Shown: piece by piece, positions 1-64,000 of the stretch | Position numbering within the stretch: the first letter of the stretch is position 1 | Layout: every line of letters begins with the position of its first letter | Assembly (NCBI GenBank): GCA_937927515.1 | Contig: CALBDO010000013.1 | Span: forward strand, 1 to 64,000 | Reading direction: 5' to 3' | DNA: 64,000 bases | Origin: Candidatus Kapaibacterium sp. | GTDB lineage: Bacteria > Bacteroidota > Ignavibacteria > Kapaibacteriales > UBA2268 | The notes under the pieces: model-generated | Told to the model about the DNA's origin: nothing | The model's input: only the letters and a program-made list of their open reading frames with translations | Databases searched by the model: none | Program-made: the position numbers and the translations under genes

Positions 1-2
1 AT

Positions 3-182
3 ATCTCCTGTAGCTTTCTGTTTGGTTTTGAAGATTTACCAGACCAAATTGAGCTGTTTGCACTTTCGCGACCTTTTTCAGTAGAAATTTATTATCTCCA
101 AAAATTAAATATCAATCCTAACACCTTCACGGAAAAATTCAGACCAGATAGGCATCGTGCAACTGGTTATTGCCGGAGTTAG
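3..182 (+). CDS. C-terminal fragment of an unidentified protein
   Basis: An open frame enters from the left edge and runs 59 codons to a TAG at 180-182. The codon choice (TTT, GAA, GAT, TTA, AAA) looks like that of the neighbouring genes, so this is probably the 3' end of a real gene. The last residues are rich in basic and aromatic amino acids (ending near RHRATGYCRS). I do not recognise the family. A tail of an SIS-type sugar isomerase is one loose possibility, based only on general appearance. About 120 bases separate it from the next gene, and they contain no clear terminator. Confidence 0.4.
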   Translation: MSCSFLFGFEDLPDQIELFALSRPFSVEIYYLQKLNINPNTFTEKFRPDRHRATGYCRS

Positions 183-301
183 GTTCGAGATTGTCGGAAA
201 TTTATAAATGAAATTCTACCAATTTTCAGCTAATTAGTTCAATTTTATTAATTTGTATGAGTGGGGACATATTATGTTCAATCATATAAAAAGGTGATGT
301 T

Positions 302-1645
302 ATGAAAAAGTTCTTTGTTCTTTCGGTTTTCTTCTTTTCTGCACTTTTTGTGCAGGCGCAGTATCCAGTTGTTGGCGATTGGAGCGACCTCCTGTGGGAG
401 GGTGGCACAGATAATTTTCACTATAATGTAGCATTTCATCCAAATTCCAAGTATGTTGCGGGGAACGCTTATGGTGTGGGTATTGAAATTCTCTCGGTAG
501 AAGATGGGAAAAGAGTCAAAGCTTATAGTGGAGACAGACCTTATTTCCTAAAAAATGGGAAACAATTGGCGTATCAAAGGGGTTCATGGGGTAGTTATAA
601 TGTAATAGTTCAAGATTTCGAAACGGATAGCATTATATTTTCTAAGTTGTTAGAAGGGTACAATGGTGTCTCATTTGCCATATCACCGGAAGAAGAAATA
701 ATAGCTGTGGGGAGTGCAAAAGGTGTCCATTTGTATTTTATAAAGACGGGCGAACTTTTACGAAGCAAAAGTATAGAAGAACAATTTTATGCGGCGAACT
801 TTGTTGATGTGCTTTCCATGCTTTATCTTCCTGATGGAAAGCAAATATTTTTACAAGCGGTGGCTCTGTATGGTAACCCAAGGTTGGGTTTTGGATATGT
901 ATATAAATATTTCATCTGGGACTTAGAGACAGATTCACTCATTCCATCAGGTTGGCTATTCCCCGTATCTATTACTCCCGATGGCACAAGGATGGTATAT
1001 CGTGGTGGAGGACAAGGCAGAATTGCAACAGTGATTGATTTAAGAACAAATGAGGAAGTTGGTTATGTTGCCACCCCTCCTCCTCCATACGACACCCTTA
1101 TAAATTTGTACAGGTTGAATGACTTATCCATTTCTCCCGATGGTCGGTATGTGCTTTATACAATCGAGGAATACCCTGAAAGATATTTCCCATACTATAT
1201 TGGTATTTGGGACATCGAAATGAATAGACTTGTATATATAGGTCCCAGAACCCTTGCAGGATACTCTTGTGCATTTTCCCCAAATGGTAAATATTTTGCA
1301 ATAGCTTATTCTATTTTCCTTTTTGACTTTGAAAAGATAAAGCGAAAAATAGAGATGGCGAGCGATGTATACGAACCGAAGGCAAAGGATGCACTTTTCG
1401 TTTATTACAATCCAGCCCAAGTAGACTACATTTGGATAGAGTATCCCGACGATGCAGAAGTACCAACCATACTTACGATTTACAATATGTATGGGGAGAT
1501 GGTAATCCGAAAGGAATGCGACCAAGATGCCCTCAGGCACAAAGCATATGCAATACCCCTACGCGAGCTGGCAAGCGGGATTTATTTTGTTACAATCAAC
1601 TCCGGTGGCAAGCTAACCACACAGAAGTTTGTAGTAACAAAATGA
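302..1645 (+). CDS. Secreted beta-propeller (WD40-like) protein with T9SS sorting domain
   Basis: The 447-residue product starts with a typical Sec signal peptide (two lysines, a hydrophobic stretch, then VQAQ around residue 20). The body contains repeated blade-like motifs such as SPDGRYV, SPNGKYF and TPDGTRMV, about 40-60 residues apart, as in WD40/YVTN-type propellers. The last ~80 residues (ILTIYNMYGEMV ... LASGIYFVTI ... KFVVTK) match the general pattern of a T9SS type A C-terminal domain, so the protein is probably exported through the outer membrane and surface-attached or released. The ATG is preceded by AAGGTGAT, a usable ribosome site. No catalytic motif is visible; the role is probably binding or scaffolding. 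Confidence 0.8.
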   Translation: MKKFFVLSVFFFSALFVQAQYPVVGDWSDLLWEGGTDNFHYNVAFHPNSKYVAGNAYGVGIEILSVEDGKRVKAYSGDRPYFLKNGKQLAYQRGSWGSYNVIVQDFETDSIIFSKLLEGYNGVSFAISPEEEIIAVGSAKGVHLYFIKTGELLRSKSIEEQFYAANFVDVLSMLYLPDGKQIFLQAVALYGNPRLGFGYVYKYFIWDLETDSLIPSGWLFPVSITPDGTRMVYRGGGQGRIATVIDLRTNEEVGYVATPPPPYDTLINLYRLNDLSISPDGRYVLYTIEEYPERYFPYYIGIWDIEMNRLVYIGPRTLAGYSCAFSPNGKYFAIAYSIFLFDFEKIKRKIEMASDVYEPKAKDALFVYYNPAQVDYIWIEYPDDAEVPTILTIYNMYGEMVIRKECDQDALRHKAYAIPLRELASGIYFVTINSGGKLTTQKFVVTK

Positions 1646-1708
1646 TTATTGATTTAATAGTTCGAAAGAATACATTATCCTGGCTGGTGATTATAAGTCT
1701 AAACTGTT

Positions 1709-2599
1709 TTAGATGTTTCTTAGGAAGAGAAGTGCAATACCAAGTACTGCCAAAAATGCTCCGATAATTGATTGAAGGGATAGCTTTTCCTGGTGAATGT
1801 ATTTGGAAATTGGCAACATCAGCACTGGTTGCAAGGACATTATTGTAGCTGCAATACCAACATGAACGTGGGTTACTGCTATAAAACTAAATGTTATGCC
1901 AAGATAAGGACCGATAATTGAACCAATGATTAAAAGAATAAGTATCTTCTTTTTGAATAGTAAACCAAGGGATTTACAATTGAGCCTTCTTTTAAGCAAT
2001 CCAATCAATCCTAAAATAACAAAAGAAGGGAAGATGCGATAAAAAGTTGCTGATAGCGGGTGTATATTATCGACAAGAAATGCATATTTAGTTAGAATCA
2101 ATCCCCCAGCTTGTCCAATAGATGCAAGCAAGCCAAAAATAATCCCCTTGCGAGTTATAGTAAACTGTGTTGCTTCTGAGCTATTTTGTTGATATATTAC
2201 CAAGCAAATTCCGAAGAAAGTAACAATCATCCCTAAAATCCCAATGAATGTTATTACTTCTCTGAATGTATAATAAGCGATGATTGCTCCAAAGGCTGGG
2301 TTGCTGGACATCAAAATCATGGTGTAACGAGGACCTATCTCCTTAAGAGATTTGAATAAGAAAGTGTCGCCGAGGACCAATCCAACCACACCACTTAAAA
2401 CTAAATAAAAAAGTTGAAGTGTATTAGTTTCGAGAGAAATTCCAAAGGCTAAGCAGGTTGAAAAAATCAGAAATGAAGATAAAATCAACCTCGAGATATT
2501 CAAGTTGAACGAGCCAACTCTATTAACAACTGCCGAGAAGACATATGGTGAAATTGACCATAAAATAGATGCAGATAGAGCGCTTAATTCACCAATCAT
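1709..2599 (-). CDS. EamA/DMT-family permease
   Basis: This 296-residue, very hydrophobic protein has about ten predicted membrane helices in two similar halves, the layout of the drug/metabolite transporter (EamA) family. The first half begins with SALSASILWSISPYVFS and the second with a similar segment after the loop around residue 145 (ITRKGIIFGLLASIGQAGG). Family members export or import amino acids, nucleotide sugars or other small metabolites in the inner membrane; the substrate cannot be predicted here. It converges with the propeller gene and is divergent from the thiolase gene, so it is probably transcribed alone. The start is ATG at 2599. Confidence 0.85.
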   Translation of the reverse strand: MIGELSALSASILWSISPYVFSAVVNRVGSFNLNISRLILSSFLIFSTCLAFGISLETNTLQLFYLVLSGVVGLVLGDTFLFKSLKEIGPRYTMILMSSNPAFGAIIAYYTFREVITFIGILGMIVTFFGICLVIYQQNSSEATQFTITRKGIIFGLLASIGQAGGLILTKYAFLVDNIHPLSATFYRIFPSFVILGLIGLLKRRLNCKSLGLLFKKKILILLIIGSIIGPYLGITFSFIAVTHVHVGIAATIMSLQPVLMLPISKYIHQEKLSLQSIIGAFLAVLGIALLFLRNI

Positions 2600-2694
2600 A
2601 TTTTACCTAAAAAGTTGCAAAATTAACTTTTCTGTGAGATACTTTTTTATTAATTTGATTTTCAACAGAATCATAAATAATTTGGAGTTTTAAA

Positions 2695-3867
2695 ATGGGT
2701 AGTGTTATTGTATCTGCTGTACGCACACCAGTTGGCTCCTTTTTGGGCTCACTTTCAAATCTAACTGCTCCACAGTTGGGTTCAATTGTTATTCGTGAAG
2801 CGGTTAAGCGTGCAGGAATTCAGCCGGAGGAAGTAAGCGAAGTCATTATGGGAGAGGTTTTGCAGGGTGGTGTTGGTCAAGCACCAGCTCGGCAGGCTGC
2901 GATTTATGCCGGACTTCCCGTCGGTGTTCCTTGTATGACAATTAACAAAGTTTGTGGCAGTGGCTTGAAAGCTGTTATGTTAGCAGACCAAGCGATTAAA
3001 TGCAAAGATGCATCTGTTGTCGTTGCCGGGGGAATGGAGTCGATGTCCAATGCTCCTTATTTTGTGAAAAAAGCTCGTACTGGTCTTAGAATGGGGAATG
3101 TGGAACTAATCGACTTGATGATTCATGATGGATTATGGGATGTTTACAATCAAATTCATATGGGAAATGCTGGGGATTTGTGCGCCCGGGAATTTAAAAT
3201 CTCGAGGGATGAGCAAGACGAATATGCTATTATGAGTTACAAACGAGCACTTGAAGCCCAAGAAAAAGGTTGGTTTGCCGAAGAAATAGTACCAGTTGAA
3301 ATCGAGGATAAAAAAGACAAAATAATTGTTGATAAGGATGAAGAGCCTAGCAAAGTGAAATTCGATAAAATCAAGCAATTAAAACCAGCATTTAGTAAAG
3401 ATGGTACTATAACAGCGGCAAATGCTTCTAAAATTGATGATGGAGCCGCTGCTTTAGTTATAATGGACGAAGAGGTAGCCAAGGCAAAGGGAATCAAACC
3501 GATTGCAAGGATTGTTGCTCACGACTCGTATGCTCAGCAGCCCGAATGGTTCACGACAGCACCAGCAAAAGCTATAGCAAAAGTTTGCAAAAAAGCGAAT
3601 ATGAAAGTCGAGGATATTGATTTATTCGAGATAAACGAAGCCTTCGCAGTAGTTACAATTGTTACATGCAAGGAACTTAATATCCCATACGAAAAAGTAA
3701 ATATTCACGGTGGTGCAGTTGCGATTGGTCATCCAATTGGTGCTTCCGGAGCGAGAATTTTAACTACATTAATCTATGCATTGAAAAAAGAAGGCAAAAA
3801 GTATGGACTTGCAACCTTGTGCATCGGAGGCGGGGAAGCAAGTGCATTGATAATCGAAATGTTATAA
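2695..3867 (+). CDS. Acetyl-CoA acetyltransferase (thiolase II)
   Basis: The 390-residue protein is full length for biosynthetic/degradative thiolases, which interconvert two acetyl-CoA and acetoacetyl-CoA. All active-site elements are visible: nucleophile Cys87 in NKVCGSGLKAV, the NEAFAVV motif, His346 in AIGHPIGASGAR, and Cys376 in LCIGGGEA near the C-terminus. It should be a cytoplasmic tetramer used in short-chain acyl-CoA, polyhydroxyalkanoate or fatty-acid metabolism. An MDR oxidoreductase follows 87 bases downstream but has its own likely promoter, so co-transcription is uncertain. The symbols atoB, phaA and thlA are all possible and are not distinguished here. Confidence 0.93.
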   Translation: MGSVIVSAVRTPVGSFLGSLSNLTAPQLGSIVIREAVKRAGIQPEEVSEVIMGEVLQGGVGQAPARQAAIYAGLPVGVPCMTINKVCGSGLKAVMLADQAIKCKDASVVVAGGMESMSNAPYFVKKARTGLRMGNVELIDLMIHDGLWDVYNQIHMGNAGDLCAREFKISRDEQDEYAIMSYKRALEAQEKGWFAEEIVPVEIEDKKDKIIVDKDEEPSKVKFDKIKQLKPAFSKDGTITAANASKIDDGAAALVIMDEEVAKAKGIKPIARIVAHDSYAQQPEWFTTAPAKAIAKVCKKANMKVEDIDLFEINEAFAVVTIVTCKELNIPYEKVNIHGGAVAIGHPIGASGARILTTLIYALKKEGKKYGLATLCIGGGEASALIIEML

Positions 3868-3933
3868 TTCCAATTTTAGCTACTATTCATTAAATGTTAC
3901 AAGATTTTGTGACTTTGTAGTATATTACATTTT

Positions 3934-3941
3934 TAATTTTG
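3934..3941 (+). promoter_or_regulatory. Candidate -7 promoter element TAATTTTG
   Basis: TAATTTTG matches the TAnnTTTG -7 element known for the primary sigma factor of Bacteroidota. It lies 13 bases before the ATG of the MDR oxidoreductase, giving a short leader that still holds a GAGG ribosome site. A matching -33 TTG was not convincingly placed. Confidence 0.4.
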
Positions 3942-3954
3942 TCGAGGTTAATTT

Positions 3955-4983
3955 ATGAAGGCTATAATTATCCAGGAACACGGAAATCCAAATGTTTTGA
4001 AATATGTTGAAAATTTTCCAGAACCAGAATTAAAATCAAACGAGGTGTTAGTTAAAGTTCATTATACAAGTTTGAACAGGGTAGACCTACATATCCGACG
4101 AGGCTATCCTGGACTAAATCTTCAATTTCCACATATTCTCGGAGCCGACATTGCTGGTGAAATTGTTGCAGTAGGCAGCGACGTTAAGAACATAAATATT
4201 GGAGATAAAGTAGTAGCTTATCCATTAGTTCTCCCTAAGTCATCAAATCCAAAATTCCAGGGGATGGAGCATCTGAATGATGGATGGAAATATTTTGGTA
4301 TGCACGTTTGGGGTTCCTATGCTCAATTCGTTTCTGTGCCGTCGGAAAATGTTTTAAAAATAACTGGCGATGTAAATTTTTTAGAAGCATGCACTTTACC
4401 CGTTGCTGGACTTACTGCATACCATGCTGTGGTCACTGTTGGTGATTTAAAAGAAGGGGATGTTTTCTTTTTCTGGGGTGGGTCGAGTGGATTGGGTGCT
4501 TTTGCAATTCAACTTGCAAAAATGAGAGGAGCTACTGTCGTAACAACAGTTGGTAGTAATGAAAAGAAACAAAAGGTAGCTTCTCTCGGTGCCGACTTTG
4601 TCTACAATCGAAATGAGGATGACGTAGTGAGTGAAACATTAAGAATGTTTCCTAATGGTGTAGATGTTGTTTTGGATTTTGTAGGCAGTGGAACTTTCGA
4701 CAAGTCGTTGACATTGTTGCGTAAAAATGGTAAGCTATTGGTTTGTGGTATGTTAACCTCGCCAGAAGTGACTTTGAATTTACAAAGATTTTACATCCGT
4801 CATTTGAACTTATGTGGTCTATATCTTGGGTCTATGAATGAATTTAAGGAACTTGTTGGATTGTTTAATCTGGGTAAGATAAAGCCGACAATTGATAAAG
4901 TTTTTGAACTAAAACAAGCAAATTTTGCTCACGAATATATGGAATCGAACCAACACATAGGCAAAATTATATTGGCAATCTAA
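3955..4983 (+). CDS. Zinc-free MDR oxidoreductase (quinone reductase-like)
   Basis: This 342-residue protein has the medium-chain dehydrogenase/reductase fold. It has a GroES-like N-terminal domain (HILGADIAGEIVAVG, residues 60-74) and a Rossmann domain with a glycine-rich loop GGSSGLGA at 175-182, which binds NAD(P)H. The catalytic zinc cysteine expected near residue 40 is replaced by SLNRVDLHIRRG, and the four structural-zinc cysteines expected around residues 90-115 are absent. It therefore resembles NADPH:quinone or enoyl reductase-type members rather than alcohol dehydrogenases. Its substrate is unknown. Its neighbour, the thiolase, suggests but does not prove acyl-CoA-linked chemistry. 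Confidence 0.85.
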   Translation: MKAIIIQEHGNPNVLKYVENFPEPELKSNEVLVKVHYTSLNRVDLHIRRGYPGLNLQFPHILGADIAGEIVAVGSDVKNINIGDKVVAYPLVLPKSSNPKFQGMEHLNDGWKYFGMHVWGSYAQFVSVPSENVLKITGDVNFLEACTLPVAGLTAYHAVVTVGDLKEGDVFFFWGGSSGLGAFAIQLAKMRGATVVTTVGSNEKKQKVASLGADFVYNRNEDDVVSETLRMFPNGVDVVLDFVGSGTFDKSLTLLRKNGKLLVCGMLTSPEVTLNLQRFYIRHLNLCGLYLGSMNEFKELVGLFNLGKIKPTIDKVFELKQANFAHEYMESNQHIGKIILAI

Positions 4984-5158
4984 TAACTTTTAAAGTCTGA
5001 GACAGTTCTGTTTGGTTTTAGAATGTTGAGTTCAACATTTAAAGCCATTATTTTTTTACTTTAACAAAATGGCACAAAATTTTCTTACCTTAGTAATTTG
5101 AATATTTAGTTTATATAGAGAATTGTTTTGTTGAATATTAGCCATTTTTCCCAATTTT

Positions 5159-8100
5159 ATGATTATGCAAACTGCTGCTAAAACCGCTGCAATAATTATT
5201 TCCGATGGAAATGTCACAAATCTCATAAACAATGTTTTTAACATTTTGAAGCAGAGCTTCTTTAAATGCGGAATGTTAGATTTGTTGGTTTTTTATAAAA
5301 ATGAACAAGAGAAAGAAAAATTAGAAAGTATATTCAAGCACATCAGTTTTGGCAATGTTTTTATATCAAAACAAAACGACTTTAAAGCTTTTTTGATGAA
5401 ATATTTAAAAGAAACAAGCACTGAACTTATCTTTTTTAACTTAGAGCGATTACATTTGCGCTCGGATGCTTTAGAAATATTGTCGACTTATCTTGATAAT
5501 AATGAGAATGTTGATGGAGTTTTTTCTGATTTCATTATATCTCTCAATCAAGATGTTGAATATGAAATAAATGAAGCAGATTTTGCAACAAACTTCCCTT
5601 TTGAAATTTACAAAATATCGCCAAACTCCAAAATATTTCCATCAATTTTGGTTATAAGAAAAAGTTTTTTCATTGAATTTCTCAACCAGATAGACCCGAA
5701 GAGAGCACTGAACTATTTAAATTTTCAACAATTTATACTTGGCAAGAATTTTCAAATTGAAAAACTTGATACATTGTTAGGAAGCAAAAGGCTGGATTTA
5801 CAAATTGATAATTTCGAGAGCTCCGACAAAGTAATTAAAAATAAATGGTTATTCGATGCATTAATGAAGTTTTACGGCAAAGATATTATCCGACCTATTT
5901 CTGGTAAGGATTTAATTGCATTACCTTTACATTTTTCAAATCCACATAATGATTTAGTAACTGTTGTTGTGTTGTCGGATTTAGACGAAAAAAAGTCCTA
6001 CTTCAATCAAACTATCGAAACCCTGAAACACCAAACACATACGAATCTTGAGATTTTAGAATGTTCCTCTAATAAAGAATTTGAGGTTCCTATACGAAAC
6101 ATTTTTTCAAGGATTGCTTCGGGCAAATATTTGATGTTTATAAATTCTGGGGATGAACTCTTTCCAAATTGCATAGAAGTTTTAGTAAAAATCTTAAAAG
6201 ATAACCCAAATTATAGCTATGTATATGTCGACCACTTTTTATCGGACAATCAAACTTTAGTGAGAAATGTAGATTTTAGTTTTGAAAAGCTGAAAAGGTT
6301 TAATTTTGTTCCTTGTTATATACTTTTCAATCGAGCTCCTTTTATAATGGAAAACTACTTCGACGAATTTTTGCCGTTGAATTATTCATTATGGGAATTT
6401 CTGTTAAGGATTGGCAAAAAAAAATTTTACGGTACTCGTTGCAATCAACCTTTGCTCAAAGCTGTCAAGAAGATGGATATTTTAGAGAATAAGAATTCAT
6501 ATTTAGATGCAAAATATAAATCAAAAATTGTCCTGAAACACAGAGATTTGTTTACAGAAATGCAATTGCAATGGGCGACCTCTACCGCATCTGGAGAGAA
6601 TCTATTTGATAATTCAAAAATACCACTTGGGATAATACCAAATAATGTTCTTTTGACAAAAGTTTTATCCAATAAATCGGAGGTGAAAGAAGTGAAACAA
6701 CGAAGAAAACTACTCTTTGTAATGTATGGATGGAACGATACCGGTGGCGGTACAATCTGTCCGAAGAACACTGCATTGGAACTCGGTAGACGAGGTTGGG
6801 ACGTTTCTGTATTCTATGCCTCAACGAAGTTCGAGCCGTCAAAACAACGTTACCAATTAGATGTGAGCCAAGAAGAAAATGTTAAACTTTTTGGGTTATA
6901 CAATCGCCCAGCTCCATTTAGCAATCCGGAAAATCCAGAGCAAGACATTTCGGACCCAAATATTGAGAAAATCTTTATGGAGTTATTGGAGAAGACTCAA
7001 CCCGAAATTATTCACTTTCATAATTTACACGGTCTTTGTTTAAGTCTACCTAAAATAGCCAAAGAGAAGTTTAAAATTCCAACTATATTTACACCTTACA
7101 ATTACTACCTCATAGACCCGAATCTATATATGTTTAACTCTGATTTTACCATATGGAAAAACACCAATTTCTTTGAAAATTCTGATTTAGTAAAGAGATT
7201 TCCGGAGAAAAGACAGTCCTATCAAAAGCGGCTGGATTTTTGTAAGCAATTAATTTACGAATATTTTGACCTTTTCTTGGCAGTTTCGCGTAGGCAAAAA
7301 GAGATTTTTTACGAATTTGCTGGTAATCGTGACAATATCATTGTAGTTCACCAGGCAAACCAAATAGTTGATGAACTTTGGGAAAACAAAAATTTGGAAA
7401 TCGAAGCGAAGAGGAGATTGCCCGCAAGGTTAAGGATTGGTTATCTTGGAGGAGTTTTTCCATCAAAGGGGGTTCATAATTTTGTTAGTGCTGCTCAGCA
7501 CTTCTTGCCAATCGATGCGGAATTTCATGTCTATGGTTTTGTCGTTGGACAATATCGTCAAATTTTGAACCATTTGGACAAGAAAAAGATAATCATTTAC
7601 CATAATAATTATTCAGACAAAGACTTGGAGCGAATTGCTAAGGAGATTGATATTGGTATTTGTTCCTCTATTTACGAAGACCCAGCACCTCTTGTTCTAC
7701 TTGAAATGAATGCTATGAGGTTACCCGTACTCGGTTCGAAAATTGGTGGTATACCGGATTTTGTTGTTGATGGTGTCACAGGTTTTTTATTCGAACCAAA
7801 CGATGTAAGCTCTATGGTTAGTGCCATAAGGTATTGTTTGCTCAACACCGACGTTGTCGGAGACATTCGTCAAAAGATATTTCCATATTACACTTTTCGG
7901 GCGTACATAGACCATCTCGAGAAAATTTATCTTACCATGCTAAACGATGGGATTAAAAATCCAAAGGATTTTGAACTGATTATTACAAATAAGCTCTATG
8001 CCTTGCCAAAAGTATCTGATGCAAGATTTACTCATGTTGGACCATTACCAAATCAAATAGAGGATGCATTTAAACATTTGGGATTTGAATTGCTAAAAAT

Positions 8101-10195
8101 ACATTTGAAGGATGAACAAGATGATTATTTAACGTATTTAGCTGAATTCAAAATCCCTAAAGAAGTCACAATTTCCTCTTTTTTTGAGGAAATAGAAGGC
8201 ATAATAACAGAGGAAAGGATGAGTGATGAGAAAACACTTGTACACGACAAATATACTGTTAAACCAACTTTATCGGACACAATAGATGAAGAGAAAGTAT
8301 TTGAACTTGCAGACTTAAACAACTTAGTCTCTGAAAACTCCATTAGAAGTGTTTTGGATGAAAAACAGACAGAACTTCCCAAATCTTTTACCTCTGTGGA
8401 ATATCAACCAGAACTGAATGTGGTTTGGGAAGGTTCGCAATTTGTATATCACTCTCTTGCTTTAATCAACCGAGAGCACTGTTCAAATTTAATCGACACA
8501 AATCTTGTTGAGGTGACAATTATTCCATATGAAACAGAACAATTCCAGCCCATAGGAAACCCAAAATATGAAAAGTTAGCTAAAAAGGATATTAGAATTA
8601 AAGATGAACCACCAGATTGGGTAAAGAAATTGCCATATTTGTGGATAAGACATCAATGGCCACCGAAAGCAGACCCACCAAAGGGTGCAAAATGGGTCAT
8701 TATTCAACCTTGGGAATTTACCACACTTCCAAAGAGGTTTGTTGATATATTCTTGCAAGCTGATGAACTTTGGGTTCCTTCGAATTTTACAAGGCAAGCA
8801 TATATAAATAGCGGAATTCCATTCAACAAGGTCCAAGTAGTTCCAAACGGCGTAGACCCAAATCTGTTTCAACCCAACGGAAGAGTTTTTGAATTGCAAA
8901 CGAAAAAGAAGTTAAAATTCCTTTATGTTGGTGGTACAACATTCAGAAAAGGATTTGATGTACTTTTGCAAAGCTATGTATCAGCCTTTACCTCCAAGGA
9001 TGATGTGGTATTGGTTGTCAAGGACATGGGTACCGAGTCGGTTTATCGTGGGCAAACATCTGAGGAAATGATAAATGCAGTAATAAATACACCCGGCTCT
9101 CCCGAAATTATTTACATAAAAGAATATCTTACGGAAGAGGAGATGGCAAGTCTCTATCGAGCTTGCGATGTGTTTGTTTCTCCATATCGTGGCGAAGGTT
9201 TTTCGCTTCCAGCATTGGAGGCAATGGCGTCTGGACTACCCGTCATCGTCACAGAGGGTGGAGCAACAGAAGATTTCGTCTTGGAATCATTTGCTTGGAA
9301 AGTCCCTTCCTACAAGATTTCTATTGGAACTATGATTGACAACGACCCATTAGTCGGCGAAGCTTTTCTGCTCGAACCAGATGGTGATTTTCTTTCAAGT
9401 CTATTGAGAGCAATATACCAAAATCCTGCCGATATAACTGTTAAAGGTATTCTTGCATCCTCCTATGCGAGAAGTTTCTGGACTTGGAAACGTTCTACCT
9501 TGAAGCTTCTTTCGCGAATTGATGCATTGTATGGTAAGGAACTTTCCAAGAAGGCAAAAGATATTTTGGTAGACCAAATCGACGCTCAAATACTTCTTGG
9601 AAAAGCCGAAGAGTATTTTGCTTCTGGTGAACTTGCCGAAGCTTTTCGAATTCTGAAAAAAGTGGAAGAAAATTTGGATGAATTATGTTTAAAGTATAGG
9701 GTCTTTGCCCTCCTACGTCTTGCTGTTATACATATTTTGAACAAAGATTTTCACAGTGCAAGTATTTATCTGACTAGAGTAGAAGAACTAAGTGATAAGA
9801 ACATTGATAGTCTATATTTACGGTCGAAAATGCTTCACTTACAAAACAAATTAGTAGATGCGTTAGAGAACTATACAGAATTGGTTTCAAGATGGAATTC
9901 CGAGAGGTTTTATTCGGTTATAGGTAATTCTCTCGACCAGATTTTGACAGAGATGGGCGAAATTATGCTTGATATGAGAGATATTGAAAAAGCACTTCAA
10001 TTATTCACAAATGCAATTAAATTGAATCAACGTAATGTTGAAGCCCATATTGGCTCTGCAAGATGCTTCCAAGACGTTGGAGATTTTGAGGAAGCTCGAA
10101 GAATGTTGGAGTGGGCTCTAAAAATAGATGTAGACAATCAGGAAGCCAAGGAACTTTTAAAAAGATTAGAAGCAGAAAAATTAGATATTTCTTGA
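5159..10195 (+). CDS. Giant multi-module glycosyltransferase with TPR tail
   Basis: A single 1678-codon frame encodes what look like several enzymes in a row. Residues ~1-250 resemble a degenerate GT2-type domain. Residues ~265-450 form a second GT2-like domain (MFINSGDELFPN). Residues ~513-920 form a GT4 domain beginning LLFVMYGWNDTGGGT with the sugar-binding motif ...PLVLLEMNAMRLPVLGS. Residues ~1080-1480 form a second GT4 domain (VPNGVDPNLF; ACDVFVSPYRGEGFSLPALE, a full EX7E-type motif). Residues ~1480-1678 look like TPR repeats. No signal peptide or membrane helix is visible, so it should act in the cytoplasm, likely building a polysaccharide or glycosylating surface proteins. No neighbouring gene helps identify the product. 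Alternative start ATG at 5165. Confidence 0.85.
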   Translation: MIMQTAAKTAAIIISDGNVTNLINNVFNILKQSFFKCGMLDLLVFYKNEQEKEKLESIFKHISFGNVFISKQNDFKAFLMKYLKETSTELIFFNLERLHLRSDALEILSTYLDNNENVDGVFSDFIISLNQDVEYEINEADFATNFPFEIYKISPNSKIFPSILVIRKSFFIEFLNQIDPKRALNYLNFQQFILGKNFQIEKLDTLLGSKRLDLQIDNFESSDKVIKNKWLFDALMKFYGKDIIRPISGKDLIALPLHFSNPHNDLVTVVVLSDLDEKKSYFNQTIETLKHQTHTNLEILECSSNKEFEVPIRNIFSRIASGKYLMFINSGDELFPNCIEVLVKILKDNPNYSYVYVDHFLSDNQTLVRNVDFSFEKLKRFNFVPCYILFNRAPFIMENYFDEFLPLNYSLWEFLLRIGKKKFYGTRCNQPLLKAVKKMDILENKNSYLDAKYKSKIVLKHRDLFTEMQLQWATSTASGENLFDNSKIPLGIIPNNVLLTKVLSNKSEVKEVKQRRKLLFVMYGWNDTGGGTICPKNTALELGRRGWDVSVFYASTKFEPSKQRYQLDVSQEENVKLFGLYNRPAPFSNPENPEQDISDPNIEKIFMELLEKTQPEIIHFHNLHGLCLSLPKIAKEKFKIPTIFTPYNYYLIDPNLYMFNSDFTIWKNTNFFENSDLVKRFPEKRQSYQKRLDFCKQLIYEYFDLFLAVSRRQKEIFYEFAGNRDNIIVVHQANQIVDELWENKNLEIEAKRRLPARLRIGYLGGVFPSKGVHNFVSAAQHFLPIDAEFHVYGFVVGQYRQILNHLDKKKIIIYHNNYSDKDLERIAKEIDIGICSSIYEDPAPLVLLEMNAMRLPVLGSKIGGIPDFVVDGVTGFLFEPNDVSSMVSAIRYCLLNTDVVGDIRQKIFPYYTFRAYIDHLEKIYLTMLNDGIKNPKDFELIITNKLYALPKVSDARFTHVGPLPNQIEDAFKHLGFELLKIHLKDEQDDYLTYLAEFKIPKEVTISSFFEEIEGIITEERMSDEKTLVHDKYTVKPTLSDTIDEEKVFELADLNNLVSENSIRSVLDEKQTELPKSFTSVEYQPELNVVWEGSQFVYHSLALINREHCSNLIDTNLVEVTIIPYETEQFQPIGNPKYEKLAKKDIRIKDEPPDWVKKLPYLWIRHQWPPKADPPKGAKWVIIQPWEFTTLPKRFVDIFLQADELWVPSNFTRQAYINSGIPFNKVQVVPNGVDPNLFQPNGRVFELQTKKKLKFLYVGGTTFRKGFDVLLQSYVSAFTSKDDVVLVVKDMGTESVYRGQTSEEMINAVINTPGSPEIIYIKEYLTEEEMASLYRACDVFVSPYRGEGFSLPALEAMASGLPVIVTEGGATEDFVLESFAWKVPSYKISIGTMIDNDPLVGEAFLLEPDGDFLSSLLRAIYQNPADITVKGILASSYARSFWTWKRSTLKLLSRIDALYGKELSKKAKDILVDQIDAQILLGKAEEYFASGELAEAFRILKKVEENLDELCLKYRVFALLRLAVIHILNKDFHSASIYLTRVEELSDKNIDSLYLRSKMLHLQNKLVDALENYTELVSRWNSERFYSVIGNSLDQILTEMGEIMLDMRDIEKALQLFTNAIKLNQRNVEAHIGSARCFQDVGDFEEARRMLEWALKIDVDNQEAKELLKRLEAEKLDIS

Positions 10196-10217
10196 TTTTT
10201 TTGTATTTAAGTATTAG

Positions 10218-10307
10218 CGGAAAGGGAGGGATTCGAACCCTCGGTCCCGCTTTGGGCGGGACACACGATTTCCAGTCGTGCCAGTTCAGCCACTCCTGCA
10301 CCTTTCC
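10218..10307 (-). tRNA. tRNA-Ser (anticodon GGA)
   Basis: On the minus strand GGAAAGG at the 5' end pairs with CCTTTCC at the 3' end. The anticodon stem CACGA/TCGTG encloses the loop CTGGAAA, giving anticodon GGA. A long variable arm (TCCCGC...GCGGGA) typical of class II tRNAs follows, then the T arm GAGGG-TTCGAAT-CCCTC. The discriminator base is G. CCA is not encoded. Confidence 0.95.
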
Positions 10308-10314
10308 GTTAGTA

Positions 10315-10322
10315 CAAAATTA
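10315..10322 (-). promoter_or_regulatory. Candidate -7 element TAATTTTG for tRNA-Ser
   Basis: Read on the minus strand this is TAATTTTG, 7 bases upstream of the mature tRNA 5' end, which fits the TAnnTTTG element of Bacteroidota promoters. The surrounding 18 bases are identical to the sequence in front of the SRP RNA gene at 24478-24495. Confidence 0.45.
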
Positions 10323-10385
10323 CAAATTTTATTGAAATTTTGTAACTTTTAGCTATCATTTTTGTTAATATTAATAGTGTTACTA

Positions 10386-11426
10386 ATGGATAGGAGAGGT
10401 TTTTTGAAATTGTCGTTAGCGGGTAGCTTTTCTGTAATTTTAAATGGGTATTCTTTTACTGGGGACAGTCCGGTAAGAGCTAATGCCATAGTACCACCAC
10501 TGCTTAAAAAAGGGTCAAAGGTTGCATTTACAGCACCGGGAAGTCCTGTAAGTACCTGGGAAATCAGGCAAATTGCCAACTTTTTTCTCCGCAACGGCTG
10601 TTCCATCCATTATGGCGAGACTATAACAAATAGAGATATAAAACAAAGATACTTATCACGTGATGATAAATTTAGAGCCGACGAAATAAATAGTTTGTTC
10701 TCCGACACTAGCGTTGATTGCATTGTGGCTGCTCGTGGTGGCTTTGGTTCAATTAGAGTGCTTGATTTACTAGATTATGACTTGATTAAACAAAATCCAA
10801 AGATATTTTTAGGCTTTAGTGATATCACTGTAATTTTGCTGTCGCTCTACAAGAAATCCAATCTTGTTACATTTCACGGACCAACGGGAAATTTTAATCT
10901 TGATTCATTTACTTCAGATATTTTAAAGACTTTGCTTTTTGAAAAAGGTACTAATGAAGATTATTGCATATCGTACAATTTTTCCAAAGGTGATGTTCTT
11001 AATCATGGAATATCCTATGGTAAACTAGTTGGTGGAAATTTATCCAATTTGGTCTCTTTGCTTGGAACAGAATTTGAATTTGATACAGATGGGTTTATCA
11101 TCTTCCTGGAGGAAATATCCGAGCCACCTTACAAAATTGACAGGATGCTAAAGCATTTGGAACTAGCAGGAAAATTCAAAAATTGCAAAGGTGTTTTGCT
11201 TGGCTATTTTGGTAAGTTAGATGCTCGAAGGAATTTTTATCCCGATTACTCCCTAACATTAAGGGAAATTTTTGAAACGTTCTTTAAAAAATATGATTTT
11301 CCAGTGGTATTGAATATACCATTCGGTCACAACAGCAAATTTTTGACCTTCCCAATTGGTAGTTATGGGGAAATCAATACAAAAACTATGAAATTTTCTT
11401 TAAATTTGTATGCTGATTTTTTCTGA
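10386..11426 (+). CDS. LD-carboxypeptidase (S66 family) with Tat-like signal
   Basis: S66 peptidases remove the terminal D-alanine of muropeptide tetrapeptides by an LD-cleavage, or cleave microcin C-type peptides. The triad is visible: Ser145 in GFSDIT, Glu242 in LEEISEPPYKIDR, and His315 in FGHNSKFLTFPIG. I chose the ATG at 10386 (346 residues) because it gives an N-terminus MDRRGFLKLSLAGSF, a near-perfect twin-arginine export motif; the longer frame begins with an upstream TTG. Most cell-wall-recycling homologues (LdcA) are cytoplasmic, so an exported version is notable. It follows tRNA-Ser on the opposite strand and precedes the VWA protein gene. Confidence 0.88.
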   Translation: MDRRGFLKLSLAGSFSVILNGYSFTGDSPVRANAIVPPLLKKGSKVAFTAPGSPVSTWEIRQIANFFLRNGCSIHYGETITNRDIKQRYLSRDDKFRADEINSLFSDTSVDCIVAARGGFGSIRVLDLLDYDLIKQNPKIFLGFSDITVILLSLYKKSNLVTFHGPTGNFNLDSFTSDILKTLLFEKGTNEDYCISYNFSKGDVLNHGISYGKLVGGNLSNLVSLLGTEFEFDTDGFIIFLEEISEPPYKIDRMLKHLELAGKFKNCKGVLLGYFGKLDARRNFYPDYSLTLREIFETFFKKYDFPVVLNIPFGHNSKFLTFPIGSYGEINTKTMKFSLNLYADFF

Positions 11427-11459
11427 AAATTTTGAGTATATTTAAAAGGAGTAATAGAT

Positions 11460-14400
11460 ATGAGAAAGTATTTGTTTGTTTTGTTATTTCTAAGCGCTGG
11501 TATTAAGATTTTTTCACAAGAGGCTACCTTTTCTATCTCCGAAATTGTATCGGACAAATTTCCATTGATTCGCTGCACATTTATAGCGCTCGATGCAACT
11601 GGTAAAAGTTATACCGATTTAAAGCCAAGTGATTTTGATGTCTTTGAACGTGGACGCAATATGAATGCTACTGTTAATGTAGAATGCAAAGATACGTTGG
11701 TTGAACCAGCTGTAAGTATAATCCTAATCGTCGACCAAAGCGAATCTATGCGTTGGGAGAACGAAGCTGGCGAGCAAAGGTGGAGCTGGGTGCTTCAAGG
11801 TGTGGAAGCTTTTGTTAATACAATAAATTTTAGGACTGGAACTAAAGTAGGATTGATTTCCTTTGGCCGTGTGGCTTATAAGCGATGCGATTTTACAAGC
11901 AATAAACAAGAACTTCTTGATTCTCTCAACAGAACTGTGATTGGTGGTGGTACACTTTACGACCCTCCTTTTTTGGATAGAGATAATGGTGCTATAACAA
12001 TGTTCCTTACAGGTTCTCCAGACCCACAGAGAAGACGCATAATCGTTTTTCTTACAGATGGAGAGCCAAATGACCCACCAAAAACCGACTCAATAGTGAA
12101 AGAACTTCAAAAAATTAATGCTCAGGTATACGCTATAACTCTTGCTATGCCAATGCACAAATCTCTTGATGAGATTTCAACCAAAACAGGTGGTAGAGCA
12201 TACAAAGTCGAAACCAAAACAGAACTAGAAAATATTTACCGTTTTATTGCATTGGATATTCAAAGAAAGCAACTTTGTCAGTTGACTTGGATTACCGATT
12301 ATGGTTGCGACAAGTTGGATTTGATTCGTAACGTAAAAATAACTTTTAAACGTCAAGGAGTAACAATTGAACGAAATTACGAAGCACCAAATTCAAGTAT
12401 AGCTAAGCTTCCGATAGACCAGTCGATATTTGATTTTCTCGACCCAAGTCCAAATCAATCGAGCGATGTCGACATAACGATTAACTCTCCAGTAACTGAT
12501 TATTTTGTAAATGATGTCAAGATTATACCATCTACATATTATCAAGTGGTAAATTGGGATGTCGGGGGTAGCGGTGGTGCTCCACCTTTTGTTATTCCAG
12601 CTGGTGAATCTCGTAAAATTAGGGTTCGATTCACACAAGGGCCGGTTCGTTCTTACAGAGAAGCTACAATGTACGTAGATGCTAAACCCTGCCCAGCTCA
12701 AGTGAAACTTATTGGTGGTATTTCTCAAGTTAGGATTATTACCCCGAATGGAGGTGAAATCTATTCCATATGTGATACGATTAATATAATCTGGAGTGGT
12801 GTCGAAAGCAATAAACCTGTTAATTTGTTTTACAGTGTTGATGGCGGTTCATCATGGCGACCTATTGCATCTAACCAAACAGGTCTTTCCTACAAATGGG
12901 TTCCTCCATTGGGTAGTGTTGGTGGTAATAGGATGAGAATAAAGGCAACTGTCGCTCCAGTCTCCTCGTATGTTTGGGCAAAGGCAATTGGAGGTCCCGA
13001 AGATGACTTTGGTCGAAGCATTGCAGTCACAGAAGATAATTCTTACATCTACATTACTGGTTCATTTTCTGGCACTATTGAGTTCGAAGGCAACAAGAAA
13101 CTTACAAGTGTGGGCGGGCTTGATATTTTTGTTGCAAAATACGACCGCGATGGCAATTTAATTTGGGCACAATCAGCCGGAGGTTATGGTACAGACACCG
13201 CTGCTGGAATATGTGTCGATAAATTGGGCAATGCCTATGTAGTTGGTACTTGTATGCAAACCGCTGTCTTCGGTTATATCTCCCCTAATATCCCAATTAA
13301 AGATGTTCCATATTGTTTCATAGCAAAATATCCAGCAAGTGGGTCGACACCGATTGTTACTTTGATTGGGCCAGACCAAACATATTCTAATTTCAAAGCT
13401 TGGGGACAAAAAATAAAATATGTTAGTAATCAAGCTCCTCTGCCAGACGAAATTGTAATTCTTGGTGAATACATCAATTCAATTCAAACACCTGCATATT
13501 CTTTACCAAAGGTTACAGTGCCAACTACTTTTACTGGCGTTCTGTATTCAGATATGAGTATCAAGATTACTCAAAAAGGTGGAGCAGATGATGGTAATTT
13601 CTCCAAAAATGTGGCTTATGATGGTGTGGGTGATAAATACGAAATTGGTACTTTTTCTGGAACTTTGAGAAGTGGCGACATCGTAATTACCAGCAAAGGT
13701 AAGAATGATGTTTTCATTAGGCGTTTTGGTGGTAGCCCTGGAAGCCAAGATGTAAGCGACACTGTTTTCTCAATCCAAAGTCCAGTTTGGAAATTATCAA
13801 GCACCAGGTATGATTTTGGTGATTGCACGCTTGGCGATATTAAGCCTGCTGTTTTGGATGCTTATATTTGCAATATTGGAGCAGTCCCTATTGAAATTGT
13901 TAACACTTCGATTATTGGAGCAAATTCTTCCGACTTCAGAATTGGTGCAACTCTTATTGGAAAAAAATTGCTTCCAAATGAATGTATTCCGATTGAACTT
14001 GCATTCGTTCCCAAAGATGTTGGTATTCGAAATGCTCAATTGGTTATTACCCCAGATTGTGGTAATGAGTTGGTCTTAAATTTAATTGGATTTGGTGTTT
14101 GCTCTGGTGAAGCAATGGCAAAAGCAGACCTTGGTCCTTCGAACCTAAGTGTTAAAGTTTCCAAAGTTTTTAATTGTATTTTTAAAAACACTAATCCAGC
14201 CTCCGTTCCAGTTAAATTTGTTTTATATGGACCGAACGCATCAGATTTTTCTATTCCCATAAGCAGTCTTGTTGTAAAACCACAAGAATGTGTCAATTTG
14301 GAAGTATCTTTTGTCCCATCGGGTGCCGGTATTCGTAGAGCCTATCTAAAGTTTGAACTTCCTCCCGGCTGCATCAATCCAGAAACAGAATTGACTGGGT

Positions 14401-16067
14401 TAGGTGTTGATGCTGATATTGTTATAGAGTCCATAGATTGGAAAGGTCGGCGATTGAAAACTCAAAACGATACAAATTTGATTATTGTAAATCGAAGTTC
14501 TATCAACCAAAAACTCATTGATATAAGTTTTCAAGAGAACACACCCAACTTTCAATTTGTCAATAATCCGCCAATTAATTTACCATATATTATTTCAAGT
14601 GGGGAAAGTGTTTCAATTCCTATTAGATTTATCCCAGATGAGGAAGTATCTTACTCAAACACAGTAATTGTCAAGTTTGAAGGGCTATTAAACGATTTAT
14701 ACGGTAACGTTCGAGGTGATGGGATTTTACCAAAAATTGAATTGGATTGGAGATGCCTCGATGCTGTTAAACCTGGCGACAGAGGGATGGCTGAACTTGA
14801 AGTTTCAAATCCAAGTACGACAGCAAATTTGACAATCTATGAAATGGATTTCAAATATAAGACTGGGGATTTCAACTGGGTTAATGGAATTCCAAATAAC
14901 GAGATTATTCCGCCTTCGTCCTCCAAAGTCTTCGAGGTTTTCTTTACACCCCAGACTGCTGGAACGCGAGCGGATTTAATTGAAATTATTCACGACGCTG
15001 CTCCCGGTCCCGAGAAAAATCCCAAAGTTGTTACAACAGTAGATGCAGAATGTGATGGACTTGGGCTTACTGCCGTCAAATCCTTTGATTTTGGAAATAG
15101 TCTGATTTGCGACCAAAATGTTTATGACCTCAAAGTTACCAATGATAGCTGGATAACACCATTGACCATTACAGATTATGAAATAATTGGGCCCGGTGGG
15201 GAAGCATTCAAAATTCAGGCAAATCTTCCATTAGTTGTGCCACCATCAAACTTTGTTACAATACCAGTTGTTTTTGAACCACCAGAAGCAAAAGACTATC
15301 AAGTAAGTTTAAAATTCCGAACTTCTATTAATAGTGACCTCGTTATTGATTTGAAAGGTAGTGGAGTTCTTCTTGATTTTTACACAGACAATCCAGAGTG
15401 GCGACTGTCTCCGCTGTTCTCTCGAAGGCTTAATGTCAAGGGCCGAATTCCTAAATTGTACAATACTATTATGACTTCTTTGGATTTAAATATTTATCAC
15501 AATTATAAGATGATTCGCATTGATACAATTTTGCCCTCTGCTTCTTTAAGAAATTGGACTTGGGAACATGCTGTTTACGTTGAAAATGGTAAGCTCCATC
15601 TATCTGGTAGTGGCAATTTGCCAACTGGCTTTGATTTAGAACTATTTACAATTGATTTTACAGTATTTCTTGGAGATGTCAAAGAATCTACTTTCGACAT
15701 AGAGATGAAAAGCAATGGATGCATTGCTCCATTGGACATTATTTCAAAAGTTATTCTTTCAAATGTTTGTTTTGTTGATGGTCGATTGATAACCTTTGCC
15801 GATACACCTTACTTTCTAAATCATCCCGAACCCAATCCTGTCGTTGATGATATCAACTTAAAATTTGGTGTAGCTTTCGATGAAAATGTTAACATTGTGT
15901 TGGTAAATATTTTTGGCCAGACGGTCCAAACTATTGTAGATGATTATTTGAAGGCAGGTATCTACGAAATGCGGGTCGACGCATCGGCTTTATCAAATGG
16001 TTTTTATTTCTTGAAAATGAGCTCTGGTAGCTATCAACAAATGGTTCCAATTGTTGTAGCCAAATAG
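11460..16067 (+). CDS. Large secreted VWA / beta-propeller / ASH-repeat protein with T9SS domain
   Basis: The 1535-residue product has a signal peptide (to about FSQ20) and a von Willebrand A domain at ~84-268 with an intact MIDAS (D92-x-S94-x-S96, GGGT165, FLTD200). Next comes a region with SBBP-type propeller repeats at ~500-600 (GNAYVVGTC, DIFVAKYDRDGN). Tandem immunoglobulin-like ASH/'choice-of-anchor D' repeats follow (FVPKDVG, FVPSGAG, FTPQTAG), at about 775-1390. The last ~85 residues (HPEPNPVVDDINLKF ... LSNGFYFLKM) are a T9SS sorting domain. It is likely a surface adhesin or scaffold that binds metal through its VWA domain. A strong AAGGAG lies before the ATG, and kdsA starts 3 bases after its stop. 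Confidence 0.88.
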   Translation: MRKYLFVLLFLSAGIKIFSQEATFSISEIVSDKFPLIRCTFIALDATGKSYTDLKPSDFDVFERGRNMNATVNVECKDTLVEPAVSIILIVDQSESMRWENEAGEQRWSWVLQGVEAFVNTINFRTGTKVGLISFGRVAYKRCDFTSNKQELLDSLNRTVIGGGTLYDPPFLDRDNGAITMFLTGSPDPQRRRIIVFLTDGEPNDPPKTDSIVKELQKINAQVYAITLAMPMHKSLDEISTKTGGRAYKVETKTELENIYRFIALDIQRKQLCQLTWITDYGCDKLDLIRNVKITFKRQGVTIERNYEAPNSSIAKLPIDQSIFDFLDPSPNQSSDVDITINSPVTDYFVNDVKIIPSTYYQVVNWDVGGSGGAPPFVIPAGESRKIRVRFTQGPVRSYREATMYVDAKPCPAQVKLIGGISQVRIITPNGGEIYSICDTINIIWSGVESNKPVNLFYSVDGGSSWRPIASNQTGLSYKWVPPLGSVGGNRMRIKATVAPVSSYVWAKAIGGPEDDFGRSIAVTEDNSYIYITGSFSGTIEFEGNKKLTSVGGLDIFVAKYDRDGNLIWAQSAGGYGTDTAAGICVDKLGNAYVVGTCMQTAVFGYISPNIPIKDVPYCFIAKYPASGSTPIVTLIGPDQTYSNFKAWGQKIKYVSNQAPLPDEIVILGEYINSIQTPAYSLPKVTVPTTFTGVLYSDMSIKITQKGGADDGNFSKNVAYDGVGDKYEIGTFSGTLRSGDIVITSKGKNDVFIRRFGGSPGSQDVSDTVFSIQSPVWKLSSTRYDFGDCTLGDIKPAVLDAYICNIGAVPIEIVNTSIIGANSSDFRIGATLIGKKLLPNECIPIELAFVPKDVGIRNAQLVITPDCGNELVLNLIGFGVCSGEAMAKADLGPSNLSVKVSKVFNCIFKNTNPASVPVKFVLYGPNASDFSIPISSLVVKPQECVNLEVSFVPSGAGIRRAYLKFELPPGCINPETELTGLGVDADIVIESIDWKGRRLKTQNDTNLIIVNRSSINQKLIDISFQENTPNFQFVNNPPINLPYIISSGESVSIPIRFIPDEEVSYSNTVIVKFEGLLNDLYGNVRGDGILPKIELDWRCLDAVKPGDRGMAELEVSNPSTTANLTIYEMDFKYKTGDFNWVNGIPNNEIIPPSSSKVFEVFFTPQTAGTRADLIEIIHDAAPGPEKNPKVVTTVDAECDGLGLTAVKSFDFGNSLICDQNVYDLKVTNDSWITPLTITDYEIIGPGGEAFKIQANLPLVVPPSNFVTIPVVFEPPEAKDYQVSLKFRTSINSDLVIDLKGSGVLLDFYTDNPEWRLSPLFSRRLNVKGRIPKLYNTIMTSLDLNIYHNYKMIRIDTILPSASLRNWTWEHAVYVENGKLHLSGSGNLPTGFDLELFTIDFTVFLGDVKESTFDIEMKSNGCIAPLDIISKVILSNVCFVDGRLITFADTPYFLNHPEPNPVVDDINLKFGVAFDENVNIVLVNIFGQTVQTIVDDYLKAGIYEMRVDASALSNGFYFLKMSSGSYQQMVPIVVAK

Positions 16068-16070
16068 TTT

Positions 16071-16865
16071 ATGGAAAAGTTCATCGTTATTGCTGGTCCC
16101 TGCGTTGTAGAAAGCAGGGACCTTTTATTTGAAGTTGCTGAATATTTTAGCAACTTTATTAATGGACTTGCTGTGGATTTCTATTTCAAGTCATCATATC
16201 GAAAAGCAAACAGAACAAGTTTGAACTCTTTCATTGGAATTGGAGACGAGATAGCCTTGCAGTACCTTTCAGAAATTCGGGAAGTTTTTGGTTTCAAAAT
16301 TTTGTCGGATGTCCACTCCACCGAGGAGGTCTTTAAATACTCAAAATATCTCGATGCCATACAAATTCCAGCTTTTCTTTGTAGGCAAACAGACTTGCTC
16401 CTTGCTGCTGGGGAAAGTGGTAAAATTGTTAATATCAAAAAGGGGCAATTTGTTGCTCCATGGGATATCCTTCGTGCCCGCGAGAAAGTTGTCAGCACTG
16501 GAAATCAAAAGGTTTGGATTACTGAAAGGGGTACCTTTTTTGGTTATAACGACTTGGTCGTAGATTTTCGTTCTATGTTGGTAATCAAACGCGCTGGTTG
16601 TCCTATTATTTTTGATGCAACTCATTCTTTGCAAAGACCATCTCTTGGAGAACAATCCGGGGGTTATAGAGAATTTGTCTTTCCACTTGCCCGAGCTTCC
16701 TCAGTAATTGGCATCGATGGTTTGTTCTTCGAAACACATCCTAATCCAGAGAAAGCTTTAAGTGACTCCTCTACTCAATTGCCTTTGAAGTTCGCAAAAG
16801 ATTTGTTAACTCAGGTTATAGAATTAAGAGAGTATGTATCCAAATTCAGTGAACCAAATTTCTAA
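16071..16865 (+). CDS. kdsA: 3-deoxy-8-phosphooctulonate synthase
   Basis: KdsA condenses arabinose-5-phosphate with phosphoenolpyruvate to make KDO-8-phosphate, the first committed step to the KDO of lipopolysaccharide. The 264-residue length is normal. Family signatures are present: IAGPCVVES near the N-terminus, FKSSYRKANRTS (phosphate-binding), DVHSTEE, IQIPAFLCRQTDLL, NIKKGQF, and DATHSLQRPS. It implies a Gram-negative outer membrane. It begins 3 bases after the VWA protein gene and overlaps the next gene, so all three are probably one transcript, although their functions are unrelated. Confidence 0.96.
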   Translation: MEKFIVIAGPCVVESRDLLFEVAEYFSNFINGLAVDFYFKSSYRKANRTSLNSFIGIGDEIALQYLSEIREVFGFKILSDVHSTEEVFKYSKYLDAIQIPAFLCRQTDLLLAAGESGKIVNIKKGQFVAPWDILRAREKVVSTGNQKVWITERGTFFGYNDLVVDFRSMLVIKRAGCPIIFDATHSLQRPSLGEQSGGYREFVFPLARASSVIGIDGLFFETHPNPEKALSDSSTQLPLKFAKDLLTQVIELREYVSKFSEPNF

Positions 16866-17262
16866 ATTTATTTTTGTTCTTTTATTGTTTCTTGGTTGTT
16901 TGATTTTTATCCATTCTTGCGAGGTTCAGGATTGTGGTTGTTTTTCCAACTCTGAAATTAATGGCAGATGGACTGGGTTTTACATTTCCTTGGATACTAT
17001 AATTGAATTAGCTTTCAACATCGTAGAGAAAAATTCAAATGTAGAAGGAAGTGGGAGTTTCTTTGCCAATATTTCTGGTAATATTTACGACCAAATACTT
17101 ACTTGTAAAGGGAGTTTTGTTAGCAGAAAGTTGGTCTTGACTTTTTACGAGGTAGACTCGCTATCGTATGAGGGATATCTTTTGCAAAGTAAAGATACTG
17201 TTGCTGGAAAATTATTTTTAAAAAATAAGCTTATTACTTTGGGATTGAAAAAGTTGAAGTGA
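16834..17262 (+). CDS. Small putative lipoprotein, function unknown
   Basis: This 142-residue protein has a hydrophobic leader (FVLLLFLGCLIFIHSC) ending in a lipobox-like IHSC, with Cys29 as the probable lipidation site, followed by a cysteine-rich CGCF. The rest is a short beta-rich domain of about 110 residues, of the size of a lipocalin-like or META-type domain; no family is recognised. The ATG at 16834 overlaps the end of kdsA by 32 bases; a GTG at 16849 (MNQISK...) is an equally possible start. Its stop overlaps the end of the convergent oxidoreductase gene by 45 bases. Confidence 0.65.
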   Translation: MYPNSVNQISKFIFVLLLFLGCLIFIHSCEVQDCGCFSNSEINGRWTGFYISLDTIIELAFNIVEKNSNVEGSGSFFANISGNIYDQILTCKGSFVSRKLVLTFYEVDSLSYEGYLLQSKDTVAGKLFLKNKLITLGLKKLK

Positions 17263-18255
17263 TTTTTTAATTTTCTTCTCTATCATTTCGGAAACTCGTA
17301 GAGCTTGCGAAGCTTCTAATGCAGATATTGGAACTTTTTCCCCATGTAGTATTGCCCTGAAAAAAGAATTATGCTCTTCGGCAATTGCATTTCCGTCTTG
17401 CACGGGAGGTGTTTCGTAGACAATTGAAATCTTTTTGCTTGAATTTTCTATATCTCCAAGCATCAAAGCTGGCGAGCCTAAATAATCTGTGCTTTCACTC
17501 TCGATGATGCGATAGATTTCCACTGTATGTCTTGCAAAATCTAAAGAAAAATACGTATCCTTCTGGAATATTCGCATTTTCCTTGTTGGTTTTGCCGATA
17601 TTCTCGAGGCAGTCAAATTTGCAACTACACCATTGTCAAATTCCAGTCTTGCATTTGCAATGTCGATTGTATTTGTTAAGACTGCAACTCCATTGGCATA
17701 AATATTTTTAATTTTGGCTTTTACCAACCACAAGACTATGTCGATGTCATGTATCATTAAATCTGAAATAACAGAAACATCAGTCGCACGCGTTTTAAAT
17801 TGGCTAAGTCTATGAGATTCTATGAATAGCGGAAGAGGGTCATATTTCATGATTGCTTTAAGGGCAGGATTGAAACGCTCTACGTGGCCGACTTGAATAA
17901 TTACTTTTTTCTTGCTTGCTAATTTTATCAGTCGTGTTGCCTGTAAATAGGTTGCAGTTATTGGTTTCTCAATAAAGCAATGTAGTGAGTTTTCAATGCA
18001 TTTTTTAGCGATTTCATAATGAGTAGTTGTTGGCGAGGAGATTATTACAGCATCAGAGGATTTTATTAAATCGTTTAAATTGAGAAAAACTTTACAGGAA
18101 TGTTCAAGTGCAATTTTTTCGGCTCTATGAGAGTCAATATCATAGACACCCTCCAAAATTGCGTAATCATTTTGTTTTAGAAGTTTTGCATGAATTTCTC
18201 CTAAATGACCAACTCCAATAACAGATATTTTCAAGCTCTTACTTTTTAGGGACAT
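17218..18255 (-). CDS. Gfo/Idh/MocA-family oxidoreductase
   Basis: NAD(P)-dependent sugar or cyclitol dehydrogenases of this family have an N-terminal Rossmann domain followed by an alpha/beta substrate domain. Here the dinucleotide motif is VIGVGHLGEIHAK (residues 12-24) and the family hallmark EKP appears in CFIEKPITAT. The start was set at ATG 18255 (345 residues) because a strong AGGAGGTAA sits directly before it; a longer frame would overlap rnhA completely. It starts 4 bases after the rnhA stop, so the two are probably one operon. The substrate is not predictable; a UDP-sugar or inositol-type substrate is typical. Confidence 0.88.
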   Translation of the reverse strand: MSLKSKSLKISVIGVGHLGEIHAKLLKQNDYAILEGVYDIDSHRAEKIALEHSCKVFLNLNDLIKSSDAVIISSPTTTHYEIAKKCIENSLHCFIEKPITATYLQATRLIKLASKKKVIIQVGHVERFNPALKAIMKYDPLPLFIESHRLSQFKTRATDVSVISDLMIHDIDIVLWLVKAKIKNIYANGVAVLTNTIDIANARLEFDNGVVANLTASRISAKPTRKMRIFQKDTYFSLDFARHTVEIYRIIESESTDYLGSPALMLGDIENSSKKISIVYETPPVQDGNAIAEEHNSFFRAILHGEKVPISALEASQALRVSEMIEKKIKKSLQLFQSQSNKLIF

Positions 18256-18259
18256 ACAG

Positions 18260-18268
18260 TTACCTCCT
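18260..18268 (-). promoter_or_regulatory. Ribosome binding site deciding the oxidoreductase start
   Basis: On the minus strand AGGAGGTAA lies 4 bases before the ATG at 18255. It overlaps the last codons and stop of rnhA. This strong site favours the short start over the in-frame extension that runs back into rnhA. Confidence 0.7.
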
Positions 18269-18730
18269 TTTTTCGTACTCAAAGTCAATCTCAATTGGGT
18301 CGGTTTGTGCCTTTTTCTTAGCAATTTTATCAACTATTTCGTTGTATTTGTTCCCTTTATGACTTTCAACCCATTCAATTTTTGCTTTTACAAAATTAAG
18401 AAAGTAGTGGAGTTTCTCCCAAAGGTCGATATTTTGTACTGATGTTTTGTTCGAAGTTTTCCATCCATTTAAAATCCATCTCTCAATCCAGCCATCATTA
18501 ACTGCTTTATAGATTAACATCGAATCTGTAAAGATAATTGCGTACTGCAGGCCGTTGTTCTTTAGAAAATTCAAAGCCTCGATAACTGCCATTAGCTCCA
18601 TACGGTTGTTTGTAGTTTTTTTAAAACCCCTTGCTAAAATTATTTCCTTACCGTCGAGCAAAACTAAAACCGCAAAAGCACCATTACCTGGATTGCCAAT
18701 TGATGTACCGTCAGTATAAATTTCTACCAT
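18260..18730 (-). CDS. rnhA: Ribonuclease HI
   Basis: RNase HI cuts the RNA strand of RNA-DNA hybrids in the cytoplasm. The metal-binding acidic residues are in place: Asp7 in YTDGTSIGNPG, Glu45 in NNRMELMAVIEAL, Asp69 in IIFTDS, and Asp134 in NEIVDKIAKKKA. His124 in WVESHKG is the usual catalytic-loop residue. Length (156 residues from the ATG at 18730) fits the family. A TTG two codons upstream is in frame but less likely to be the start. It is the first gene of a two-gene unit with the oxidoreductase and is divergent from the UPF0173 gene. Confidence 0.95.
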   Translation of the reverse strand: MVEIYTDGTSIGNPGNGAFAVLVLLDGKEIILARGFKKTTNNRMELMAVIEALNFLKNNGLQYAIIFTDSMLIYKAVNDGWIERWILNGWKTSNKTSVQNIDLWEKLHYFLNFVKAKIEWVESHKGNKYNEIVDKIAKKKAQTDPIEIDFEYEKRR

Positions 18731-18813
18731 TTTCAATGCATTTAATTTTACTTTTTGTAAATTGGTACAAAAATATTAATTTGCTTTTATGTATCACAAT
18801 TTATGGGTTAAAA

Positions 18814-19494
18814 ATGTTGAAATTGAGATATCTTAGCCATTCAACTTTTATACTTGACGATGGTACTTACAGTTTAATAATCGACCCATTCATAAGTGGT
18901 AATCCTACTTGTCCGATTAAAAGCCCCGACGAGGTAAAGGCGCAATTCGTTGTTCTGACACATGCACACGGCGACCATCTGGGTGATGCTTTTACCATCG
19001 CTAAGAATAACGATGCTTTGGTCATAGCTGTCAATGAGCTTGCAAATTATGCAGCGGAAAATGGTTGTAAAGCACATAATATGCACATAGGTGGTGGCTA
19101 CAATTTTCCCTTCGGTCGATTGAAGTTTACAATTGCTCATCACGGCTCGTCCTCTCCCGATGGTCGTTATATGGGTGAGCCAGCTGGAGTGGTTATTAAA
19201 ATGGGCGGAAAGACCATTTATCACCCAGGCGATACTGGTCTTTTCCTTGATATGAAACTTATTGGCGAACTCGATAAGATTGATGTATTCCTTGCTCCAA
19301 TTGGGGACAACTTTACTATGGGAATAGACGATGCTGTTAAAGCAGTGGAATTTGTAAACCCGGATTTAACGATACCTATGCACTACAATACCTTTCCCGT
19401 TATCCCTGCAGACCCAAATGAGTTTAAAAAGAAAGTGGAAGCAATTGGAAAGAAATGCTATGTAATGGAATATGGAGAGACCTTGGAACTCTAA
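18814..19494 (+). CDS. UPF0173 metal-dependent hydrolase (MBL fold)
   Basis: This 226-residue protein is a metallo-beta-lactamase-fold hydrolase of the UlaG/UPF0173 type. The metal-binding motif is THAHGDHLGD (H50, H52, D54, H55), followed by later ligands in AHHGSSSPDG, YHPGDTGLF and IPMHYNTFPV. The start was placed at ATG 18814, which gives the standard family length and start (MLKLRYLSHSTF); the frame is open further upstream but through non-coding-looking sequence that overlaps rnhA. The physiological substrate of this family is unknown. A strong bidirectional terminator follows. Confidence 0.9.
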   Translation: MLKLRYLSHSTFILDDGTYSLIIDPFISGNPTCPIKSPDEVKAQFVVLTHAHGDHLGDAFTIAKNNDALVIAVNELANYAAENGCKAHNMHIGGGYNFPFGRLKFTIAHHGSSSPDGRYMGEPAGVVIKMGGKTIYHPGDTGLFLDMKLIGELDKIDVFLAPIGDNFTMGIDDAVKAVEFVNPDLTIPMHYNTFPVIPADPNEFKKKVEAIGKKCYVMEYGETLEL

Positions 19495-19513
19495 TGGATT
19501 TCGGCATTTTAAA

Positions 19514-19548
19514 AAAGTAGGGGTTTAAAATATTTAAACCCCTACTTT
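19514..19548. terminator. Bidirectional rho-independent terminator
   Basis: A perfect 16-base-pair inverted repeat (AAAGTAGGGGTTTAAA paired with its complement) with a 3-base loop is flanked by A-rich sequence on the left and T-rich sequence on the right. It lies between two convergent genes ending at 19494 (+) and 19577 (-), so it can end transcription from both sides. Confidence 0.85.
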
Positions 19549-19576
19549 ATTTTTTCAAATATTTACGATTACGAAA

Positions 19577-21388
19577 TTATCTAATTAACACCAGTGGTTT
19601 CGCAAAGGTTTGGTTGAAGGTTTGTATTTGTATTAAGTATACCCCAGACGGAAAAGTTGAATATGATAATGGTAGTACAAGGTTTTGATTCAACTCCAAA
19701 TTGCAGTCTTTTGTGAATATAGTCTGTCCAAGCTCGTTTATGAAGTTGACTTTTGCATGGTAAGAGTTAATCTTAGGTTTAAAAAAGATTAATAAATTTT
19801 TGCCAAGTGCATCATTGATTATTTCAACGAAATCATCGGTTGTGTTTTCAACAGAAACTAAACCTTCAACCTCGCCTTGAAGCTCGATGAAGAAGATATT
19901 GTTGTTTTTGGCATTGGTTTGAACTCTTATTCTTCCGTAATATATTCGCTCCTCTTGTGTTGCAGCAGAGAAACGAACTTTAATAATAACCGAGTCGTTA
20001 GGTTCTATAAAAATTGGTACTTGCAGAACTTGTGCAAAGTCGAATCTTTGATAATCTTTATAAGTTGTGTCTACTTCAAATTCAGAGATTTCTAGGGTTT
20101 TATCGCCGACATTTTTCAAAATTAATTGCAATATTTTGCTAGTTGGCTTTTTAACTTTACCAAAGTCGATTTTATTCTCTGGAAAGTTTGTTTCGAGGAT
20201 GGGTCCTTTTGCTTCAATCCCACCACCATAACCCCAGACATCAAGGTAATAATATTCATTGAACAAAGCATTGGTTTTAATGGAGATTGAACCTTTATAT
20301 GAAATTTTGTCTTTAGGGGTAAATTTAACGGTAAATGAATAAGTTTGGCCTCTTTTTAGTTTTATGGGTTTTGTCAATTTGCCAGAGACAATTTCAAACA
20401 CATCGTCTGGGTTCTCCCAAAAATCAATTTCATCGATTTGAAGGTCAAGTTTTCCCGTGCTGGTTATTTTTACTTGTATTGTATCGGATTTTCCAGGTTG
20501 AATTTCACCAAAGTCAACGATATTGGGGTCGATATCGTAAGCAGCGCCATCGGGGGCAATATTACCCTTTAGCCATCGCATTGCACGTGCAAGTTGATAA
20601 CCACGAGGTATGTCCCCAGCAAAAGCTTCGAAGCCAATGGACCAGAAACATAGTCGTGCAGTTCCCCACTCGGTGCGGATTCCTACTATTGTGTCGTTAG
20701 GATAATCGTTATTTCTGCGAATAAAATGGTCCACTGGCGGAAATTTTTGCGAATCTTTTGATTTGAATACATCAAATGCAAGATAAATTGCCAGAGGCCA
20801 CCATACTTCTTGCCCAGTGTTGAAACCCATATTACACCATTTGATTATAGATTGACCCACTGGGTCGCCAAATGCGCCTTTGATGTTGAAACTCCAATAT
20901 TCTATTTGGTTTCCAGATTGTCGGCTGACGTAAACACGGGTAAGATATTCAATTCCTAAAGTATCAGAAAGAAATTTTTGCACTTCTGGATTTAGGTCGC
21001 CACCTTGCGGGTTAAATGCGTAATATAAAACGCTTCTACCAATTATCAAGCAATTTTTACCTGCAGATATCATTTGTCTAATTGCATTTAGCACACTTGC
21101 ATTTCCTACTTTTGTATTTAGTTTATTGTCCCCTAAAAGAAATATTGCAACATCGAAGTCTGTGAGCTTGTATTTTTGTAAGGTAAGGTCATTGAAAGGC
21201 TCACGAACAACATAAGGTGCAATTTCGGGCATATAGGTTGGGTCGGTCAAATACATCCAATAAGCACTGTCGACAAAGTTTTTTCTTTCCAGATTGTCGA
21301 AAAGTATGTACTTAGGTTGCTCTGCAAGTAAATATAAATTCATTAGGCAAAATAAAAATGATACGGCAAATAAGTCATATTTTTTCAT
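19577..21388 (-). CDS. Secreted T9SS cargo protein with ASH repeats
   Basis: The 603-residue product has a signal peptide (MKKYDLFAVSF ... LLAEQ). A module at ~72-268 (DVAIFLLGDN, QMISAGKNCLIIG, GDPVGQSI, SIGFEAFAGD) is clearly shared with the larger protein upstream and may be a glutaminase/flavodoxin-like fold. Two immunoglobulin-like ASH repeats follow at ~285-500 (VDFGEIQPGKSDTI, IDFGKVKKPTSKI; VKFTPKDK). A T9SS C-terminal domain ends the protein (VNFINELGQTIF ... FPSGVYLIQI). GGGAGG precedes the ATG. It is probably exported to the surface; its function is unknown. Confidence 0.82.
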   Translation of the reverse strand: MKKYDLFAVSFLFCLMNLYLLAEQPKYILFDNLERKNFVDSAYWMYLTDPTYMPEIAPYVVREPFNDLTLQKYKLTDFDVAIFLLGDNKLNTKVGNASVLNAIRQMISAGKNCLIIGRSVLYYAFNPQGGDLNPEVQKFLSDTLGIEYLTRVYVSRQSGNQIEYWSFNIKGAFGDPVGQSIIKWCNMGFNTGQEVWWPLAIYLAFDVFKSKDSQKFPPVDHFIRRNNDYPNDTIVGIRTEWGTARLCFWSIGFEAFAGDIPRGYQLARAMRWLKGNIAPDGAAYDIDPNIVDFGEIQPGKSDTIQVKITSTGKLDLQIDEIDFWENPDDVFEIVSGKLTKPIKLKRGQTYSFTVKFTPKDKISYKGSISIKTNALFNEYYYLDVWGYGGGIEAKGPILETNFPENKIDFGKVKKPTSKILQLILKNVGDKTLEISEFEVDTTYKDYQRFDFAQVLQVPIFIEPNDSVIIKVRFSAATQEERIYYGRIRVQTNAKNNNIFFIELQGEVEGLVSVENTTDDFVEIINDALGKNLLIFFKPKINSYHAKVNFINELGQTIFTKDCNLELNQNLVLPLSYSTFPSGVYLIQIQTFNQTFAKPLVLIR

Positions 21389-21408
21389 AATAGCCTCCCA
21401 AAACTACT

Positions 21409-21451
21409 AAAAAAGAAAAAGGTTGCCATCCAAAGGATTTGAATGGCAACC
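21409..21451 (-). terminator. Rho-independent terminator after the CGPC protein gene
   Basis: On the minus strand GGTTGCCAT and ATGGCAACC form a 9-base-pair stem (21443-21451 with 21421-21429), followed by a T-rich tract. It lies between the stop of the upstream gene (21470) and the start of the next gene (21388), so these two related genes are probably separate transcription units. Confidence 0.75.
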
Positions 21452-21469
21452 CCGAAATTAAACAAAAAG

Positions 21470-24274
21470 TTATTTAACAATGACAACTGGGATAAATTGA
21501 GTCTCATCTCCAATCTGGATACGTAAGTTGTAATGACCAGATGGTAATTCGACAAAGAATTTTTCTTGTGTGGTTCCTTGTTTTAAATTCAGAGAATTAA
21601 ATGTTAACATAAGAGTTCCTCTCAAGTCGTAAAGTTCGAGTTTTGCTGTAAAGTTGGAGGTCGATTCATTTGCTTCAAATATCAAATTAAACTCGTTTTC
21701 AATGGGTATTGGGGAAATACGAACTCGAATACCATTCGAAAATTGTGTTTCTGCGACGAAGCCAGCTATCTCGCCCGTTCCGTACAATGGGATATTGAGA
21801 GTAGGTTCGTTGTTTGCATTAGAACTTATACGCAAGAATGCACTATAGTCTCTTGCTTCTGTAGGAGCAAAAATTATACTGACTGTAAAAGTCTCGCCGG
21901 GTCCAATTGTAAGAGGTAATTGTGCTGGATTCATCACAGAAAATACACCGGGGTTGTTTGCAATTGTTAAGTTGGTGATTGTAAGGTCTGCAAGGCCAGA
22001 ATTCTTAATGTCTACATCGCTAATTTTTGTATTCTGCAGTTGAACAGTGCCAAAGTTGATTTCGGATTTGCTTGCAGTGATTAATGGGACATTTCCAGCA
22101 ACTCCAATTCCGTCTAAAGTTACAAGTTCGTCGGGTGCATTTTTAGCATTGGATTTTATTATAATAGTACTTGTATAGGAAACCGACTCGTCCTTGGGCG
22201 AAAATGTTACCTCTACTGTGTAGCTTTGATTTGGTTTGATTGTAAGCGGTAGCGATGGTGGATTCTTGATGTTGAAGACCTCCTCAGGGTCGAAGTCTCT
22301 ATCCACACGCAATTCAGTGATGATTAAATCTTCGTCGCCTGAATTTCGAATGTCGAATGTCTTGCTTGCTGTGGTACCAACAATGACTTCTTCGAAATCA
22401 ATTGCGGTTTGGCTTAATGTTATTTGTGGTCCAAGCTTAACACTTGGTCTGCTTAGCAACCAGTCGAATATTTTCCCTGCAAAACCATTTCTTCTTGTTG
22501 GGTCGGCAATTGCTTCGAACCCAGAGGTTAAGTAGACTATTCGAGAATCACCATTTTCAACTCGTACACCACCAATGGCTGATTGATTATTGTCGTAATA
22601 AATAATAGGCTTGGTTTTATTTTGATTTGTAATTCCAATAATATCGGTGAAAACAATAAAATATGGATGTGAGCTTTGATTATATTGGTTCATTGTTAAC
22701 GATATTCCGTTGCCAATTGGGTCGCCAGAGAAACCATTTGCAGGGTAAGGATTAATGGCTGTAATTTGGCCTTGTGAATTAGTTGTCACTCTTAGAACAG
22801 GTTCCTGAGCCTTATTTATGAATAATTTGTTTGCATAAAAGTCCCTGGCAGTAGCAGAACCCTGTGTTCCTTGTGAGAAAGCAAGGTCTACCTCGGAGGT
22901 TAGAAGAATGCTCTTTCCAGCGGAAATCATAGAATTTAATGTGGCGAATAATGGTGAACTTTCAACAAAGTAACCACCGAGGACTCCACGTAACGCAAAA
23001 CTGAAACCAAACATAGCTAAGTCGAAATTTACAGCTGGATAATTATTTAAAATGTCGAGAGCAAAGGGTAGCAACGCAGCATCGTTTGCATACTTTGGTT
23101 GATTGAGTATTCCTTGATAGGCAAAATAAGGGCTTGGAGAATTTGCTAATACATAAAAGGCATACTTTGTGTCCTCAGTTAATGCATAAAAGTATCCAGT
23201 GGTTACTTCAAATGGGTATTGTACATTTGGTTTGAAATCAATTCCAATTACAGAAAATTCTGCTTTGTTCCCGCTTTTAAGTGTCACTTTTACTTGTTGT
23301 GTTTGGTTTGGTTGTAATATCAACTGGGTCGTGTTTAGGGTTGCGGACCATCCAGATGGAACATAGCTAGTCTCGGAATTTAAAGCAACGTTTACGCGCA
23401 AAAGTTCATTACTTGGGTTTGTAACATTAAACGTATATTCAACTTGACCTTTACGTGGAATTTTCAAAAATGGATTGTCCGAAGCTTGCACATTGACTTT
23501 TGCAACCTTTAGATTCTGAGCTGCTTGTAGGACTTCTTTTGTTTGGTCGTCTTGAATGAAGGCAATTATATAAATTTGTTGAGAATTCCAGTTAGACTTT
23601 ATTGAATAATTGAAAGTATATGTTCTATTGGAACCAGCTTGCAAATCCAATGTTGTTCCATTTGCATCTGGGAGCATATTCCTCGCCACCCAAAAGAACT
23701 CTTTCTCCCCATTTGAACCTGGTGGATTAGGGTATACAATTTGATATTCAACAACTGCAACGCGAAGTTTCTTCCCAACAAGTGATTGTGTAGTGCTAAT
23801 AGTGACTTGAACTGTACTTTGGCTGCCACTTCGATTTTCTGCAACAGTTAGGGTAATGGGGGAGCTTGTGCCTCGATATTTGTCAACTTCATTTTTAATG
23901 GCAACTGTATCCCCAGCAGCACCATCATACCAATTTCCTGTCTTGGGAGCTATTTTGCCATTAACGCGTACGTTGGGGACACCTATATTCTGTATCCCAT
24001 AATATTGAATTCGGGCAGTATTCATTGCAGTGTTTTCTAAATACATAGGGTCGCTACCGCTGGGCCACCAAGCATGATAAACTAAAGGTATAACGTCAGA
24101 AAAATTATTCTTAACAAAGCGTTGGAATGATGGATTTTGGGCTGCACATGGACCGCAACCAGTATTTGTTGCTTCTTCAATTAAAACTTTTCGCGGAGAA
24201 TCTGCAAAGCTTAAATTTTGAATTCCGACAATGCAAAGAGAAAAAAGAGCAAATAAGATGAAAAACTTTTTCAT
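21470..24274 (-). CDS. Secreted Omp28/thioredoxin-like and ASH-repeat protein with T9SS domain
   Basis: From the ATG at 24274 (preceded by GGAGG) the product is 934 residues. After the signal peptide (to ~A24) comes a thioredoxin-like domain with C40-G-P-C43 in EEATNTGCGPCAAQNP, as in Omp28-related outer-membrane proteins. Residues ~405-615 repeat the module found in the neighbouring 603-residue protein (FDLAMFGFSF, NSMISAGKSILLTS, GDPIGNGI, SGFEAIADP). Two ASH repeats follow (IDFEEVIVGTTASKTF, INFGTVQLQNTKI; VTFSPKDE, IIFAPTEA), then a T9SS C-terminal domain (ELYDLRGTLMLTF ... LPSGHYNLRI). The redox motif suggests disulfide or thiol chemistry at the cell surface; this is inference. Confidence 0.85.
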   Translation of the reverse strand: MKKFFILFALFSLCIVGIQNLSFADSPRKVLIEEATNTGCGPCAAQNPSFQRFVKNNFSDVIPLVYHAWWPSGSDPMYLENTAMNTARIQYYGIQNIGVPNVRVNGKIAPKTGNWYDGAAGDTVAIKNEVDKYRGTSSPITLTVAENRSGSQSTVQVTISTTQSLVGKKLRVAVVEYQIVYPNPPGSNGEKEFFWVARNMLPDANGTTLDLQAGSNRTYTFNYSIKSNWNSQQIYIIAFIQDDQTKEVLQAAQNLKVAKVNVQASDNPFLKIPRKGQVEYTFNVTNPSNELLRVNVALNSETSYVPSGWSATLNTTQLILQPNQTQQVKVTLKSGNKAEFSVIGIDFKPNVQYPFEVTTGYFYALTEDTKYAFYVLANSPSPYFAYQGILNQPKYANDAALLPFALDILNNYPAVNFDLAMFGFSFALRGVLGGYFVESSPLFATLNSMISAGKSILLTSEVDLAFSQGTQGSATARDFYANKLFINKAQEPVLRVTTNSQGQITAINPYPANGFSGDPIGNGISLTMNQYNQSSHPYFIVFTDIIGITNQNKTKPIIYYDNNQSAIGGVRVENGDSRIVYLTSGFEAIADPTRRNGFAGKIFDWLLSRPSVKLGPQITLSQTAIDFEEVIVGTTASKTFDIRNSGDEDLIITELRVDRDFDPEEVFNIKNPPSLPLTIKPNQSYTVEVTFSPKDESVSYTSTIIIKSNAKNAPDELVTLDGIGVAGNVPLITASKSEINFGTVQLQNTKISDVDIKNSGLADLTITNLTIANNPGVFSVMNPAQLPLTIGPGETFTVSIIFAPTEARDYSAFLRISSNANNEPTLNIPLYGTGEIAGFVAETQFSNGIRVRISPIPIENEFNLIFEANESTSNFTAKLELYDLRGTLMLTFNSLNLKQGTTQEKFFVELPSGHYNLRIQIGDETQFIPVVIVK

Positions 24275-24378
24275 ATGTCCTCCCAAAAATAATTTATAAA
24301 ACAAACCAAATATCTTTTAGTTACAAGTTGAAATAGCAATTTAAAAAAAATATTAAAATAAAAGCTAAGAAAAAATAA

Positions 24379-24476
24379 GGGCCAAGTTGTCTATGCTCTT
24401 CAAGCTCAAGCTGACCGTTGCTTCCTTCCGGACCTGGCGGGGTTGGGCTTGTCCTGAAAGCATAGTACCTGGCCCA
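24379..24476 (-). ncRNA. ffs: Signal recognition particle RNA (small bacterial 4.5S type)
   Basis: The minus strand carries the hallmark domain IV sequence CCAGGTCCGGAAGGAAGCA, including the GGAA tetraloop that binds Ffh. Ends GGGCCAGGT and ACTTGGCCC pair to close the hairpin. The RNA is about 98 bases, the size of the small eubacterial form lacking the Alu domain. A T-rich stretch follows on the minus strand and can act as terminator. Exact ends are approximate. Confidence 0.93.
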
Positions 24477-24479
24477 CTA

Positions 24480-24487
24480 CAAAATTA
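24480..24487 (-). promoter_or_regulatory. Candidate -7 element TAATTTTG for SRP RNA
   Basis: On the minus strand TAATTTTG lies about 4-7 bases before the predicted 5' end of the SRP RNA, as expected for a TAnnTTTG promoter. The adjoining sequence is the same as that in front of tRNA-Ser. Confidence 0.45.
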
Positions 24488-24566
24488 CAAATTTTTTCAT
24501 TAATGAATTGGCTTTTAGTAAGTAAATTTCATTCAAAATTTTTTATTAAGTTTTCAACGAATTCAT

Positions 24567-24574
24567 TAATTTTG
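24567..24574 (+). promoter_or_regulatory. Candidate -7 element TAATTTTG for tRNA-Arg
   Basis: TAATTTTG lies 12 bases before the 5' end of tRNA-Arg, consistent with a Bacteroidota-type promoter and a short 5' leader that would be removed by RNase P. Confidence 0.45.
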
Positions 24575-24586
24575 TATTACTTTCGA

Positions 24587-24660
<74 letters not shown>

Positions 24661-24665
24661 CAAAT

Positions 24666-25535
24666 TTAATTTGACTTTATCTTTTTTGTGTCTCTTAAAT
24701 TTGGTACCTCTCGTTTTATTTCCGAGGGCGTTAGTAGTATCTGTGGCTTCTGTTGCTCTTGTTCTGGCTTTGGCTTTTGTACTGGTTCGACGTAAAATTT
24801 ATCCCTCGAAACGATGATGTTTTTGATAGCTACTTTTTCTTTTGTAAGTTGGGGCAGTTCAATCCCGTCTCGTTTGATTTTCACACCTCCAGCATTACCA
24901 AGTGTGAAACGGAAGAAGTTGCCAGCAGACCATACTTTAATTGTATTTGGATAAAGAACAATTTTTTCAGTTATTTTATTGTCGATAACCATATTAATCC
25001 AGACTGTGTCCGTAGCATAAAATTCCAAGCGAATGCTGTCTTGCGTACTAATTGGTTTCGGGCTCTCTCTTTGTTCCGATTTAATAAGTATAGTATCGGT
25101 TGTTTTTTCCAAGTCTAATGGTTTTTGCTCGGTTCCTTCGTAAAAAATAGTGAAATAAATGATTGCAAGAAAAGATAAGAAAATTGCTGCGTAAATAAAA
25201 TATAAAGCTTTGTTTAGCTGAGCCGGTGTATATCGAACCTTCTTTTTCATTAAAAATGGATGGGCGAAGATTAATTCCTTTGGCTTTGGCTCAATTTTTT
25301 TGTCCCTCTTAAAATATTTATCTATTTGTTCCTTATATTCCTCAAAATTTAAACCTAAGTACTGAAAATATTCTTTTAAAAATGAATACATGTATGTTTT
25401 AGGAAGAAAGTTGAAATTGCCTTCTTCTATGGCTTTCAAAACATTTACTCTTAGCTTTGTTGCAGTGGATACATCTTTCAAAGAAAGATTTTTACTTTCT
25501 CTTGTCTTTTTCAACAACTCTGCAATGTTTTCCAT
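24666..25535 (-). CDS. RodZ-like helix-turn-helix membrane protein
   Basis: RodZ links the MreB cytoskeleton to the cell-wall synthesis machinery in rod-shaped cells. This 289-residue protein has the expected order: an N-terminal cytoplasmic HTH domain (residues ~4-70; LLKKTRESKNLSLKDVSTAT), a basic juxtamembrane segment (MKKKVRYTP), one membrane helix at ~111-131, and a periplasmic DUF4115-type beta domain at ~168-250 (WINMVIDNK, WSAGNFFRFTLGNAGGV). A proline- and glutamine-rich tail follows. No mreB gene is in the window. It is divergent from the DUF2279 gene and has a TAnnTTTG element 32 bases upstream. Confidence 0.85.
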   Translation of the reverse strand: MENIAELLKKTRESKNLSLKDVSTATKLRVNVLKAIEEGNFNFLPKTYMYSFLKEYFQYLGLNFEEYKEQIDKYFKRDKKIEPKPKELIFAHPFLMKKKVRYTPAQLNKALYFIYAAIFLSFLAIIYFTIFYEGTEQKPLDLEKTTDTILIKSEQRESPKPISTQDSIRLEFYATDTVWINMVIDNKITEKIVLYPNTIKVWSAGNFFRFTLGNAGGVKIKRDGIELPQLTKEKVAIKNIIVSRDKFYVEPVQKPKPEQEQQKPQILLTPSEIKREVPNLRDTKKIKSN

Positions 25536-25567
25536 TTATTACTTTTATTTTTGTTACTTTGTAATTA

Positions 25568-25575
25568 CAAAATTA
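25568..25575 (-). promoter_or_regulatory. Candidate -7 element TAATTTTG for the rodZ-like gene
   Basis: On the minus strand TAATTTTG lies 32 bases before the ATG at 25535, giving a leader of roughly 25 bases. It sits in the 47-base gap between two divergent genes. Confidence 0.4.
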
Positions 25576-25582
25576 TTCAAAA

Positions 25583-26611
25583 ATGTACAATATTCTCTGT
25601 AAGTTCTTTTTATTAATTAACATACTTGTATTATTGATTAATCAGTTTGCATATTCAGCAATCGACTCTGTTGTTCGTGTAAGTTCAAAACCATCTCATT
25701 TCATCGCCGATAAGCCTTTTTTTACCTTCTCTGGAAGAACAGTAAACGTGGCTACAAAAATTGAGCCAATTCCTTTTTTAATTTTTTTAGGTGCTTACAC
25801 TGGCATTTTTGTTCTTCAACATTTAGGACAAATGAGCACAATATGGAAAAATCGAGGTGATTTTCACGTTGCTGAAGACGGGAAATATGCAATGTATATC
25901 GATAAAGCAGGACATTTTTATGGTACCTTTCTTACTTCTTATGTCCTTTCACAATCTTTGATTGAATGTGGTTTTAGTTATGATATGGCAAATGCATTTG
26001 GAGGTTTATTGGGTCTGGGTTATACAACTTACGTAGAGATATTAGATGGATATTCGAAGGATTGGGGTTTTTCCCCTTCTGATTTTTATGCCGACGTTGC
26101 GGGTACTTTGTTTTTCTTAGCCCATTCCAAAATACCTTTTCTCCAAAATTTCACTCCCAAGTTTATGTATTTCCCACCACGTTGGTTTAATTCCTATTCT
26201 CGCAAACCATCAACTATGTTTATTGATGACTATAGTGCCCATACTTTCTGGGTTAGTATCAACATTTACAATCTCCTTCCAAAAGATGCAAAGAATTATA
26301 TCCCTCATTGGTTGGAAGTCTCTATTGGCTTCGCAGTTAGGAACTTATGCGACCCACTAAACCCTTCTAACAATTGCAATCCCAAAATTTCTGAACCAGT
26401 TTATCACTACGTCTGGGGTAATAAAAAATTAATATTGGCTCTCGATGTCGACCTAGTTAAGTTGCTACCAGATGGTTCTCCTTTTTGGAATTGGTTAAAG
26501 CAATCTTTGAATTATTTCAAGCTTCCAACACCAGCCGTGGAGTTTGGAAAGCCATCCCGCTTTTACTTATTCTATCCGTTCCCCATTCAAATCGGTTCAG
26601 TAAAGTTCTAA
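25583..26611 (+). CDS. DUF2279-family envelope protein
   Basis: The 342-residue protein has an N-terminal hydrophobic leader (FFLLINILVLLINQFAYSA), and the core motif of DUF2279 proteins is visible: YIDKAGHFYGTF at ~106-117, then EILDGYSKDWGFSPSDFYAD with GTLFF. These proteins are predicted periplasmic or membrane-associated and have no established function. The family is often annotated as YfiM-like lipoproteins, but no lipobox cysteine is obvious here. It is divergent from the rodZ-like gene. Confidence 0.75.
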   Translation: MYNILCKFFLLINILVLLINQFAYSAIDSVVRVSSKPSHFIADKPFFTFSGRTVNVATKIEPIPFLIFLGAYTGIFVLQHLGQMSTIWKNRGDFHVAEDGKYAMYIDKAGHFYGTFLTSYVLSQSLIECGFSYDMANAFGGLLGLGYTTYVEILDGYSKDWGFSPSDFYADVAGTLFFLAHSKIPFLQNFTPKFMYFPPRWFNSYSRKPSTMFIDDYSAHTFWVSINIYNLLPKDAKNYIPHWLEVSIGFAVRNLCDPLNPSNNCNPKISEPVYHYVWGNKKLILALDVDLVKLLPDGSPFWNWLKQSLNYFKLPTPAVEFGKPSRFYLFYPFPIQIGSVKF

Positions 26612-26656
26612 TTTGTTGATTTTTATTAAGTTTGTTTTTTACAGACATTCGTATAT

Positions 26657-27469
26657 GTGAGAAGCTTGCTTTTACAAAAAGAAAAGACTGCAGAGTTTAA
26701 TGATTCAATTATTGAGATTAAGAACTATCCTGTTCTTACTCCTAAAATCAGTGTAATTATTCCAGTTTATCAAGAGGAGAAAATTCTTTTTAAGATTTTA
26801 AGCCAGTACCAGGCAGACTTGCTACGTAAGTACAATGTTGAATTAATAATTAGTGATGGTGGGAGCAAAGATTCAACTCTGGAGATTGCCAAAAGGTTTG
26901 CAAACAAAATTGTGGTGCACAAAAGCTCTACAAAACAGACAATCGCCGAGGGCAGAAACCGAGGAGCGGAAGTTGCAAGCGGTGATATTTTGGTTTTCAT
27001 AAATGGGGATACTTTGCCCAACAATCTCGAGAAATTTTTTGATTACGTAACTAAATGGGCACTCCGGGATTTGAAATTTGTTGCTCTTGCAATAAAAGTA
27101 TTACCATTTCCTGATGAGGAAATCAGGAAGGATAAGATATTCTACTTTTTACATAATAATTATGTTAAATTGCTCAATATAATTGGCGTAGGTATGGGCC
27201 GGGGCGAGTGCCAAGTCGTAAGAAGAGATGCGTTTTGGAAAGTTGGTGGGTACAACCCAAAGATTGTTGCTGGAGAGGATTTCGACCTGTACAGACGTTT
27301 GGCTAAAGTTGGTAAGATAAAGTTTGTCGAGGATGTATGGGTTTACGAATCACCAAGACGATTTAGGAAATTGGGCTATTTAAGGACAATCTTAAGGTGG
27401 CTCTTAAACGGGATTTTTGTGATGCTTTTTCGCCGCTCTTATTCAAGCAACTGGGAGCCAGTTCGATAA
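26657..27469 (+). CDS. Family 2 glycosyltransferase
   Basis: This 270-residue protein has the GT-A fold of family 2. The nucleotide-binding start is ISVIIPVYQEEK, the acidic motifs are SDGGSKDST and FINGDTLP (a DxD-like site), and AEGRNRGAEVASGD is characteristic. A C-terminal hydrophobic stretch (TILRWLLNGIFVMLF) could anchor it to the membrane. The start is probably GTG at 26657; no ATG fits, and no clear ribosome site is seen. The gene lies 20 bases before the activase fusion and is probably co-transcribed with it. The acceptor is unknown. Confidence 0.85.
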   Translation: MRSLLLQKEKTAEFNDSIIEIKNYPVLTPKISVIIPVYQEEKILFKILSQYQADLLRKYNVELIISDGGSKDSTLEIAKRFANKIVVHKSSTKQTIAEGRNRGAEVASGDILVFINGDTLPNNLEKFFDYVTKWALRDLKFVALAIKVLPFPDEEIRKDKIFYFLHNNYVKLLNIIGVGMGRGECQVVRRDAFWKVGGYNPKIVAGEDFDLYRRLAKVGKIKFVEDVWVYESPRRFRKLGYLRTILRWLLNGIFVMLFRRSYSSNWEPVR

Positions 27470-27489
27470 ATACTATTTGATGGTGAACT

Positions 27490-30400
27490 ATGAAAAACTA
27501 CTTCGGTGTTTGCATTGGTGCATCAACTGTTACCTTTGTAAGTATCCTTGGGGAGAATGCAGAAAATTGGAGAGTACATAAAGTTTGGTCTTTCAATCAC
27601 AATGGTTTACCAAGAAAGGTCTTCTCGGAAAAACTTAAAACTTTAAATCCCGAAAAATTTCCTACTGTAGTCACTGGTAGAAAAATTCGCGACTTTGTCA
27701 ATCTGCCGAATATCTCGGAAGCAGAAGCAGTTGAAGTTGCGTTCCAGACGCTTTATCCCCGGAAAAAAGAATTTAAAGCAATTGCCTCATTAGGCAGCGA
27801 AACATTTATAGTTTACGTTCTCGATAACACCGGCTATATCGTGGATGTCATTACGAGAAATCAATGTGCCTCGGGCACAGGTGAATTCTTTCTTCAACAA
27901 CTTAAAAGGATGAATATTGATTTGAGCGACTTGACCAGGTTTCAAAACAATGTTGTTCCCTTCAAAGTCTCTGGTAGATGCTCTGTCTTTTGTAAATCCG
28001 ATTGTACACACGCACTAAACAAAGGAGTTCCAAGGGAAGAAGTGCTTGCTGGTCTTGCATCGATGATGGCAAACAAAGTAGAGGAGCTTCTCAACAAAGT
28101 TGAAAAAGGTAAAGTATTGATAATTGGCGGAGTAACGCAAAATCAGCTTGTGATGAGATATTTAATGAAATCAGATTACGAAATTGTAATTCCGAAGGAA
28201 GCTACCTATTTCGAAGCACTCGGTGCAGCAATTTATTGCTTTAAAAATAAGATTGAATATGATATTGATTTCGTTAATCTTTTTAAATCTGGGCATAGCT
28301 CATTTATTTTTCACAAACCATTAAAAGAGTTCGCGCATTTAGTCGAATTCAAAAGTTTCGAAAATGGCATTGCACGTGATGGAGATGTTTGTATAGTTGG
28401 GCTCGATGTTGGTTCGACAACTACAAAGGGTATCCTTTTGCGTGTAGACGATTGCAAAATCCTTGCCTATTCGTATCTGTATACCCTTGGGCAACCGATA
28501 GTTGCAGCAAGGAAAGTGTATTCTGAACTAGCTAAGCAAATTGGTAGCACCAAAATCAAGATAATTGGGTTGGGTACTACTGGCTCTGGTCGACAAGTCA
28601 CTGGACTTCATGCTTTGACGAAGGGAGTTTTTAATGAAATCATAGCACATGCTACTGCGGCGGTTTATTTCGACCCGAATGTCGATACTATTTTTGAAAT
28701 TGGCGGACAGGATGCAAAATACACTTTTCTTGTCAATCGTGTTCCCGCCGACTACGCAATGAACGAGGCATGCTCGGCTGGTACAGGTTCCTTTATAGAA
28801 GAATCTGCCTACGAGTCCTTAGGACTGCGTACAGAAGAGATTGAGGCGATTGCTTTTCAATCTCAAAACCCACCAAATTTCAGTGACCAGTGTGCTGCTT
28901 TCATTAGCTCCGACATCAAGACTGCACAAAACGAAAACATACCTCGCGAAGATATTGTTGCTGGGCTTGTTTACTCGGTTTGCTTAAACTACATCAATAG
29001 AGTAAAAGGCAACCGTCAAGTCGGTAATGTAATCTTTATGCAAGGAGGAGTTTGCTACAACAAAGCTATTCCAATTGCGATGGCTGGTCTACTTGGGAAA
29101 AAAATTATAGTCCCTCCAGAGCCAGGCTTGATGGGCGCTTTTGGGGTTGCATTACAAGTCAAAGAAAAAATTGAACTTGGGTTGCTCGAGCCTCAAGAAT
29201 TCTCTTTGAATGAACTTGCAAGTAGAGAGGTTTCTTACAAAGAACCTTTCATCTGTGTTGGTGGCAAGGAAAAATGTGACATTCGATGTCAGATTAACCG
29301 GATTGTTGTCAACGGTAAAACTTATCCCTTCGGTGGTGCTTGCAATAAATTTTACAACCTTTTGTACAACAAGAATTACGATATTGAGGAGTATGATTTT
29401 GTTGGTAAAAGGAACAAATTACTTTTTGAAATGTCAAATCAAGAATCTATCGAAAACTGTTCTGGAACAATCGGAATAAATCTATCTTTCCATTCATACA
29501 CAATATTGCCATTTCTTACAACATTTTTTAATGAAGTTGGTTTTAAAGTACTTCTACCAGATTATCCAGACCCCAGAGGCTTCGAGCGTGAACACACAAG
29601 TTTTTGCTTTCCAGCTCAGATAACTCTTTGTATGTTTCAAAATTTATTAGACAAGAATCCAGATTACATTTTCTTACCAGAGATTTTCGAGATGTGGGTC
29701 GGCGAGGAAGAACCACAAAGATTGGATTTCAACAGTAGTTGTGTCTTTGTTTCTGGTGAACCATTTTATTTGAAACAAGCTTTCAAGGAATACGATTTGC
29801 AAAACAAAGTTATAACTAAATATTTGAACTTTGCAAACGGATTTGAAAAAGAGGAACAAAAATTTGTCGAAATTGCAGAAAAATTAAATGTCGATAGCAG
29901 GAGGGCCCGGAACGCTTTTGCTAAAGCTGTCCAACAACAAATGAAATTTTTCAAAAAGATAGAAGAAGAGGGTAGGAAATTTTTTGAATTTTTAAGCTCT
30001 CATCCAGATAAGTTTGCAGTGGTCTTAGTTGGTAGGCCTTACAATTCTTTTACTCCTCATACCAACAAAGGTATACCACAGAAATTTGCAAGTCGTGGCG
30101 TTTACATCATACCTTTTGAATTTCTTCCCTATAGAGATTATTCATTGGAAGAGAGTCAATACTGGGAGGCTGGTAAAAAGATTTTAAAGGTTGCAAAGGT
30201 CATCAGTGAAAATGAACAATTGTTTCCAGTTTACATTACAAATTTCTCCTGTGGCCCAGATTCTATGTTGATACCCCAGTTTCGTAAAATTATCGGTACA
30301 AAGCCTTCTCTTACGCTTGAATTGGACCAACATACAGCAGATGCTGGAATAAACACAAGAATTGATGCTTTTTTAGACATTTTAGAGAATTTCCGAGCTG

Positions 30401-31809
30401 TAAAGAAACAGATTAAAACTAAATCAAACGGCTTCCGAATAGCAGAGATTCAATTCGACGGGGAGAAATCTTATTTTATTTGTTCTGATGGAAAAAAACT
30501 TCCTCTTAAAAGCAAAGAAGTCGATGTTCTTATCCCATCTATGGGGGACCTTGCTGCACCTCTTTTTGCTGCAACACTTCGTAGTATCGGTTTCAATGCA
30601 AAACCAATGCCAGAAAGTAATCCCGAAATACTTCGGCTTGCTCGAAGTGTTGCAACTGGAAAGGAGTGCTTACCCTTGCTTCTCCTTGTTGGACATCTTT
30701 TAAACTATATAGAAAATATCTGGGACCATAAGCAGAAAATCGCATACTTTATTGTGCAGGGTGCTGGAAATTGTCGTCTAGGTCAATATCCTGTATTTAT
30801 AAGAAATTTGATTCGGGAAAAGCAGATTCCAGATGTTGCAACTTTAGTTCTAATGAATGAAGACGGCTTTGCTGGATTGGGAAGCGATTTTGCCTTGCGT
30901 GGCATTCAAGCCATTATTGCAAGCGATGTTCTCGACGATATCAGAAGTGCAATTTTGGCAAATGCAGTAGACCCAGACAAAGGAATTGAAATTTTTAATC
31001 AAGAGTATTCAAAATTGTTATATGTATTCGAACATCAACCAAAGCAAATATACAAGGCTTTGAAAAACTTCGCTTTAATTTTGAAACGCTCTATACCTTC
31101 GAAAATTCCTATTGAAAAATCAAAATACATTGCTTTAGTCGGCGAAATATACGTTCGACGAGACCATTTTGCACATCGATATCTCAACAAATACTTTGCT
31201 TCGAAGGGTTTTGTATTGAAAGATGCATATATCAGCGAGTGGATATTTTATGTTGATTATTTACTTAAACAAAAGCTATTGGAACCAGATACAGACTGGA
31301 GAAAGAAATTAGAGCGTTGGACACGTGTACTATTCATGCGGATTGCAGAACATAAAATCAAAAAGGCTCTTTCTCTTTCAGGCTATTACAAATATTCCAA
31401 GACTTTGATTGAACCGATTTTAAATCATAGCAAGCACTTGATACCTCTCGAGTATAAAGGCGAACCTGGACTTACTTTGGGAATCGCATTGAAAGATATA
31501 TTAGAAAAATATTGTGGTGTAATTAACGTAGGACCTTTTGGATGTATGCCCACTCGCTTAGCCGAAGCCGTAAGTGTTCCCGAAATGAGAGTATCAAATA
31601 AAATAATTGCACGTAAATTGAATAATCCAAAATTTGAGCTCCCTAAATTTGTGAATAGGGAAATGACACTTCCATTCCTAACACTTGAAACAGATGGTAA
31701 TCCATACCCCCAAGTGGTGGAAGCAAAGTTGGAGTCCTTTGTTCTAAAGGTTGAAAGAATTGCAAATTTGATGGATAAACTTAAAATCAATGGTAAAATG
31801 AAGGATTAG
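27490..31809 (+). CDS. Acyl-CoA dehydratase activase-type fusion (BadF/BadG + DUF2229 + HgdB-like)
   Basis: This 1439-residue protein combines two ASKHA-type ATPase domains of the 2-hydroxyacyl-CoA dehydratase activase family: residues ~1-260 (ASGTGEFF, CSVFCKSDC) and ~299-560 (VGLDVGSTTTKGILL, IGGQDAKYTFL, ACSAGTGSF, SDQCAAFISSD). The cysteines around the second ATPase match positions that hold the [4Fe-4S] cluster in activases. A DUF2229-like region follows (~658-870) and then an HgdB/FldB-like region at ~1000-1430 with cysteines in GKECLPLLLL and FGCMPTRLAE. Such proteins couple ATP hydrolysis to very low-potential electron transfer. Known activases are short; here the partner seems fused. 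The substrate is unknown. Confidence 0.85.
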   Translation: MKNYFGVCIGASTVTFVSILGENAENWRVHKVWSFNHNGLPRKVFSEKLKTLNPEKFPTVVTGRKIRDFVNLPNISEAEAVEVAFQTLYPRKKEFKAIASLGSETFIVYVLDNTGYIVDVITRNQCASGTGEFFLQQLKRMNIDLSDLTRFQNNVVPFKVSGRCSVFCKSDCTHALNKGVPREEVLAGLASMMANKVEELLNKVEKGKVLIIGGVTQNQLVMRYLMKSDYEIVIPKEATYFEALGAAIYCFKNKIEYDIDFVNLFKSGHSSFIFHKPLKEFAHLVEFKSFENGIARDGDVCIVGLDVGSTTTKGILLRVDDCKILAYSYLYTLGQPIVAARKVYSELAKQIGSTKIKIIGLGTTGSGRQVTGLHALTKGVFNEIIAHATAAVYFDPNVDTIFEIGGQDAKYTFLVNRVPADYAMNEACSAGTGSFIEESAYESLGLRTEEIEAIAFQSQNPPNFSDQCAAFISSDIKTAQNENIPREDIVAGLVYSVCLNYINRVKGNRQVGNVIFMQGGVCYNKAIPIAMAGLLGKKIIVPPEPGLMGAFGVALQVKEKIELGLLEPQEFSLNELASREVSYKEPFICVGGKEKCDIRCQINRIVVNGKTYPFGGACNKFYNLLYNKNYDIEEYDFVGKRNKLLFEMSNQESIENCSGTIGINLSFHSYTILPFLTTFFNEVGFKVLLPDYPDPRGFEREHTSFCFPAQITLCMFQNLLDKNPDYIFLPEIFEMWVGEEEPQRLDFNSSCVFVSGEPFYLKQAFKEYDLQNKVITKYLNFANGFEKEEQKFVEIAEKLNVDSRRARNAFAKAVQQQMKFFKKIEEEGRKFFEFLSSHPDKFAVVLVGRPYNSFTPHTNKGIPQKFASRGVYIIPFEFLPYRDYSLEESQYWEAGKKILKVAKVISENEQLFPVYITNFSCGPDSMLIPQFRKIIGTKPSLTLELDQHTADAGINTRIDAFLDILENFRAVKKQIKTKSNGFRIAEIQFDGEKSYFICSDGKKLPLKSKEVDVLIPSMGDLAAPLFAATLRSIGFNAKPMPESNPEILRLARSVATGKECLPLLLLVGHLLNYIENIWDHKQKIAYFIVQGAGNCRLGQYPVFIRNLIREKQIPDVATLVLMNEDGFAGLGSDFALRGIQAIIASDVLDDIRSAILANAVDPDKGIEIFNQEYSKLLYVFEHQPKQIYKALKNFALILKRSIPSKIPIEKSKYIALVGEIYVRRDHFAHRYLNKYFASKGFVLKDAYISEWIFYVDYLLKQKLLEPDTDWRKKLERWTRVLFMRIAEHKIKKALSLSGYYKYSKTLIEPILNHSKHLIPLEYKGEPGLTLGIALKDILEKYCGVINVGPFGCMPTRLAEAVSVPEMRVSNKIIARKLNNPKFELPKFVNREMTLPFLTLETDGNPYPQVVEAKLESFVLKVERIANLMDKLKINGKMKD

Positions 31810-31811
31810 TT

Positions 31812-32804
31812 ATGGCTATTACTTATAAGCAGGCAGGTGTGGATATCGAAGCTGGAGAGATTACAGTCGAACGTATCAAATCAATTGTTCAATCCACATA
31901 TAACGAGCGTGTACTCTCTGATATTGGACTGTTCGGTGGCTTTTTTGATGCGAAATTTTCTGAGTACGACCATCCGGTGCTTGTTTCAAGCACTGATGGT
32001 GTTGGTACTAAGCTGAAAATTGCTTTTATGATGAACAAACACAATACCATCGGACAGTGTCTTGTGAATCATTGTGTCAACGATATTTTGACAGCTGGTG
32101 CTAAACCCCTTTTTTTTCTCGATTATTTTGCTACTGGAAAGTTGGATGTAGAGGTGGCTTATCAAGTGGTAAGTGGGCTAGCAATTGCGTGTAAAGAAAA
32201 CGACTGTGCTTTGATTGGCGGAGAGACTGCAGAAATGCCCTCTTTTTACTCAGATGGAGAATATGATATCTCTGGGACAATTGTTGGTGTCGTTGATAAA
32301 TCCAAAATTATTAATGGCTCCAAAATCACAAAGGGGAATGTTCTAATCGGTCTTGCTTCTAATGGATTGCATACCAATGGCTATTCATTGGCTCGAAGCG
32401 TTTTGCTAAAGCATTTCAGTGTCGAACAATATGTCCCAGAACTTGGTATTATTTTAGGCGAGGAATTGCTAAAGGTCCATCGTTCCTATTTTCGAGTTGT
32501 TTATCCATTGTTAGTGGAGGGTCTTATTCTTGGAATTTCACATATAACGGGTGGTGGCATACTTGGAAACACTAAAAGAATATTGCCTAAAGGATTGGAA
32601 TTGAAGATTGATTGGTACTCGTGGGAGATGCCACCAATTTTTAAATTAATACAAAAATTGGGTGAAATCTCGGACGAAGAAATGAGAAACGTGTTTAATC
32701 TTGGAATAGGATTGGTGCTAATTGTTTCAAAAGAAGATGTTAATTCAATTTTGGACCGCTTAAAAGATAAAGAACGATGTTATATTATTGGAGAAGTGGT
32801 TTAG
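31812..32804 (+). CDS. purM: Phosphoribosylformylglycinamidine cyclo-ligase
   Basis: PurM closes the imidazole ring in purine synthesis (formylglycinamidine ribonucleotide to aminoimidazole ribonucleotide, ATP-dependent). The 330-residue length is normal. Signatures are SSTDGVGTKLKIA, VNHCVNDILTAGAKPLFFLDYF, GGETAEMPSFY and SHITGGGILGN, in family order. It begins 2 bases after the activase fusion (with AAGGA before the ATG) and is therefore translated from the same transcript, although the functions are unrelated. Its 3' end overlaps the convergent metallopeptidase gene by 4 bases. Confidence 0.96.
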   Translation: MAITYKQAGVDIEAGEITVERIKSIVQSTYNERVLSDIGLFGGFFDAKFSEYDHPVLVSSTDGVGTKLKIAFMMNKHNTIGQCLVNHCVNDILTAGAKPLFFLDYFATGKLDVEVAYQVVSGLAIACKENDCALIGGETAEMPSFYSDGEYDISGTIVGVVDKSKIINGSKITKGNVLIGLASNGLHTNGYSLARSVLLKHFSVEQYVPELGIILGEELLKVHRSYFRVVYPLLVEGLILGISHITGGGILGNTKRILPKGLELKIDWYSWEMPPIFKLIQKLGEISDEEMRNVFNLGIGLVLIVSKEDVNSILDRLKDKERCYIIGEVV

Positions 32805-33499
32805 TTTGTTTTTTGTAACGACTTCAATGCCTTGTAGAGTAGGAAGATAGCAATTGCAATAATCAAAATTGCCCAGAACCAATTTGGTAGATATAAATTT
32901 CGAGCAACGTTTTCTGTATCAGAGTACAGTGAGGATTGATTTGTGCTACCATACGAGGAAAATAAATATCCTAAGCTAAAATAAACACTCATAAATGCCT
33001 GTATACCCACAACTTGTGAAATGTAGAATTGCAATGATTTATTACTTGATATTGAAATCAGAAAAATAATGATTGACATTATCAACAAGAATATAAAACC
33101 AAATGTCGACCTAACCCAAATCAAATCACTAATGAAAATTGCTAAACTTAATAAAAATAAAATCAATCGATTTAAGTTTAAGTTTTTTGATGAAACAAGG
33201 AATACATAACCTATTATTGGGGGGAAAAGAGGACCACTCAATGACACCAGTGCTGAACCGATGTTGCCAAGTGAGTTCGAAGAAGAAACATAAGCTACTC
33301 CATTCCCATCTGGAAATATTTGCAGATAAAAAAACTTTCCACCTAAAAGTAATGAACTTAGACCGTGTCCCATTTCATGGAACCAAGTACTAAGAATGAT
33401 AAAAGGGTAGAGTACAATTCTTAATGGTTGGATTTGAAATATAATAAAGTTTAGTGCCAACAGGCAAATGGAAATTAACGTTGGAGTTTTTATTTTCAT
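32801..33499 (-). CDS. M50B-like membrane metallopeptidase
   Basis: This 232-residue protein has several membrane helices and an HExxH zinc motif within the first third (WFHEMGHGLSSLL, H41-E42-x-x-H45). The conserved Asp normally supplying the third ligand may be in the later helices, but I cannot point to it with confidence. Family members cut substrates within or next to the membrane; the size and topology resemble the peptidase M50B-like family. It overlaps the recN stop by 4 bases (ATGA), so translation is probably coupled. Confidence 0.75.
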   Translation of the reverse strand: MKIKTPTLISICLLALNFIIFQIQPLRIVLYPFIILSTWFHEMGHGLSSLLLGGKFFYLQIFPDGNGVAYVSSSNSLGNIGSALVSLSGPLFPPIIGYVFLVSSKNLNLNRLILFLLSLAIFISDLIWVRSTFGFIFLLIMSIIIFLISISSNKSLQFYISQVVGIQAFMSVYFSLGYLFSSYGSTNQSSLYSDTENVARNLYLPNWFWAILIIAIAIFLLYKALKSLQKTN

Positions 33500-35220
33500 A
33501 ACTCACCATAATTAATTTCGGAAATGAGTTTTTTCGCATTTTCAATTGCATACTGTGAAATTATTTCTCCACTTAAAAGTTTTGCAATTTCATAAACTTT
33601 TTCTTCTTCTGTAAGACTTTTAGCTGTGATTTTCACTGAATTTTGATTCTCGATTTTTTCGACCAGTATAGTGTTGTCGCCGGCAGAAGCTATCTGCGGT
33701 AGATGTGTTATAGCGATTACTTGGTGATTAGCAGAGATTTGTTTCATCAATTGTGCTGTCATCGACGCAATTTTACCACTTATCCCCACGTCAATTTCAT
33801 CAAAAATCATCGTGGGGAATTTTTGATGTTTGGCAGAGAGGCTTTTCAATGCAAGCATTATTCTGGAAATTTCACCTCCCGAGGCGATGCTACCAAGAGG
33901 CATTGGTTTTGCGTTTGGATTTGTAGCAATTTGAAATTCTATCTTATCTATTCCATTTTGCAGAAGTTTTATATTTTCTCCATCTAAATTGATACTCAAA
34001 TTGTGTATATCTTCGCTTTGAATATTCTCTCGTTTGAAATCAACTTTGAATGTCACATTTTTCATACCGAGTTTTCCAAGTATTTCTGGAACTTTGGATT
34101 CCAAAAGTCTAGCGCCTTTTGTCCTATTTTGGGAAATTTTAAGCCCAATCTCTTTTATTTTTTCTTTTAATGAAAAGATTCTTTCTTTTGTTTTTTTAAT
34201 ACTATCGTCGAGTGAGTATGTGGATAGAAGTAAACTTTGCATCCGCTCTTTTTCTGCGAAAATATTCTCAAAGGTTAAATACTTTTTCTCCAGATACTTG
34301 AGCTCGGAAAGCCTTGTTCTAAGATTGTCCAAGTAATTAGGTTCAAATTCCGCATCCAAAACTAATTTTTGAATTTCTTTGGACATTTCAGAAATTATTT
34401 CGACGATATTTTCGAGTTGTTTGATAATCTCCGCTAGCGATGGATATAATTTTAAAAGGGATGTTAATTTTTTTGCTGCGTACGAGGTTTTGTCCAAAAC
34501 TGAATTTTCCGCTTGATACAGGCTTGCATAAACTTCGTTTAGTGTGGAGTTGATAATCTCCAGGTTCTCAAGTTTTTTCAACTCTTCCTCTATTTGCCGC
34601 AGTTCGTCTGGTTTCGGGTCGATACGAAGTATTTCTTGCAAATCATAGTTAATCCTGTCGATTTCTTTATTAATTCGTTGGAGTTCAATTTCTTGTTGAA
34701 GTAAGTCATTTATTGAATTCTCCAAGTTGCGACGTAGAGTTTGATAAATTTCAACAAATTTAGCGTTATCGGAGATATTATCGAGAAATTCCAATTGAAA
34801 TTTTGACGATAGAAGTTGTTGATGAGAGTGTTGTCCATGGAAATCAACTAGAAATTCGCCGATATCTTTAATCACATTAAGTGGATATGGAGTATCGTTC
34901 AAGAAGCACCTCGAGGTTCCTTTTGATGTAATTTCTCTTCTGAGTGTGAAATTTCCTTCGATAAAATTTTCTTCGTCGTTCAGTATTGAATTTATAACAC
35001 TCGAACTTTCCACAGAAAAAGTAGCCTCGACAATGGCTTTTTGTTCGCCACTTTTGATGAGTTCAGCAGATGTCCGCTCGCCGAGGGTTGTCATAAGAGC
35101 ATCGATAATAATAGATTTGCCAGCGCCAGTTTCGCCAATTACAATATTTAACTTAGGTTGAAACTCAATGTAGATTTCGTCAATAAGAGCAAAGTTTTTG
35201 ATATATAAACTATGCAGCAT
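33496..35220 (-). CDS. recN: DNA repair protein RecN
   Basis: RecN is an SMC-like ATPase that acts early in double-strand-break repair. The 574-residue length is typical. The N-terminus LHSLYIKNFALIDEIYIEF is followed by the Walker A loop GETGAGKSIIIDAL, then FHGQHSHQQLL (Q-loop region). Long coiled-coil stretches rich in Leu, Glu and Lys come next, and then the C-terminal ABC signature ASGGEISRIMLALK, Walker B PTMIFDEIDVGISG and the histidine switch VIAITHLPQIAS. It is the first gene of a two-gene unit with the metallopeptidase. Confidence 0.96.
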   Translation of the reverse strand: MLHSLYIKNFALIDEIYIEFQPKLNIVIGETGAGKSIIIDALMTTLGERTSAELIKSGEQKAIVEATFSVESSSVINSILNDEENFIEGNFTLRREITSKGTSRCFLNDTPYPLNVIKDIGEFLVDFHGQHSHQQLLSSKFQLEFLDNISDNAKFVEIYQTLRRNLENSINDLLQQEIELQRINKEIDRINYDLQEILRIDPKPDELRQIEEELKKLENLEIINSTLNEVYASLYQAENSVLDKTSYAAKKLTSLLKLYPSLAEIIKQLENIVEIISEMSKEIQKLVLDAEFEPNYLDNLRTRLSELKYLEKKYLTFENIFAEKERMQSLLLSTYSLDDSIKKTKERIFSLKEKIKEIGLKISQNRTKGARLLESKVPEILGKLGMKNVTFKVDFKRENIQSEDIHNLSINLDGENIKLLQNGIDKIEFQIATNPNAKPMPLGSIASGGEISRIMLALKSLSAKHQKFPTMIFDEIDVGISGKIASMTAQLMKQISANHQVIAITHLPQIASAGDNTILVEKIENQNSVKITAKSLTEEEKVYEIAKLLSGEIISQYAIENAKKLISEINYGEL

Positions 35221-35262
35221 TAAGTAATTTAAAAATTACATAACTTGCAAATTTAATAAAAA

Positions 35263-35270
35263 TAACTTTG
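35263..35270 (+). promoter_or_regulatory. Candidate -7 element TAACTTTG abutting the cheR-type start
   Basis: TAACTTTG fits TAnnTTTG and ends only 2 bases before the ATG at 35273, leaving no room for a ribosome site. If this is the promoter, the message would be leaderless or nearly so. Confidence 0.35.
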
Positions 35271-35272
35271 AT

Positions 35273-35872
35273 ATGGCTTTTTCCTTTTTCTTTCGAGATA
35301 TCTTTATTTTAGAAAGGCTTGCAGATATCATTTCCGAGAAAGCAAAAGAATTAAAAGTAATAAAAATTTGGGATGCGGGATGTGCCCTGGGGCAGGAACC
35401 CTACTCTTTTGCCATTTTACTTGCCGAAAAGGTGGGTTATTTTACATTTAAAAAAGTTGTGATATATGCTACAGATGTCGACGAGACGGGAGAGTTTGGA
35501 AAAACTATAACCAATGGAATTTACCCATTTCAAGACATTTCGAGAATTCCGATTGAAATTCGTGATAAATTTTTTAGACAGATAAGCGAGGATAGATTTC
35601 AGATTATAGACGAAATTCGTAGCCGAGTAAAGTTTCAACGTCACGATTTGCTTAGTTTGCTTCCTGTAGACACAGGCTTTATTGCAGTAATTTGCAAAAA
35701 TGTTCTATTGCATTTTTCACAATCCGATAGAGTTAAAGTTTTGGAAATGTTTTATGATGCGTTGAAAATTGGTGGTTTTTTGACTGTTGAGCAAACCCAA
35801 AAGATACCAGATGAATTAGTGAACAAGTTCATTCAAATCTTTAGTGATGTTTCAATTTATCAGAAGGTTTAG
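35273..35872 (+). CDS. CheR-type S-adenosylmethionine methyltransferase
   Basis: The 199-residue protein contains the SAM-binding core of chemotaxis-type methyltransferases: IWDAGCALGQEPYSFAILL (family motif GC..G.EPYS), YATDVDE, VKFQRHDLL and VICKNVLLHFS. The N-terminal helical domain that CheR uses to recognise chemoreceptors is missing or reduced. No other chemotaxis gene lies in the window, so its target is unknown. It abuts the MBL hydrolase gene with no gap and is probably co-transcribed with it. The ATG lies almost on top of a TAnnTTTG element. Confidence 0.8.
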   Translation: MAFSFFFRDIFILERLADIISEKAKELKVIKIWDAGCALGQEPYSFAILLAEKVGYFTFKKVVIYATDVDETGEFGKTITNGIYPFQDISRIPIEIRDKFFRQISEDRFQIIDEIRSRVKFQRHDLLSLLPVDTGFIAVICKNVLLHFSQSDRVKVLEMFYDALKIGGFLTVEQTQKIPDELVNKFIQIFSDVSIYQKV

Positions 35873-36472
35873 ATGAGAATATTCACATTGCCTATGCATA
35901 CACATAAATATTCCTCGAATGTTTATCTTATCTTGGGTGATTGGAATAAGCTGGAAGACCAAAATACACTAATTGATGCTGGGGTAGATGACTTTATCAT
36001 AAATCATATTGAACAACTCCCTACTGGTGTTGGTAAAAAAAAGGTCTCGCAAGTAATCATAACTCACGAACATTTTGACCACTTTGCTGGATTGAAATTT
36101 TTAAAGCCAAAGTACAAACCTATTGTTTATGGTAATACCAAAAACGACTTAGTTGATGTACAGGTAACCGATGGAATGAAAGTTGTGGTTGGGGATAGGG
36201 AAGCAATTCTGTATTTCACACCTGGACACTCTCACGATTCCATAAGTGTCTACATTCCAAGCGAAGGCGTAATATTTACTGGTGATTTACCATTAAGCTT
36301 GGGTGGCAAAGGAGACACTTTTACTTTGACTTATTTAAACACATTGAGGAAATTATCTCAATTGGATATTAGAGATATTTACCCAGGGCATGGAAAACCT
36401 ATCTTTGGTAATGGTTTAGAAGTAATAAAAAGAACATTAAATCTTGTAGAAGGTGCAAAAATAATAGAATAA
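35873..36472 (+). CDS. MBL-fold metallohydrolase
   Basis: This 199-residue protein has the metallo-beta-lactamase fold with metal motif ITHEHFDHFAGL, later ligands in TPGHSHDSIS, FTGDLPLS and IYPGHGKPIFG. These are ligands of the glyoxalase II/hydrolase branch. It begins directly after the stop of the methyltransferase gene. The substrate is unknown; glyoxalase II-like thioester hydrolysis is one option. Its 3' end lies 4 bases from the stop of convergent scpB, with no separate terminator. Confidence 0.85.
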   Translation: MRIFTLPMHTHKYSSNVYLILGDWNKLEDQNTLIDAGVDDFIINHIEQLPTGVGKKKVSQVIITHEHFDHFAGLKFLKPKYKPIVYGNTKNDLVDVQVTDGMKVVVGDREAILYFTPGHSHDSISVYIPSEGVIFTGDLPLSLGGKGDTFTLTYLNTLRKLSQLDIRDIYPGHGKPIFGNGLEVIKRTLNLVEGAKIIE

Positions 36473-36476
36473 GTAA

Positions 36477-37142
36477 TCAACCACCCTCGTCTTCAAAATC
36501 AATTTTGAGTGTCAACTCCTCACGTTTGTTTTGAGCTTCGACAAGTGAACGGACTTCGTCTAAATTTGGTAATTCATTTAAGTTATTTATACCAAATATT
36601 TTTAAGAACTCGATTGTTGTTCCATACATGAATGGTCTTCCAATAGTGTCTTTCCTTCCGACGATTTTAATCAAATTTCGCTCAAGCAACGAGTTGACGA
36701 TTTCGTTTGAATTTGTACCACGAATTTCTTCTATCTCTGGTTTAGTTATTGGTTGCTTGTATGCAATAATTGCAAGAGTTTCGAGCATGGCTTTCGAAAA
36801 TCTCTTTTTGTTTTTAAACTGTGGTAAGCTACCAAGAAATTTGCCAAATTCATTTCTTGTAGCAAAAACGTATCCATTTGCTACTGAAATGATTAAATAT
36901 GGTCTGTTTGTAGCCACAAGCTCATGATTTATTTCCTCTATTAGGTGTTTGATGTAGTCGTTGTGTTTATTAGATTCAATACTGGAGTGCGCATCATTCT
37001 TTGAATGGATTTCTGAGAAGTCTATTCTATCGAGTAAATCCAAAATTTCGTAAATTGTAATTGGTTGTTCACTTGCAAAAATTAATGTTTCGAGGATTTG
37101 TTTTTGATATGCCTTGTCCAAACTTAAAAATTTTTCTATCAT
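36477..37142 (-). CDS. scpB: Segregation and condensation protein B
   Basis: ScpB is the winged-helix (kleisin-associated) subunit that works with ScpA and SMC to condense and separate chromosomes. From the ATG at 37142 it is about 221 residues, starting MIEKFLSLDKAYQKQ; the longer frame would overlap scpA. The motif FSKAMLETLAIIAYKQPITK PEIEEIRG and the following LLERNLIKIVGRKD are characteristic of the family. It starts 1 base after the scpA stop codon, so translation is probably coupled. Confidence 0.93.
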   Translation of the reverse strand: MIEKFLSLDKAYQKQILETLIFASEQPITIYEILDLLDRIDFSEIHSKNDAHSSIESNKHNDYIKHLIEEINHELVATNRPYLIISVANGYVFATRNEFGKFLGSLPQFKNKKRFSKAMLETLAIIAYKQPITKPEIEEIRGTNSNEIVNSLLERNLIKIVGRKDTIGRPFMYGTTIEFLKIFGINNLNELPNLDEVRSLVEAQNKREELTLKIDFEDEGG

Positions 37143-37143
37143 C

Positions 37144-37869
37144 TTAGTTATTTTGGAATTTTGAAGTAAGGAAAAGAAAAATATCGCTGTCGAAAGTGCT
37201 TTGATATGCATAAATTAATTTTTGCTTGACCAATTCGAGTATAGCAACAAAAAAAAGAACAAACACTGGTTTGCTTGCATTTTGGCAGAGAGTTTTAAAT
37301 GAGATTTGCTTTTCAGTCCTCATAATCTCTAAAATTTTTGCAATAGCATCTTCGATTTTCAGCTCTGTTGTTTTAATTGATTGTACAGCTAAATTATTTT
37401 CGTTCCTTGTAATCATTTCGTAAAAGGCTTTTGCTAAATCATAAACAGTTGCTGGTTTGAAAGTTTTAAGCTTTGTAGATAGCTCTGGAATTTCTGTTTC
37501 GTAAATCCCTCGGTAAAAAGTATATTGCATTTGCTCCAATTTTGCTTCCAAAAATTGGCTAACTTCTTTGAATATTTGATATTCTATAAGTTGCTGTACA
37601 AGCCCGTTCCTGGGGTCTTGCTCCTCTGCTATGTCTTTTTGTTCTATTGGTAGCAACATTTTAGCTTTTATTTCCATTAGGGTAGATGCCATCACCAGAA
37701 ACTCGCTTGCTATTTCTATATCTAATTCTTGCATCTTCTTGATGTAACTGAGGAATTCGTCCGTTATTTTAGATATGGGAATGTCGTATATATTAATTTC
37801 ATCCCTTTTTATAAAATAAAGTAACAAATCTAATGGACCTTCGAATATTGGTAAAACGATTTTATACAT
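37144..37869 (-). CDS. scpA: Segregation and condensation protein A
   Basis: ScpA is the kleisin that bridges the SMC heads. The start was set at ATG 37869 because the protein then begins MYKIVLPIFEGPLDLLLYFI, the family's standard N-terminus; a few further upstream codons are in frame but look unrelated. Family features include IPISKITDEFLSY, LVMASTLMEIKAKMLLP and a C-terminal winged-helix. The 241-residue length is normal. It is the first gene of the scpAB unit and is transcribed away from the secreted-protein genes at 38 kb. Confidence 0.94.
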   Translation of the reverse strand: MYKIVLPIFEGPLDLLLYFIKRDEINIYDIPISKITDEFLSYIKKMQELDIEIASEFLVMASTLMEIKAKMLLPIEQKDIAEEQDPRNGLVQQLIEYQIFKEVSQFLEAKLEQMQYTFYRGIYETEIPELSTKLKTFKPATVYDLAKAFYEMITRNENNLAVQSIKTTELKIEDAIAKILEIMRTEKQISFKTLCQNASKPVFVLFFVAILELVKQKLIYAYQSTFDSDIFLFLTSKFQNN

Positions 37870-38066
37870 ATTTGCCTTTTTGCAAATACAAAAATACAAA
37901 ACAAAAGAGGATGTAAACTACATTATCCATACCATAGTGTAAAACTCACTGTAAATTTTGGTTGAAGATTTGGTTTTGTAGCTAGAGTATAAAACAAAAT
38001 CCATGAAAATGTAAAATTTTTTTGAATTAATTTCGTAATTTTAAATGTTTTAATTTGAAATATACA

Positions 38067-38486
38067 ATGAATAAGTTATTTGTTCTATTTTTCTTATTTG
38101 TTTTAACCACAGCGATTCTTGCTGTTGATATATATATAGAAAAATTTACAGCTTCTTCCAATGGTAAAGACATCGTTATTGAATTTAAAACAATCAATGA
38201 AAAAAATATTACTCTTTTCGAAATCGAACGCTCCGTCAACAATGGAAGCTTTAAAAAAATCACCTCAATTTTACCTAAAGGCTATCCTTCTAACTACAAA
38301 TACACAGACCAAGAAGCCTTTCTAAAAAATGTTGAAGAAGATAAAACCACTGCAAGTACCTACTCCTATCGTCTGAAAATTTTATTTAATGATAATTCCC
38401 ATTTGTATTCAAATTCTGTAAATGTTTCCCACAAAGTAAATGGAATTTATCGTACTTGGGGCATGATTAAAGAGATGTTTAGGTAG
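38067..38486 (+). CDS. Small secreted fibronectin III-like protein
   Basis: From the ATG at 38067 the product is 139 residues. It has a signal peptide (MNKLFVLFFLFVLTTAILAV), followed by one beta-sandwich domain with the pattern IYIEKFTASSNGKDIVIEFK, TLFEIERS, YSYRLKIL, typical of fibronectin type III-like domains in Bacteroidota secreted proteins. There is no sorting domain or catalytic motif. The frame is also open upstream from a TTG, but the ATG matches the signal peptide. The next secreted protein gene starts 10 bases after its stop, so they are likely co-transcribed. Confidence 0.75.
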   Translation: MNKLFVLFFLFVLTTAILAVDIYIEKFTASSNGKDIVIEFKTINEKNITLFEIERSVNNGSFKKITSILPKGYPSNYKYTDQEAFLKNVEEDKTTASTYSYRLKILFNDNSHLYSNSVNVSHKVNGIYRTWGMIKEMFR

Positions 38487-38496
38487 TATTTATCGT

Positions 38497-40140
38497 ATGT
38501 TTTCTCCAAGGTATCTTTTATTGCTTATTATCCCATTTGTTATTCCGTATTCTTCTTTCTCACACGAGGATATCAAATGCCTTACTTTTCCAATTCGTAA
38601 AAGCCAAAAGCTACAAGACAAAATTTTGGGCTCAATTAAATTTGATTCAACTGGGAGGCCTATAAATCAGTGCGTTGCCTTCTCGCGCAATGGACTTTTC
38701 GCAGTTCACTACGATACTGCAGGACAAAACAAAGTTCCGCTCTATGATTTCGACCGCAATGGCGTACCTGATTATGTCGACTCTGCATTATTTTATCTCG
38801 AGAAAGCATACTATATCTATTGCGACTCGATGGGATTTGAACCCCCACCAATAGATAGCGGGCGTGGTGGCAATAATAGTTATGATTTCTACCTATTCGA
38901 TATTGGTAACGGCTATTACGAGGAGGTAGCCTACGGATGGACGGTTGCAGATGTTGAAATCAAAGTTCCTTTCAGATATCCCAAATATGCTTGTTTTTCG
39001 GTCATAGATAACGATTTTAGCCCATTTGATACTACTTTTTTCCCTTCTGGAAATAAACGAGCCACATTTCGGGAGACTGGGTACCTTGGTTTGAAAATCA
39101 CAATTGCTCACGAACTTCACCATTTATTTCAATTCGGTTATGGCGACCCGATGTTTCCCTCTTTCAATGAAATGACCAGCACCTTTATGGAGTTTAGATT
39201 GAACCCCGAGTCGAAAGATTATTTACAGTATGTTAAGAGTCTGTTCTCTGATTTTTCGAAGTATATATTATCCGACCCAAGTTATTATGTCGGATATAGA
39301 TATGCAATCTTTTTGCAATTTTTACATTTAAAATACGGAGATTTTCCAATAGTAGAACTCTGGAAGAATATCGGTAGAGGCAACGACCCATTGCTTTCAC
39401 TGGAGCTTGCTTTGAACCAAAAAGGAAGTATGATTTCGAAAGAACTTGCTGCTTTTCTTCCATATTTATTTTACACTGGAAAAAATTCAAAACCAAACCT
39501 TTTACCAAATTCAAATCTATTTCCTGAAATTTCGTATTTGTTTCAAGGCAATTTAGATAGAACGCTGGTGACAAGCCAAAGGCTAAAACCCTTTGAAATA
39601 CGACCTATGCGAGTATTTATGCCCTCGGATGTAGCCGATGCCTTGGACGATACATTATACATATTCCTTGCAAACTTGGACTCTAAAAATGCTATGTCTC
39701 AAAGCTTAGATTCTGTCAGCGAATGCACAATTATTTTATCCAAAGACGACCGATCTGGAATTAAACTACATCCCAAAGAGGTCTATTATAATTTTATTGG
39801 GGAGAGGAGCAAATTTGCCGACTCATTGTTTTTATCCTTTGGATTTAAAACCTATGCGGTTTCCTACCCTTTTCCAAACCCATGGAAATTTAGAGAAAGT
39901 GGCATATGCTTCCCCGTACCTTCTGAAGCAACCATCAAGGATAACGTCGAATTAAGAATCTTCGACTCTAATCTCACTGAAATTCGTTTGCCAAACAATT
40001 ATTTTAATGTTTCTATTTACAAGGAAAAAAGGGTCATTTATTTCGATAAATTCCCAGTTGATTTACCAACTGGTGTGTACTTTTTCAAAATTTTGTTCAA
40101 AGACAAGGAAATTTTCGGGAAGTTTTCGGTTGTAAATTAG
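38497..40140 (+). CDS. Secreted HExxH putative metalloprotease (MXAN_6640-like)
   Basis: The 547-residue protein has a signal peptide (LLLIIPFVIPYSSFS) and the zinc motif AHELHHLFQFGYG at about residue 205, as in gluzincin/MXAN_6640-type putative metalloproteases. The N-terminal part includes FAVHYDTAG, VPLYDFDRNGVPDYVDSA and GNNSYDFYLFDIG, which are typical of that group. A short C-terminal beta domain (ELRIFDSNLTEI ... LPTGVYFFKILF) resembles a T9SS sorting signal. It is probably exported and may degrade proteins outside the cell. It follows the small fibronectin-like gene. Confidence 0.8.
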   Translation: MFSPRYLLLLIIPFVIPYSSFSHEDIKCLTFPIRKSQKLQDKILGSIKFDSTGRPINQCVAFSRNGLFAVHYDTAGQNKVPLYDFDRNGVPDYVDSALFYLEKAYYIYCDSMGFEPPPIDSGRGGNNSYDFYLFDIGNGYYEEVAYGWTVADVEIKVPFRYPKYACFSVIDNDFSPFDTTFFPSGNKRATFRETGYLGLKITIAHELHHLFQFGYGDPMFPSFNEMTSTFMEFRLNPESKDYLQYVKSLFSDFSKYILSDPSYYVGYRYAIFLQFLHLKYGDFPIVELWKNIGRGNDPLLSLELALNQKGSMISKELAAFLPYLFYTGKNSKPNLLPNSNLFPEISYLFQGNLDRTLVTSQRLKPFEIRPMRVFMPSDVADALDDTLYIFLANLDSKNAMSQSLDSVSECTIILSKDDRSGIKLHPKEVYYNFIGERSKFADSLFLSFGFKTYAVSYPFPNPWKFRESGICFPVPSEATIKDNVELRIFDSNLTEIRLPNNYFNVSIYKEKRVIYFDKFPVDLPTGVYFFKILFKDKEIFGKFSVVN

Positions 40141-40196
40141 AAGAATTCGAGGTTTTGTTTTTAATTTTGCCTTTTGTTAAAATCAAATTAATTAGA

Positions 40197-40928
40197 ATGA
40201 TTACGTTAAATGTCAATATCGACCATATTGCAACTCTTAGACAAGCAAGAGGTGGAAAGGAACCGGACCCGGTCGCCGCTGCTGTAGTATGCGAGTTGGC
40301 TGGTGCCGATGGTATCGTATGTCATTTGCGCGAGGATAGGAGGCATATACAGGACCGCGACGTTGAATTGCTTCGTCAAGTGGTGACTACTAAACTCGAC
40401 TTGGAAATGGCTGCTGTAGAGGAGATAATCAACATTGCTTTAAGAATTAAACCAGACCTTGTAACTATTGTACCCGAACGAAGGATGGAATTAACCACCG
40501 AAGGGGGACTGGACGTTGCGGCAGATATAAAGCGATTTAAAGACCTAGTTAACAAAATGCACGATGCAGGAATTGAAGTCAGTTTTTTTGTTGAACCAGA
40601 GCTTCTACAAATTGATGCTGTACTAGAAACTAAAGCCGATATGGTCGAGTTGCATACTGGTTTATATTCTAATCTCAAGAGTAAAAATCAATGGAGCCAG
40701 GAATTGGAACGAATAAAAACATCTGCAAAGTACGCCAAAGAAAATGGATTGAAAGTTGCAGCTGGTCACGGGTTGAATTATAAGAATGTAATACCCATTT
40801 GTCGGGAGACTGTAGTCGAGGAATTAAGTATAGGACATTCAATTGTTTCCCGCTCTGCTTTTGTTGGATTGGAGCGGGCTGTCCGCGAAATGATAGATAT
40901 CATCTCGTATGCCACTCTTCTAAGGTAA
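40197..40928 (+). CDS. pdxJ: Pyridoxine 5'-phosphate synthase
   Basis: PdxJ makes pyridoxine 5'-phosphate from deoxyxylulose 5-phosphate and 3-amino-2-oxopropyl phosphate, the last ring-forming step of DXP-dependent vitamin B6 synthesis. The start at ATG 40197 gives 243 residues and the normal opening LNVNIDHIATLRQARGG. Other signatures are CHLREDRRHIQDRD, TIVPERRMELTTEGGLDV, VELHTGLYS and AAGHGLNYKNV. It lies 4 bases before asnB and is probably co-transcribed with it. Confidence 0.96.
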   Translation: MITLNVNIDHIATLRQARGGKEPDPVAAAVVCELAGADGIVCHLREDRRHIQDRDVELLRQVVTTKLDLEMAAVEEIINIALRIKPDLVTIVPERRMELTTEGGLDVAADIKRFKDLVNKMHDAGIEVSFFVEPELLQIDAVLETKADMVELHTGLYSNLKSKNQWSQELERIKTSAKYAKENGLKVAAGHGLNYKNVIPICRETVVEELSIGHSIVSRSAFVGLERAVREMIDIISYATLLR

Positions 40929-40932
40929 GTAA

Positions 40933-42861
40933 ATGTGCGGCATTGTCGGGGTTCTTTCGTTAGATGATAAATTAGTGTGTACCCCCGACGTTTTGGAGAG
41001 GATGGCAAACATCATCGTCCACCGTGGGCCCGATAGTAATGGTGTTTTCATTTCGAAAACCAAAAAATGTGGGTTTGCATTTCGAAGACTTTCAATCATA
41101 GACCTATCTCCTGCAGGTAACCAACCAATGTCCACTACTGATGGCAACATTACTATTGTTTTTAATGGTGAGATTTATAATTATCTTAAGCTTCGAAACG
41201 AGCTAATTGAAAAAGGGTATAACTTCCGTTCTCGAAGCGATACAGAAGTGATTTTATATGGTTACAAGGAGTGGGGTTTCGATGTGGTGAAAAGGTTATC
41301 TGGAATGTTTGCTTTTGTCATATGGGATGAGGTCAGTAAAGTCCTATTTGGTGCCAGGGATAGAATAGGGAAAAAGCCTTTGTATTATTATTTTCAGGAC
41401 AATGTCTTTATTTTTGCTTCCGAAATAAAATCTATTCTGTTGCATCCTAAAGTTTCAAAACAAACCAATTTCGGCGAAATAGCGAATTATCTAAATTTTG
41501 GAGCTTCTACAAATCGTAATACTTTATTTAAAAACATTTTAAAGATACCGCCAGCCCATTTTTTTACCCTAAGTTTAGACGGAGTGATGAAAATTCACAG
41601 ATATTGGAATCCTTTTATCCTTGGCTCAAATACCGATATTACCGAAGAGGAAGCAAAAATCGAAATAATTCGGCTTTTGCGACAGGCTGTGGAAGATAGG
41701 ATGATGAGCGACGTACCATTTGGAGTATTCTTGAGTGGTGGTATAGACTCAAGTCTAAATGTAGCATTGATGGCAGAGTTGATGAACAGACCAGTTGATA
41801 CCTTCACTGTTGGTTTCAAAGAGTTGCAAAAGTATAACGAATTACATTATGCAAAAAAGATAGTGGAGTTATTTCGTACCAATCATCATGAGATTTTAAT
41901 TGATAGCAAGGATGCATATAATGTACTCTACGATTTAGTATGGTTTGAGGATGAACCTAATGCCGACCCAGTATGTATTCCTTTGTATTATTTAAGTAAA
42001 CTTACCCGGAGCTCTGGAACGATTGTTGTCCAAGTGGGCGAGGGTAGCGATGAGCAATTTGTCGGTTATAAATGGCTGCTCAGGGATTACAAGTTTTATA
42101 AAAGTGCTTGGCAATTATTTGTTCAGCTATGGGGTCCGTTAAAAAGATTTGCATATTTCTCAGCCAAACCATTTTTTAATATGCTTCATCAATATTTACC
42201 TTTGGATATCCTTCGTCGGGCCACATATGGCGAAGAGTATTATTGGAGTGGAATATCAATTTTCCCTCCCGAGGAGATGAAACATTTTTTGAAAAAGAAA
42301 TTCAATAGTTATTTATCGCTTCCTTGGGGATATGTTAAAGAGCTTTACGAGACTGCGAATAATCTCTCACCAACGAAAGTAAATTTCTTACAATGGGTTT
42401 TATTTGTTGAAATTTCTCAGCGTTTGCCAGAATTGCTTTTGATGCGAATTGATAAAATGGGCATGGCTAATAGTATTGAAGCAAGAGTACCTTTCCTCGA
42501 CCACCGTTTAATAGAATTTACTATGAGTTTACCAGAAAAATTGAAAGTTCCCGATGGTCATACAACAAAGTACCTTTTGAAAAAAGCAATAGAGGGTATT
42601 TTGCCAAATGATATTATTCATCGCAAAAAACAAGGTTTCTGGGCACCAATTAATGAATGGTTGCGTAATGAATGGTATAATTTTGCTAGCTCGAAAATAA
42701 ATAATTCGAACTTGTTTAAACATATGTTTAACTTCGATTACTTGAATTTTATTTTGCATATGCACCGAAAAGGAAAGGGTAAATATGGATTTAGGATTTT
42801 TACTTTACTAAATTTGGCTCTTTGGTACGAAAAGTTTTTTCAAAATCAGAATCTTGACTAA
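40933..42861 (+). CDS. asnB: Asparagine synthetase B (glutamine-hydrolysing)
   Basis: AsnB transfers amide nitrogen from glutamine to aspartate using ATP. Cys2 in MCGIVGVL is the nucleophile of the N-terminal glutaminase domain (~1-190), with HRGPDSNG and NGEIYNY also present. The C-terminal synthetase domain has the PP-loop SGGIDSS from S268 and QVGEGSDEQFVGY. The 642-residue length is normal for the long bacterial form, which sometimes acts in exopolysaccharide amidation rather than in free asparagine synthesis. The gene overlaps neither neighbour; its promoter may be that of pdxJ. Confidence 0.9.
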   Translation: MCGIVGVLSLDDKLVCTPDVLERMANIIVHRGPDSNGVFISKTKKCGFAFRRLSIIDLSPAGNQPMSTTDGNITIVFNGEIYNYLKLRNELIEKGYNFRSRSDTEVILYGYKEWGFDVVKRLSGMFAFVIWDEVSKVLFGARDRIGKKPLYYYFQDNVFIFASEIKSILLHPKVSKQTNFGEIANYLNFGASTNRNTLFKNILKIPPAHFFTLSLDGVMKIHRYWNPFILGSNTDITEEEAKIEIIRLLRQAVEDRMMSDVPFGVFLSGGIDSSLNVALMAELMNRPVDTFTVGFKELQKYNELHYAKKIVELFRTNHHEILIDSKDAYNVLYDLVWFEDEPNADPVCIPLYYLSKLTRSSGTIVVQVGEGSDEQFVGYKWLLRDYKFYKSAWQLFVQLWGPLKRFAYFSAKPFFNMLHQYLPLDILRRATYGEEYYWSGISIFPPEEMKHFLKKKFNSYLSLPWGYVKELYETANNLSPTKVNFLQWVLFVEISQRLPELLLMRIDKMGMANSIEARVPFLDHRLIEFTMSLPEKLKVPDGHTTKYLLKKAIEGILPNDIIHRKKQGFWAPINEWLRNEWYNFASSKINNSNLFKHMFNFDYLNFILHMHRKGKGKYGFRIFTLLNLALWYEKFFQNQNLD

Positions 42862-42879
42862 GTCTTCATTTAAATGTAA

Positions 42880-43491
42880 TTAGATAAATTCAAATAAATT
42901 TAAGTAAAATTGAATAACCTTGGGATAGTAGAAGATTGAAAAAATTAGTCCCCAAAGTGCTCCCCAAAAATGTGCCTCGTGGTTAATATTTGAAGAATGA
43001 TGCTTTGATGCATAAACGCAATATGCAAGATATATGATTGCAAAGATTGGTGCTGGAATGCCGATTGGAAACAAAAATATATATATTCTTGAGGTCGGAT
43101 AGAAAAGTATGTAACTAAAAATAACCCCAGCTATGGCTCCAGATGCTCCCAATGAATAGTATTGTGGATTGTGTTTATTTTTTATGATTGTTGGGATTGT
43201 TGAAAAAATTCCAGAAGTAAAAAATAACAGTATAAAGAAAGCACGACTTACAGTAGACTCGAGTTGAGGAGCAAAGAAAAAGAATGTCAAAGAATTAAAT
43301 AATAGATGTACAACATCTAAATGGACGAAAATGTGAGTTATCATTTGATAGAATTTTCTGTGGTATACAATTGAATAAGGATTTAGAGAAAATTTAAGAA
43401 GAATTGTATCAGGTGTTCGAAATCCAATTAAAGAGATTAGAACCATGATAAATAATATTAAAAAAGAAATTGGTGTATCAAGTAGTTCCAT
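42880..43491 (-). CDS. Rhomboid-family intramembrane serine protease
   Basis: This 203-residue, strongly hydrophobic protein has about six membrane helices. The catalytic pair is visible: Ser117 in LGASGAIAG (GxSG) and His174 in NHEAHFWGALWG. The early motif FYQMITHIFVHLDVVHLLFNSL, with an asparagine in the second loop, is characteristic. Rhomboids cleave membrane proteins within the bilayer; the target is unknown. It follows the glutamine synthetase gene after 18 bases on the same strand and probably shares its transcript. Confidence 0.92.
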   Translation of the reverse strand: MELLDTPISFLILFIMVLISLIGFRTPDTILLKFSLNPYSIVYHRKFYQMITHIFVHLDVVHLLFNSLTFFFFAPQLESTVSRAFFILLFFTSGIFSTIPTIIKNKHNPQYYSLGASGAIAGVIFSYILFYPTSRIYIFLFPIGIPAPIFAIIYLAYCVYASKHHSSNINHEAHFWGALWGLIFSIFYYPKVIQFYLNLFEFI

Positions 43492-43509
43492 TGTCGTTCG
43501 TCGATGAAT

Positions 43510-45057
43510 TTAACATTTATGAAGATTCCGATGCATTATTCTTCTTGACTCAATAAGCCTCTCTTCTTCTGGAAGCGAAATTAGTCTTTGGTTTAGGTCT
43601 TTGTCGTTTTCAGCAAGTAGAAAGTTTGCATAGTAGTCGATAACTTCTGGAGGGAAGATGCCGTCTCGCTCGTAATGATGTCGTTTTTGCAGAAGTTTCT
43701 CTGCAGATTCGACACAACTTTTACCTAATACTTCAAAGTTTTTTTGAAGGCTATGAGGTTCGTCTGTAATTTTATACTTTTCTGCAATTTGTAAAGAGCG
43801 CTCGGGATTGTTTAATCCCCATTCAATAGCAAGGGTGATTCCAGCAAGTATAAGATGAATCAAAGCGCTTCCATCTGGGCTTCGAAACTCTATGGTTTGC
43901 CGGGATTCGCTGTATTCAATTTCATCAGTTTCGTGTGGATTAATCTGCTTGGCTATGTTGTTTGTCTTGGACCAGGACAATGGTATTCTTATTAATGAGC
44001 TACGGTTTGAAGGACTCCAACAAACTTTTGTTGGAGCTTCTTGACCAGGTACTAAACGCAAATAAGAAGCTGCAACCGTATTTCCAAAAGCAGTCAAACT
44101 TGGTGCATAATGACATAACCCTCCGATTGCCATCAAAGCTTCTTTTGAAAGCTCGCCAGTGTCATCCAGGGTAATGTTTTTTCCATCTTTGACGAGTGCA
44201 ATGTGAAAGTGCAATCCATTCCCAGCGTGTCCAGGGTCTACTTTTGGAAAGAAAGTTGCAATGCAATTGTTTTGATAAGCTACGTTTCGAATAATCCAAG
44301 CGGAAAGAACCAAATAATACGCTAAATCCTCGATATCAGTTAACTGAAATTCAATTTCCATTTGCTCGGCTGTTTTACCATTTAGCTCTGGTATCTCGCT
44401 TTGTATGTTTTCTATGTATCCAACCTCGTTGTGGCAATACTTAACGGTATTTGTAATTTTGGCAATCAATGATGTCATCTCATTCAAGATTTGTAAAGCC
44501 TTGGAAAATGGGGGACTACTATGATAGCCTTGCTGTTTACTAAGCAAATACATCTTTTTAGGTAAATCAAAGATTAAGTAAAATTCCAGTTCACCCAGTG
44601 CTCTCAAATCGAACCCAGTTTTAATTTTGAAATAATTCTTTGCTTTTGCTAATATACCATCAGGGGTGAAATTAGCTGGATTCCCTTCATAATCGAAGAA
44701 CCTACAAAAGAAATCTAAACTTTTACTATCAAAAGGATTAAGAAATGCGGTCCGATAAATTGGAACAACATACAAATCAGAAAAGCCCACCTTGACAATA
44801 CCTTTGAAAAGCGAAGAGCCGTCCACTCTTTCTCCGTCGGCGAGTACACTTTCGAGTTGTTTTTTGTTTTGAATCGGAATTTGCATCTGACGAGGTTTAC
44901 CATCGATTGCTACATAATGAAATGTAATTCTCTCAAGACCAATGGATTGGATTACTTTGATAAAGTCTTTTCTTGTCCATAATTCTTTAGGTTTACCAGT
45001 TAGAAGTGTAATTGGATTTTCAAGAGCAAAACATAAATTTGTATTTTTCATGACCAT
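43510..45057 (-). CDS. Glutamine synthetase family protein (type I)
   Basis: Glutamine synthetases make glutamine from glutamate and ammonia using ATP. This protein is 515 residues, longer than typical GlnA. The N-terminal beta-grasp region (VDGSSLFKG, DLYVVPIY) and catalytic motifs are intact: GELEFYLIF (metal ligands), NGLHFHIAL, NRSSLIRIP and TIEFRSPDGSALIHL. The adenylylation loop NLYDLP of classical GS-I beta is not evident. I therefore call it a GlnA-type synthetase, with gamma-glutamylation of another amine a possible alternative. It heads a two-gene unit with the rhomboid and is divergent from the signalling operon, with a 64-base gap. Confidence 0.88.
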   Translation of the reverse strand: MVMKNTNLCFALENPITLLTGKPKELWTRKDFIKVIQSIGLERITFHYVAIDGKPRQMQIPIQNKKQLESVLADGERVDGSSLFKGIVKVGFSDLYVVPIYRTAFLNPFDSKSLDFFCRFFDYEGNPANFTPDGILAKAKNYFKIKTGFDLRALGELEFYLIFDLPKKMYLLSKQQGYHSSPPFSKALQILNEMTSLIAKITNTVKYCHNEVGYIENIQSEIPELNGKTAEQMEIEFQLTDIEDLAYYLVLSAWIIRNVAYQNNCIATFFPKVDPGHAGNGLHFHIALVKDGKNITLDDTGELSKEALMAIGGLCHYAPSLTAFGNTVAASYLRLVPGQEAPTKVCWSPSNRSSLIRIPLSWSKTNNIAKQINPHETDEIEYSESRQTIEFRSPDGSALIHLILAGITLAIEWGLNNPERSLQIAEKYKITDEPHSLQKNFEVLGKSCVESAEKLLQKRHHYERDGIFPPEVIDYYANFLLAENDKDLNQRLISLPEEERLIESRRIMHRNLHKC

Positions 45058-45121
45058 CTAAAAAGTTTTGTATTACAAAAACAGCAAGTTAATTAAAAAT
45101 AAGTAAATGTAAGGTTTTCGC

Positions 45122-45499
45122 ATGGATTTGTTTGCTATTCGAGAATATTGTCTTTCGAAGCCCTTTTCAAAAGAAGATTTACCTTTCGACGAGGATACCC
45201 TTGTCTTTAAAGTTTTCGGACGAATGTTTGCTTTGTTGGATATTTCTTCAAATCCACTTTGGATAAACTTAAAAGCGAACCCAGAGGATGTAGTTGAACT
45301 TTGTGAAAGATTCGATTTCATCCGCCCAGGTTATCATATGAACAAAAAGTATTGGATTACAGTAGAGATTGTGAACGAGATTTGCGATGCTTTTTTATTT
45401 GAATTGATAGACAATTCTTATTTGGAGGTTACTAAAAAGCTTCCAAAATATCAACGTGAAATAATTAACAAGGCTATAGAAAATGGCAATTTCAAATGA
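45122..45499 (+). CDS. MmcQ/YjbR family protein
   Basis: The 125-residue protein has the compact double-wing fold of the MmcQ/YjbR family, with the pattern FGRMFALLDI, WINLKANPED, FDFIRPGYHMNKKYWITVEI. Members are small cytoplasmic proteins, sometimes described as DNA-binding-like, but no biochemical role is firmly established. It is the first gene of an apparent six-gene operon; its 3' end overlaps the kinase-like gene by 17 bases. This makes it a candidate regulator or accessory protein of that unit. Confidence 0.85.
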   Translation: MDLFAIREYCLSKPFSKEDLPFDEDTLVFKVFGRMFALLDISSNPLWINLKANPEDVVELCERFDFIRPGYHMNKKYWITVEIVNEICDAFLFELIDNSYLEVTKKLPKYQREIINKAIENGNFK

Positions 45500-46496
45500 T
45501 AAGGAAATACTTGTTGAGAGAATAAAAGAACTTGTAGGTTGGAATGTAAATCCCGCGAGGCTCAAAATTCATATCGATACAACCGATTGGATGAGAATTG
45601 TCCGTGGGGATATAATTAGATTATCCTGTGGCGATTATCTTGTAAAGGGTAACATGCGGGAGCCAAGATTTGGCATCGATGACCAACCAAAGTACTGGGT
45701 TTTTAGTGCGGTGGACCTTCGGGATGGTAGCGAGAAAATTGTTAAAACAGTATTTCACGAGGAATTTTATGCGCACATTGGTATATTGAGAATTCGTTGT
45801 TATCGAAATCCAGTCAAGGAAGGCGAGGTATTAAAATTGGTGAAAGGGGATAATAGATTTATGCAAGGGTTTGTTTGTAACGACACAATGGGGAATGCAG
45901 TTAGAGTAGTTGATTTCATAAAGGGAAAATCGTTCTTTCAGTATATTCCTCTTATTGAGAAAAGCCACGAAGAATATTTTTACGAAGACTTGCCAAATAT
46001 TTTGTGGAAATTAAGAGAATCTTTTTTAGCAATTCAATTTCTCCACGAAAATAGGTTCTGTCATGGGGATATACGAAACGACCATATAATTGTGGAGTCT
46101 GGAACGGGAACCTATCGTTGGATTGATTTCGACCTTATGCAAGATGTCTCGGATTTTGATTTGTGGAGTTGTGGAAACATACTTTCCTATGCGGTAGCGA
46201 AAGGATTGAAGACATTCGACCAAGTTTTAAAAGGCAGCGAATTCAGTGATAAAGTGAAGTTAAGTTTGACCGCAGAGGATGCCTCTGCTTTCTATAACTA
46301 TAGAATAATGAATTTAAAAAAGTTATATCCTTATATTCCAATAAAACTAAATAATATCCTTCTTCATTTTACGATAAAGCCAATAGAATATTATGGTTCT
46401 GTTAAAGAGTTTATAGAGGATTACTCCGAAATGTTGGAGGCAACTTTTCCTATGGTAGCAACAGATTCCAAAGAAAGCAATGGTAGTGCAAAATGA
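45483..46496 (+). CDS. Kinase-fold protein (Ser/Thr kinase- or aminoglycoside kinase-like)
   Basis: The 337-residue protein has the C-lobe hallmarks of the protein kinase-like fold: a catalytic loop CHGDIRNDHIIVE (H194-G-D196) and a metal-binding loop WIDFDL (D215-F-D). These replace HRD...N and DFG of classical kinases, so the closest relatives may be atypical or APH/Rio-type kinases. An N-lobe lysine candidate lies in KIVKTVFHEE; I cannot confirm it. It is probably cytoplasmic. Its stop overlaps the histidine kinase start (ATGA), strongly suggesting coupled translation and a joint role in signalling. Confidence 0.8.
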   Translation: MAISNDKEILVERIKELVGWNVNPARLKIHIDTTDWMRIVRGDIIRLSCGDYLVKGNMREPRFGIDDQPKYWVFSAVDLRDGSEKIVKTVFHEEFYAHIGILRIRCYRNPVKEGEVLKLVKGDNRFMQGFVCNDTMGNAVRVVDFIKGKSFFQYIPLIEKSHEEYFYEDLPNILWKLRESFLAIQFLHENRFCHGDIRNDHIIVESGTGTYRWIDFDLMQDVSDFDLWSCGNILSYAVAKGLKTFDQVLKGSEFSDKVKLSLTAEDASAFYNYRIMNLKKLYPYIPIKLNNILLHFTIKPIEYYGSVKEFIEDYSEMLEATFPMVATDSKESNGSAK

Positions 46497-48328
46497 AAGC
46501 TATTATTATCGGTGGTGGCAAGGGTTGTTACGCTATTTTGAAGTTGCTTCGAGAGCGACCGATAAAAGAACTCAATTTGCAAGTTGTTGCTGTTGTTGAT
46601 ACAAATCCAAATGCAGAAGGATTTCGCTATGCAAATGAATTAGGATTGCTTACCTTCTTTGATTACAAAGAGGCTTTAAAGTTACCCGATATAGAGGTAA
46701 TTATAGAATTGACTGGAGATGATGAATTTGTCAGACGATTAAAAAAAGAATTGACCCCAGAGATAAAATTAATTGAACACTCAATTGCTCATATATTTTG
46801 GGATTTAATGTATGCACACGAAGAGCTCGACACTAAAATCCGTGACTTAGAACGACTCGAGAAAATCGTTGAAGATGACAACGTGTTTTTGAAGTCTATC
46901 TTCGACAGTTTTCAAGACTTAGCAGTGGTGATGGATGGTGAGCATCGAATAACAAGAGCAAACAAATCTTTTTGCGATTTCGTTGGTATGGAAGAAAAAC
47001 AAATTATTGGGAAATCTTGTTGCGAAGTTTTGGAAAATACAGTTTTGGGATGCGATAAAAATGAAAGAAAAAATATTGACAATTGTATTTACCAAACACA
47101 TAAACCATATTTCATGATATATGTATCACCACCACCACAAGAGACTTACTGGGAAGTGACACACTCTCCAATTTTCGACTCGAAAGGTAATGTTAAATAC
47201 ATACTTACAAATTGGCATAAAATTACCGAGCTTGTATACTTAAAGAGGGAAGTTGAAACACTCGAACAGAAACTTAAAAGCTTTATCAACAATGCTCAAG
47301 ATTGGATTAGTATGAAAAATCTTAATGGCGAGTATATACTTGTAAATCCAGTCATTGCAAAGGCTTTTGGAAAAAAGCCAGAAGATTTTATAGGTAAAAG
47401 ACCAGAGGATGTCCTCCCACCAAAAATTTCTCAAACGGTAAAACTTCATGATGCAGAAGTTCTTAGAACTGGAAAGCCAATGTTATACAACGAAACAATT
47501 ATGCTTAATGGCGAAGAACATTATTTTCGAATGCTTCGCTTTCCTTTAACAGATAGCCAAGGAAAAGTCATTGGAACCTGTACTATCGGAAGGGATGCCA
47601 CAAATGAAGTCCATTTAATGGAAAAATTGATTCAAAGCGAAAAACTTGCTGCTTTGGGTAAACTTGCTGCTGGTGTTGCCCATGAAATTAATAACCCTTT
47701 GACTGGTATACTTTCGTACGCCGAAAGTATTTCCGAAGAGCTGGACAAAAACCATCCTCTACAAGAAGACATAGCGATAATCATTCGCGAGACTCTTCGG
47801 TGTAGGGATATAGTCAGAAATTTATTAGATTTTGCAAAGCAATACACTCCCAAATTTGAAGTAGTGGACCCAAATTTTATAATTCAACAGTCTTTAGATT
47901 TGGTTCGCCGTCTGCCCCAATTTAAAGACATAGAAATCAAAGTAAATCTTGCCGAAAAGATTCCAAAGATAAAAGCTGATGTCAAGCAAATTCAGCAAGT
48001 AATATTAAACTTTTTAATAAATGCTGCCGATGCAATGAAGTACAGAGGCGAAATAATTATTTCAAGTGAGTACTATCGTCAACAAAAGAAATGTATTATT
48101 TCGGTGGAGGACTCCGGTCCCGGTATACCAGAAAATCTTATGGATAAAATATTCGAGCCGTTCTTTTCCACTAAAAGCACAAGTGGGCTTGGACTTGCGG
48201 TAAGTTGGGGTATAATTGAAAGACATCACGGAACAATCGAAGTGGACACTGCTAGTTCTGGGGGTGCAATATTTAAAATTGTTCTTCCCGCTTATTTTGA
48301 GCTAGAAGGAAATGAGTTGGAGTTATAA
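46493..48328 (+). CDS. Sensor histidine kinase with Rossmann-like N-terminus and two PAS domains
   Basis: The 611-residue protein lacks a signal peptide and membrane helices, so it is a soluble sensor. Residues 1-~110 begin KAIIIGGGKGCYAILKLL and continue VVAVVDTNPNAEGFRYA, a dinucleotide-binding-like Rossmann pattern. PAS domains follow at ~145-265 (FQDLAVVMDGEHRITRANKS) and ~270-385 (DWISMKNLNGEYILVNP). The HisKA phosphoacceptor is His397 in AHEINNPLTG. The HATPase has NFLINAADAM, DSGPGIPE and GLGLAVSWG (N, G1, G2 boxes). It sits between the kinase-like gene and the response regulator and is probably its cognate kinase. Confidence 0.9.
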   Translation: MKAIIIGGGKGCYAILKLLRERPIKELNLQVVAVVDTNPNAEGFRYANELGLLTFFDYKEALKLPDIEVIIELTGDDEFVRRLKKELTPEIKLIEHSIAHIFWDLMYAHEELDTKIRDLERLEKIVEDDNVFLKSIFDSFQDLAVVMDGEHRITRANKSFCDFVGMEEKQIIGKSCCEVLENTVLGCDKNERKNIDNCIYQTHKPYFMIYVSPPPQETYWEVTHSPIFDSKGNVKYILTNWHKITELVYLKREVETLEQKLKSFINNAQDWISMKNLNGEYILVNPVIAKAFGKKPEDFIGKRPEDVLPPKISQTVKLHDAEVLRTGKPMLYNETIMLNGEEHYFRMLRFPLTDSQGKVIGTCTIGRDATNEVHLMEKLIQSEKLAALGKLAAGVAHEINNPLTGILSYAESISEELDKNHPLQEDIAIIIRETLRCRDIVRNLLDFAKQYTPKFEVVDPNFIIQQSLDLVRRLPQFKDIEIKVNLAEKIPKIKADVKQIQQVILNFLINAADAMKYRGEIIISSEYYRQQKKCIISVEDSGPGIPENLMDKIFEPFFSTKSTSGLGLAVSWGIIERHHGTIEVDTASSGGAIFKIVLPAYFELEGNELEL

Positions 48329-48330
48329 AT

Positions 48331-49107
48331 ATGCTCAATGACAAAGTCAAAATTTTGGTGATTGATGATGAACAAATCATATTAGATAGCATAAAAAGGA
48401 TTTTAAAAAAAGAAGAAGCCTACGAAGTGGAAACCGCTTTATCAGCCCAGGAGGCTTTGCAAAAGCTTCCAGTTTTTTTGCCAAATATCATTCTTACAGA
48501 TTTAATGATGCCCGAAATTGATGGTTTAGAACTGCTTAAAAAAGTGAAAGAAATTAACGACAAAATTTTTGTAATTATGATTACTGGTTATGCAACTATT
48601 AATACCGCTTTGCAAGCAATGCAACTTGGTGCTTTTGATTATATCGCTAAACCATTTACACGCGATGAACTCCGCAAAGTGATAGAGCGAGCCGCAAGTT
48701 TAGTTTCTGCCCAGACAAATAGCGAAGGTAAGTCCCCATTGCAAAATGAAATAATAAGCAACATTCAGGGTATAGGTCAGTATTCCTGGCTTATGATGAA
48801 TGACGAGGGTTTAGTTGTTTTAGGGGTAGAAAGGGCTGTGTTATACTCGGTAGGCAAGATTCAAACTGTTTACTTGCCTTCAGTTGGAGATGAGATTCGC
48901 CAAGGAAGTGTCTACTTTCAGATATTTTCCTCCGACTTAAGAACACAATCTATTTTCTCTCCCCTTTCTGGAATTGTTGTAGAAGTCAATGAAAAAGTAT
49001 TAGAAAATCCTGAAATTGCTGTCTTAGACCCCTATGGAGAGGGATGGCTTTTGAAAATAAAGCCTTACAATTTTGAGGAAGATATGAAAACTTTAGGACT
49101 GCTTTAG
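48331..49107 (+). CDS. Response regulator fused to a degenerate GcvH-like domain
   Basis: The N-terminal ~120 residues are a normal receiver domain: acidic pair D12-D13, phosphoacceptor Asp57 in LTDLMMPEIDG, and TGYATINTALQAM, with Lys in YIAKPFT. After a short linker, residues ~145-258 resemble glycine-cleavage H protein (YLPSVGDEIRQGSVYF, SPLSGIVVEVNE, DPYGEGWLLKIKP). The lysine that carries lipoate in GcvH (ESVKAAS) is replaced; the aligned segment reads SSDLRTQS, with Leu203 at that site. There is no DNA-binding domain. It follows the histidine kinase by 2 bases, so it is likely its partner. Confidence 0.9.
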   Translation: MLNDKVKILVIDDEQIILDSIKRILKKEEAYEVETALSAQEALQKLPVFLPNIILTDLMMPEIDGLELLKKVKEINDKIFVIMITGYATINTALQAMQLGAFDYIAKPFTRDELRKVIERAASLVSAQTNSEGKSPLQNEIISNIQGIGQYSWLMMNDEGLVVLGVERAVLYSVGKIQTVYLPSVGDEIRQGSVYFQIFSSDLRTQSIFSPLSGIVVEVNEKVLENPEIAVLDPYGEGWLLKIKPYNFEEDMKTLGLL

Positions 49108-49110
49108 AAA

Positions 49111-50157
49111 ATGAAAGAAGCTCTTCTGTATGAAAACATTGATAGCGACACGAAAGAGGTAATCTGCAAACTTTGTAGTCATTATTGTAAAATTAAAAAC
49201 GCTCGTGGTGGAATTTGTCGGGTGCGCTTCAACCATGATGGTACCTTGTTCTCGTACACATATGGTAAAGTCGATGGATTTGCCGTCGACCCAATAGAAA
49301 AAAAGCCATTTTACCATTTCAAACCAAAGTCTAGAGTTTTATCTTTTGGTACCCCTGGTTGCAATTTTAAATGTGCCAATTGCCAAAATAGTTACCTTTC
49401 CCAATCAATAAAATTAAAGCCCGAAGCATTGCTAACTCAAAATGTTTTTCCGCCAGAGAGAGTTGTGGAGTTGGCAGAAAAATACGCCGTGGATGGAATT
49501 TCTTATACCTACTCCGAACCTACGATTTTTTTTGAATATGCAAGAGACATAATTTTAAAGTGCAAGCAAAATAATAATACTAAACATCTTTTTCATGTAT
49601 TTGTTTCGAATGGCTATTTTAGCAAAGAAATGTTTGAAATTGTAAAAGCAGAAAAATTATTAGATGCTATTAACATAGATTTGAAGTTTTTTGATGACCA
49701 AAAATATTTAAAGATTACCGGTGGACATCTCAAGCCTGTTTTAGAAAATATTGAAAGAGTTTTCGACGCAAATATACATATGGAAATTATCAACTTAGTT
49801 ATTCCTGGTGAAAATGACAATGAAGAGAGCTTTGCAAGAGTGTCGGAGTTCGTTTCCAGTCTTTCAAAGGATATCCCTCTTCATTTTAGTAGGTTCTTTC
49901 CACAGTACAAAATGACAGACAAATCCTCAACTCCATATAAAACTCTTTTGTTCGCAAGGGACATAGCGAAAAGTTTTGGTCTTAATTATGTTTACATTGG
50001 AAATACCGATTTAATTGACGCAGAAAACACACATTGTCCTAAGTGTAATTATTTGGTAATCCAAAGACAAAGGTACTTCACCGATGTTAGGTATTTAGAT
50101 TTGGAAGGAAAAGCTGTATGCCCAAATTGCAAAGAAACTTTGCCAATTATTGTGTAG
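49111..50157 (+). CDS. amrS: AmmeMemoRadiSam-type radical SAM enzyme
   Basis: The 348-residue protein has a [4Fe-4S] motif GCNFKCANC (Cys84, Cys88, Cys91), spaced CxxxCxxC as in radical SAM enzymes, with upstream cysteines in CKLCSHYCKI and GGICRVRF. The order of motifs (VDGFAVDPIEKKPFYHF; SFGTPGC; GISYTYSEPTIFFEYARD) matches the AmrS family. A C-terminal CPKC...CPNC pair forms a probable zinc ribbon. The partners AmrA and AmrB (AMMECR1 and MEMO) are not in the window. It lies 3 bases after the response regulator gene. Confidence 0.9.
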   Translation: MKEALLYENIDSDTKEVICKLCSHYCKIKNARGGICRVRFNHDGTLFSYTYGKVDGFAVDPIEKKPFYHFKPKSRVLSFGTPGCNFKCANCQNSYLSQSIKLKPEALLTQNVFPPERVVELAEKYAVDGISYTYSEPTIFFEYARDIILKCKQNNNTKHLFHVFVSNGYFSKEMFEIVKAEKLLDAINIDLKFFDDQKYLKITGGHLKPVLENIERVFDANIHMEIINLVIPGENDNEESFARVSEFVSSLSKDIPLHFSRFFPQYKMTDKSSTPYKTLLFARDIAKSFGLNYVYIGNTDLIDAENTHCPKCNYLVIQRQRYFTDVRYLDLEGKAVCPNCKETLPIIV

Positions 50158-51302
50158 TTAGCTTGTTTGTTTTCTTTTGGTCTCTTCTGCCGCCAAAAGT
50201 TTTATCCCAATGGCCAGTAATGAAAACTGATGCGGATAGTTTAGTGCGAATGGGTGCCGACTACATCTACAATATGGAATTCGATAGTGCAGAGATTTGT
50301 TTCAAAACTGTAATCCAAAAATATCCTCAGTTGCCAGCTGGCTATTTTCTTGATGCAATGGTAGATTGGTGGAAGATTAATTCTTTTAGGAACTCTCGGG
50401 ATTACGACAGGAGCTTTTTAGACAAAATCGACAAAGTCATCAAGGTGTGTGATGGGATTCTGGATACAAATGAATTTGAAATAAGTGCATTATTTTTTAA
50501 AGGCGGAGCGTTAGGATATCGGGGTAGGTTTCACGTGGTACGAGAGAACTGGTTTCGAGCTGCAAGCGATGGCTATACAGCATTTAAGATACTTCTGAAG
50601 TGTTTGGAGATTGCACCAAACAACTACGACATCATGTTGGGTACTGGTATTTACAATTACTTTGCAGAGGTTCTACCAGAGCAAAATCCATCCATTAAGC
50701 CCCTGATGCTTTTTGTGCCAAAAGGTGATAGAAAACTTGGCATTTTGCAACTGAAAGCTTCTGCTAAATATTCACGTTATGCAAAAGTCGAGGCTATGTT
50801 GGTTTTGCTTCAAATTTATTACGATTTTGAAAAGGATTATTACTCTGCGTATGAATTAGCCAAGGAATTGGTTCAAAAATATCCAAATAATCCTTTGTTC
50901 CAGCGTTACTATGGTAGATGTCTTGTTTCATTATATTACCTTGATGAATGGGAACAGCATTGGAGAAAAATCCTTGATTGGTGCAATCAAAAGAAAATTG
51001 GGTTTGATTTATTAACAGCCCGCGAAGCTCTTTACTACATTGGGAGTGCATTATTCGAAAAAAACCAATTTGATGAAGCTTTACAATATTTTTACAAATG
51101 TGATGAGTTCTCGCGTAAACTTGATAAGGATGGACCTTCTGCTTTTATGATTTATTTAAATCTTAAAGTTGGTAAGATTTACGATTTACAAGGGAAGCGC
51201 CAATATGCAATTATGCAATACAACAAAGTCCTTTCATGGAAAAATTATCGAGACTCCCACGAACAAGCCAAAAAGTATCTTCAATCTCCATTTACCCGTT
51301 AA
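50118..51302 (+). CDS. Secreted TPR-like protein
   Basis: This 394-residue protein has an N-terminal signal peptide (CVVSLFVFFWSLLPPKVLSQ). The rest is helical with TPR-like repeats, for example YNMEFDSAEICFKTVIQKYPQ, YYSAYELAKELVQKYPN and QFDEALQYFYKCDEF. TPR domains mediate protein-protein contacts. It overlaps the end of the radical SAM gene by 40 bases and is the last gene of the operon. Exported TPR proteins are common in this lineage, so its inclusion in the signalling function is uncertain. Confidence 0.75.
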   Translation: MPKLQRNFANYCVVSLFVFFWSLLPPKVLSQWPVMKTDADSLVRMGADYIYNMEFDSAEICFKTVIQKYPQLPAGYFLDAMVDWWKINSFRNSRDYDRSFLDKIDKVIKVCDGILDTNEFEISALFFKGGALGYRGRFHVVRENWFRAASDGYTAFKILLKCLEIAPNNYDIMLGTGIYNYFAEVLPEQNPSIKPLMLFVPKGDRKLGILQLKASAKYSRYAKVEAMLVLLQIYYDFEKDYYSAYELAKELVQKYPNNPLFQRYYGRCLVSLYYLDEWEQHWRKILDWCNQKKIGFDLLTAREALYYIGSALFEKNQFDEALQYFYKCDEFSRKLDKDGPSAFMIYLNLKVGKIYDLQGKRQYAIMQYNKVLSWKNYRDSHEQAKKYLQSPFTR

Positions 51303-51339
51303 TTTTTTAATTTTGGAATTTATTTAATTAATTATTTTT

Positions 51340-52554
51340 ATGTCGAAGTCTTTTATTTTTGTCGTTTTTTTCATACTTGCGTCTGTTATACCATATTTTT
51401 GCCCAGCGCAATCCAAACTACTCTTGGGTATTGATGTTTTGATTAAAGATGATTTTAAGATTTTGCAAGGGAAAAGAGTAGGTTTAGTGGCAAATTCCGC
51501 CAGTCGTACCAGCACGCAGAAAATGACAGTGGAGTATTTTGTCCACAATCCAAACTTTACATTAACCGCAATTTTTACTCCTGAACATGGGTTTTTTACG
51601 ACAATTCCAGCTGGAGAGAGTGTTCCCGATGATAGCATCTATGGTGTCCCTCTTTTTTCACTGTATGGAAACAACCGAAAGCCGACTCCCTATCAATTGT
51701 CTTTGGTTGATATTATTGTTTTCGATTTACAGGATATTGGTGTTCGTTCTTATACTTATATAAGCACACTTTTCAAAGTTATGGAAGCTTGTGCAGAATT
51801 TGACATTCCTCTTGTTATCTTGGATAGGCCAAACCCTCTCGGAGGCAATCTTGTCGATGGTAATGTTACAGATTGGGAGAAAATTTCATTCGTAAGTATC
51901 ATTCCCATACCATATCTTCATGGATGTACAATAGGAGAGATAGCTTTAATGATAAACGGTGAGGGTTGGCTGAAGAGCAATGGAACCACAAGAAAGTGTA
52001 ACTTAACTATTGTGAAAATGGAGGGTTGGAAAAGGGATTTCAAATGGGAACAAACTGGTTTAAATTGGTTCCAAACATCCCCCAACGTGAAAACTACTAA
52101 ATCTATACGGGGTCTTGCATTTTTGGGTCCCATTGGTGAACTTTCTTTATTTAATTTAGGCGTAGGTACACAAAATCCATTCCAAAAGTTTGAAGTTCAC
52201 AATGTTAACAGTCGAAAATTAGATAGTTTAATAACGAGTTTAAAATTTGATGGTATTGTTTTTCGAAAAACTGCAAAAAAAAATTCTTATTTCATTGATT
52301 TTGAAGCCAATGCTGATGCTAAACTTTACACCTACGGAATGTTGTTGCTTTTAGAAACTTGGAAAAATTTCCCACATCTTTTCAAATTAGAACGAATAAA
52401 AACTAAATCCATCGAAATGTTTAAAAAAGTTACTGGAACAGATACTCTCTGGCAATGTTTGCTGGATGGAAATGAAAAAAAATTTAAAAGTGCCTTGAAT
52501 AAAGGATTGGATGAGTTTCTTTTAATTCGTTCGAAATATCTTATGTATAAATAA
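51340..52554 (+). CDS. NamZ-like exo-beta-N-acetylmuramidase (DUF1343)
   Basis: DUF1343 proteins include NamZ enzymes that release N-acetylmuramic acid from the ends of peptidoglycan fragments. The 404-residue protein has a signal peptide (to about CPAQS) and the family core: GKRVGLVANSAS, IFTPEHGFF (candidate catalytic Glu), DIIVFDLQDIGVRSYTYIST and LDRPNPLGG. It would act in the periplasm. It is followed 8 bases later by the heparinase-like gene. The family name namZ is a homology guess and the substrate is not proven here. Confidence 0.88.
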   Translation: MSKSFIFVVFFILASVIPYFCPAQSKLLLGIDVLIKDDFKILQGKRVGLVANSASRTSTQKMTVEYFVHNPNFTLTAIFTPEHGFFTTIPAGESVPDDSIYGVPLFSLYGNNRKPTPYQLSLVDIIVFDLQDIGVRSYTYISTLFKVMEACAEFDIPLVILDRPNPLGGNLVDGNVTDWEKISFVSIIPIPYLHGCTIGEIALMINGEGWLKSNGTTRKCNLTIVKMEGWKRDFKWEQTGLNWFQTSPNVKTTKSIRGLAFLGPIGELSLFNLGVGTQNPFQKFEVHNVNSRKLDSLITSLKFDGIVFRKTAKKNSYFIDFEANADAKLYTYGMLLLLETWKNFPHLFKLERIKTKSIEMFKKVTGTDTLWQCLLDGNEKKFKSALNKGLDEFLLIRSKYLMYK

Positions 52555-52562
52555 GGTGGAAA

Positions 52563-54704
52563 TTGGCAAAGGTTTGGCAATTCTTCCGAATTCCTTTGAA
52601 TATATCTTTAAGGAAATTTGTTGGCTTTTTTAAAAGAAATATTTTGTCAGTTAAAAAATCACCAATATTATTTTATGAAGATAAAGAAACTCTTGATAAA
52701 TATTCAATACGTAAGTTGAATTTTGGTTTTTTCAACCTACCACCAATCGATTTCCTTTTAGAAAAAGACGAGCTTTTGGATTACCTATCCGAACAAATTT
52801 TAAAGCACAATTTCAATTTATTAGGTACTGGTTGGGTCTGTCGAAATTTTGAAAAAAGTCGAGATGAAATTAAAAACTTATTGCCGGATTTCTATAAGAA
52901 GAAATTCGAAATTCTAACAAGCAAAATTACAAACCCAGAATACCAACATATAAACTTTTGGAGCGAACCCAAAACTGGCTTTGAGTGGGAGCCCAAATAT
53001 TTTAAAGAAACTGAAATTCTTCTTGGTAAAGATATAAAGTATCCTTGGGAACTTGGTAGGATGCAACATTTGCCATTTCTCGCCATTAGTTATAGTTACA
53101 ATTTGATTAAGGATGCTGAATATGCAAAAAAATTGGCAGAAGAGTTCCAAAATCAAGTGCTCGATTTCATTTCAACGAATCCCGTGGCTTATTCCGTCCA
53201 GTGGCGTTCAACAATGGATGTTTCCATTCGGCTTGTAAATTGGCTTGTTGCCTACGATTTGTTTATGCTTGCTGGTTGGAATTTTGAGAAATCTTTTTAC
53301 GAGATTTTTTGCAATAGCATCATACAGCATATTTTATTCATATTAAATAACTTGGAATGGTCCGAGGGCTTGAGAGGTAATCATTATTTTGCAAATGTCG
53401 CCTCTCTCATTTTTGCCGGTGTTTACCTGCCAACAAGTGAATTGTCAATACAAATACTAGCTTTTGCTTTGAGCGAGCTTTACAAAGAGACATTACACCA
53501 ATTTCTACCCGACGGTGGTAATTTTGAAGCATCTACTTACTATCACATCCAGGTAGTGGAAATGCTACTTTTTTCTTTGTACATTCTGAATTTTGTGACT
53601 AAAGATAAATTAATCGCCCTCAAAAATTTTGTTCACAATCGTAAAAGGCTGACACTAGGTAACAAAACAACAACTAAATTTAATTTTTCAATCGATGAAA
53701 ATCTTTTGAAAATAGATTTTCCAGGTGACTTCTACGAAAGGATTTTTAAAATTATTAAATTCACCAATTTGATTAAGAAAAGTAATGATGAATATGAACA
53801 GATAGGAGATAACGACAGCGGTATTTTCCTCCGATTGAATTATTTTTTTGAAAATTTCGCCTTTGAGAATGAAATGTATGAAAACTTGTTAAAAAGATAC
53901 TTATTAGATGACTTGATTTCTTCTCTGTCGGTTGGTGGCTCAAATCGGCAATACTATTTCTTGAAAGATAAGAAAATGCATCAACTTTATTTGCCTTCAA
54001 AAGAAATTACAATATTTCCAAAATTATACTCTTGTACTCACTTCGGATTATATATTGTCAAGTCTCTTAATTTTGAACTTTTCGTTCGCTGTGGTGATAT
54101 TGGTCAGATGGGAAAAGGTGGACATTCTCATAACGACCAACTTTCTATTACTTTAAATGCAAGAAGCAAAGACTTTTTTGTCGACCCAGGGCTGTTTTGT
54201 TACACTTGTTCGGAAGAAGAAAGGAATAAGTATCGTTCCGTACATTTCCACAACACACTTGTCTTGAAATCTTGTGAACAAAATCTGTGGAAGACAGGCG
54301 ATGTTGACAATCTATTTTGGATTTACAAACATAGAACCAAATCTAAAGTAGTATTTCAGTCCGAAGACAAATTGATATTTGAGCATTATGCATATGGCAT
54401 ACCACATCGTAGGACAATAATTTACCATATTAATAAAGTAGAAATTATTGATTTCCTTAATTCGAATGCAGAAAAATTCATTTATTTCCATTTGCATCCA
54501 ACAGTGATAGTTGAGCGAAAATCTGAATCTTTCATTCTGGTGAACGAGGAGGTAACCGTGGAACTATCAACAGATTGCAAGAACTATGAAATTCAAACCT
54601 ACCATTACTCTCCTCAGTATGGCTTGAAGATACCATCACGTAGGATGGTATTTACCACGACCGAGGAATGCATACATTTTTCTATCAGCATTCAACAAGA
54701 ATAA
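52563..54704 (+). CDS. Heparinase II/III-family protein
   Basis: The 713-residue protein has the two-part layout of polysaccharide lyases of the heparinase II/III type: an alpha-helical toroid in the first half (EWEPKYF, MDVSIRLVNWLVAYDLF, GLRGNHYFANVASLIF) and a beta-sandwich in the second (GHSHNDQLSITL, FVDPGLFCYT). The motif YYHIQVVEMLLF and the HSHND segment hold candidate catalytic Tyr/His residues. No signal peptide is obvious. It may degrade or trim a uronic-acid polymer. It starts with TTG at 52563, preceded by AAGGTGG. A terminator follows the stop directly. Confidence 0.85.
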   Translation: MAKVWQFFRIPLNISLRKFVGFFKRNILSVKKSPILFYEDKETLDKYSIRKLNFGFFNLPPIDFLLEKDELLDYLSEQILKHNFNLLGTGWVCRNFEKSRDEIKNLLPDFYKKKFEILTSKITNPEYQHINFWSEPKTGFEWEPKYFKETEILLGKDIKYPWELGRMQHLPFLAISYSYNLIKDAEYAKKLAEEFQNQVLDFISTNPVAYSVQWRSTMDVSIRLVNWLVAYDLFMLAGWNFEKSFYEIFCNSIIQHILFILNNLEWSEGLRGNHYFANVASLIFAGVYLPTSELSIQILAFALSELYKETLHQFLPDGGNFEASTYYHIQVVEMLLFSLYILNFVTKDKLIALKNFVHNRKRLTLGNKTTTKFNFSIDENLLKIDFPGDFYERIFKIIKFTNLIKKSNDEYEQIGDNDSGIFLRLNYFFENFAFENEMYENLLKRYLLDDLISSLSVGGSNRQYYFLKDKKMHQLYLPSKEITIFPKLYSCTHFGLYIVKSLNFELFVRCGDIGQMGKGGHSHNDQLSITLNARSKDFFVDPGLFCYTCSEEERNKYRSVHFHNTLVLKSCEQNLWKTGDVDNLFWIYKHRTKSKVVFQSEDKLIFEHYAYGIPHRRTIIYHINKVEIIDFLNSNAEKFIYFHLHPTVIVERKSESFILVNEEVTVELSTDCKNYEIQTYHYSPQYGLKIPSRRMVFTTTEECIHFSISIQQE

Positions 54705-54729
54705 AAAACCCACCCGAAGGTGGGTTTTT
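54704..54729. terminator. Rho-independent terminator, likely bidirectional
   Basis: An 11-base-pair stem (AAAAACCCACC paired with GGTGGGTTTTT) with a 4-base CGAA loop starts at the stop codon of the heparinase-like gene. It lies between that gene and the 3' end of convergent gdhA, with A and T runs on its two flanks. Confidence 0.85.
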
Positions 54730-54741
54730 GGGGGAAATTTT

Positions 54742-56028
54742 TTATACCCAACCGCGCATCTTTACTGCATCAACGACACGAGAGATTGCAATCATGTAAG
54801 CAGCATCGCGCATATATACACCTTTTTCATTAGAAAGCTTTAGTACTGCATGGTAAGCACTGGTCATCTTTTGGTCTAATTTAGATAAAACTTCTTCTTT
54901 TGTCCAATAATAGTTCATGTTTGATTGTACTTGTTCGAAGTAGGAGCAAGTTACACCACCAGCATTGCAAAGGAAGTCGGGAATTACGTGTATTTTTCTT
55001 TCTTTGAGGACTTCGTCTGCTTCTGGAGTTGTTGGACCATTTGCACCTTCGGCAATAATTTTAACAGTAGGTTTAATCAATACGACCGTGTCCTTGTTGA
55101 TTTGATTTTCTAATGCAGCTGGAACAAGTATATCAACTTCTTGTTCAATCCAAGCAGTTCCAGGTAGGAGTTCGTATCCTAGATCATTTGCCTTTGCTTT
55201 GTCAATTTCCCCAAATTTGTTTGTAATAGAAATTAGTTCTTCGAAACTAATACCGTCTTTTTTCCTAAAAGTAATAGCTTTTTGCTCTTGGGGGTCCCAT
55301 GTAGAAACAGCAATTGCTTTACCACCCATTTTAGTGTAAAGTTCCAATGCGTATTGGCTAACGTTTCCAAAGCCTTGAAAGCTTGCTGTTGTGTTTTGAA
55401 TTTTTATTCCCAAAAAGTTTAATGCTTCGCGGACAGTGTACATGACACCATAACCAGTTGCTTCCGTCCTACCAAGAGAACCACCCAAACCAAAGGGCTT
55501 GCCAGTAATGAAACCAGGTGCTTTGAACCCAGTTATTTTTTCGTATTCGTCGAGCATCCAAATCATATGTTGGCTAGTGGTCATAACATCGGGGGCTGGA
55601 ACATCTTGGAGCGGTCCGACGTTGCGCACTATTTGTCGCACCCAACCTCTGCAAATTTGCTCTTGTTCGCGTGGAGATAGTTGATGGGGGTCGCATACAA
55701 CACCTCCTTTCCCACCACCGAGTGGAATATCCACTACAGCAGTTTTCCACGTCATCCACATAGCAAGGGCGCGTACGGTATCAATTGTTTCGCCCGGGTG
55801 GAAGCGAATGCCACCTTTTGCGGGCCCGCGTGCATCGTTATGTTGTACTCTAAATCCTCGGAATACTTGATACGAACCATTGTCCATCCTAATAGGGATG
55901 TTGAACTGATATTCTCTTTCGGGATAAAGGAGTAGATCGCGTGTTGCTTGGTCTAAACCTAACTTTTCAGCAACAGATAAAAATTGTTGCTGTGCCATTT
56001 TGAATGGATTGAAACCTTCTGTTGACAT
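54742..56028 (-). CDS. gdhA: Glutamate dehydrogenase (Glu/Leu/Phe/Val family)
   Basis: The enzyme interconverts glutamate with 2-oxoglutarate and ammonia using NAD(P). The 428-residue length fits hexameric GDH. Signatures are GGIRFHPGETIDTVRALAMWM, PLGGGKGGVVCDP (catalytic Lys), DVPAPDVMTTSQHM and FGLGGSLGRTEATGYGV, with FQGFGNVSQYA as the NAD-binding motif. The start is ATG at 56028, preceded by AAGGAG. A perfect 8-3-8 palindrome lies 34-52 bases upstream and may be an operator. Leucine or other dehydrogenase specificity is less likely but not excluded. Confidence 0.93.
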   Translation of the reverse strand: MSTEGFNPFKMAQQQFLSVAEKLGLDQATRDLLLYPEREYQFNIPIRMDNGSYQVFRGFRVQHNDARGPAKGGIRFHPGETIDTVRALAMWMTWKTAVVDIPLGGGKGGVVCDPHQLSPREQEQICRGWVRQIVRNVGPLQDVPAPDVMTTSQHMIWMLDEYEKITGFKAPGFITGKPFGLGGSLGRTEATGYGVMYTVREALNFLGIKIQNTTASFQGFGNVSQYALELYTKMGGKAIAVSTWDPQEQKAITFRKKDGISFEELISITNKFGEIDKAKANDLGYELLPGTAWIEQEVDILVPAALENQINKDTVVLIKPTVKIIAEGANGPTTPEADEVLKERKIHVIPDFLCNAGGVTCSYFEQVQSNMNYYWTKEEVLSKLDQKMTSAYHAVLKLSNEKGVYMRDAAYMIAISRVVDAVKMRGWV

Positions 56029-56061
56029 TTTAAATTCTCCTTAATTTTAAATAACCTTCAT

Positions 56062-56080
56062 ACTTTGATAAAATCAAAGT
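56062..56080. promoter_or_regulatory. Perfect palindrome upstream of gdhA (candidate operator)
   Basis: ACTTTGAT-AAA-ATCAAAGT is an exact 8-base inverted repeat with a 3-base spacer, 34-52 bases before the gdhA start. Such a dyad could bind a dimeric regulator or form a hairpin in the leader. No regulator is identified. Confidence 0.4.
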
Positions 56081-56273
56081 TTAAAAATGCAAATTAGTAA
56101 TTTTTTCTCTGCCTTTGGTGATAGTACATCATAAATTCTTGGGTTCTGTATTTTTTTGTTAATAATTTATGTTGCTTTTGGTCTTAATTTGTTAATCTAC
56201 ATAATTACTTATTTTTAAGATAACTCGCGCTGAAAACATTTTCGTCAACACATTTGAACAACGGATGAGATTT

Positions 56274-56301
56274 TTGACAATTATAACAAAAAATTTATTA
56301 A
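56274..56301 (+). promoter_or_regulatory. Candidate promoter for ilvE
   Basis: TTGACA (56274-56279) is followed after 16 bases by TATTAA (56296-56301), which resembles a sigma-70-type -35/-10 pair. It lies 31 bases upstream of the ATG. No TAnnTTTG element is evident here. Confidence 0.3.
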
Positions 56302-56331
56302 AATTACATTTTTTAAAACTGAGGATTTATA

Positions 56332-57402
56332 ATGGGAATTAGCATCGAAAAAGCAACAACAACTCGTTATAATTCAATTGATTGGAACAATCTTGGCTTT
56401 GGTCGTTTTTTCTCCGACCATATGTTTATTAGTCGCTTTGAAAATGGTCATTGGGATGAGGGAAAGATTATTCCCTACGGTCCTATCTGTTTCGAACCTT
56501 CGATGATGACATTACATTATGGTCAAACCATTTTCGAGGGATTGAAAGCTTATTTTGATGTCAACGGTGGTGTGAACCTCTTCCGTCCTGATATGAACGC
56601 AAAGAGAATGAATAAGTCTGCAGATAGGTTATGTATACCTCGATTCAACGAAGAGAAGTTTGTCGAAGCTATTATTGAACTTGTGAAATTAGACCATAAG
56701 TTCGTCCCAAAAGTTTATGGTCAATCTCTTTATATTAGGCCAGTTTGCTTCGGTAGCAGTTGTGTCCTGGGGGTACATCCTGCATCTGAGTATACTTTTA
56801 TTATCATCACTTCTCCTGTCGCATCGTACTATCCAGAGGGTTTAAATCCGGTAAAAATTTTAATTGAAGACCAATTTGTCCGTGCAGTCCGCGGTGGTTT
56901 GGGCGACTCGAAAACCGCTGCGAATTATGCAGCTTCGCTTTATGCAGGACAAAAAGCCAAAGAAATGGGATTTTCTCAGGTTCTATGGCTCGATGGCATA
57001 CAACATGAATTTGTCGATGAGGTTGGTGCAATGAACATAATGTTCGTAATTGATGACGTTCTAATAACTCCACCGCTTTATCAGGGTTCAATTCTTCCTG
57101 GTGTTACTCGCGATTCGGTGCTATGTCTGGCAAAAGAATTTGGAATTAAAGTGCAAGAAAGGTCAATAAAAATACAAGAAGTGATTCAAGCTTATGAAAA
57201 AGGGACGTTGCAGGAAGTTTTCGGCACTGGAACCGCTGCGACTATCTCCCCCGTTGGCGTTTTGTATTACCATGGCAAAGAGATGATTATCAATAATAAT
57301 CAGATAGGACCAGTTGCACAAAAGATGTATGATACTCTCACTGATATACAGTATGGAAAAATCAAAGATATTTACAATTGGATAGTTCATATTGATATTT
57401 AA
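56332..57402 (+). CDS. ilvE: Branched-chain amino acid aminotransferase (class II)
   Basis: IlvE transfers amino groups between leucine, isoleucine or valine and 2-oxoglutarate with PLP. The 356-residue length fits class II enzymes. The PLP lysine is in GDSKTAANYAAS and other family motifs are HYGQTIFEGLKAYF, SLYIRPVCFGSS, WLDGIQHEFVDEVG and GTGTAATISPVG. GAGGA precedes the ATG. It is divergent from gdhA, which would supply glutamate or 2-oxoglutarate, so the pair forms a nitrogen-linked neighbourhood. Confidence 0.95.
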   Translation: MGISIEKATTTRYNSIDWNNLGFGRFFSDHMFISRFENGHWDEGKIIPYGPICFEPSMMTLHYGQTIFEGLKAYFDVNGGVNLFRPDMNAKRMNKSADRLCIPRFNEEKFVEAIIELVKLDHKFVPKVYGQSLYIRPVCFGSSCVLGVHPASEYTFIIITSPVASYYPEGLNPVKILIEDQFVRAVRGGLGDSKTAANYAASLYAGQKAKEMGFSQVLWLDGIQHEFVDEVGAMNIMFVIDDVLITPPLYQGSILPGVTRDSVLCLAKEFGIKVQERSIKIQEVIQAYEKGTLQEVFGTGTAATISPVGVLYYHGKEMIINNNQIGPVAQKMYDTLTDIQYGKIKDIYNWIVHIDI

Positions 57403-57449
57403 TTCTGTGTACTACTTTCTGGTTTAATTTAATTTTTTAAAAATTTTTT

Positions 57450-57457
57450 TATATTTG
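57450..57457 (+). promoter_or_regulatory. Candidate -7 element TATATTTG for the Bax inhibitor-1 gene
   Basis: TATATTTG fits TAnnTTTG and lies 29 bases before the ATG at 57487, leaving room for a leader of about 22 bases that includes a weak AGG before the start. Confidence 0.35.
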
Positions 57458-57486
57458 TTTTTTCAAAAATTTTAGATAGGTTTATT

Positions 57487-58185
57487 ATGCAAAATGATAT
57501 TTCATCATTTACAAGTCCTTCCTTGGAAATAGCACTCCAGGGATATATTCGAAAAACTTATCTTTGGATGATGAGTGGATTGCTCATATCTGGTCTAACT
57601 GCTTATTACACTTCGTACTCATTACTCATTTTTCAACTGATTGCTAATCCAATGCTTTTCTTCCTTATAATTATTGCTGAATTAGGTTTGGTTTGGTATC
57701 TCTCATCAAGGGTAATGATGCTACAAGGAATGACTGCTGGACTTTTGTTTATACTGTATTCTTTTTTAAATGGGTTAACTCTTTCGATTATATTTGTTGT
57801 GTATGTGGGATCTAGCATTCAGAATGTCTTTTTTACTACTGCTGCTCTTTTCGCTGCTATGAGTTTTTATGGGTACACCACCAAGCGAAATCTTACAAGT
57901 TTCGGCAGCTTTCTTTTAATGGGACTCATCGGTATTATTATTGCATCTGTAATTAATATCTTCTTAGCAAGTTCGGCGCTCGATTTTGTTATCTCCATTA
58001 TCGGAGTTTTTGTCTTTGTTGGTTTAACTGCCTATGATACCCAAAAGATTAAAGCTATGTTCTATGAATTAAGTGACGACCAAGTTGCTCTTGGAAAGTA
58101 TTCCATCCTTGCAGCACTTACCTTATATCTCGATTTCATTAACCTCTTTCTGTTTCTACTTAGGCTTTTTGGGCGGAGAAGATAA
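57487..58185 (+). CDS. Bax inhibitor-1/YccA family membrane protein
   Basis: The 232-residue protein has about seven membrane helices, starting WMMSGLLISGLTAYYTS and including GLTLSIIFVVYVG, the conserved ATAALFAAMSFYGY-like segment (FFTTAALFAAMSFYGYTTK) and the C-terminal GLTAYDTQKIK with acidic-residue pair, a calcium-leak/pH-sensing signature in the TMBIM family. It is an inner-membrane protein; in bacteria the family is linked to pH-dependent calcium leak, but the physiological role is not settled. The next gene starts 6 bases later. Confidence 0.92.
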   Translation: MQNDISSFTSPSLEIALQGYIRKTYLWMMSGLLISGLTAYYTSYSLLIFQLIANPMLFFLIIIAELGLVWYLSSRVMMLQGMTAGLLFILYSFLNGLTLSIIFVVYVGSSIQNVFFTTAALFAAMSFYGYTTKRNLTSFGSFLLMGLIGIIIASVINIFLASSALDFVISIIGVFVFVGLTAYDTQKIKAMFYELSDDQVALGKYSILAALTLYLDFINLFLFLLRLFGRRR

Positions 58186-58191
58186 ACAATT

Positions 58192-58578
58192 ATGCTGGAT
58201 TTTGCCGACCCGTTTGAGCTTTTGCAAAATGCTCTCCAAGAATATGAGTCTGAAAATTTCAATAAAGTAATTCATATTTTGGAAAATGGGGTTGATTTTG
58301 CCGACGACACCCCTCTTTATTATTCTCTATTGTCAAAAGCGTATCTAAAGGTTGGTGATTTTCTTAAATCCTCCACCGTTGTTCAGTCGGGCTTAGAAAA
58401 ATTTCCATTCAATAAAAGTTTATTGCTTTTAAAAAACGACCTAAAGTCAATAATGCTTCGTCTGGAAGGTACAAACCGAAATTTTAGAGCAGAGAATTTG
58501 CGCAAAGTAAACGGACTTTTCTTTCACCTTGGTTTCGATACACTAAGAGTTCTTAAATTCCGCAAAATACTTTCTTAA
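58192..58578 (+). CDS. Small TPR-like protein
   Basis: This 128-residue protein is predicted to be mostly helical, with a repeat-like pattern LLQNALQEYESENFNKVIHILENG and YYSLLSKAYLKVGDFLKSSTVVQSGLEKFP that looks like two or three TPR motifs. There is no signal peptide and no catalytic motif. It follows the Bax inhibitor-1 gene by 6 bases and lies 49 bases before the CgeB-like glycosyltransferase, so it probably belongs to one of these transcription units. Its partner is unknown. Confidence 0.65.
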   Translation: MLDFADPFELLQNALQEYESENFNKVIHILENGVDFADDTPLYYSLLSKAYLKVGDFLKSSTVVQSGLEKFPFNKSLLLLKNDLKSIMLRLEGTNRNFRAENLRKVNGLFFHLGFDTLRVLKFRKILS

Positions 58579-58627
58579 TTTAGTTTGACTTAATTAGTGC
58601 ACTCTTTTTTAGAACAGAGAAATTTCT

Positions 58628-59719
58628 ATGGTAATTGTTGTTTGTTGTTTAAAGTATGAATATGGGTATCCAGAGCGTGGATTTAGTTTTGAATATTATA
58701 ATTTTCTCGACACCTTATGCAAAATGGATGGGGGAAAGAACAAAATTATTCATTTTGCATTCGATGAAATTTATCAGAAGTACGGAAGAATACAGATGAA
58801 TAATAAACTTGTCGATGTGGTACGACAGTACTCTCCAGATTTAGTATTCTTTTTTCTTTACAAAGAAGAGTTTAGCAAGGATGTTTTGTTGTATTTAAAA
58901 AATGAGTTGAAAGTTACTACCTTCAATTGGTTTGCTGATGACCATTGGCGGTTCTATAATTTCAGCAGGCACTGGGCTCCGTATTTTACATATGTCTCTA
59001 CGACGGATTCTGAAGCAATTAGGAAATACAATAAATACGGAATAACTAATGTAATTAAAACACAATGGGGGTTTAATCATTTTTTATATAAAAAACCAGA
59101 GGACTTTGATTTGGCTGGTGAAATAAAATACAAATACGATGTAACTTTTGTAGGTCAAAAGCACAGCAATCGTGCTAGTTTAATTAAGTATCTAACAAAA
59201 AGAAATGTACAAGTGCATTGTTGGGGGAAGGGATGGGAAAATGGTCGATTGCCATTTGAGCAAATGTTGGAAGTGTTTCGCTTGTCGAGAATTAATTTAA
59301 ATTTTAGCAACGCATCTGGAGGTTTTACTCTAAGAAGTTTAGTCTCTTTGTTTTTAACAAGGAGAATAGACCACAAATTGCGGTTTCATCCCTTTCAATT
59401 GTTACCAGATAACATTCGTTCGACATCCCACAGAATTTTTGGAAAGCAAATCAAAGGAAGAGTTTTTGAAATTGTTGGTTCCGGTGGTTTCTTGTTAACG
59501 CAAAATGCAGATAATTTATACGAATATTTTGTCGATGGAAAAGAAATTGCAATTTTCAACGACAAAAAGGAACTTTTGGAAAAAATAAACTTTTATTTGC
59601 AAAACGAAGAGCTAAGGAAAGAAATAGCTTTGAATGGTTATTTACGAGCATTGAAAGAACATACTTACGAGGCAAGATTCAAAGAACTTTTTAAGAAAAT
59701 GAAACTAATTGAGGAGTGA
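58628..59719 (+). CDS. CgeB-like glycosyltransferase
   Basis: The 363-residue protein resembles CgeB/family 1-type glycosyltransferases: FFFLYKEEFS and FNWFADDHWR in the N-terminal half, then YDVTFVGQKHSNRASLIKYL, an acceptor/donor domain, and the C-terminal sugar-nucleotide-binding segment RVFEIVGSGGFLLT, ending with a short helical tail (NGYLRALKEHTYEARFKELF). It is cytoplasmic. The following methyltransferase gene starts only 5 bases after its stop, so the two are probably a small polysaccharide-modification unit. Confidence 0.85.
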   Translation: MVIVVCCLKYEYGYPERGFSFEYYNFLDTLCKMDGGKNKIIHFAFDEIYQKYGRIQMNNKLVDVVRQYSPDLVFFFLYKEEFSKDVLLYLKNELKVTTFNWFADDHWRFYNFSRHWAPYFTYVSTTDSEAIRKYNKYGITNVIKTQWGFNHFLYKKPEDFDLAGEIKYKYDVTFVGQKHSNRASLIKYLTKRNVQVHCWGKGWENGRLPFEQMLEVFRLSRINLNFSNASGGFTLRSLVSLFLTRRIDHKLRFHPFQLLPDNIRSTSHRIFGKQIKGRVFEIVGSGGFLLTQNADNLYEYFVDGKEIAIFNDKKELLEKINFYLQNEELRKEIALNGYLRALKEHTYEARFKELFKKMKLIEE

Positions 59720-59723
59720 GTTC

Positions 59724-60413
59724 ATGAAAATACATCTTGGTTGTGGCGACAAATATCTCGAGGGTTATGTAAATGTTGACCTTCCTCCGAGCGAGCATAC
59801 TGTGATGCAAGCAAAAGCAGATATGTATGCGGATATACGAACTTTAGAGTTTCCAGATAATTCCATTGAAGAAGTCAGGTCTCATCATCTTTTTGAGCAT
59901 TTCAATCGAGCAGAGGCGTTGAAATTATTAGTTCGTTGGAGAAAATGGCTAAAGGTTGGAGGCATTTTACATATTCAAACACCGGACTTTGCTGCTTGCG
60001 TTTTTAAATATTTGTTTGCACCGTTGAAATTTCGGATGCAACTCGGACGGCATATTTTTGGGTCGCAAGAAGCACAGTGGGCAAATCATTTGGATTTTTG
60101 GGACAAGAGGAAATTCAAATTTGTTTTGGAAAGTTTAGGCTTCGATATTTTAAAAATAAAAAGATACTTAAATTCTTTTCATAAACACTATTCCCACATT
60201 CCATTTTCAAGCTTGATTGGTGAGTTAATACCAGAAAAAATTTATCAAAAGTATGGTGGATATAAATTGCCAGATATAGTTGTTATTGCTAAAAAGAATG
60301 ATAAAGAAGTGGACTATCGTTTCGTCGTCGAGAACTTACTAAAAATGTATCTCATCGGAAAAGAGGACAATAAAATGCTAGATGTGTGGTTAAGCGTGTT
60401 TAATGAAATCTAA
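59724..60413 (+). CDS. SAM-dependent methyltransferase
   Basis: The start at ATG 59724 (230 codons including stop) has AGGAG just before it; the frame is also open from a TTG 15 bases upstream, inside the previous gene. The SAM motif is HLGCGDKYLEGYVNVD at the N-terminus, followed by SHHLFEHF (motif II region) and WLKVGGILHIQTPDF. This resembles methyltransferases in sugar-chain loci. It follows the CgeB-like glycosyltransferase and is the last gene before a terminator. Confidence 0.85.
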   Translation: MKIHLGCGDKYLEGYVNVDLPPSEHTVMQAKADMYADIRTLEFPDNSIEEVRSHHLFEHFNRAEALKLLVRWRKWLKVGGILHIQTPDFAACVFKYLFAPLKFRMQLGRHIFGSQEAQWANHLDFWDKRKFKFVLESLGFDILKIKRYLNSFHKHYSHIPFSSLIGELIPEKIYQKYGGYKLPDIVVIAKKNDKEVDYRFVVENLLKMYLIGKEDNKMLDVWLSVFNEI

Positions 60414-60537
60414 TATTTTCAAAGTTAATTTGTTTCCATATGATAAATAAAAAATTTAAACGACTATTAATTACCTAAACAACTAAGCAAACAGGTATAT
60501 TCAGTAAAGTATTTTCTGTATTTTCTAATAATAAAAA

Positions 60538-60563
60538 TCTCTCCTCGAGGAGGAGAGACTTTT
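60538..60563. terminator. Bidirectional rho-independent terminator
   Basis: A 9-base-pair stem (TCTCTCCTC paired with GAGGAGAGA) with a 3-base loop is flanked by A5 and T5 runs. It lies between the methyltransferase gene (+) and the convergent phytase-like gene (-). Confidence 0.82.
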
Positions 60564-60591
60564 TATAACTTGGTGGACGCTTGATATCAAA

Positions 60592-61734
60592 CTAATACAG
60601 AGGTTTTTGGAGTCTAATAAAGTAAATAACGTTTTCATCCTGTTTATTATTCATAAGTGGCATTGACTTTGTCACAACGGCACCATTTTCAGTAACAATA
60701 CCAAAATCATCGTCATTAACAATAGCAATCAAGGTGTTACTTAGGACCACTATTCCCTCCGGTTTGTCGTGTGGGTAATTAGGTATAGACATGATATCAA
60801 ATACCTCTTGTTTTGTAACGCATTTTAATAGAGACTTCAACTCATCTTCACTTAATTGTTCAATTGTTTTGTTATTAAACATTAAACCATTTTCTTGATT
60901 GCTATGAACATCGGTGGCATTTGAAATGTCTATTTTATATAACTTTTTAACGATGTTTGAACCAAGACCAGGGGTCTTCCCATCTCTTTCAAGAACTAGA
61001 AATGTAGTGTTAGTTAAAGCTGCAATCTCGCTAATTGCTGTGGCTGTGGTGTCCAATAAATAAATATATTCTTTAAATTTTGACGTTGCAATTTCATAGA
61101 ACAGTATTCTACAAGCTTTAGATGTTTTTTGGACATCTTTATTGGGATTAAGCAAAGGGGATTGCATAATTCCAACAAGATATCTGCCATCGGGAGTAAT
61201 TGTCAGCCCCTCCATTCCACGATTAGGTCTACGATACTTGTAAACTGGTGGTAACTTTTTTCCTCCAACCCCATTTCCAAATGGATTTATCCAATCTATT
61301 GCCTTTCCATCGGCGTCAAAGTGTATAAGGTATGGCCCATATTCGTCGGCAACCCAGAAGGTTCCATCTTTCATTGCTACGAGGGCTTCAGGGTCGATAC
61401 CTTTTGGGTCGTAATTTAAAACATTTCCATTAAGGTCCAGTGGTGTTTCTCCAGTTCCACCAGAGCCAACTGGATTGGGCAGACCAGTTAAGTTCTTACC
61501 GGTTTCATCCTTAAGGTAAATGACCTTTTCGAGTATAAGCTTACCATCAACAAGTTTGAACTTTCCTATTTGGGGTGTAAAGTCTGGTTTTGGAAATATT
61601 TTCTCATTGGACTTTGCCCCATCAATATTTGGACCACGGTCTGTAAGAGCATAAAATACACCATTTTGATTGCTCGACAGAGCAGACCCAAAACCCCCGT
61701 TAACAACATTTACTCCATTTGAGGTGGTTAACAA
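60592..61734 (-). CDS. Esterase-like/phytase-family protein, apparently frameshifted at its 5' end
   Basis: The 380-residue frame belongs to the phytase-type beta-propeller family (PF13449-like): FYALTDRGPNIDG, DPEALVAMKDGTFWVADEYGP, RGMEGLTITPDGRYLVGIMQS, DKPEGIVVLSNTLIAIVNDDD. It would hydrolyse phosphate esters or bind calcium outside the cell. The displayed frame begins at TTG 61734, but conserved-looking sequence continues upstream in the same frame and leads to a lipobox-like LSCS that no start codon can reach. The natural start is more likely ATG 61861 in another frame. See the separate entry for the leader. Confidence 0.8.
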   Translation of the reverse strand: MLTTSNGVNVVNGGFGSALSSNQNGVFYALTDRGPNIDGAKSNEKIFPKPDFTPQIGKFKLVDGKLILEKVIYLKDETGKNLTGLPNPVGSGGTGETPLDLNGNVLNYDPKGIDPEALVAMKDGTFWVADEYGPYLIHFDADGKAIDWINPFGNGVGGKKLPPVYKYRRPNRGMEGLTITPDGRYLVGIMQSPLLNPNKDVQKTSKACRILFYEIATSKFKEYIYLLDTTATAISEIAALTNTTFLVLERDGKTPGLGSNIVKKLYKIDISNATDVHSNQENGLMFNNKTIEQLSEDELKSLLKCVTKQEVFDIMSIPNYPHDKPEGIVVLSNTLIAIVNDDDFGIVTENGAVVTKSMPLMNNKQDENVIYFIRLQKPLY

Positions 61735-61861
61735 AACGTCTCTTTTACTGATTACAACTTTGTCAGGGTAGTTAATCGAGGGATTTACAGAATTATCATC
61801 CTTTGAGCACGAAAGAGTAAATAAATAGGATTATAATTAAAATACCTACTGATAATTTCAT
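61735..61861 (-). pseudogene. Out-of-frame lipoprotein leader of the phytase-like gene
   Basis: From ATG 61861 one reads MKLSVGILIIILFI, a good signal peptide start, but that frame stops at TGA 61796-61798. In the frame of the main gene, the same region reads YLFTLSCSKDDNSVNPSINY, with a lipobox cysteine codon at 61807-61809, then runs in frame into the phytase-like domain. Joining the two needs one base change in frame near 61825-61835. This could be a true mutation, a sequencing or assembly error, or programmed frameshifting. Confidence 0.6.
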
Positions 61862-62013
61862 AAAACCTCAGAAAATATAACAAACAAAATGGCAACTTAA
61901 TTGAGATGGATTAGTGTTGTGTTAACGAAATGTTTGTAATAAATAAATTAGTAAATTTTAAGTTTAAGTTTGTACATTCTGCACACTTTTGTTTTTGATA
62001 AAAAATAATATTG

Positions 62014-62021
62014 TAGTTTTG
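62014..62021 (+). promoter_or_regulatory. Candidate -7 element TAGTTTTG for ccmB
   Basis: TAGTTTTG fits TAnnTTTG and ends 11 bases before the TTG start of ccmB, implying a leader of only about 5 bases and no ribosome site. Confidence 0.35.
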
Positions 62022-62032
62022 CAAAATCTATA

Positions 62033-62710
62033 TTGAACAATTTTGAATTGAAAAGTTTTATTGCAATTGCATACAAGGATTTAAAGATTGAATTTAAAAA
62101 TCGTTATTCTCTAACGACTACAATATTGTTTACACTTGTCTCCACCACAATAGTAAACTTTAGTATTCCTACATCGTTTATTGAAACGCCCATTTATGCT
62201 GGTATCCTTTGGATTGTAATATTTTTTGCTTCAACGACTGGGATGACTCGAAGCTTCATAAGCGAAGAAGAGAAAGGTACAGTGCTTTTGTTAAGGTTTT
62301 TATCAAACCCTTATGATGTTTTCTTCGGTAAATTTATCTTTAACCTTTTCATTTCCTTAATTGTAAATATTACTGCAATTCTTTTATTCCTTGTTTTTTT
62401 TGACAAGGTTAAAATTTATCATTTTTTGCTATTTGTACTTACCATTCTTAACTCTGGAATTAGTATTGCAGGATGTTCGACAATAATTGGTGCAATTGTT
62501 GCCAAAGCCAATGTCAAAGGGGCTTTGTTTCCGATTCTTTCATTACCGATACTTATACCTGTTTTGATGGTTGGAATAGAAGCCACTCAGTTTTCAATTT
62601 TGGGGAAAAATCTTGATTTGGTACTGCAGAACAATGTAATGATTTTTGGATATACTGGACTCTTGATAACTCTCTCTTCACTTATGTTTGAATTTGTTTG
62701 GAAAGAATAA
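62033..62710 (+). CDS. ccmB: Heme exporter protein CcmB
   Basis: CcmB is the membrane subunit of the CcmAB ABC transporter used in cytochrome c maturation (System I). The 225-residue protein has about six helices and the family features FIAIAYKDLKIEFKNRYSLTT, FFASTTGMTRSFISEEEKGT and a conserved stretch including SLPILIPVLMVGIEAT. The start is probably TTG at 62033, in a poor context; a second TTG at 62048 is possible. No other ccm gene is seen in the window, and speA follows 46 bases later on the same strand. Confidence 0.88.
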   Translation: MNNFELKSFIAIAYKDLKIEFKNRYSLTTTILFTLVSTTIVNFSIPTSFIETPIYAGILWIVIFFASTTGMTRSFISEEEKGTVLLLRFLSNPYDVFFGKFIFNLFISLIVNITAILLFLVFFDKVKIYHFLLFVLTILNSGISIAGCSTIIGAIVAKANVKGALFPILSLPILIPVLMVGIEATQFSILGKNLDLVLQNNVMIFGYTGLLITLSSLMFEFVWKE

Positions 62711-62720
62711 CGAATTGAAT

Positions 62721-62728
62721 TAATTTTG
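62721..62728 (+). promoter_or_regulatory. Candidate -7 element TAATTTTG for speA
   Basis: TAATTTTG fits TAnnTTTG and lies 28 bases before the speA ATG at 62757, in the 46-base gap after ccmB. Confidence 0.4.
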
Positions 62729-62756
62729 TAAGTTTTGTAAAATTAAAAATTTGCCT

Positions 62757-64000
62757 ATGAGAAAGTGGCGAATTGAAGACTCTATAGAGTTGTACAACAT
62801 TAAGGGATGGGGACAAAATTATTTTAACATAAATGAAAAGGGCAACCTCGTGGTTATGCCTTCGAAAAATGGTGTCCAGATAGATTTAAAGGAACTTATC
62901 GACGAACTTACTCTAAAAGATGTTTCGCTTCCAGTTCTAATTCGTTTTCCCGATATCTTGGACGATAGAATCGAAACCTTGACCCAATGCTTTGAGGAAG
63001 CTTCGAAGGAGTATAATTTCAAAGGAAAGTACTACAACGTTTATCCCATTAAAGTCAATCAAGTAAGACCCGTAGTCGAGGAAATTATTCGTTATGGAAA
63101 AAAGTACAATATTGGCTTGGAAGCAGGGTCCAAGCCTGAACTTCATGTAGTTCTTGCTGTTTCTACTTTTCCAGATTCTTTAATTATTTGTAATGGCTAC
63201 AAGGACGAAAGTTTTATTGAATTAGCGCTACTGGCACAAAAGATGGGCCGAAAGATATTTGTCGTTGCCGAAAAATTTAATGAATTAAAATTATTAATCT
63301 CTATTGCTAAAAGATTAAAAATTAAACCAAACATTGGAATCCGCATAAAGCTTGCAACCCAAGGAAGTGGCAAATGGGAAGACTCCACTGGCGACAAAAG
63401 CAAATTTGGTCTTATGTCGAGCGAAGTCATCGAGGCTGTTGAATATATTCGTTCTTCAAAGTTACTTGATTCTTTCAAGCTAATACATTTTCACATAGGT
63501 AGCCAAGTTACAAACATTAGAATGATAAAAAATGCCCTACGGGAGTGTTCCCAATTTTATGCACAATTGCGTAAATTGGGTTGCAATATTGAATTTGTTG
63601 ATATTGGTGGTGGTTTGGGCGTAGACTACGACGGAACCCGCTCCTTTAGCCCAAGTAGTATTAATTACACCATTAAAGAATACGTCGACGATGCAGTTTA
63701 CATGATGAAAGAAGTATGTGATAAGAATAATCTTCCACATCCAAACATAATTACTGAATCTGGGCGTTCTCTCACTGCTCATCACTCAATTCTCGTGTTT
63801 AACGTTCTCGAAGCTGCTGCCACCCCAAGGTGGGATTATGAAAATGATGTAATTCAAGACGGCGACCACGAGAACGTAAAGGAATTGTATAATATATTGG
63901 AAAATATAAACTCAGTTAACCTCCTTGAAAGCTGGCACGATGCACAACAAGTACGAGAAGACTCGCTCGATTTGTTCAATTTGGGATTATTGGATTTGCA
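62757..64000 (+). CDS. speA: Biosynthetic arginine decarboxylase (N-terminal part, runs off the edge)
   Basis: SpeA converts arginine to agmatine, the first step of the agmatine route to putrescine, with PLP. About 414 codons are present of an expected ~630. The PLP lysine is Lys99 in YYNVYPIKVNQ, near the family's usual position. Further motifs are GLEAGSKPELHVVLA, ICNGYKDESFI, LIHFHIGSQVTN, FVDIGGGLGVDYDG and ITESGRSLTAHHS. The start is ATG at 62757. The gene is cut by the right edge of the window. Confidence 0.95.
   Translation, partial: MRKWRIEDSIELYNIKGWGQNYFNINEKGNLVVMPSKNGVQIDLKELIDELTLKDVSLPVLIRFPDILDDRIETLTQCFEEASKEYNFKGKYYNVYPIKVNQVRPVVEEIIRYGKKYNIGLEAGSKPELHVVLAVSTFPDSLIICNGYKDESFIELALLAQKMGRKIFVVAEKFNELKLLISIAKRLKIKPNIGIRIKLATQGSGKWEDSTGDKSKFGLMSSEVIEAVEYIRSSKLLDSFKLIHFHIGSQVTNIRMIKNALRECSQFYAQLRKLGCNIEFVDIGGGLGVDYDGTRSFSPSSINYTIKEYVDDAVYMMKEVCDKNNLPHPNIITESGRSLTAHHSILVFNVLEAAATPRWDYENDVIQDGDHENVKELYNILENINSVNLLESWHDAQQVREDSLDLFNLGLLDL

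Follow-up and report, generated by a model that had tools for sequence, protein, structure and literature searches.

Our analysis gives good support to a conserved three-gene module in the window (the whole stretch of DNA that was analysed, 64,000 nucleotides), made up of the genes for a kinase-fold protein (B), a histidine kinase with a Rossmann-like part (C) and a response regulator with a GcvH-like C-terminal domain (D). We tentatively propose, as a reading that is plausible but short of probable, that B, C and D act as a self-contained cytosolic signalling module in which the non-lipoylated H-like output of D would work with kinase B. The genes of this part of the window are the following:

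43510-45057, minus strand: glutamine synthetase, divergent neighbour
45122-45499, plus strand: A, MmcQ/YjbR-family protein (YjbR, 85.6 bits), genus-level neighbour
45483-46496, plus strand: B, kinase-fold protein of 337 aa (Pkinase, 22.9 bits), first core gene
46493-48328, plus strand: C, Rossmann-PAS-PAS-HisKA-HATPase histidine kinase of 611 aa (Pfam), second core gene
48331-49107, plus strand: D, response regulator with a GcvH-like C-terminal domain, 258 aa (Response_reg 106.4 bits, GCV_H 71.2 bits), third core gene
49111-50157, plus strand: E, AmmeMemoRadiSam-type radical SAM enzyme (TIGR04337, 306.7 bits, cut-off 220), genus-level neighbour
50118-51302, plus strand: F, TPR protein with a hydrophobic N-terminus (TPR match), genus-level neighbour
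51340-52554, plus strand: G, NamZ-type exo-beta-N-acetylmuramidase, genus-level neighbour
52563-54704, plus strand: H, heparinase II/III-like protein, genus-level neighbour

Open reading frames, with gene starts set by the longest-ORF rule, and profile matches confirmed what the sequence-only reading had said of the six same-strand genes A to F, that is, their identities, their order and their junctions, which are overlaps of 17 (A/B), 4 (B/C) and 40 bases (E/F) and gaps of 2 (C/D) and 3 bases (D/E). The run is longer than the six genes described, as the same strand continues two genes further, with G placed after a 37-base gap and H after one of 8 bases. A glutamine synthetase gene also lies near B or D in G018 and G009.

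Genes A to F all adjoin in three of the four genus mates, the row being split in the fourth, and the eight-gene order A to H is identical in G001, G002 and G003 of the genus. B and C keep the same order in all 16 Zixibacteria-type loci, and D follows them in each of the 14 whose contig continues far enough; these loci were found by two B peptide patterns, a search that sees neither B relatives without the patterns nor, outside the family, C or D without B. The row is therefore not due to chance, because the A to H order is shared by G001-G003 and B-C-D recurs in Zixibacteria-labelled genomes, and the objection that homologues might never be neighbours elsewhere fails. One protein scanned from the flanks of each of 10 Zixibacteria loci matched a different family in nine cases and nothing in the tenth, so that these 10 proteins have no functional hint in common. 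As for the idea that all six genes form a unit, it holds to the extent that they adjoin in genus mates, but only its B-C-D part is found again beyond the genus. Among the loci examined A, E, F, G and H stand beside B-C-D only in the window's genus, and we rejected the six-gene pathway as a conserved unit on this ground.

Pfam profiles for PAS (at two places), HisKA and HATPase matched C, and its His397 is present in 23/23 members of alignment A5, which left out L038 and L043 (C without the Rossmann part), the G029 fragment and the copies of G447-G449. With C as HisKA kinase and D as receiver, the pair carries the motifs that a two-component system requires, with Pfam scores over cut-off. In this respect C and D resemble AtoS/NtrB-type kinases (HisKA-HATPase with PAS) and NtrC/FixJ-type receivers (receiver motifs), the best NCBIfam matches being AtoS (280 bits, cut-off 646) and FixJ (101 bits, cut-off 255). 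Unlike those systems, C has an N-terminal Rossmann-like domain and no hydrophobic membrane stretch (highest KD19 hydropathy 1.20), and D has no sigma-54 or DNA-binding domain by Pfam. The Rossmann-like part covers residues 1-120 (positions 46493-46855), and G7, G9 and D36 are found in all 23 members of A5, which were chosen for having this part, while the GFO_IDH_MocA profile matched three of them. PDB matches to this part are weak and mixed (formyltransferase 3kcq_A, E 0.00096, over part of the domain; acetaldehyde dehydrogenase 1nvm_B, E 0.0013), and NAD(P) binding by C is a guess, because by E-value the formyltransferase ranks before 1nvm_B, the NAD-linked match. The Rossmann input is dispensable, because it is absent from C in G004 and G018. 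In G009 and G011 C is separated from D.

D consists of a receiver (residues 1-120) and a GcvH-like domain (about 150-255). The receiver residues D57, T85 and K107 are present in 28/28 members of alignment A4, in which D from G447-G449 was not included, and the C-terminal domain matches PF01597 (71.2 bits, cut-off 22.2) and 2ka7 (E 2e-14). Additionally, the model of D shows a receiver and an H-protein fold, with 3klr and 3ab9 as structural matches. D is thus like glycine cleavage H-protein and LbpA in fold and sequence (TIGR00527, 63 bits, cut-off 115.85), but differs from them in being fused to a receiver and in having no lysine in the lipoyl loop (residues 195-214), as was found for all 27 members covering the loop; one further member of A4 ends before it. 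LbpA proteins share a strictly conserved lysine, according to PMC6067878. As the lipoyl lysine is missing, this half of D most likely acts as a docking surface. Of the sequence-only reading, the pairing of a soluble kinase with a GcvH-type regulator has held up, the conserved part being a kinase with a Rossmann-like domain beside such a regulator. A transposase-like zinc-ribbon protein, which adjoins D in several genomes, was rejected as a fourth member, since it occurs in 17/17 genomes with D but also in 14/37 without it and its gene sits elsewhere in the window's genus. In the window genome (L138) the zinc-ribbon gene is close to gcvH, a closeness not repeated in the G002 stretch (L139).

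The window's B scores 22.9 bits against Pfam Pkinase, below the gathering cut-off of 31.7, and Pkinase is matched at E<=0.01 in 31/31 members of the B alignment A3. The AF2 model of B (pLDDT 88.2, pTM 0.86) superposes on PknB (1o6y) with Z 17.4 and an rmsd of 3.9 over 222 residues, so the model has a kinase fold. K88, E113, D196 and D215 are invariant in all 31 sequences, and by sequence and model position we take them to be the VAIK lysine, the alpha-C glutamate, the catalytic aspartate and the DFG aspartate. B therefore resembles PknB/PknG/Stk1-type Ser/Thr kinases in fold and in these four residues, but unlike them it has HGD for HRD and no membrane stretch, and is encoded with a His-Asp pair. 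Furthermore, the Mg-binding Asn of HRDxxxxN and the Gly of DFG are absent from 31/31 members, with His (H201) and Asp (giving DFD) in their places. By its modelled fold B would be a divergent eukaryotic-like kinase, with a putative kinase activity; because of these two substitutions it might instead be a pseudokinase. We discarded a defence-system reading, as PADLOC gave one weak match in B (residues 172-219), two in the receiver of D (5-89) and none in C, and also plasmid spread of B, for which a tblastn search of 72,556 plasmid records gave no match at 1e-5.

These features suggest how the module might work. C would read an internal cue by means of its N-terminal Rossmann-like domain, whose ligand could be NAD(P)(H) or a related compound, and of its PAS domains, would autophosphorylate on His397 and would pass the phosphate to Asp57 of D. 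The H-protein-fold half of D would then serve as a docking surface, with B as its most likely partner, and the system would therefore convert a His-Asp signal into the regulated activity of a kinase. Most response regulators act via DNA-binding domains; in D the only recognised output is a metabolic carrier domain in which the site for the cofactor is missing. A fuller version, possible but rather doubtful, is that a regulator without DNA-binding output switches a dedicated eukaryotic-like kinase by means of an H-protein domain free of lipoate, relaying an internal signal (redox or NAD(P)H) from His-Asp to Ser/Thr phosphorylation, and that the module is old and common to Kapaibacteria and Zixibacteria by descent or early transfer. 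If this wiring were true, these little-studied bacteria would have a bridge dedicated to joining two-component with Ser/Thr signalling. Among the matches listed for the open-licence literature, titles and abstract starts named no receiver-GcvH protein and no B-C-D module, and the main text of PMC4558063 and PMC5847659 contains no instance of "GcvH", "glycine cleavage" or "lipoyl".

The direction of signalling could also be the reverse, with B upstream, phosphorylating C or D on Ser/Thr and so tuning the His-Asp pair, while the H-like domain contacts another target. This arrangement, which we consider somewhat unlikely, is consistent with B being encoded first and co-occurring with D, and has a precedent in Staphylococcus aureus, where Stk/PknB-type kinases act in this way on some response regulators; in the review PMC4601284, GraR and VraR are response regulators modified by Ser/Thr kinases. 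However, that review presents such kinases as pleiotropic in their substrates, yet B is found only with the C-D pair across the 54 family genomes.

It is also conceivable, with a distinctly small likelihood, that D is a decoy H-protein, the lipoate-free domain of phosphorylated D binding P-protein, T-protein or lipoylation enzymes and thereby linking an internal signal to glycine or one-carbon metabolism. The domain keeps the H-protein fold, with SPLSG and DPYGEGW segments conserved in most members, the genome's own GcvH, encoded separately, has the lipoyl Lys (read by eye), and glutamine synthetase neighbours module genes in three lineages, all of which would suit such a role. Nevertheless, none of 18 scanned proteins (10 from Zixibacteria flanks and eight window neighbours, a minority of the flanking ORFs) belongs to glycine cleavage, and a decoy would leave B unexplained.

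The tie of B to the C-D pair, which speaks for our preferred reading of D working with B, was also followed through the window's family, in which 16 of 54 genomes have B, 17 have D and 14 have the Rossmann part of C, the B set and the C set both lying within the D set. The hypergeometric probability of B lying within D is 8e-13 by genome and 4e-6 by genus, values that are uncorrected for ancestry. B was not found in G011, which has D and is 89% complete. The trees of B (32 rows) and D (30 rows) each split the two bacterial groups that carry the module with 99% SH-aLRT. In the RpoB tree 16/17 rows with D fall on one side. Its well-supported branches give only 2 independent pairs, and the sign test (p 0.5) has no power to separate joint presence from ancestry, so the co-occurrence may partly or wholly reflect shared ancestry. 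This lack of power is what speaks for C and D being an ordinary two-component pair and B a long-term neighbour by accident, co-occurring by inheritance only, but we regard this as improbable, given that the same order recurs in two distant groups with different flanks and that B accompanies the C-D pair even in genomes where it is no longer encoded beside it. In nine of the 16 genomes (G004, G009, G010, G018, G024, G029, G447, G448 and G449) B is on a different contig from D, and both are retained.

Lastly, the proposal of the sequence-only reading that the regulator has the radical SAM step under its control, with the YjbR and TPR proteins as further parts of the pathway, is very improbable, since in spite of the tight junctions and the shared eight-gene order, the loci examined show A, E and F beside the module in this genus only, and the Memo and AMMECR1 domains are encoded on another contig. 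Memo and AMMECR1 are the usual partners of an AmrS-type enzyme, and E, although it resembles the AmmeMemoRadiSam system enzyme in passing TIGR04337, is apart from these partners and outside the conserved B-C-D module. The distribution of AmrS-type genes, present in 15/17 family genomes with D and in 6/37 without it, would favour a link to D, but such a gene is missing from two genomes with D and occurs without B or D in G008, G012, G025 and G433. These four, out of six carriers without D, fall in the RpoB tree on the same side as 16/17 rows with D, and shared ancestry can therefore explain the excess of AmrS-type genes in genomes with D.

The sequence-only reading had proposed a six-gene signalling operon, and ORFs and profile matches confirmed the six genes and their junctions: A (MmcQ/YjbR), B (kinase-fold protein), C (Rossmann-PAS histidine kinase), D (receiver plus GcvH-like domain), E (radical SAM enzyme) and F (exported TPR protein). 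They lie on contig 13 of a genome of 2.39 Mb that is 98% complete. The same-strand run extends further, through a NamZ-type and then a heparinase-like gene. From glutamine synthetase to heparinase the row is unbroken in genus mates G001, G002 and G003; in G003 it is present twice, on separate contigs (L037, L047), probably through duplication in the assembly. The G004 row is broken: A-B and glutamine synthetase share a contig (L053, L113), C to the heparinase-like gene sit on another (L038), and C there lacks its Rossmann part. In the loci examined beyond the genus, B, C and D were the only genes to recur, which moves the boundary of the unit from six genes to three. Separately, the 40-base E-F overlap (window 50118-50157) does not vary in length among the five genus members seen; it coincides with the C-terminal CxxC motif of E, which alone could preserve the ATG.

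The three-gene module is real. Scanning 84,980 species with two peptide patterns of B matched 106 stretches, from which 31 loci were confirmed: 14 of the window's family (labelled Kapaibacteria, Ignavibacteria or Bacteroidetes), one second copy in one genome (L079) and 16 of another group, 15 labelled Zixibacteria and one (L073) labelled 'FCB group' yet placed inside that clade by the tree. In these 16 loci C always follows B in the same direction, and D comes next in all 14 whose contig continues; a contig end cuts D in L068, and one C is interrupted, either genuinely or by assembly error:

L075:3242-5048, C with a frame break near 4882, between intact B and intact D

Spacing was -4 to 99 bases for B-C and -13 to 58 for C-D, leaving out L040 (C-D 356) and, because the ORF start was probably placed too early, L073 (B-C -47), L070 (C-D -170) and L072 (C-D -44). 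In the quick trees of B and of D alike, the split between the family and the Zixibacteria-type group stands at 99%. Of 10 flanking proteins scanned from Zixibacteria-type loci, nine matched families, and no shared flanking gene was found among the 10.

Within the family (54 genomes), B was found in 16, D in 17 and C's Rossmann part in 14, the first and last sets lying entirely inside that of D; B was not found in G011, a D carrier 89% complete. B-C-D is contiguous in seven genomes (G000-G003, G015, G022, G432), eight have C-D without adjoining B (including G010, with a C-D gap of 356 bases, and G029, whose contig begins inside C), and C and D are apart in G009 and G011. A phylum draw of 395 genomes gave B in two, both of the window's genus. 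On the RpoB tree (51 genomes, three of the 54 having no RpoB match) presence requires six changes for B and six for D, with two for D forced by well-supported branches, so the B-D link is statistically inseparable from ancestry.

The model of B (AF2 pLDDT 88, pTM 0.86) ranked protein kinases first by both Foldseek and VIA-align (best PknB, Z 17.4), and in the alignment most catalytic residues are retained, with His and DFD substitutions. In C, hydropathy gave no membrane stretch, all 23 aligned copies matched PAS, HisKA and HATPase, and residues 1-120 matched Rossmann-like folds weakly (top PDB match a formyltransferase, next an NAD-linked acetaldehyde dehydrogenase). D matches receiver and H-protein, and its model (pLDDT 84, pTM 0.58) has two confident domains joined by a low-confidence linker. 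None of 27 D lipoyl loops has lysine, unlike the genome's separate GcvH (EAVKTV, read by eye). No description of the module was found among the literature matches listed. We infer a mechanism in which C would take a redox or nucleotide input, as its weak, mixed Rossmann match suggests, and B may contact D, judging from joint presence and gene order.

Control of the radical SAM step by the regulator, as earlier proposed, was not supported: E, an AmmeMemoRadiSam enzyme by profile match, lies outside the recurring B-C-D, and on contig 10 Memo and AMMECR1 share an open frame of 503 codons. AmrS-type genes occur in 15/17 family genomes with D versus 6/37 without it. A second Memo-family match lies apart from that frame:

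G000:C13:75093-75950, 11 kb past the window's end

In three lineages (the window's genus, G018 and G009) a glutamine synthetase gene is found no more than about 5 kb from B or D, in differing arrangements, which may hint at nitrogen status:

window 43510-45057, glutamine synthetase
L059:5167-6714, glutamine synthetase
L039:13348-14919, glutamine synthetase

In addition, a transposase-like protein of about 390 aa with an InsA-type zinc ribbon occurs in 31/54 family genomes, including 17/17 with D, usually in single copy, and looks domesticated. In five genomes, representing four genera, it follows D as the next ORF on that strand; its distance from D is about 2 kb in G015 and 6 kb in G018:

L054:12743-13921, transposase-like protein
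L055:4847-6028, transposase-like protein
L039:9889-11064, transposase-like protein
L041:3322-4467, transposase-like protein
L046:1835-2980, transposase-like protein
G000:C15:13002-14144, transposase-like protein of the window genome

Follow-up and report, generated by a model that had tools for sequence, protein, structure and literature searches.

A response regulator ending in a GcvH-fold domain that lacks the lipoyl lysine, and its association with a kinase-like protein and sulfur genes in a Kapaibacterium and its relatives

Introduction

Response regulators are usually interpreted through their output domain, and an H-protein (GcvH) output without its cofactor has no assigned function. Such an output raises the question of what a fold built around lipoate might do in signalling, and on which partner it might act. 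The case considered here is an open reading frame with an ATG start at 48331-49107 on the forward strand of a contig of Candidatus Kapaibacterium sp., of which a stretch of 64,000 nucleotides (the window) was analysed. It encodes a protein of 258 amino acids (the regulator). A preliminary description took it for a receiver fused to a GcvH-like domain that has lost its lipoyl lysine, and suggested that a lipoate carrier had become a signalling output, possibly a partner of lipoyl-linked enzymes.

The full-text literature searched, a coverage outside which subscription journals lie, describes no receiver-GcvH protein, and the family of such regulators is apparently undescribed. The combination is visible in Pfam architecture lists, and we do not claim priority for it.

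Results

Domains and fold of the regulator

The regulator has two domains. Residues 8-118 (48352..48684, forward strand) match the Pfam family Response_reg (E 1.1e-30), and residues 150-253 (48778..49089, forward strand) match GCV_H (PF01597; E 9.2e-20; score 71 bits, cut-off 22). The C-terminal part also matches 13 solved H-proteins in a phmmer search, with E values from 2.7e-14 for the best of them (2ka7) to 6e-07. An AlphaFold2 model was made from nine homologues (mean pLDDT 84; the linker, residues 133-143, is poorly predicted). By Foldseek its N-terminal side matches receivers and its C-terminal side matches the H-proteins of E. coli, mycobacteria, Thermotoga and human (E ~4e-11, TM normalised by target ~0.79); solved complexes of H-protein with LplA and LIAS are among the matches. 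The matches of a second structural search were taken up by receivers and bear on that domain. A chance match or a different fold for the C-terminal domain, the latter considered in the preliminary description, is ruled out by Pfam, phmmer and Foldseek, and the proposed fusion of a receiver with an H-protein fold stands.

The receiver is intact, with D12, D13, D57, T85 and K107 invariant across the nine homologues. A DNA-binding domain was found neither by Pfam nor in the model or its Foldseek matches, the GcvH fold occupying the output part. Compared with GcvH, the regulator has the same fold and most of the structural motifs (SPLSG, DPYGEGWL, the conserved W and G). However, it is fused to a receiver, does not lie beside gcv genes, and scores 63 bits for the gcvH equivalog TIGR00527, below the cut-off of 115.85. 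A normal lipoyl-type GcvH is encoded on another contig of the genome (C15; 160 bits, EAVKT around the lysine), so the H-domain of the regulator is a paralogue and not the sole H-protein.

Loss of the lipoyl lysine

The hairpin that carries lipoate in GcvH was compared across 77 aligned H-fold domains, 22 of them canonical GcvH. The lysine column holds K in 22/22 canonical proteins and Leu (L203) in the regulator. The E-x-V-K lipoylation loop is replaced by the hairpin tip F199-S-S-D202-L203-R204 (48925..48942, forward strand), in which E has become F, K has become L and one residue is inserted, making the hairpin one residue longer than that of GcvH. In this alignment no lysine is present within FQIFSSDLRTQS of the regulator. 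A lysine hidden by misalignment, which the preliminary description had named as an outcome that would overturn its reading, is ruled out, as the loop is without lysine wherever the extra residue is placed.

The loss is not confined to the window. In the immediate family, which comprises 16 members from Bacteroidota and Zixibacteria, the lysine is absent in 16/16; most have Leu at this position, and Met, Tyr or Phe occurs in one each. Nearly all keep F-S-x-D-[LM]-R at the hairpin, F199 and D202 being kept and R204 nearly always. The family is also invariant, with residues other than those of GcvH, at E167-R168, Q178, D187, R190 and Q197. Among relatives dN alone was used, because dS is saturated between them and dN/dS is not usable. 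Against close relatives dN is 0.06-0.12 for the GcvH part and 0.12-0.20 for the receiver, the H-domain thus being the slower of the two. The family-wide absence of the lysine, the family-fixed residues and the low dN of the H-domain together indicate that the loss is old and that the domain is still in use; recent decay or a pseudogene is ruled out by the conservation in 16 members and by the constraint on the H-domain. To this extent a lipoate carrier turned signalling output, as first suggested, is borne out, the loss being both conserved and constrained. The hairpin does not stand out as the best-conserved segment of the domain: 33 of 107 segments along the domain are as conserved, and the hairpin is only modestly above the average.

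Other lysine-less H-folds

H-folds without the lysine are also common outside the window family, where they are found as receiver fusions, as receiver fusions with a membrane anchor, and as membrane-anchored proteins of ~230 aa that end in a QDGG...FFL tail. In a tree, all lysine-less domains lie on one side of canonical GcvH (support 97/85). The receiver fusions without a membrane anchor form one clade (98/96), within which the window type, including its Zixibacteria members, is a subclade (100/99). When the hairpin columns are removed the arrangement is nearly the same, with one row crossing and the support for the regulator branch falling to 60. The deepest row of the lysine-bearing side is an archaeal GcvH-like protein from Candidatus Methanoperedens (L042), with ESAKWVGG around the lysine.

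The operons of these other lysine-less H-folds also encode a Tat-type ferredoxin, NrfD, a multihaem cytochrome of class III and a histidine kinase whose sensor part has CxxCH motifs. In other Bacteroidota (L127-L133) a six-gene operon encodes the Tat ferredoxin, NrfD, the multihaem cytochrome, the CxxCH-sensor kinase, a receiver-GcvH protein and a membrane-anchored receiver-GcvH protein. These receiver-GcvH proteins, together with L068 and L041, share domain order, length and the longer hairpin with the window family, and belong with it to the one clade. Unlike the window type, they go with a HAMP membrane kinase bearing a CxxCH sensor motif and are followed by a second, membrane-anchored receiver-GcvH protein, and their hairpin motif is not conserved. 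The membrane-anchored lysine-less proteins (L039, L043, L046, L048, L049, L055, L058, L072) lie in or near clusters of ferredoxin, NrfD, histidine kinase and NtrC genes, in Desulfobacterota, Myxococcota, Acidobacteriota, Gemmatimonadota and other hosts. As a set they are apparently unnamed. The first seven of these share with the regulator the side of the tree away from canonical GcvH, and many share histidine kinase or response regulator neighbours with it, but they have an N-terminal transmembrane-like segment, the QDGG...FFL tail, no receiver and a hairpin one residue shorter. In the window the neighbours of the regulator are histidine kinase, kinase-like and radical-SAM genes, and the gene is not in an NrfD/ferredoxin operon. 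Since an NrfD-ferredoxin-cytochrome set has the make-up of DsrP-DsrO-DsrJ, both branches of the lysine-less family may point to one kind of respiratory complex.

Upstream partners

The regulator is the third gene in a row, after a kinase-like protein and a histidine kinase. The histidine kinase (46493..48328, forward strand; 611 aa) looks cognate: 2 nt separate its stop codon from the regulator ATG. By Pfam, profile search and model it has an N-terminal Rossmann domain, two PAS domains, HisKA and HATPase, and both sequence and models predict a soluble protein. Residues 1-120 match no Pfam family. A profile search relates the N-terminus to acylating acetaldehyde dehydrogenase (E 0.0016), and a model (pLDDT 89) matches by Foldseek the dehydrogenase subunit of the acylating acetaldehyde dehydrogenase complex (E 7e-05), which is the closest solved fold. 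The N-terminal part of that subunit is an NAD-binding Rossmann domain. The segment at 46493..46855 on the forward strand, with the motif IIGGGKGC, is accordingly assigned as a predicted NAD-type Rossmann domain, whose fold suggests that the kinase may sense NAD. The histidine kinase lacks the Rossmann domain in G004 (L117) and G018 (L125). The NAD domain may go with the full sulfur pathway, as G004 is without AprA and DsrP and G018 is without DsrP.

The kinase-like protein (45483..46496, forward strand; 337 aa) overlaps the start of the histidine kinase by 4 nt. It falls below the Pfam Pkinase cut-off and has profile matches to protein kinases, e.g. titin kinase (7e-06). Sequence comparison finds a candidate ATP-site lysine (K88), the HGD loop (HGDIRNDH) and an Asp at the DFG position (IDFD). 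The Asn position of the catalytic loop HGDIRNDH is His.

The three genes stand side by side in G015, G022 and three Zixibacteria (L036, L037, L038), as they do in the greater part of the window genus. Elsewhere the module is scattered: over three contigs in G009, and with histidine kinase and regulator apart in G011. The radical-SAM gene that follows the regulator (49111-50157) and the later genes are not counted as parts of the module, because they are conserved only within the genus. In six genera (L118, L119, L120, L123, L124, L125) a protein of 381-393 aa with an InsA zinc-ribbon start and a transposase-like body is encoded close downstream of the regulator, in four of the six directly after it; the window genus has no such protein there. 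It looks like a domesticated element.

Co-inheritance with the kinase-like and sulfur genes

Co-occurrence was scored in 60 related genomes, of which 12 have the regulator and 48 do not. The kinase-like gene is present in 11/12 of the former and 0/48 of the latter (Fisher p 3.5e-11), often on another contig. AprA is found in 9/12 against 0/48, and a DsrP-type NrfD, scored as at least 67% identical to DsrP of the window genome, in 8/12 against 0/48. AprA and/or DsrP are present in 10/12 against 0/48 (p 9e-10, and p 4e-07 when restricted to the family), although these counts are not independent, comprising up to 6 contrasts, of which only 1 is on well-supported branches of a FlgI tree. On that family tree, six changes are needed to account for the regulator, and in most contrasts AprA/DsrP move the same way. 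The sulfur proteins score well above their cut-offs (AprA 907/642, DsrP 466/350, DsrO 321/200, DsrJ 137/100 bits), and AprB and Sat were also identified. As a control, FlgI is present in 10/12 regulator genomes and 35/48 others (p 0.71), which rules out motility as the linked process. NrfD in general is uninformative, being present in 53/60 relatives; only the DsrP subtype tracks the regulator.

Sulfur genes do not adjoin the regulator in most genomes, and this holds for that of the window. In G029 the order on one strand is the 3' end of the histidine kinase, the regulator, the InsA-zinc-ribbon protein, sat, aprB, aprA, a YkgJ-like protein and, at the end of the stretch, the first part of qmoC. 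In Zixibacteria aprA is present in 4/4 genomes with the window-type regulator, which gives only p ~0.02 because the background of the phylum is 50/132. It is also present in Bacteroidetes WY4.bin46 and in one Sumerlaeota genome, and is absent from both genomes with the sister-type regulator (L041, L068). G004, which belongs to the window genus, and G010 keep the regulator and the kinase, and neither AprA nor DsrP was found in them; the sulfur pathway is therefore not a strict requirement of the module. The link to sulfur is correlative, with few independent events. It rests on apr/sat/dsrP-type genes and is compatible with either direction of the pathway, reduction or oxidation.

The window genome has flagellar, apr and sat genes and five NrfD proteins. 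In it, sat-aprB-aprA lie near a molybdoenzyme/ferredoxin/NrfD cluster (L173, G000:C6:22000-38000), and other contigs carry a lone DsrP gene and two clusters like alternative complex III. A predicted sulfate reducer with flagellar genes is described among the Kapabacteria in a passage of PMC6338057. The window genome may be of that kind, which we offer as a lead. The passages on sulfate reducers of Kapabacteria and other phyla returned by the literature search do not mention the regulator.

Discussion

The sequence of the regulator suggests a response regulator with an unusual output that probably binds protein. RssB-type response regulators join a receiver to a non-DNA-binding domain and act by binding a client. 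The same principle would hold here, except that the output fold is that of an H-protein and not their adaptor. We tentatively propose, at somewhat less than an even chance of being right, a two-component module that acts by docking on a protein and which tunes sulfate respiration to the NADH state through proteins, not promoters. The histidine kinase would read the NAD(H) state or a PAS signal and would phosphorylate D57 of the regulator. Phosphorylation would expose or orient the H-protein-like domain, which might then dock on its client with the hairpin tip F-S-x-D-L-R as a binding surface in place of the lipoate arm. The client would most likely be either the co-inherited kinase-like protein, giving a relay from His-Asp to Ser/Thr phosphorylation, or a component of sulfate respiration (Sat/Apr/Qmo or the DsrMKJOP complex of the membrane). 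The control is placed on proteins because the regulator has no DNA-binding domain, and the net effect would be sulfate respiration matched to the NADH state of the cell. The more specific form, a non-transcriptional cascade in which an NAD-sensing histidine kinase signals to a Ser/Thr-type kinase by way of the lipoate-less H-protein regulator, controlling dissimilatory sulfate reduction post-translationally in at least two phyla, we consider doubtful.

Other clients, or none, have to be weighed against docking on the kinase-like protein or the sulfur enzymes. The module may act more generally on redox or membrane respiration through electron-transfer complexes of the NrfD type or others; the link to sulfur would then exist only because these lineages use such complexes for sulfate. 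The sister proteins lie in NrfD/ferredoxin/multihaem-cytochrome operons with CxxCH kinases in Bacteroidota, Myxococcota and Acidobacteriota, and in L041 and L068 without aprA; the window genome has its five NrfD proteins, and the module persists in G004 and G010 without AprA/DsrP. These points fit the broader role. However, it is the DsrP subtype and AprA that follow the regulator among the relatives, not NrfD at large, and we regard the broader role as fairly unlikely. The preliminary description offered lipoyl-linked enzymes as one possible partner, and in this it was not upheld. In such a scheme the domain would mimic unlipoylated H-protein and, depending on phosphorylation, bind lipoate ligase or synthase or the T-, P- or L-protein, as competitor or scaffold. 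Unlipoylated H-protein is the natural substrate of lipoyl-handling enzymes, the fold is right, and a canonical GcvH is present in the same genome. Yet the loop that they recognise is altered in the regulator at E and K and by an added residue, and no gcv or lip gene was noted adjoining any family member. Nearly all the relatives have canonical GcvH, whether or not they carry the regulator, so it does not explain where the regulator occurs. None of the lipoyl or glycine-cleavage genes was seen next to the regulator or its relatives; the kinase-like gene, the NAD-domain histidine kinase and sat/apr/dsr are co-conserved instead. A lipoyl-enzyme partner is thus improbable. LbpA of the sHdr sulfur-oxidation pathway has the lipoylated lysine as its mark, which is absent in the regulator.

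It is also conceivable that the GcvH-like part binds no client. As a passive scaffold for dimerisation or stability it would leave the signal to phosphotransfer from the receiver, or to the kinase-like protein acting on the receiver. That protein is the most faithful companion of the regulator, sister families carry many different hairpins on their lysine-less H-folds, and the hairpin is conserved only a little above the rest of the domain, all of which a scaffold would accommodate. A scaffold would not be expected to conserve residues found in this family only (E167-R168, D187, R190-Q191, F199-S-x-D202-L-R204) nor to evolve more slowly than the receiver, and we judge this role quite unlikely. 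The near-invariance of D202 and R204, with a conserved S/T in the loop, would suit a hairpin that bears another covalent modification or a small ligand, the domain still being a carrier. We know of no cofactor that attaches to such a motif, and no modifying enzyme is linked to the family besides the putative kinase-like protein; a carrier of this sort is very improbable.

If real, the cascade that leads to a Ser/Thr-type kinase would be a circuit controlling sulfate respiration post-translationally, with the H-protein fold made into a phospho-gated docking domain. One odd gene has become a testable family with fixed partners, and attention is drawn to a wider, apparently unnamed set of H-proteins that lack the lysine and belong to respiratory operons in several phyla. 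If the link to sulfur is true, the regulator would be a candidate for the redox tuning of the pathway in sulfate-respiring bacteria outside the well-studied groups.
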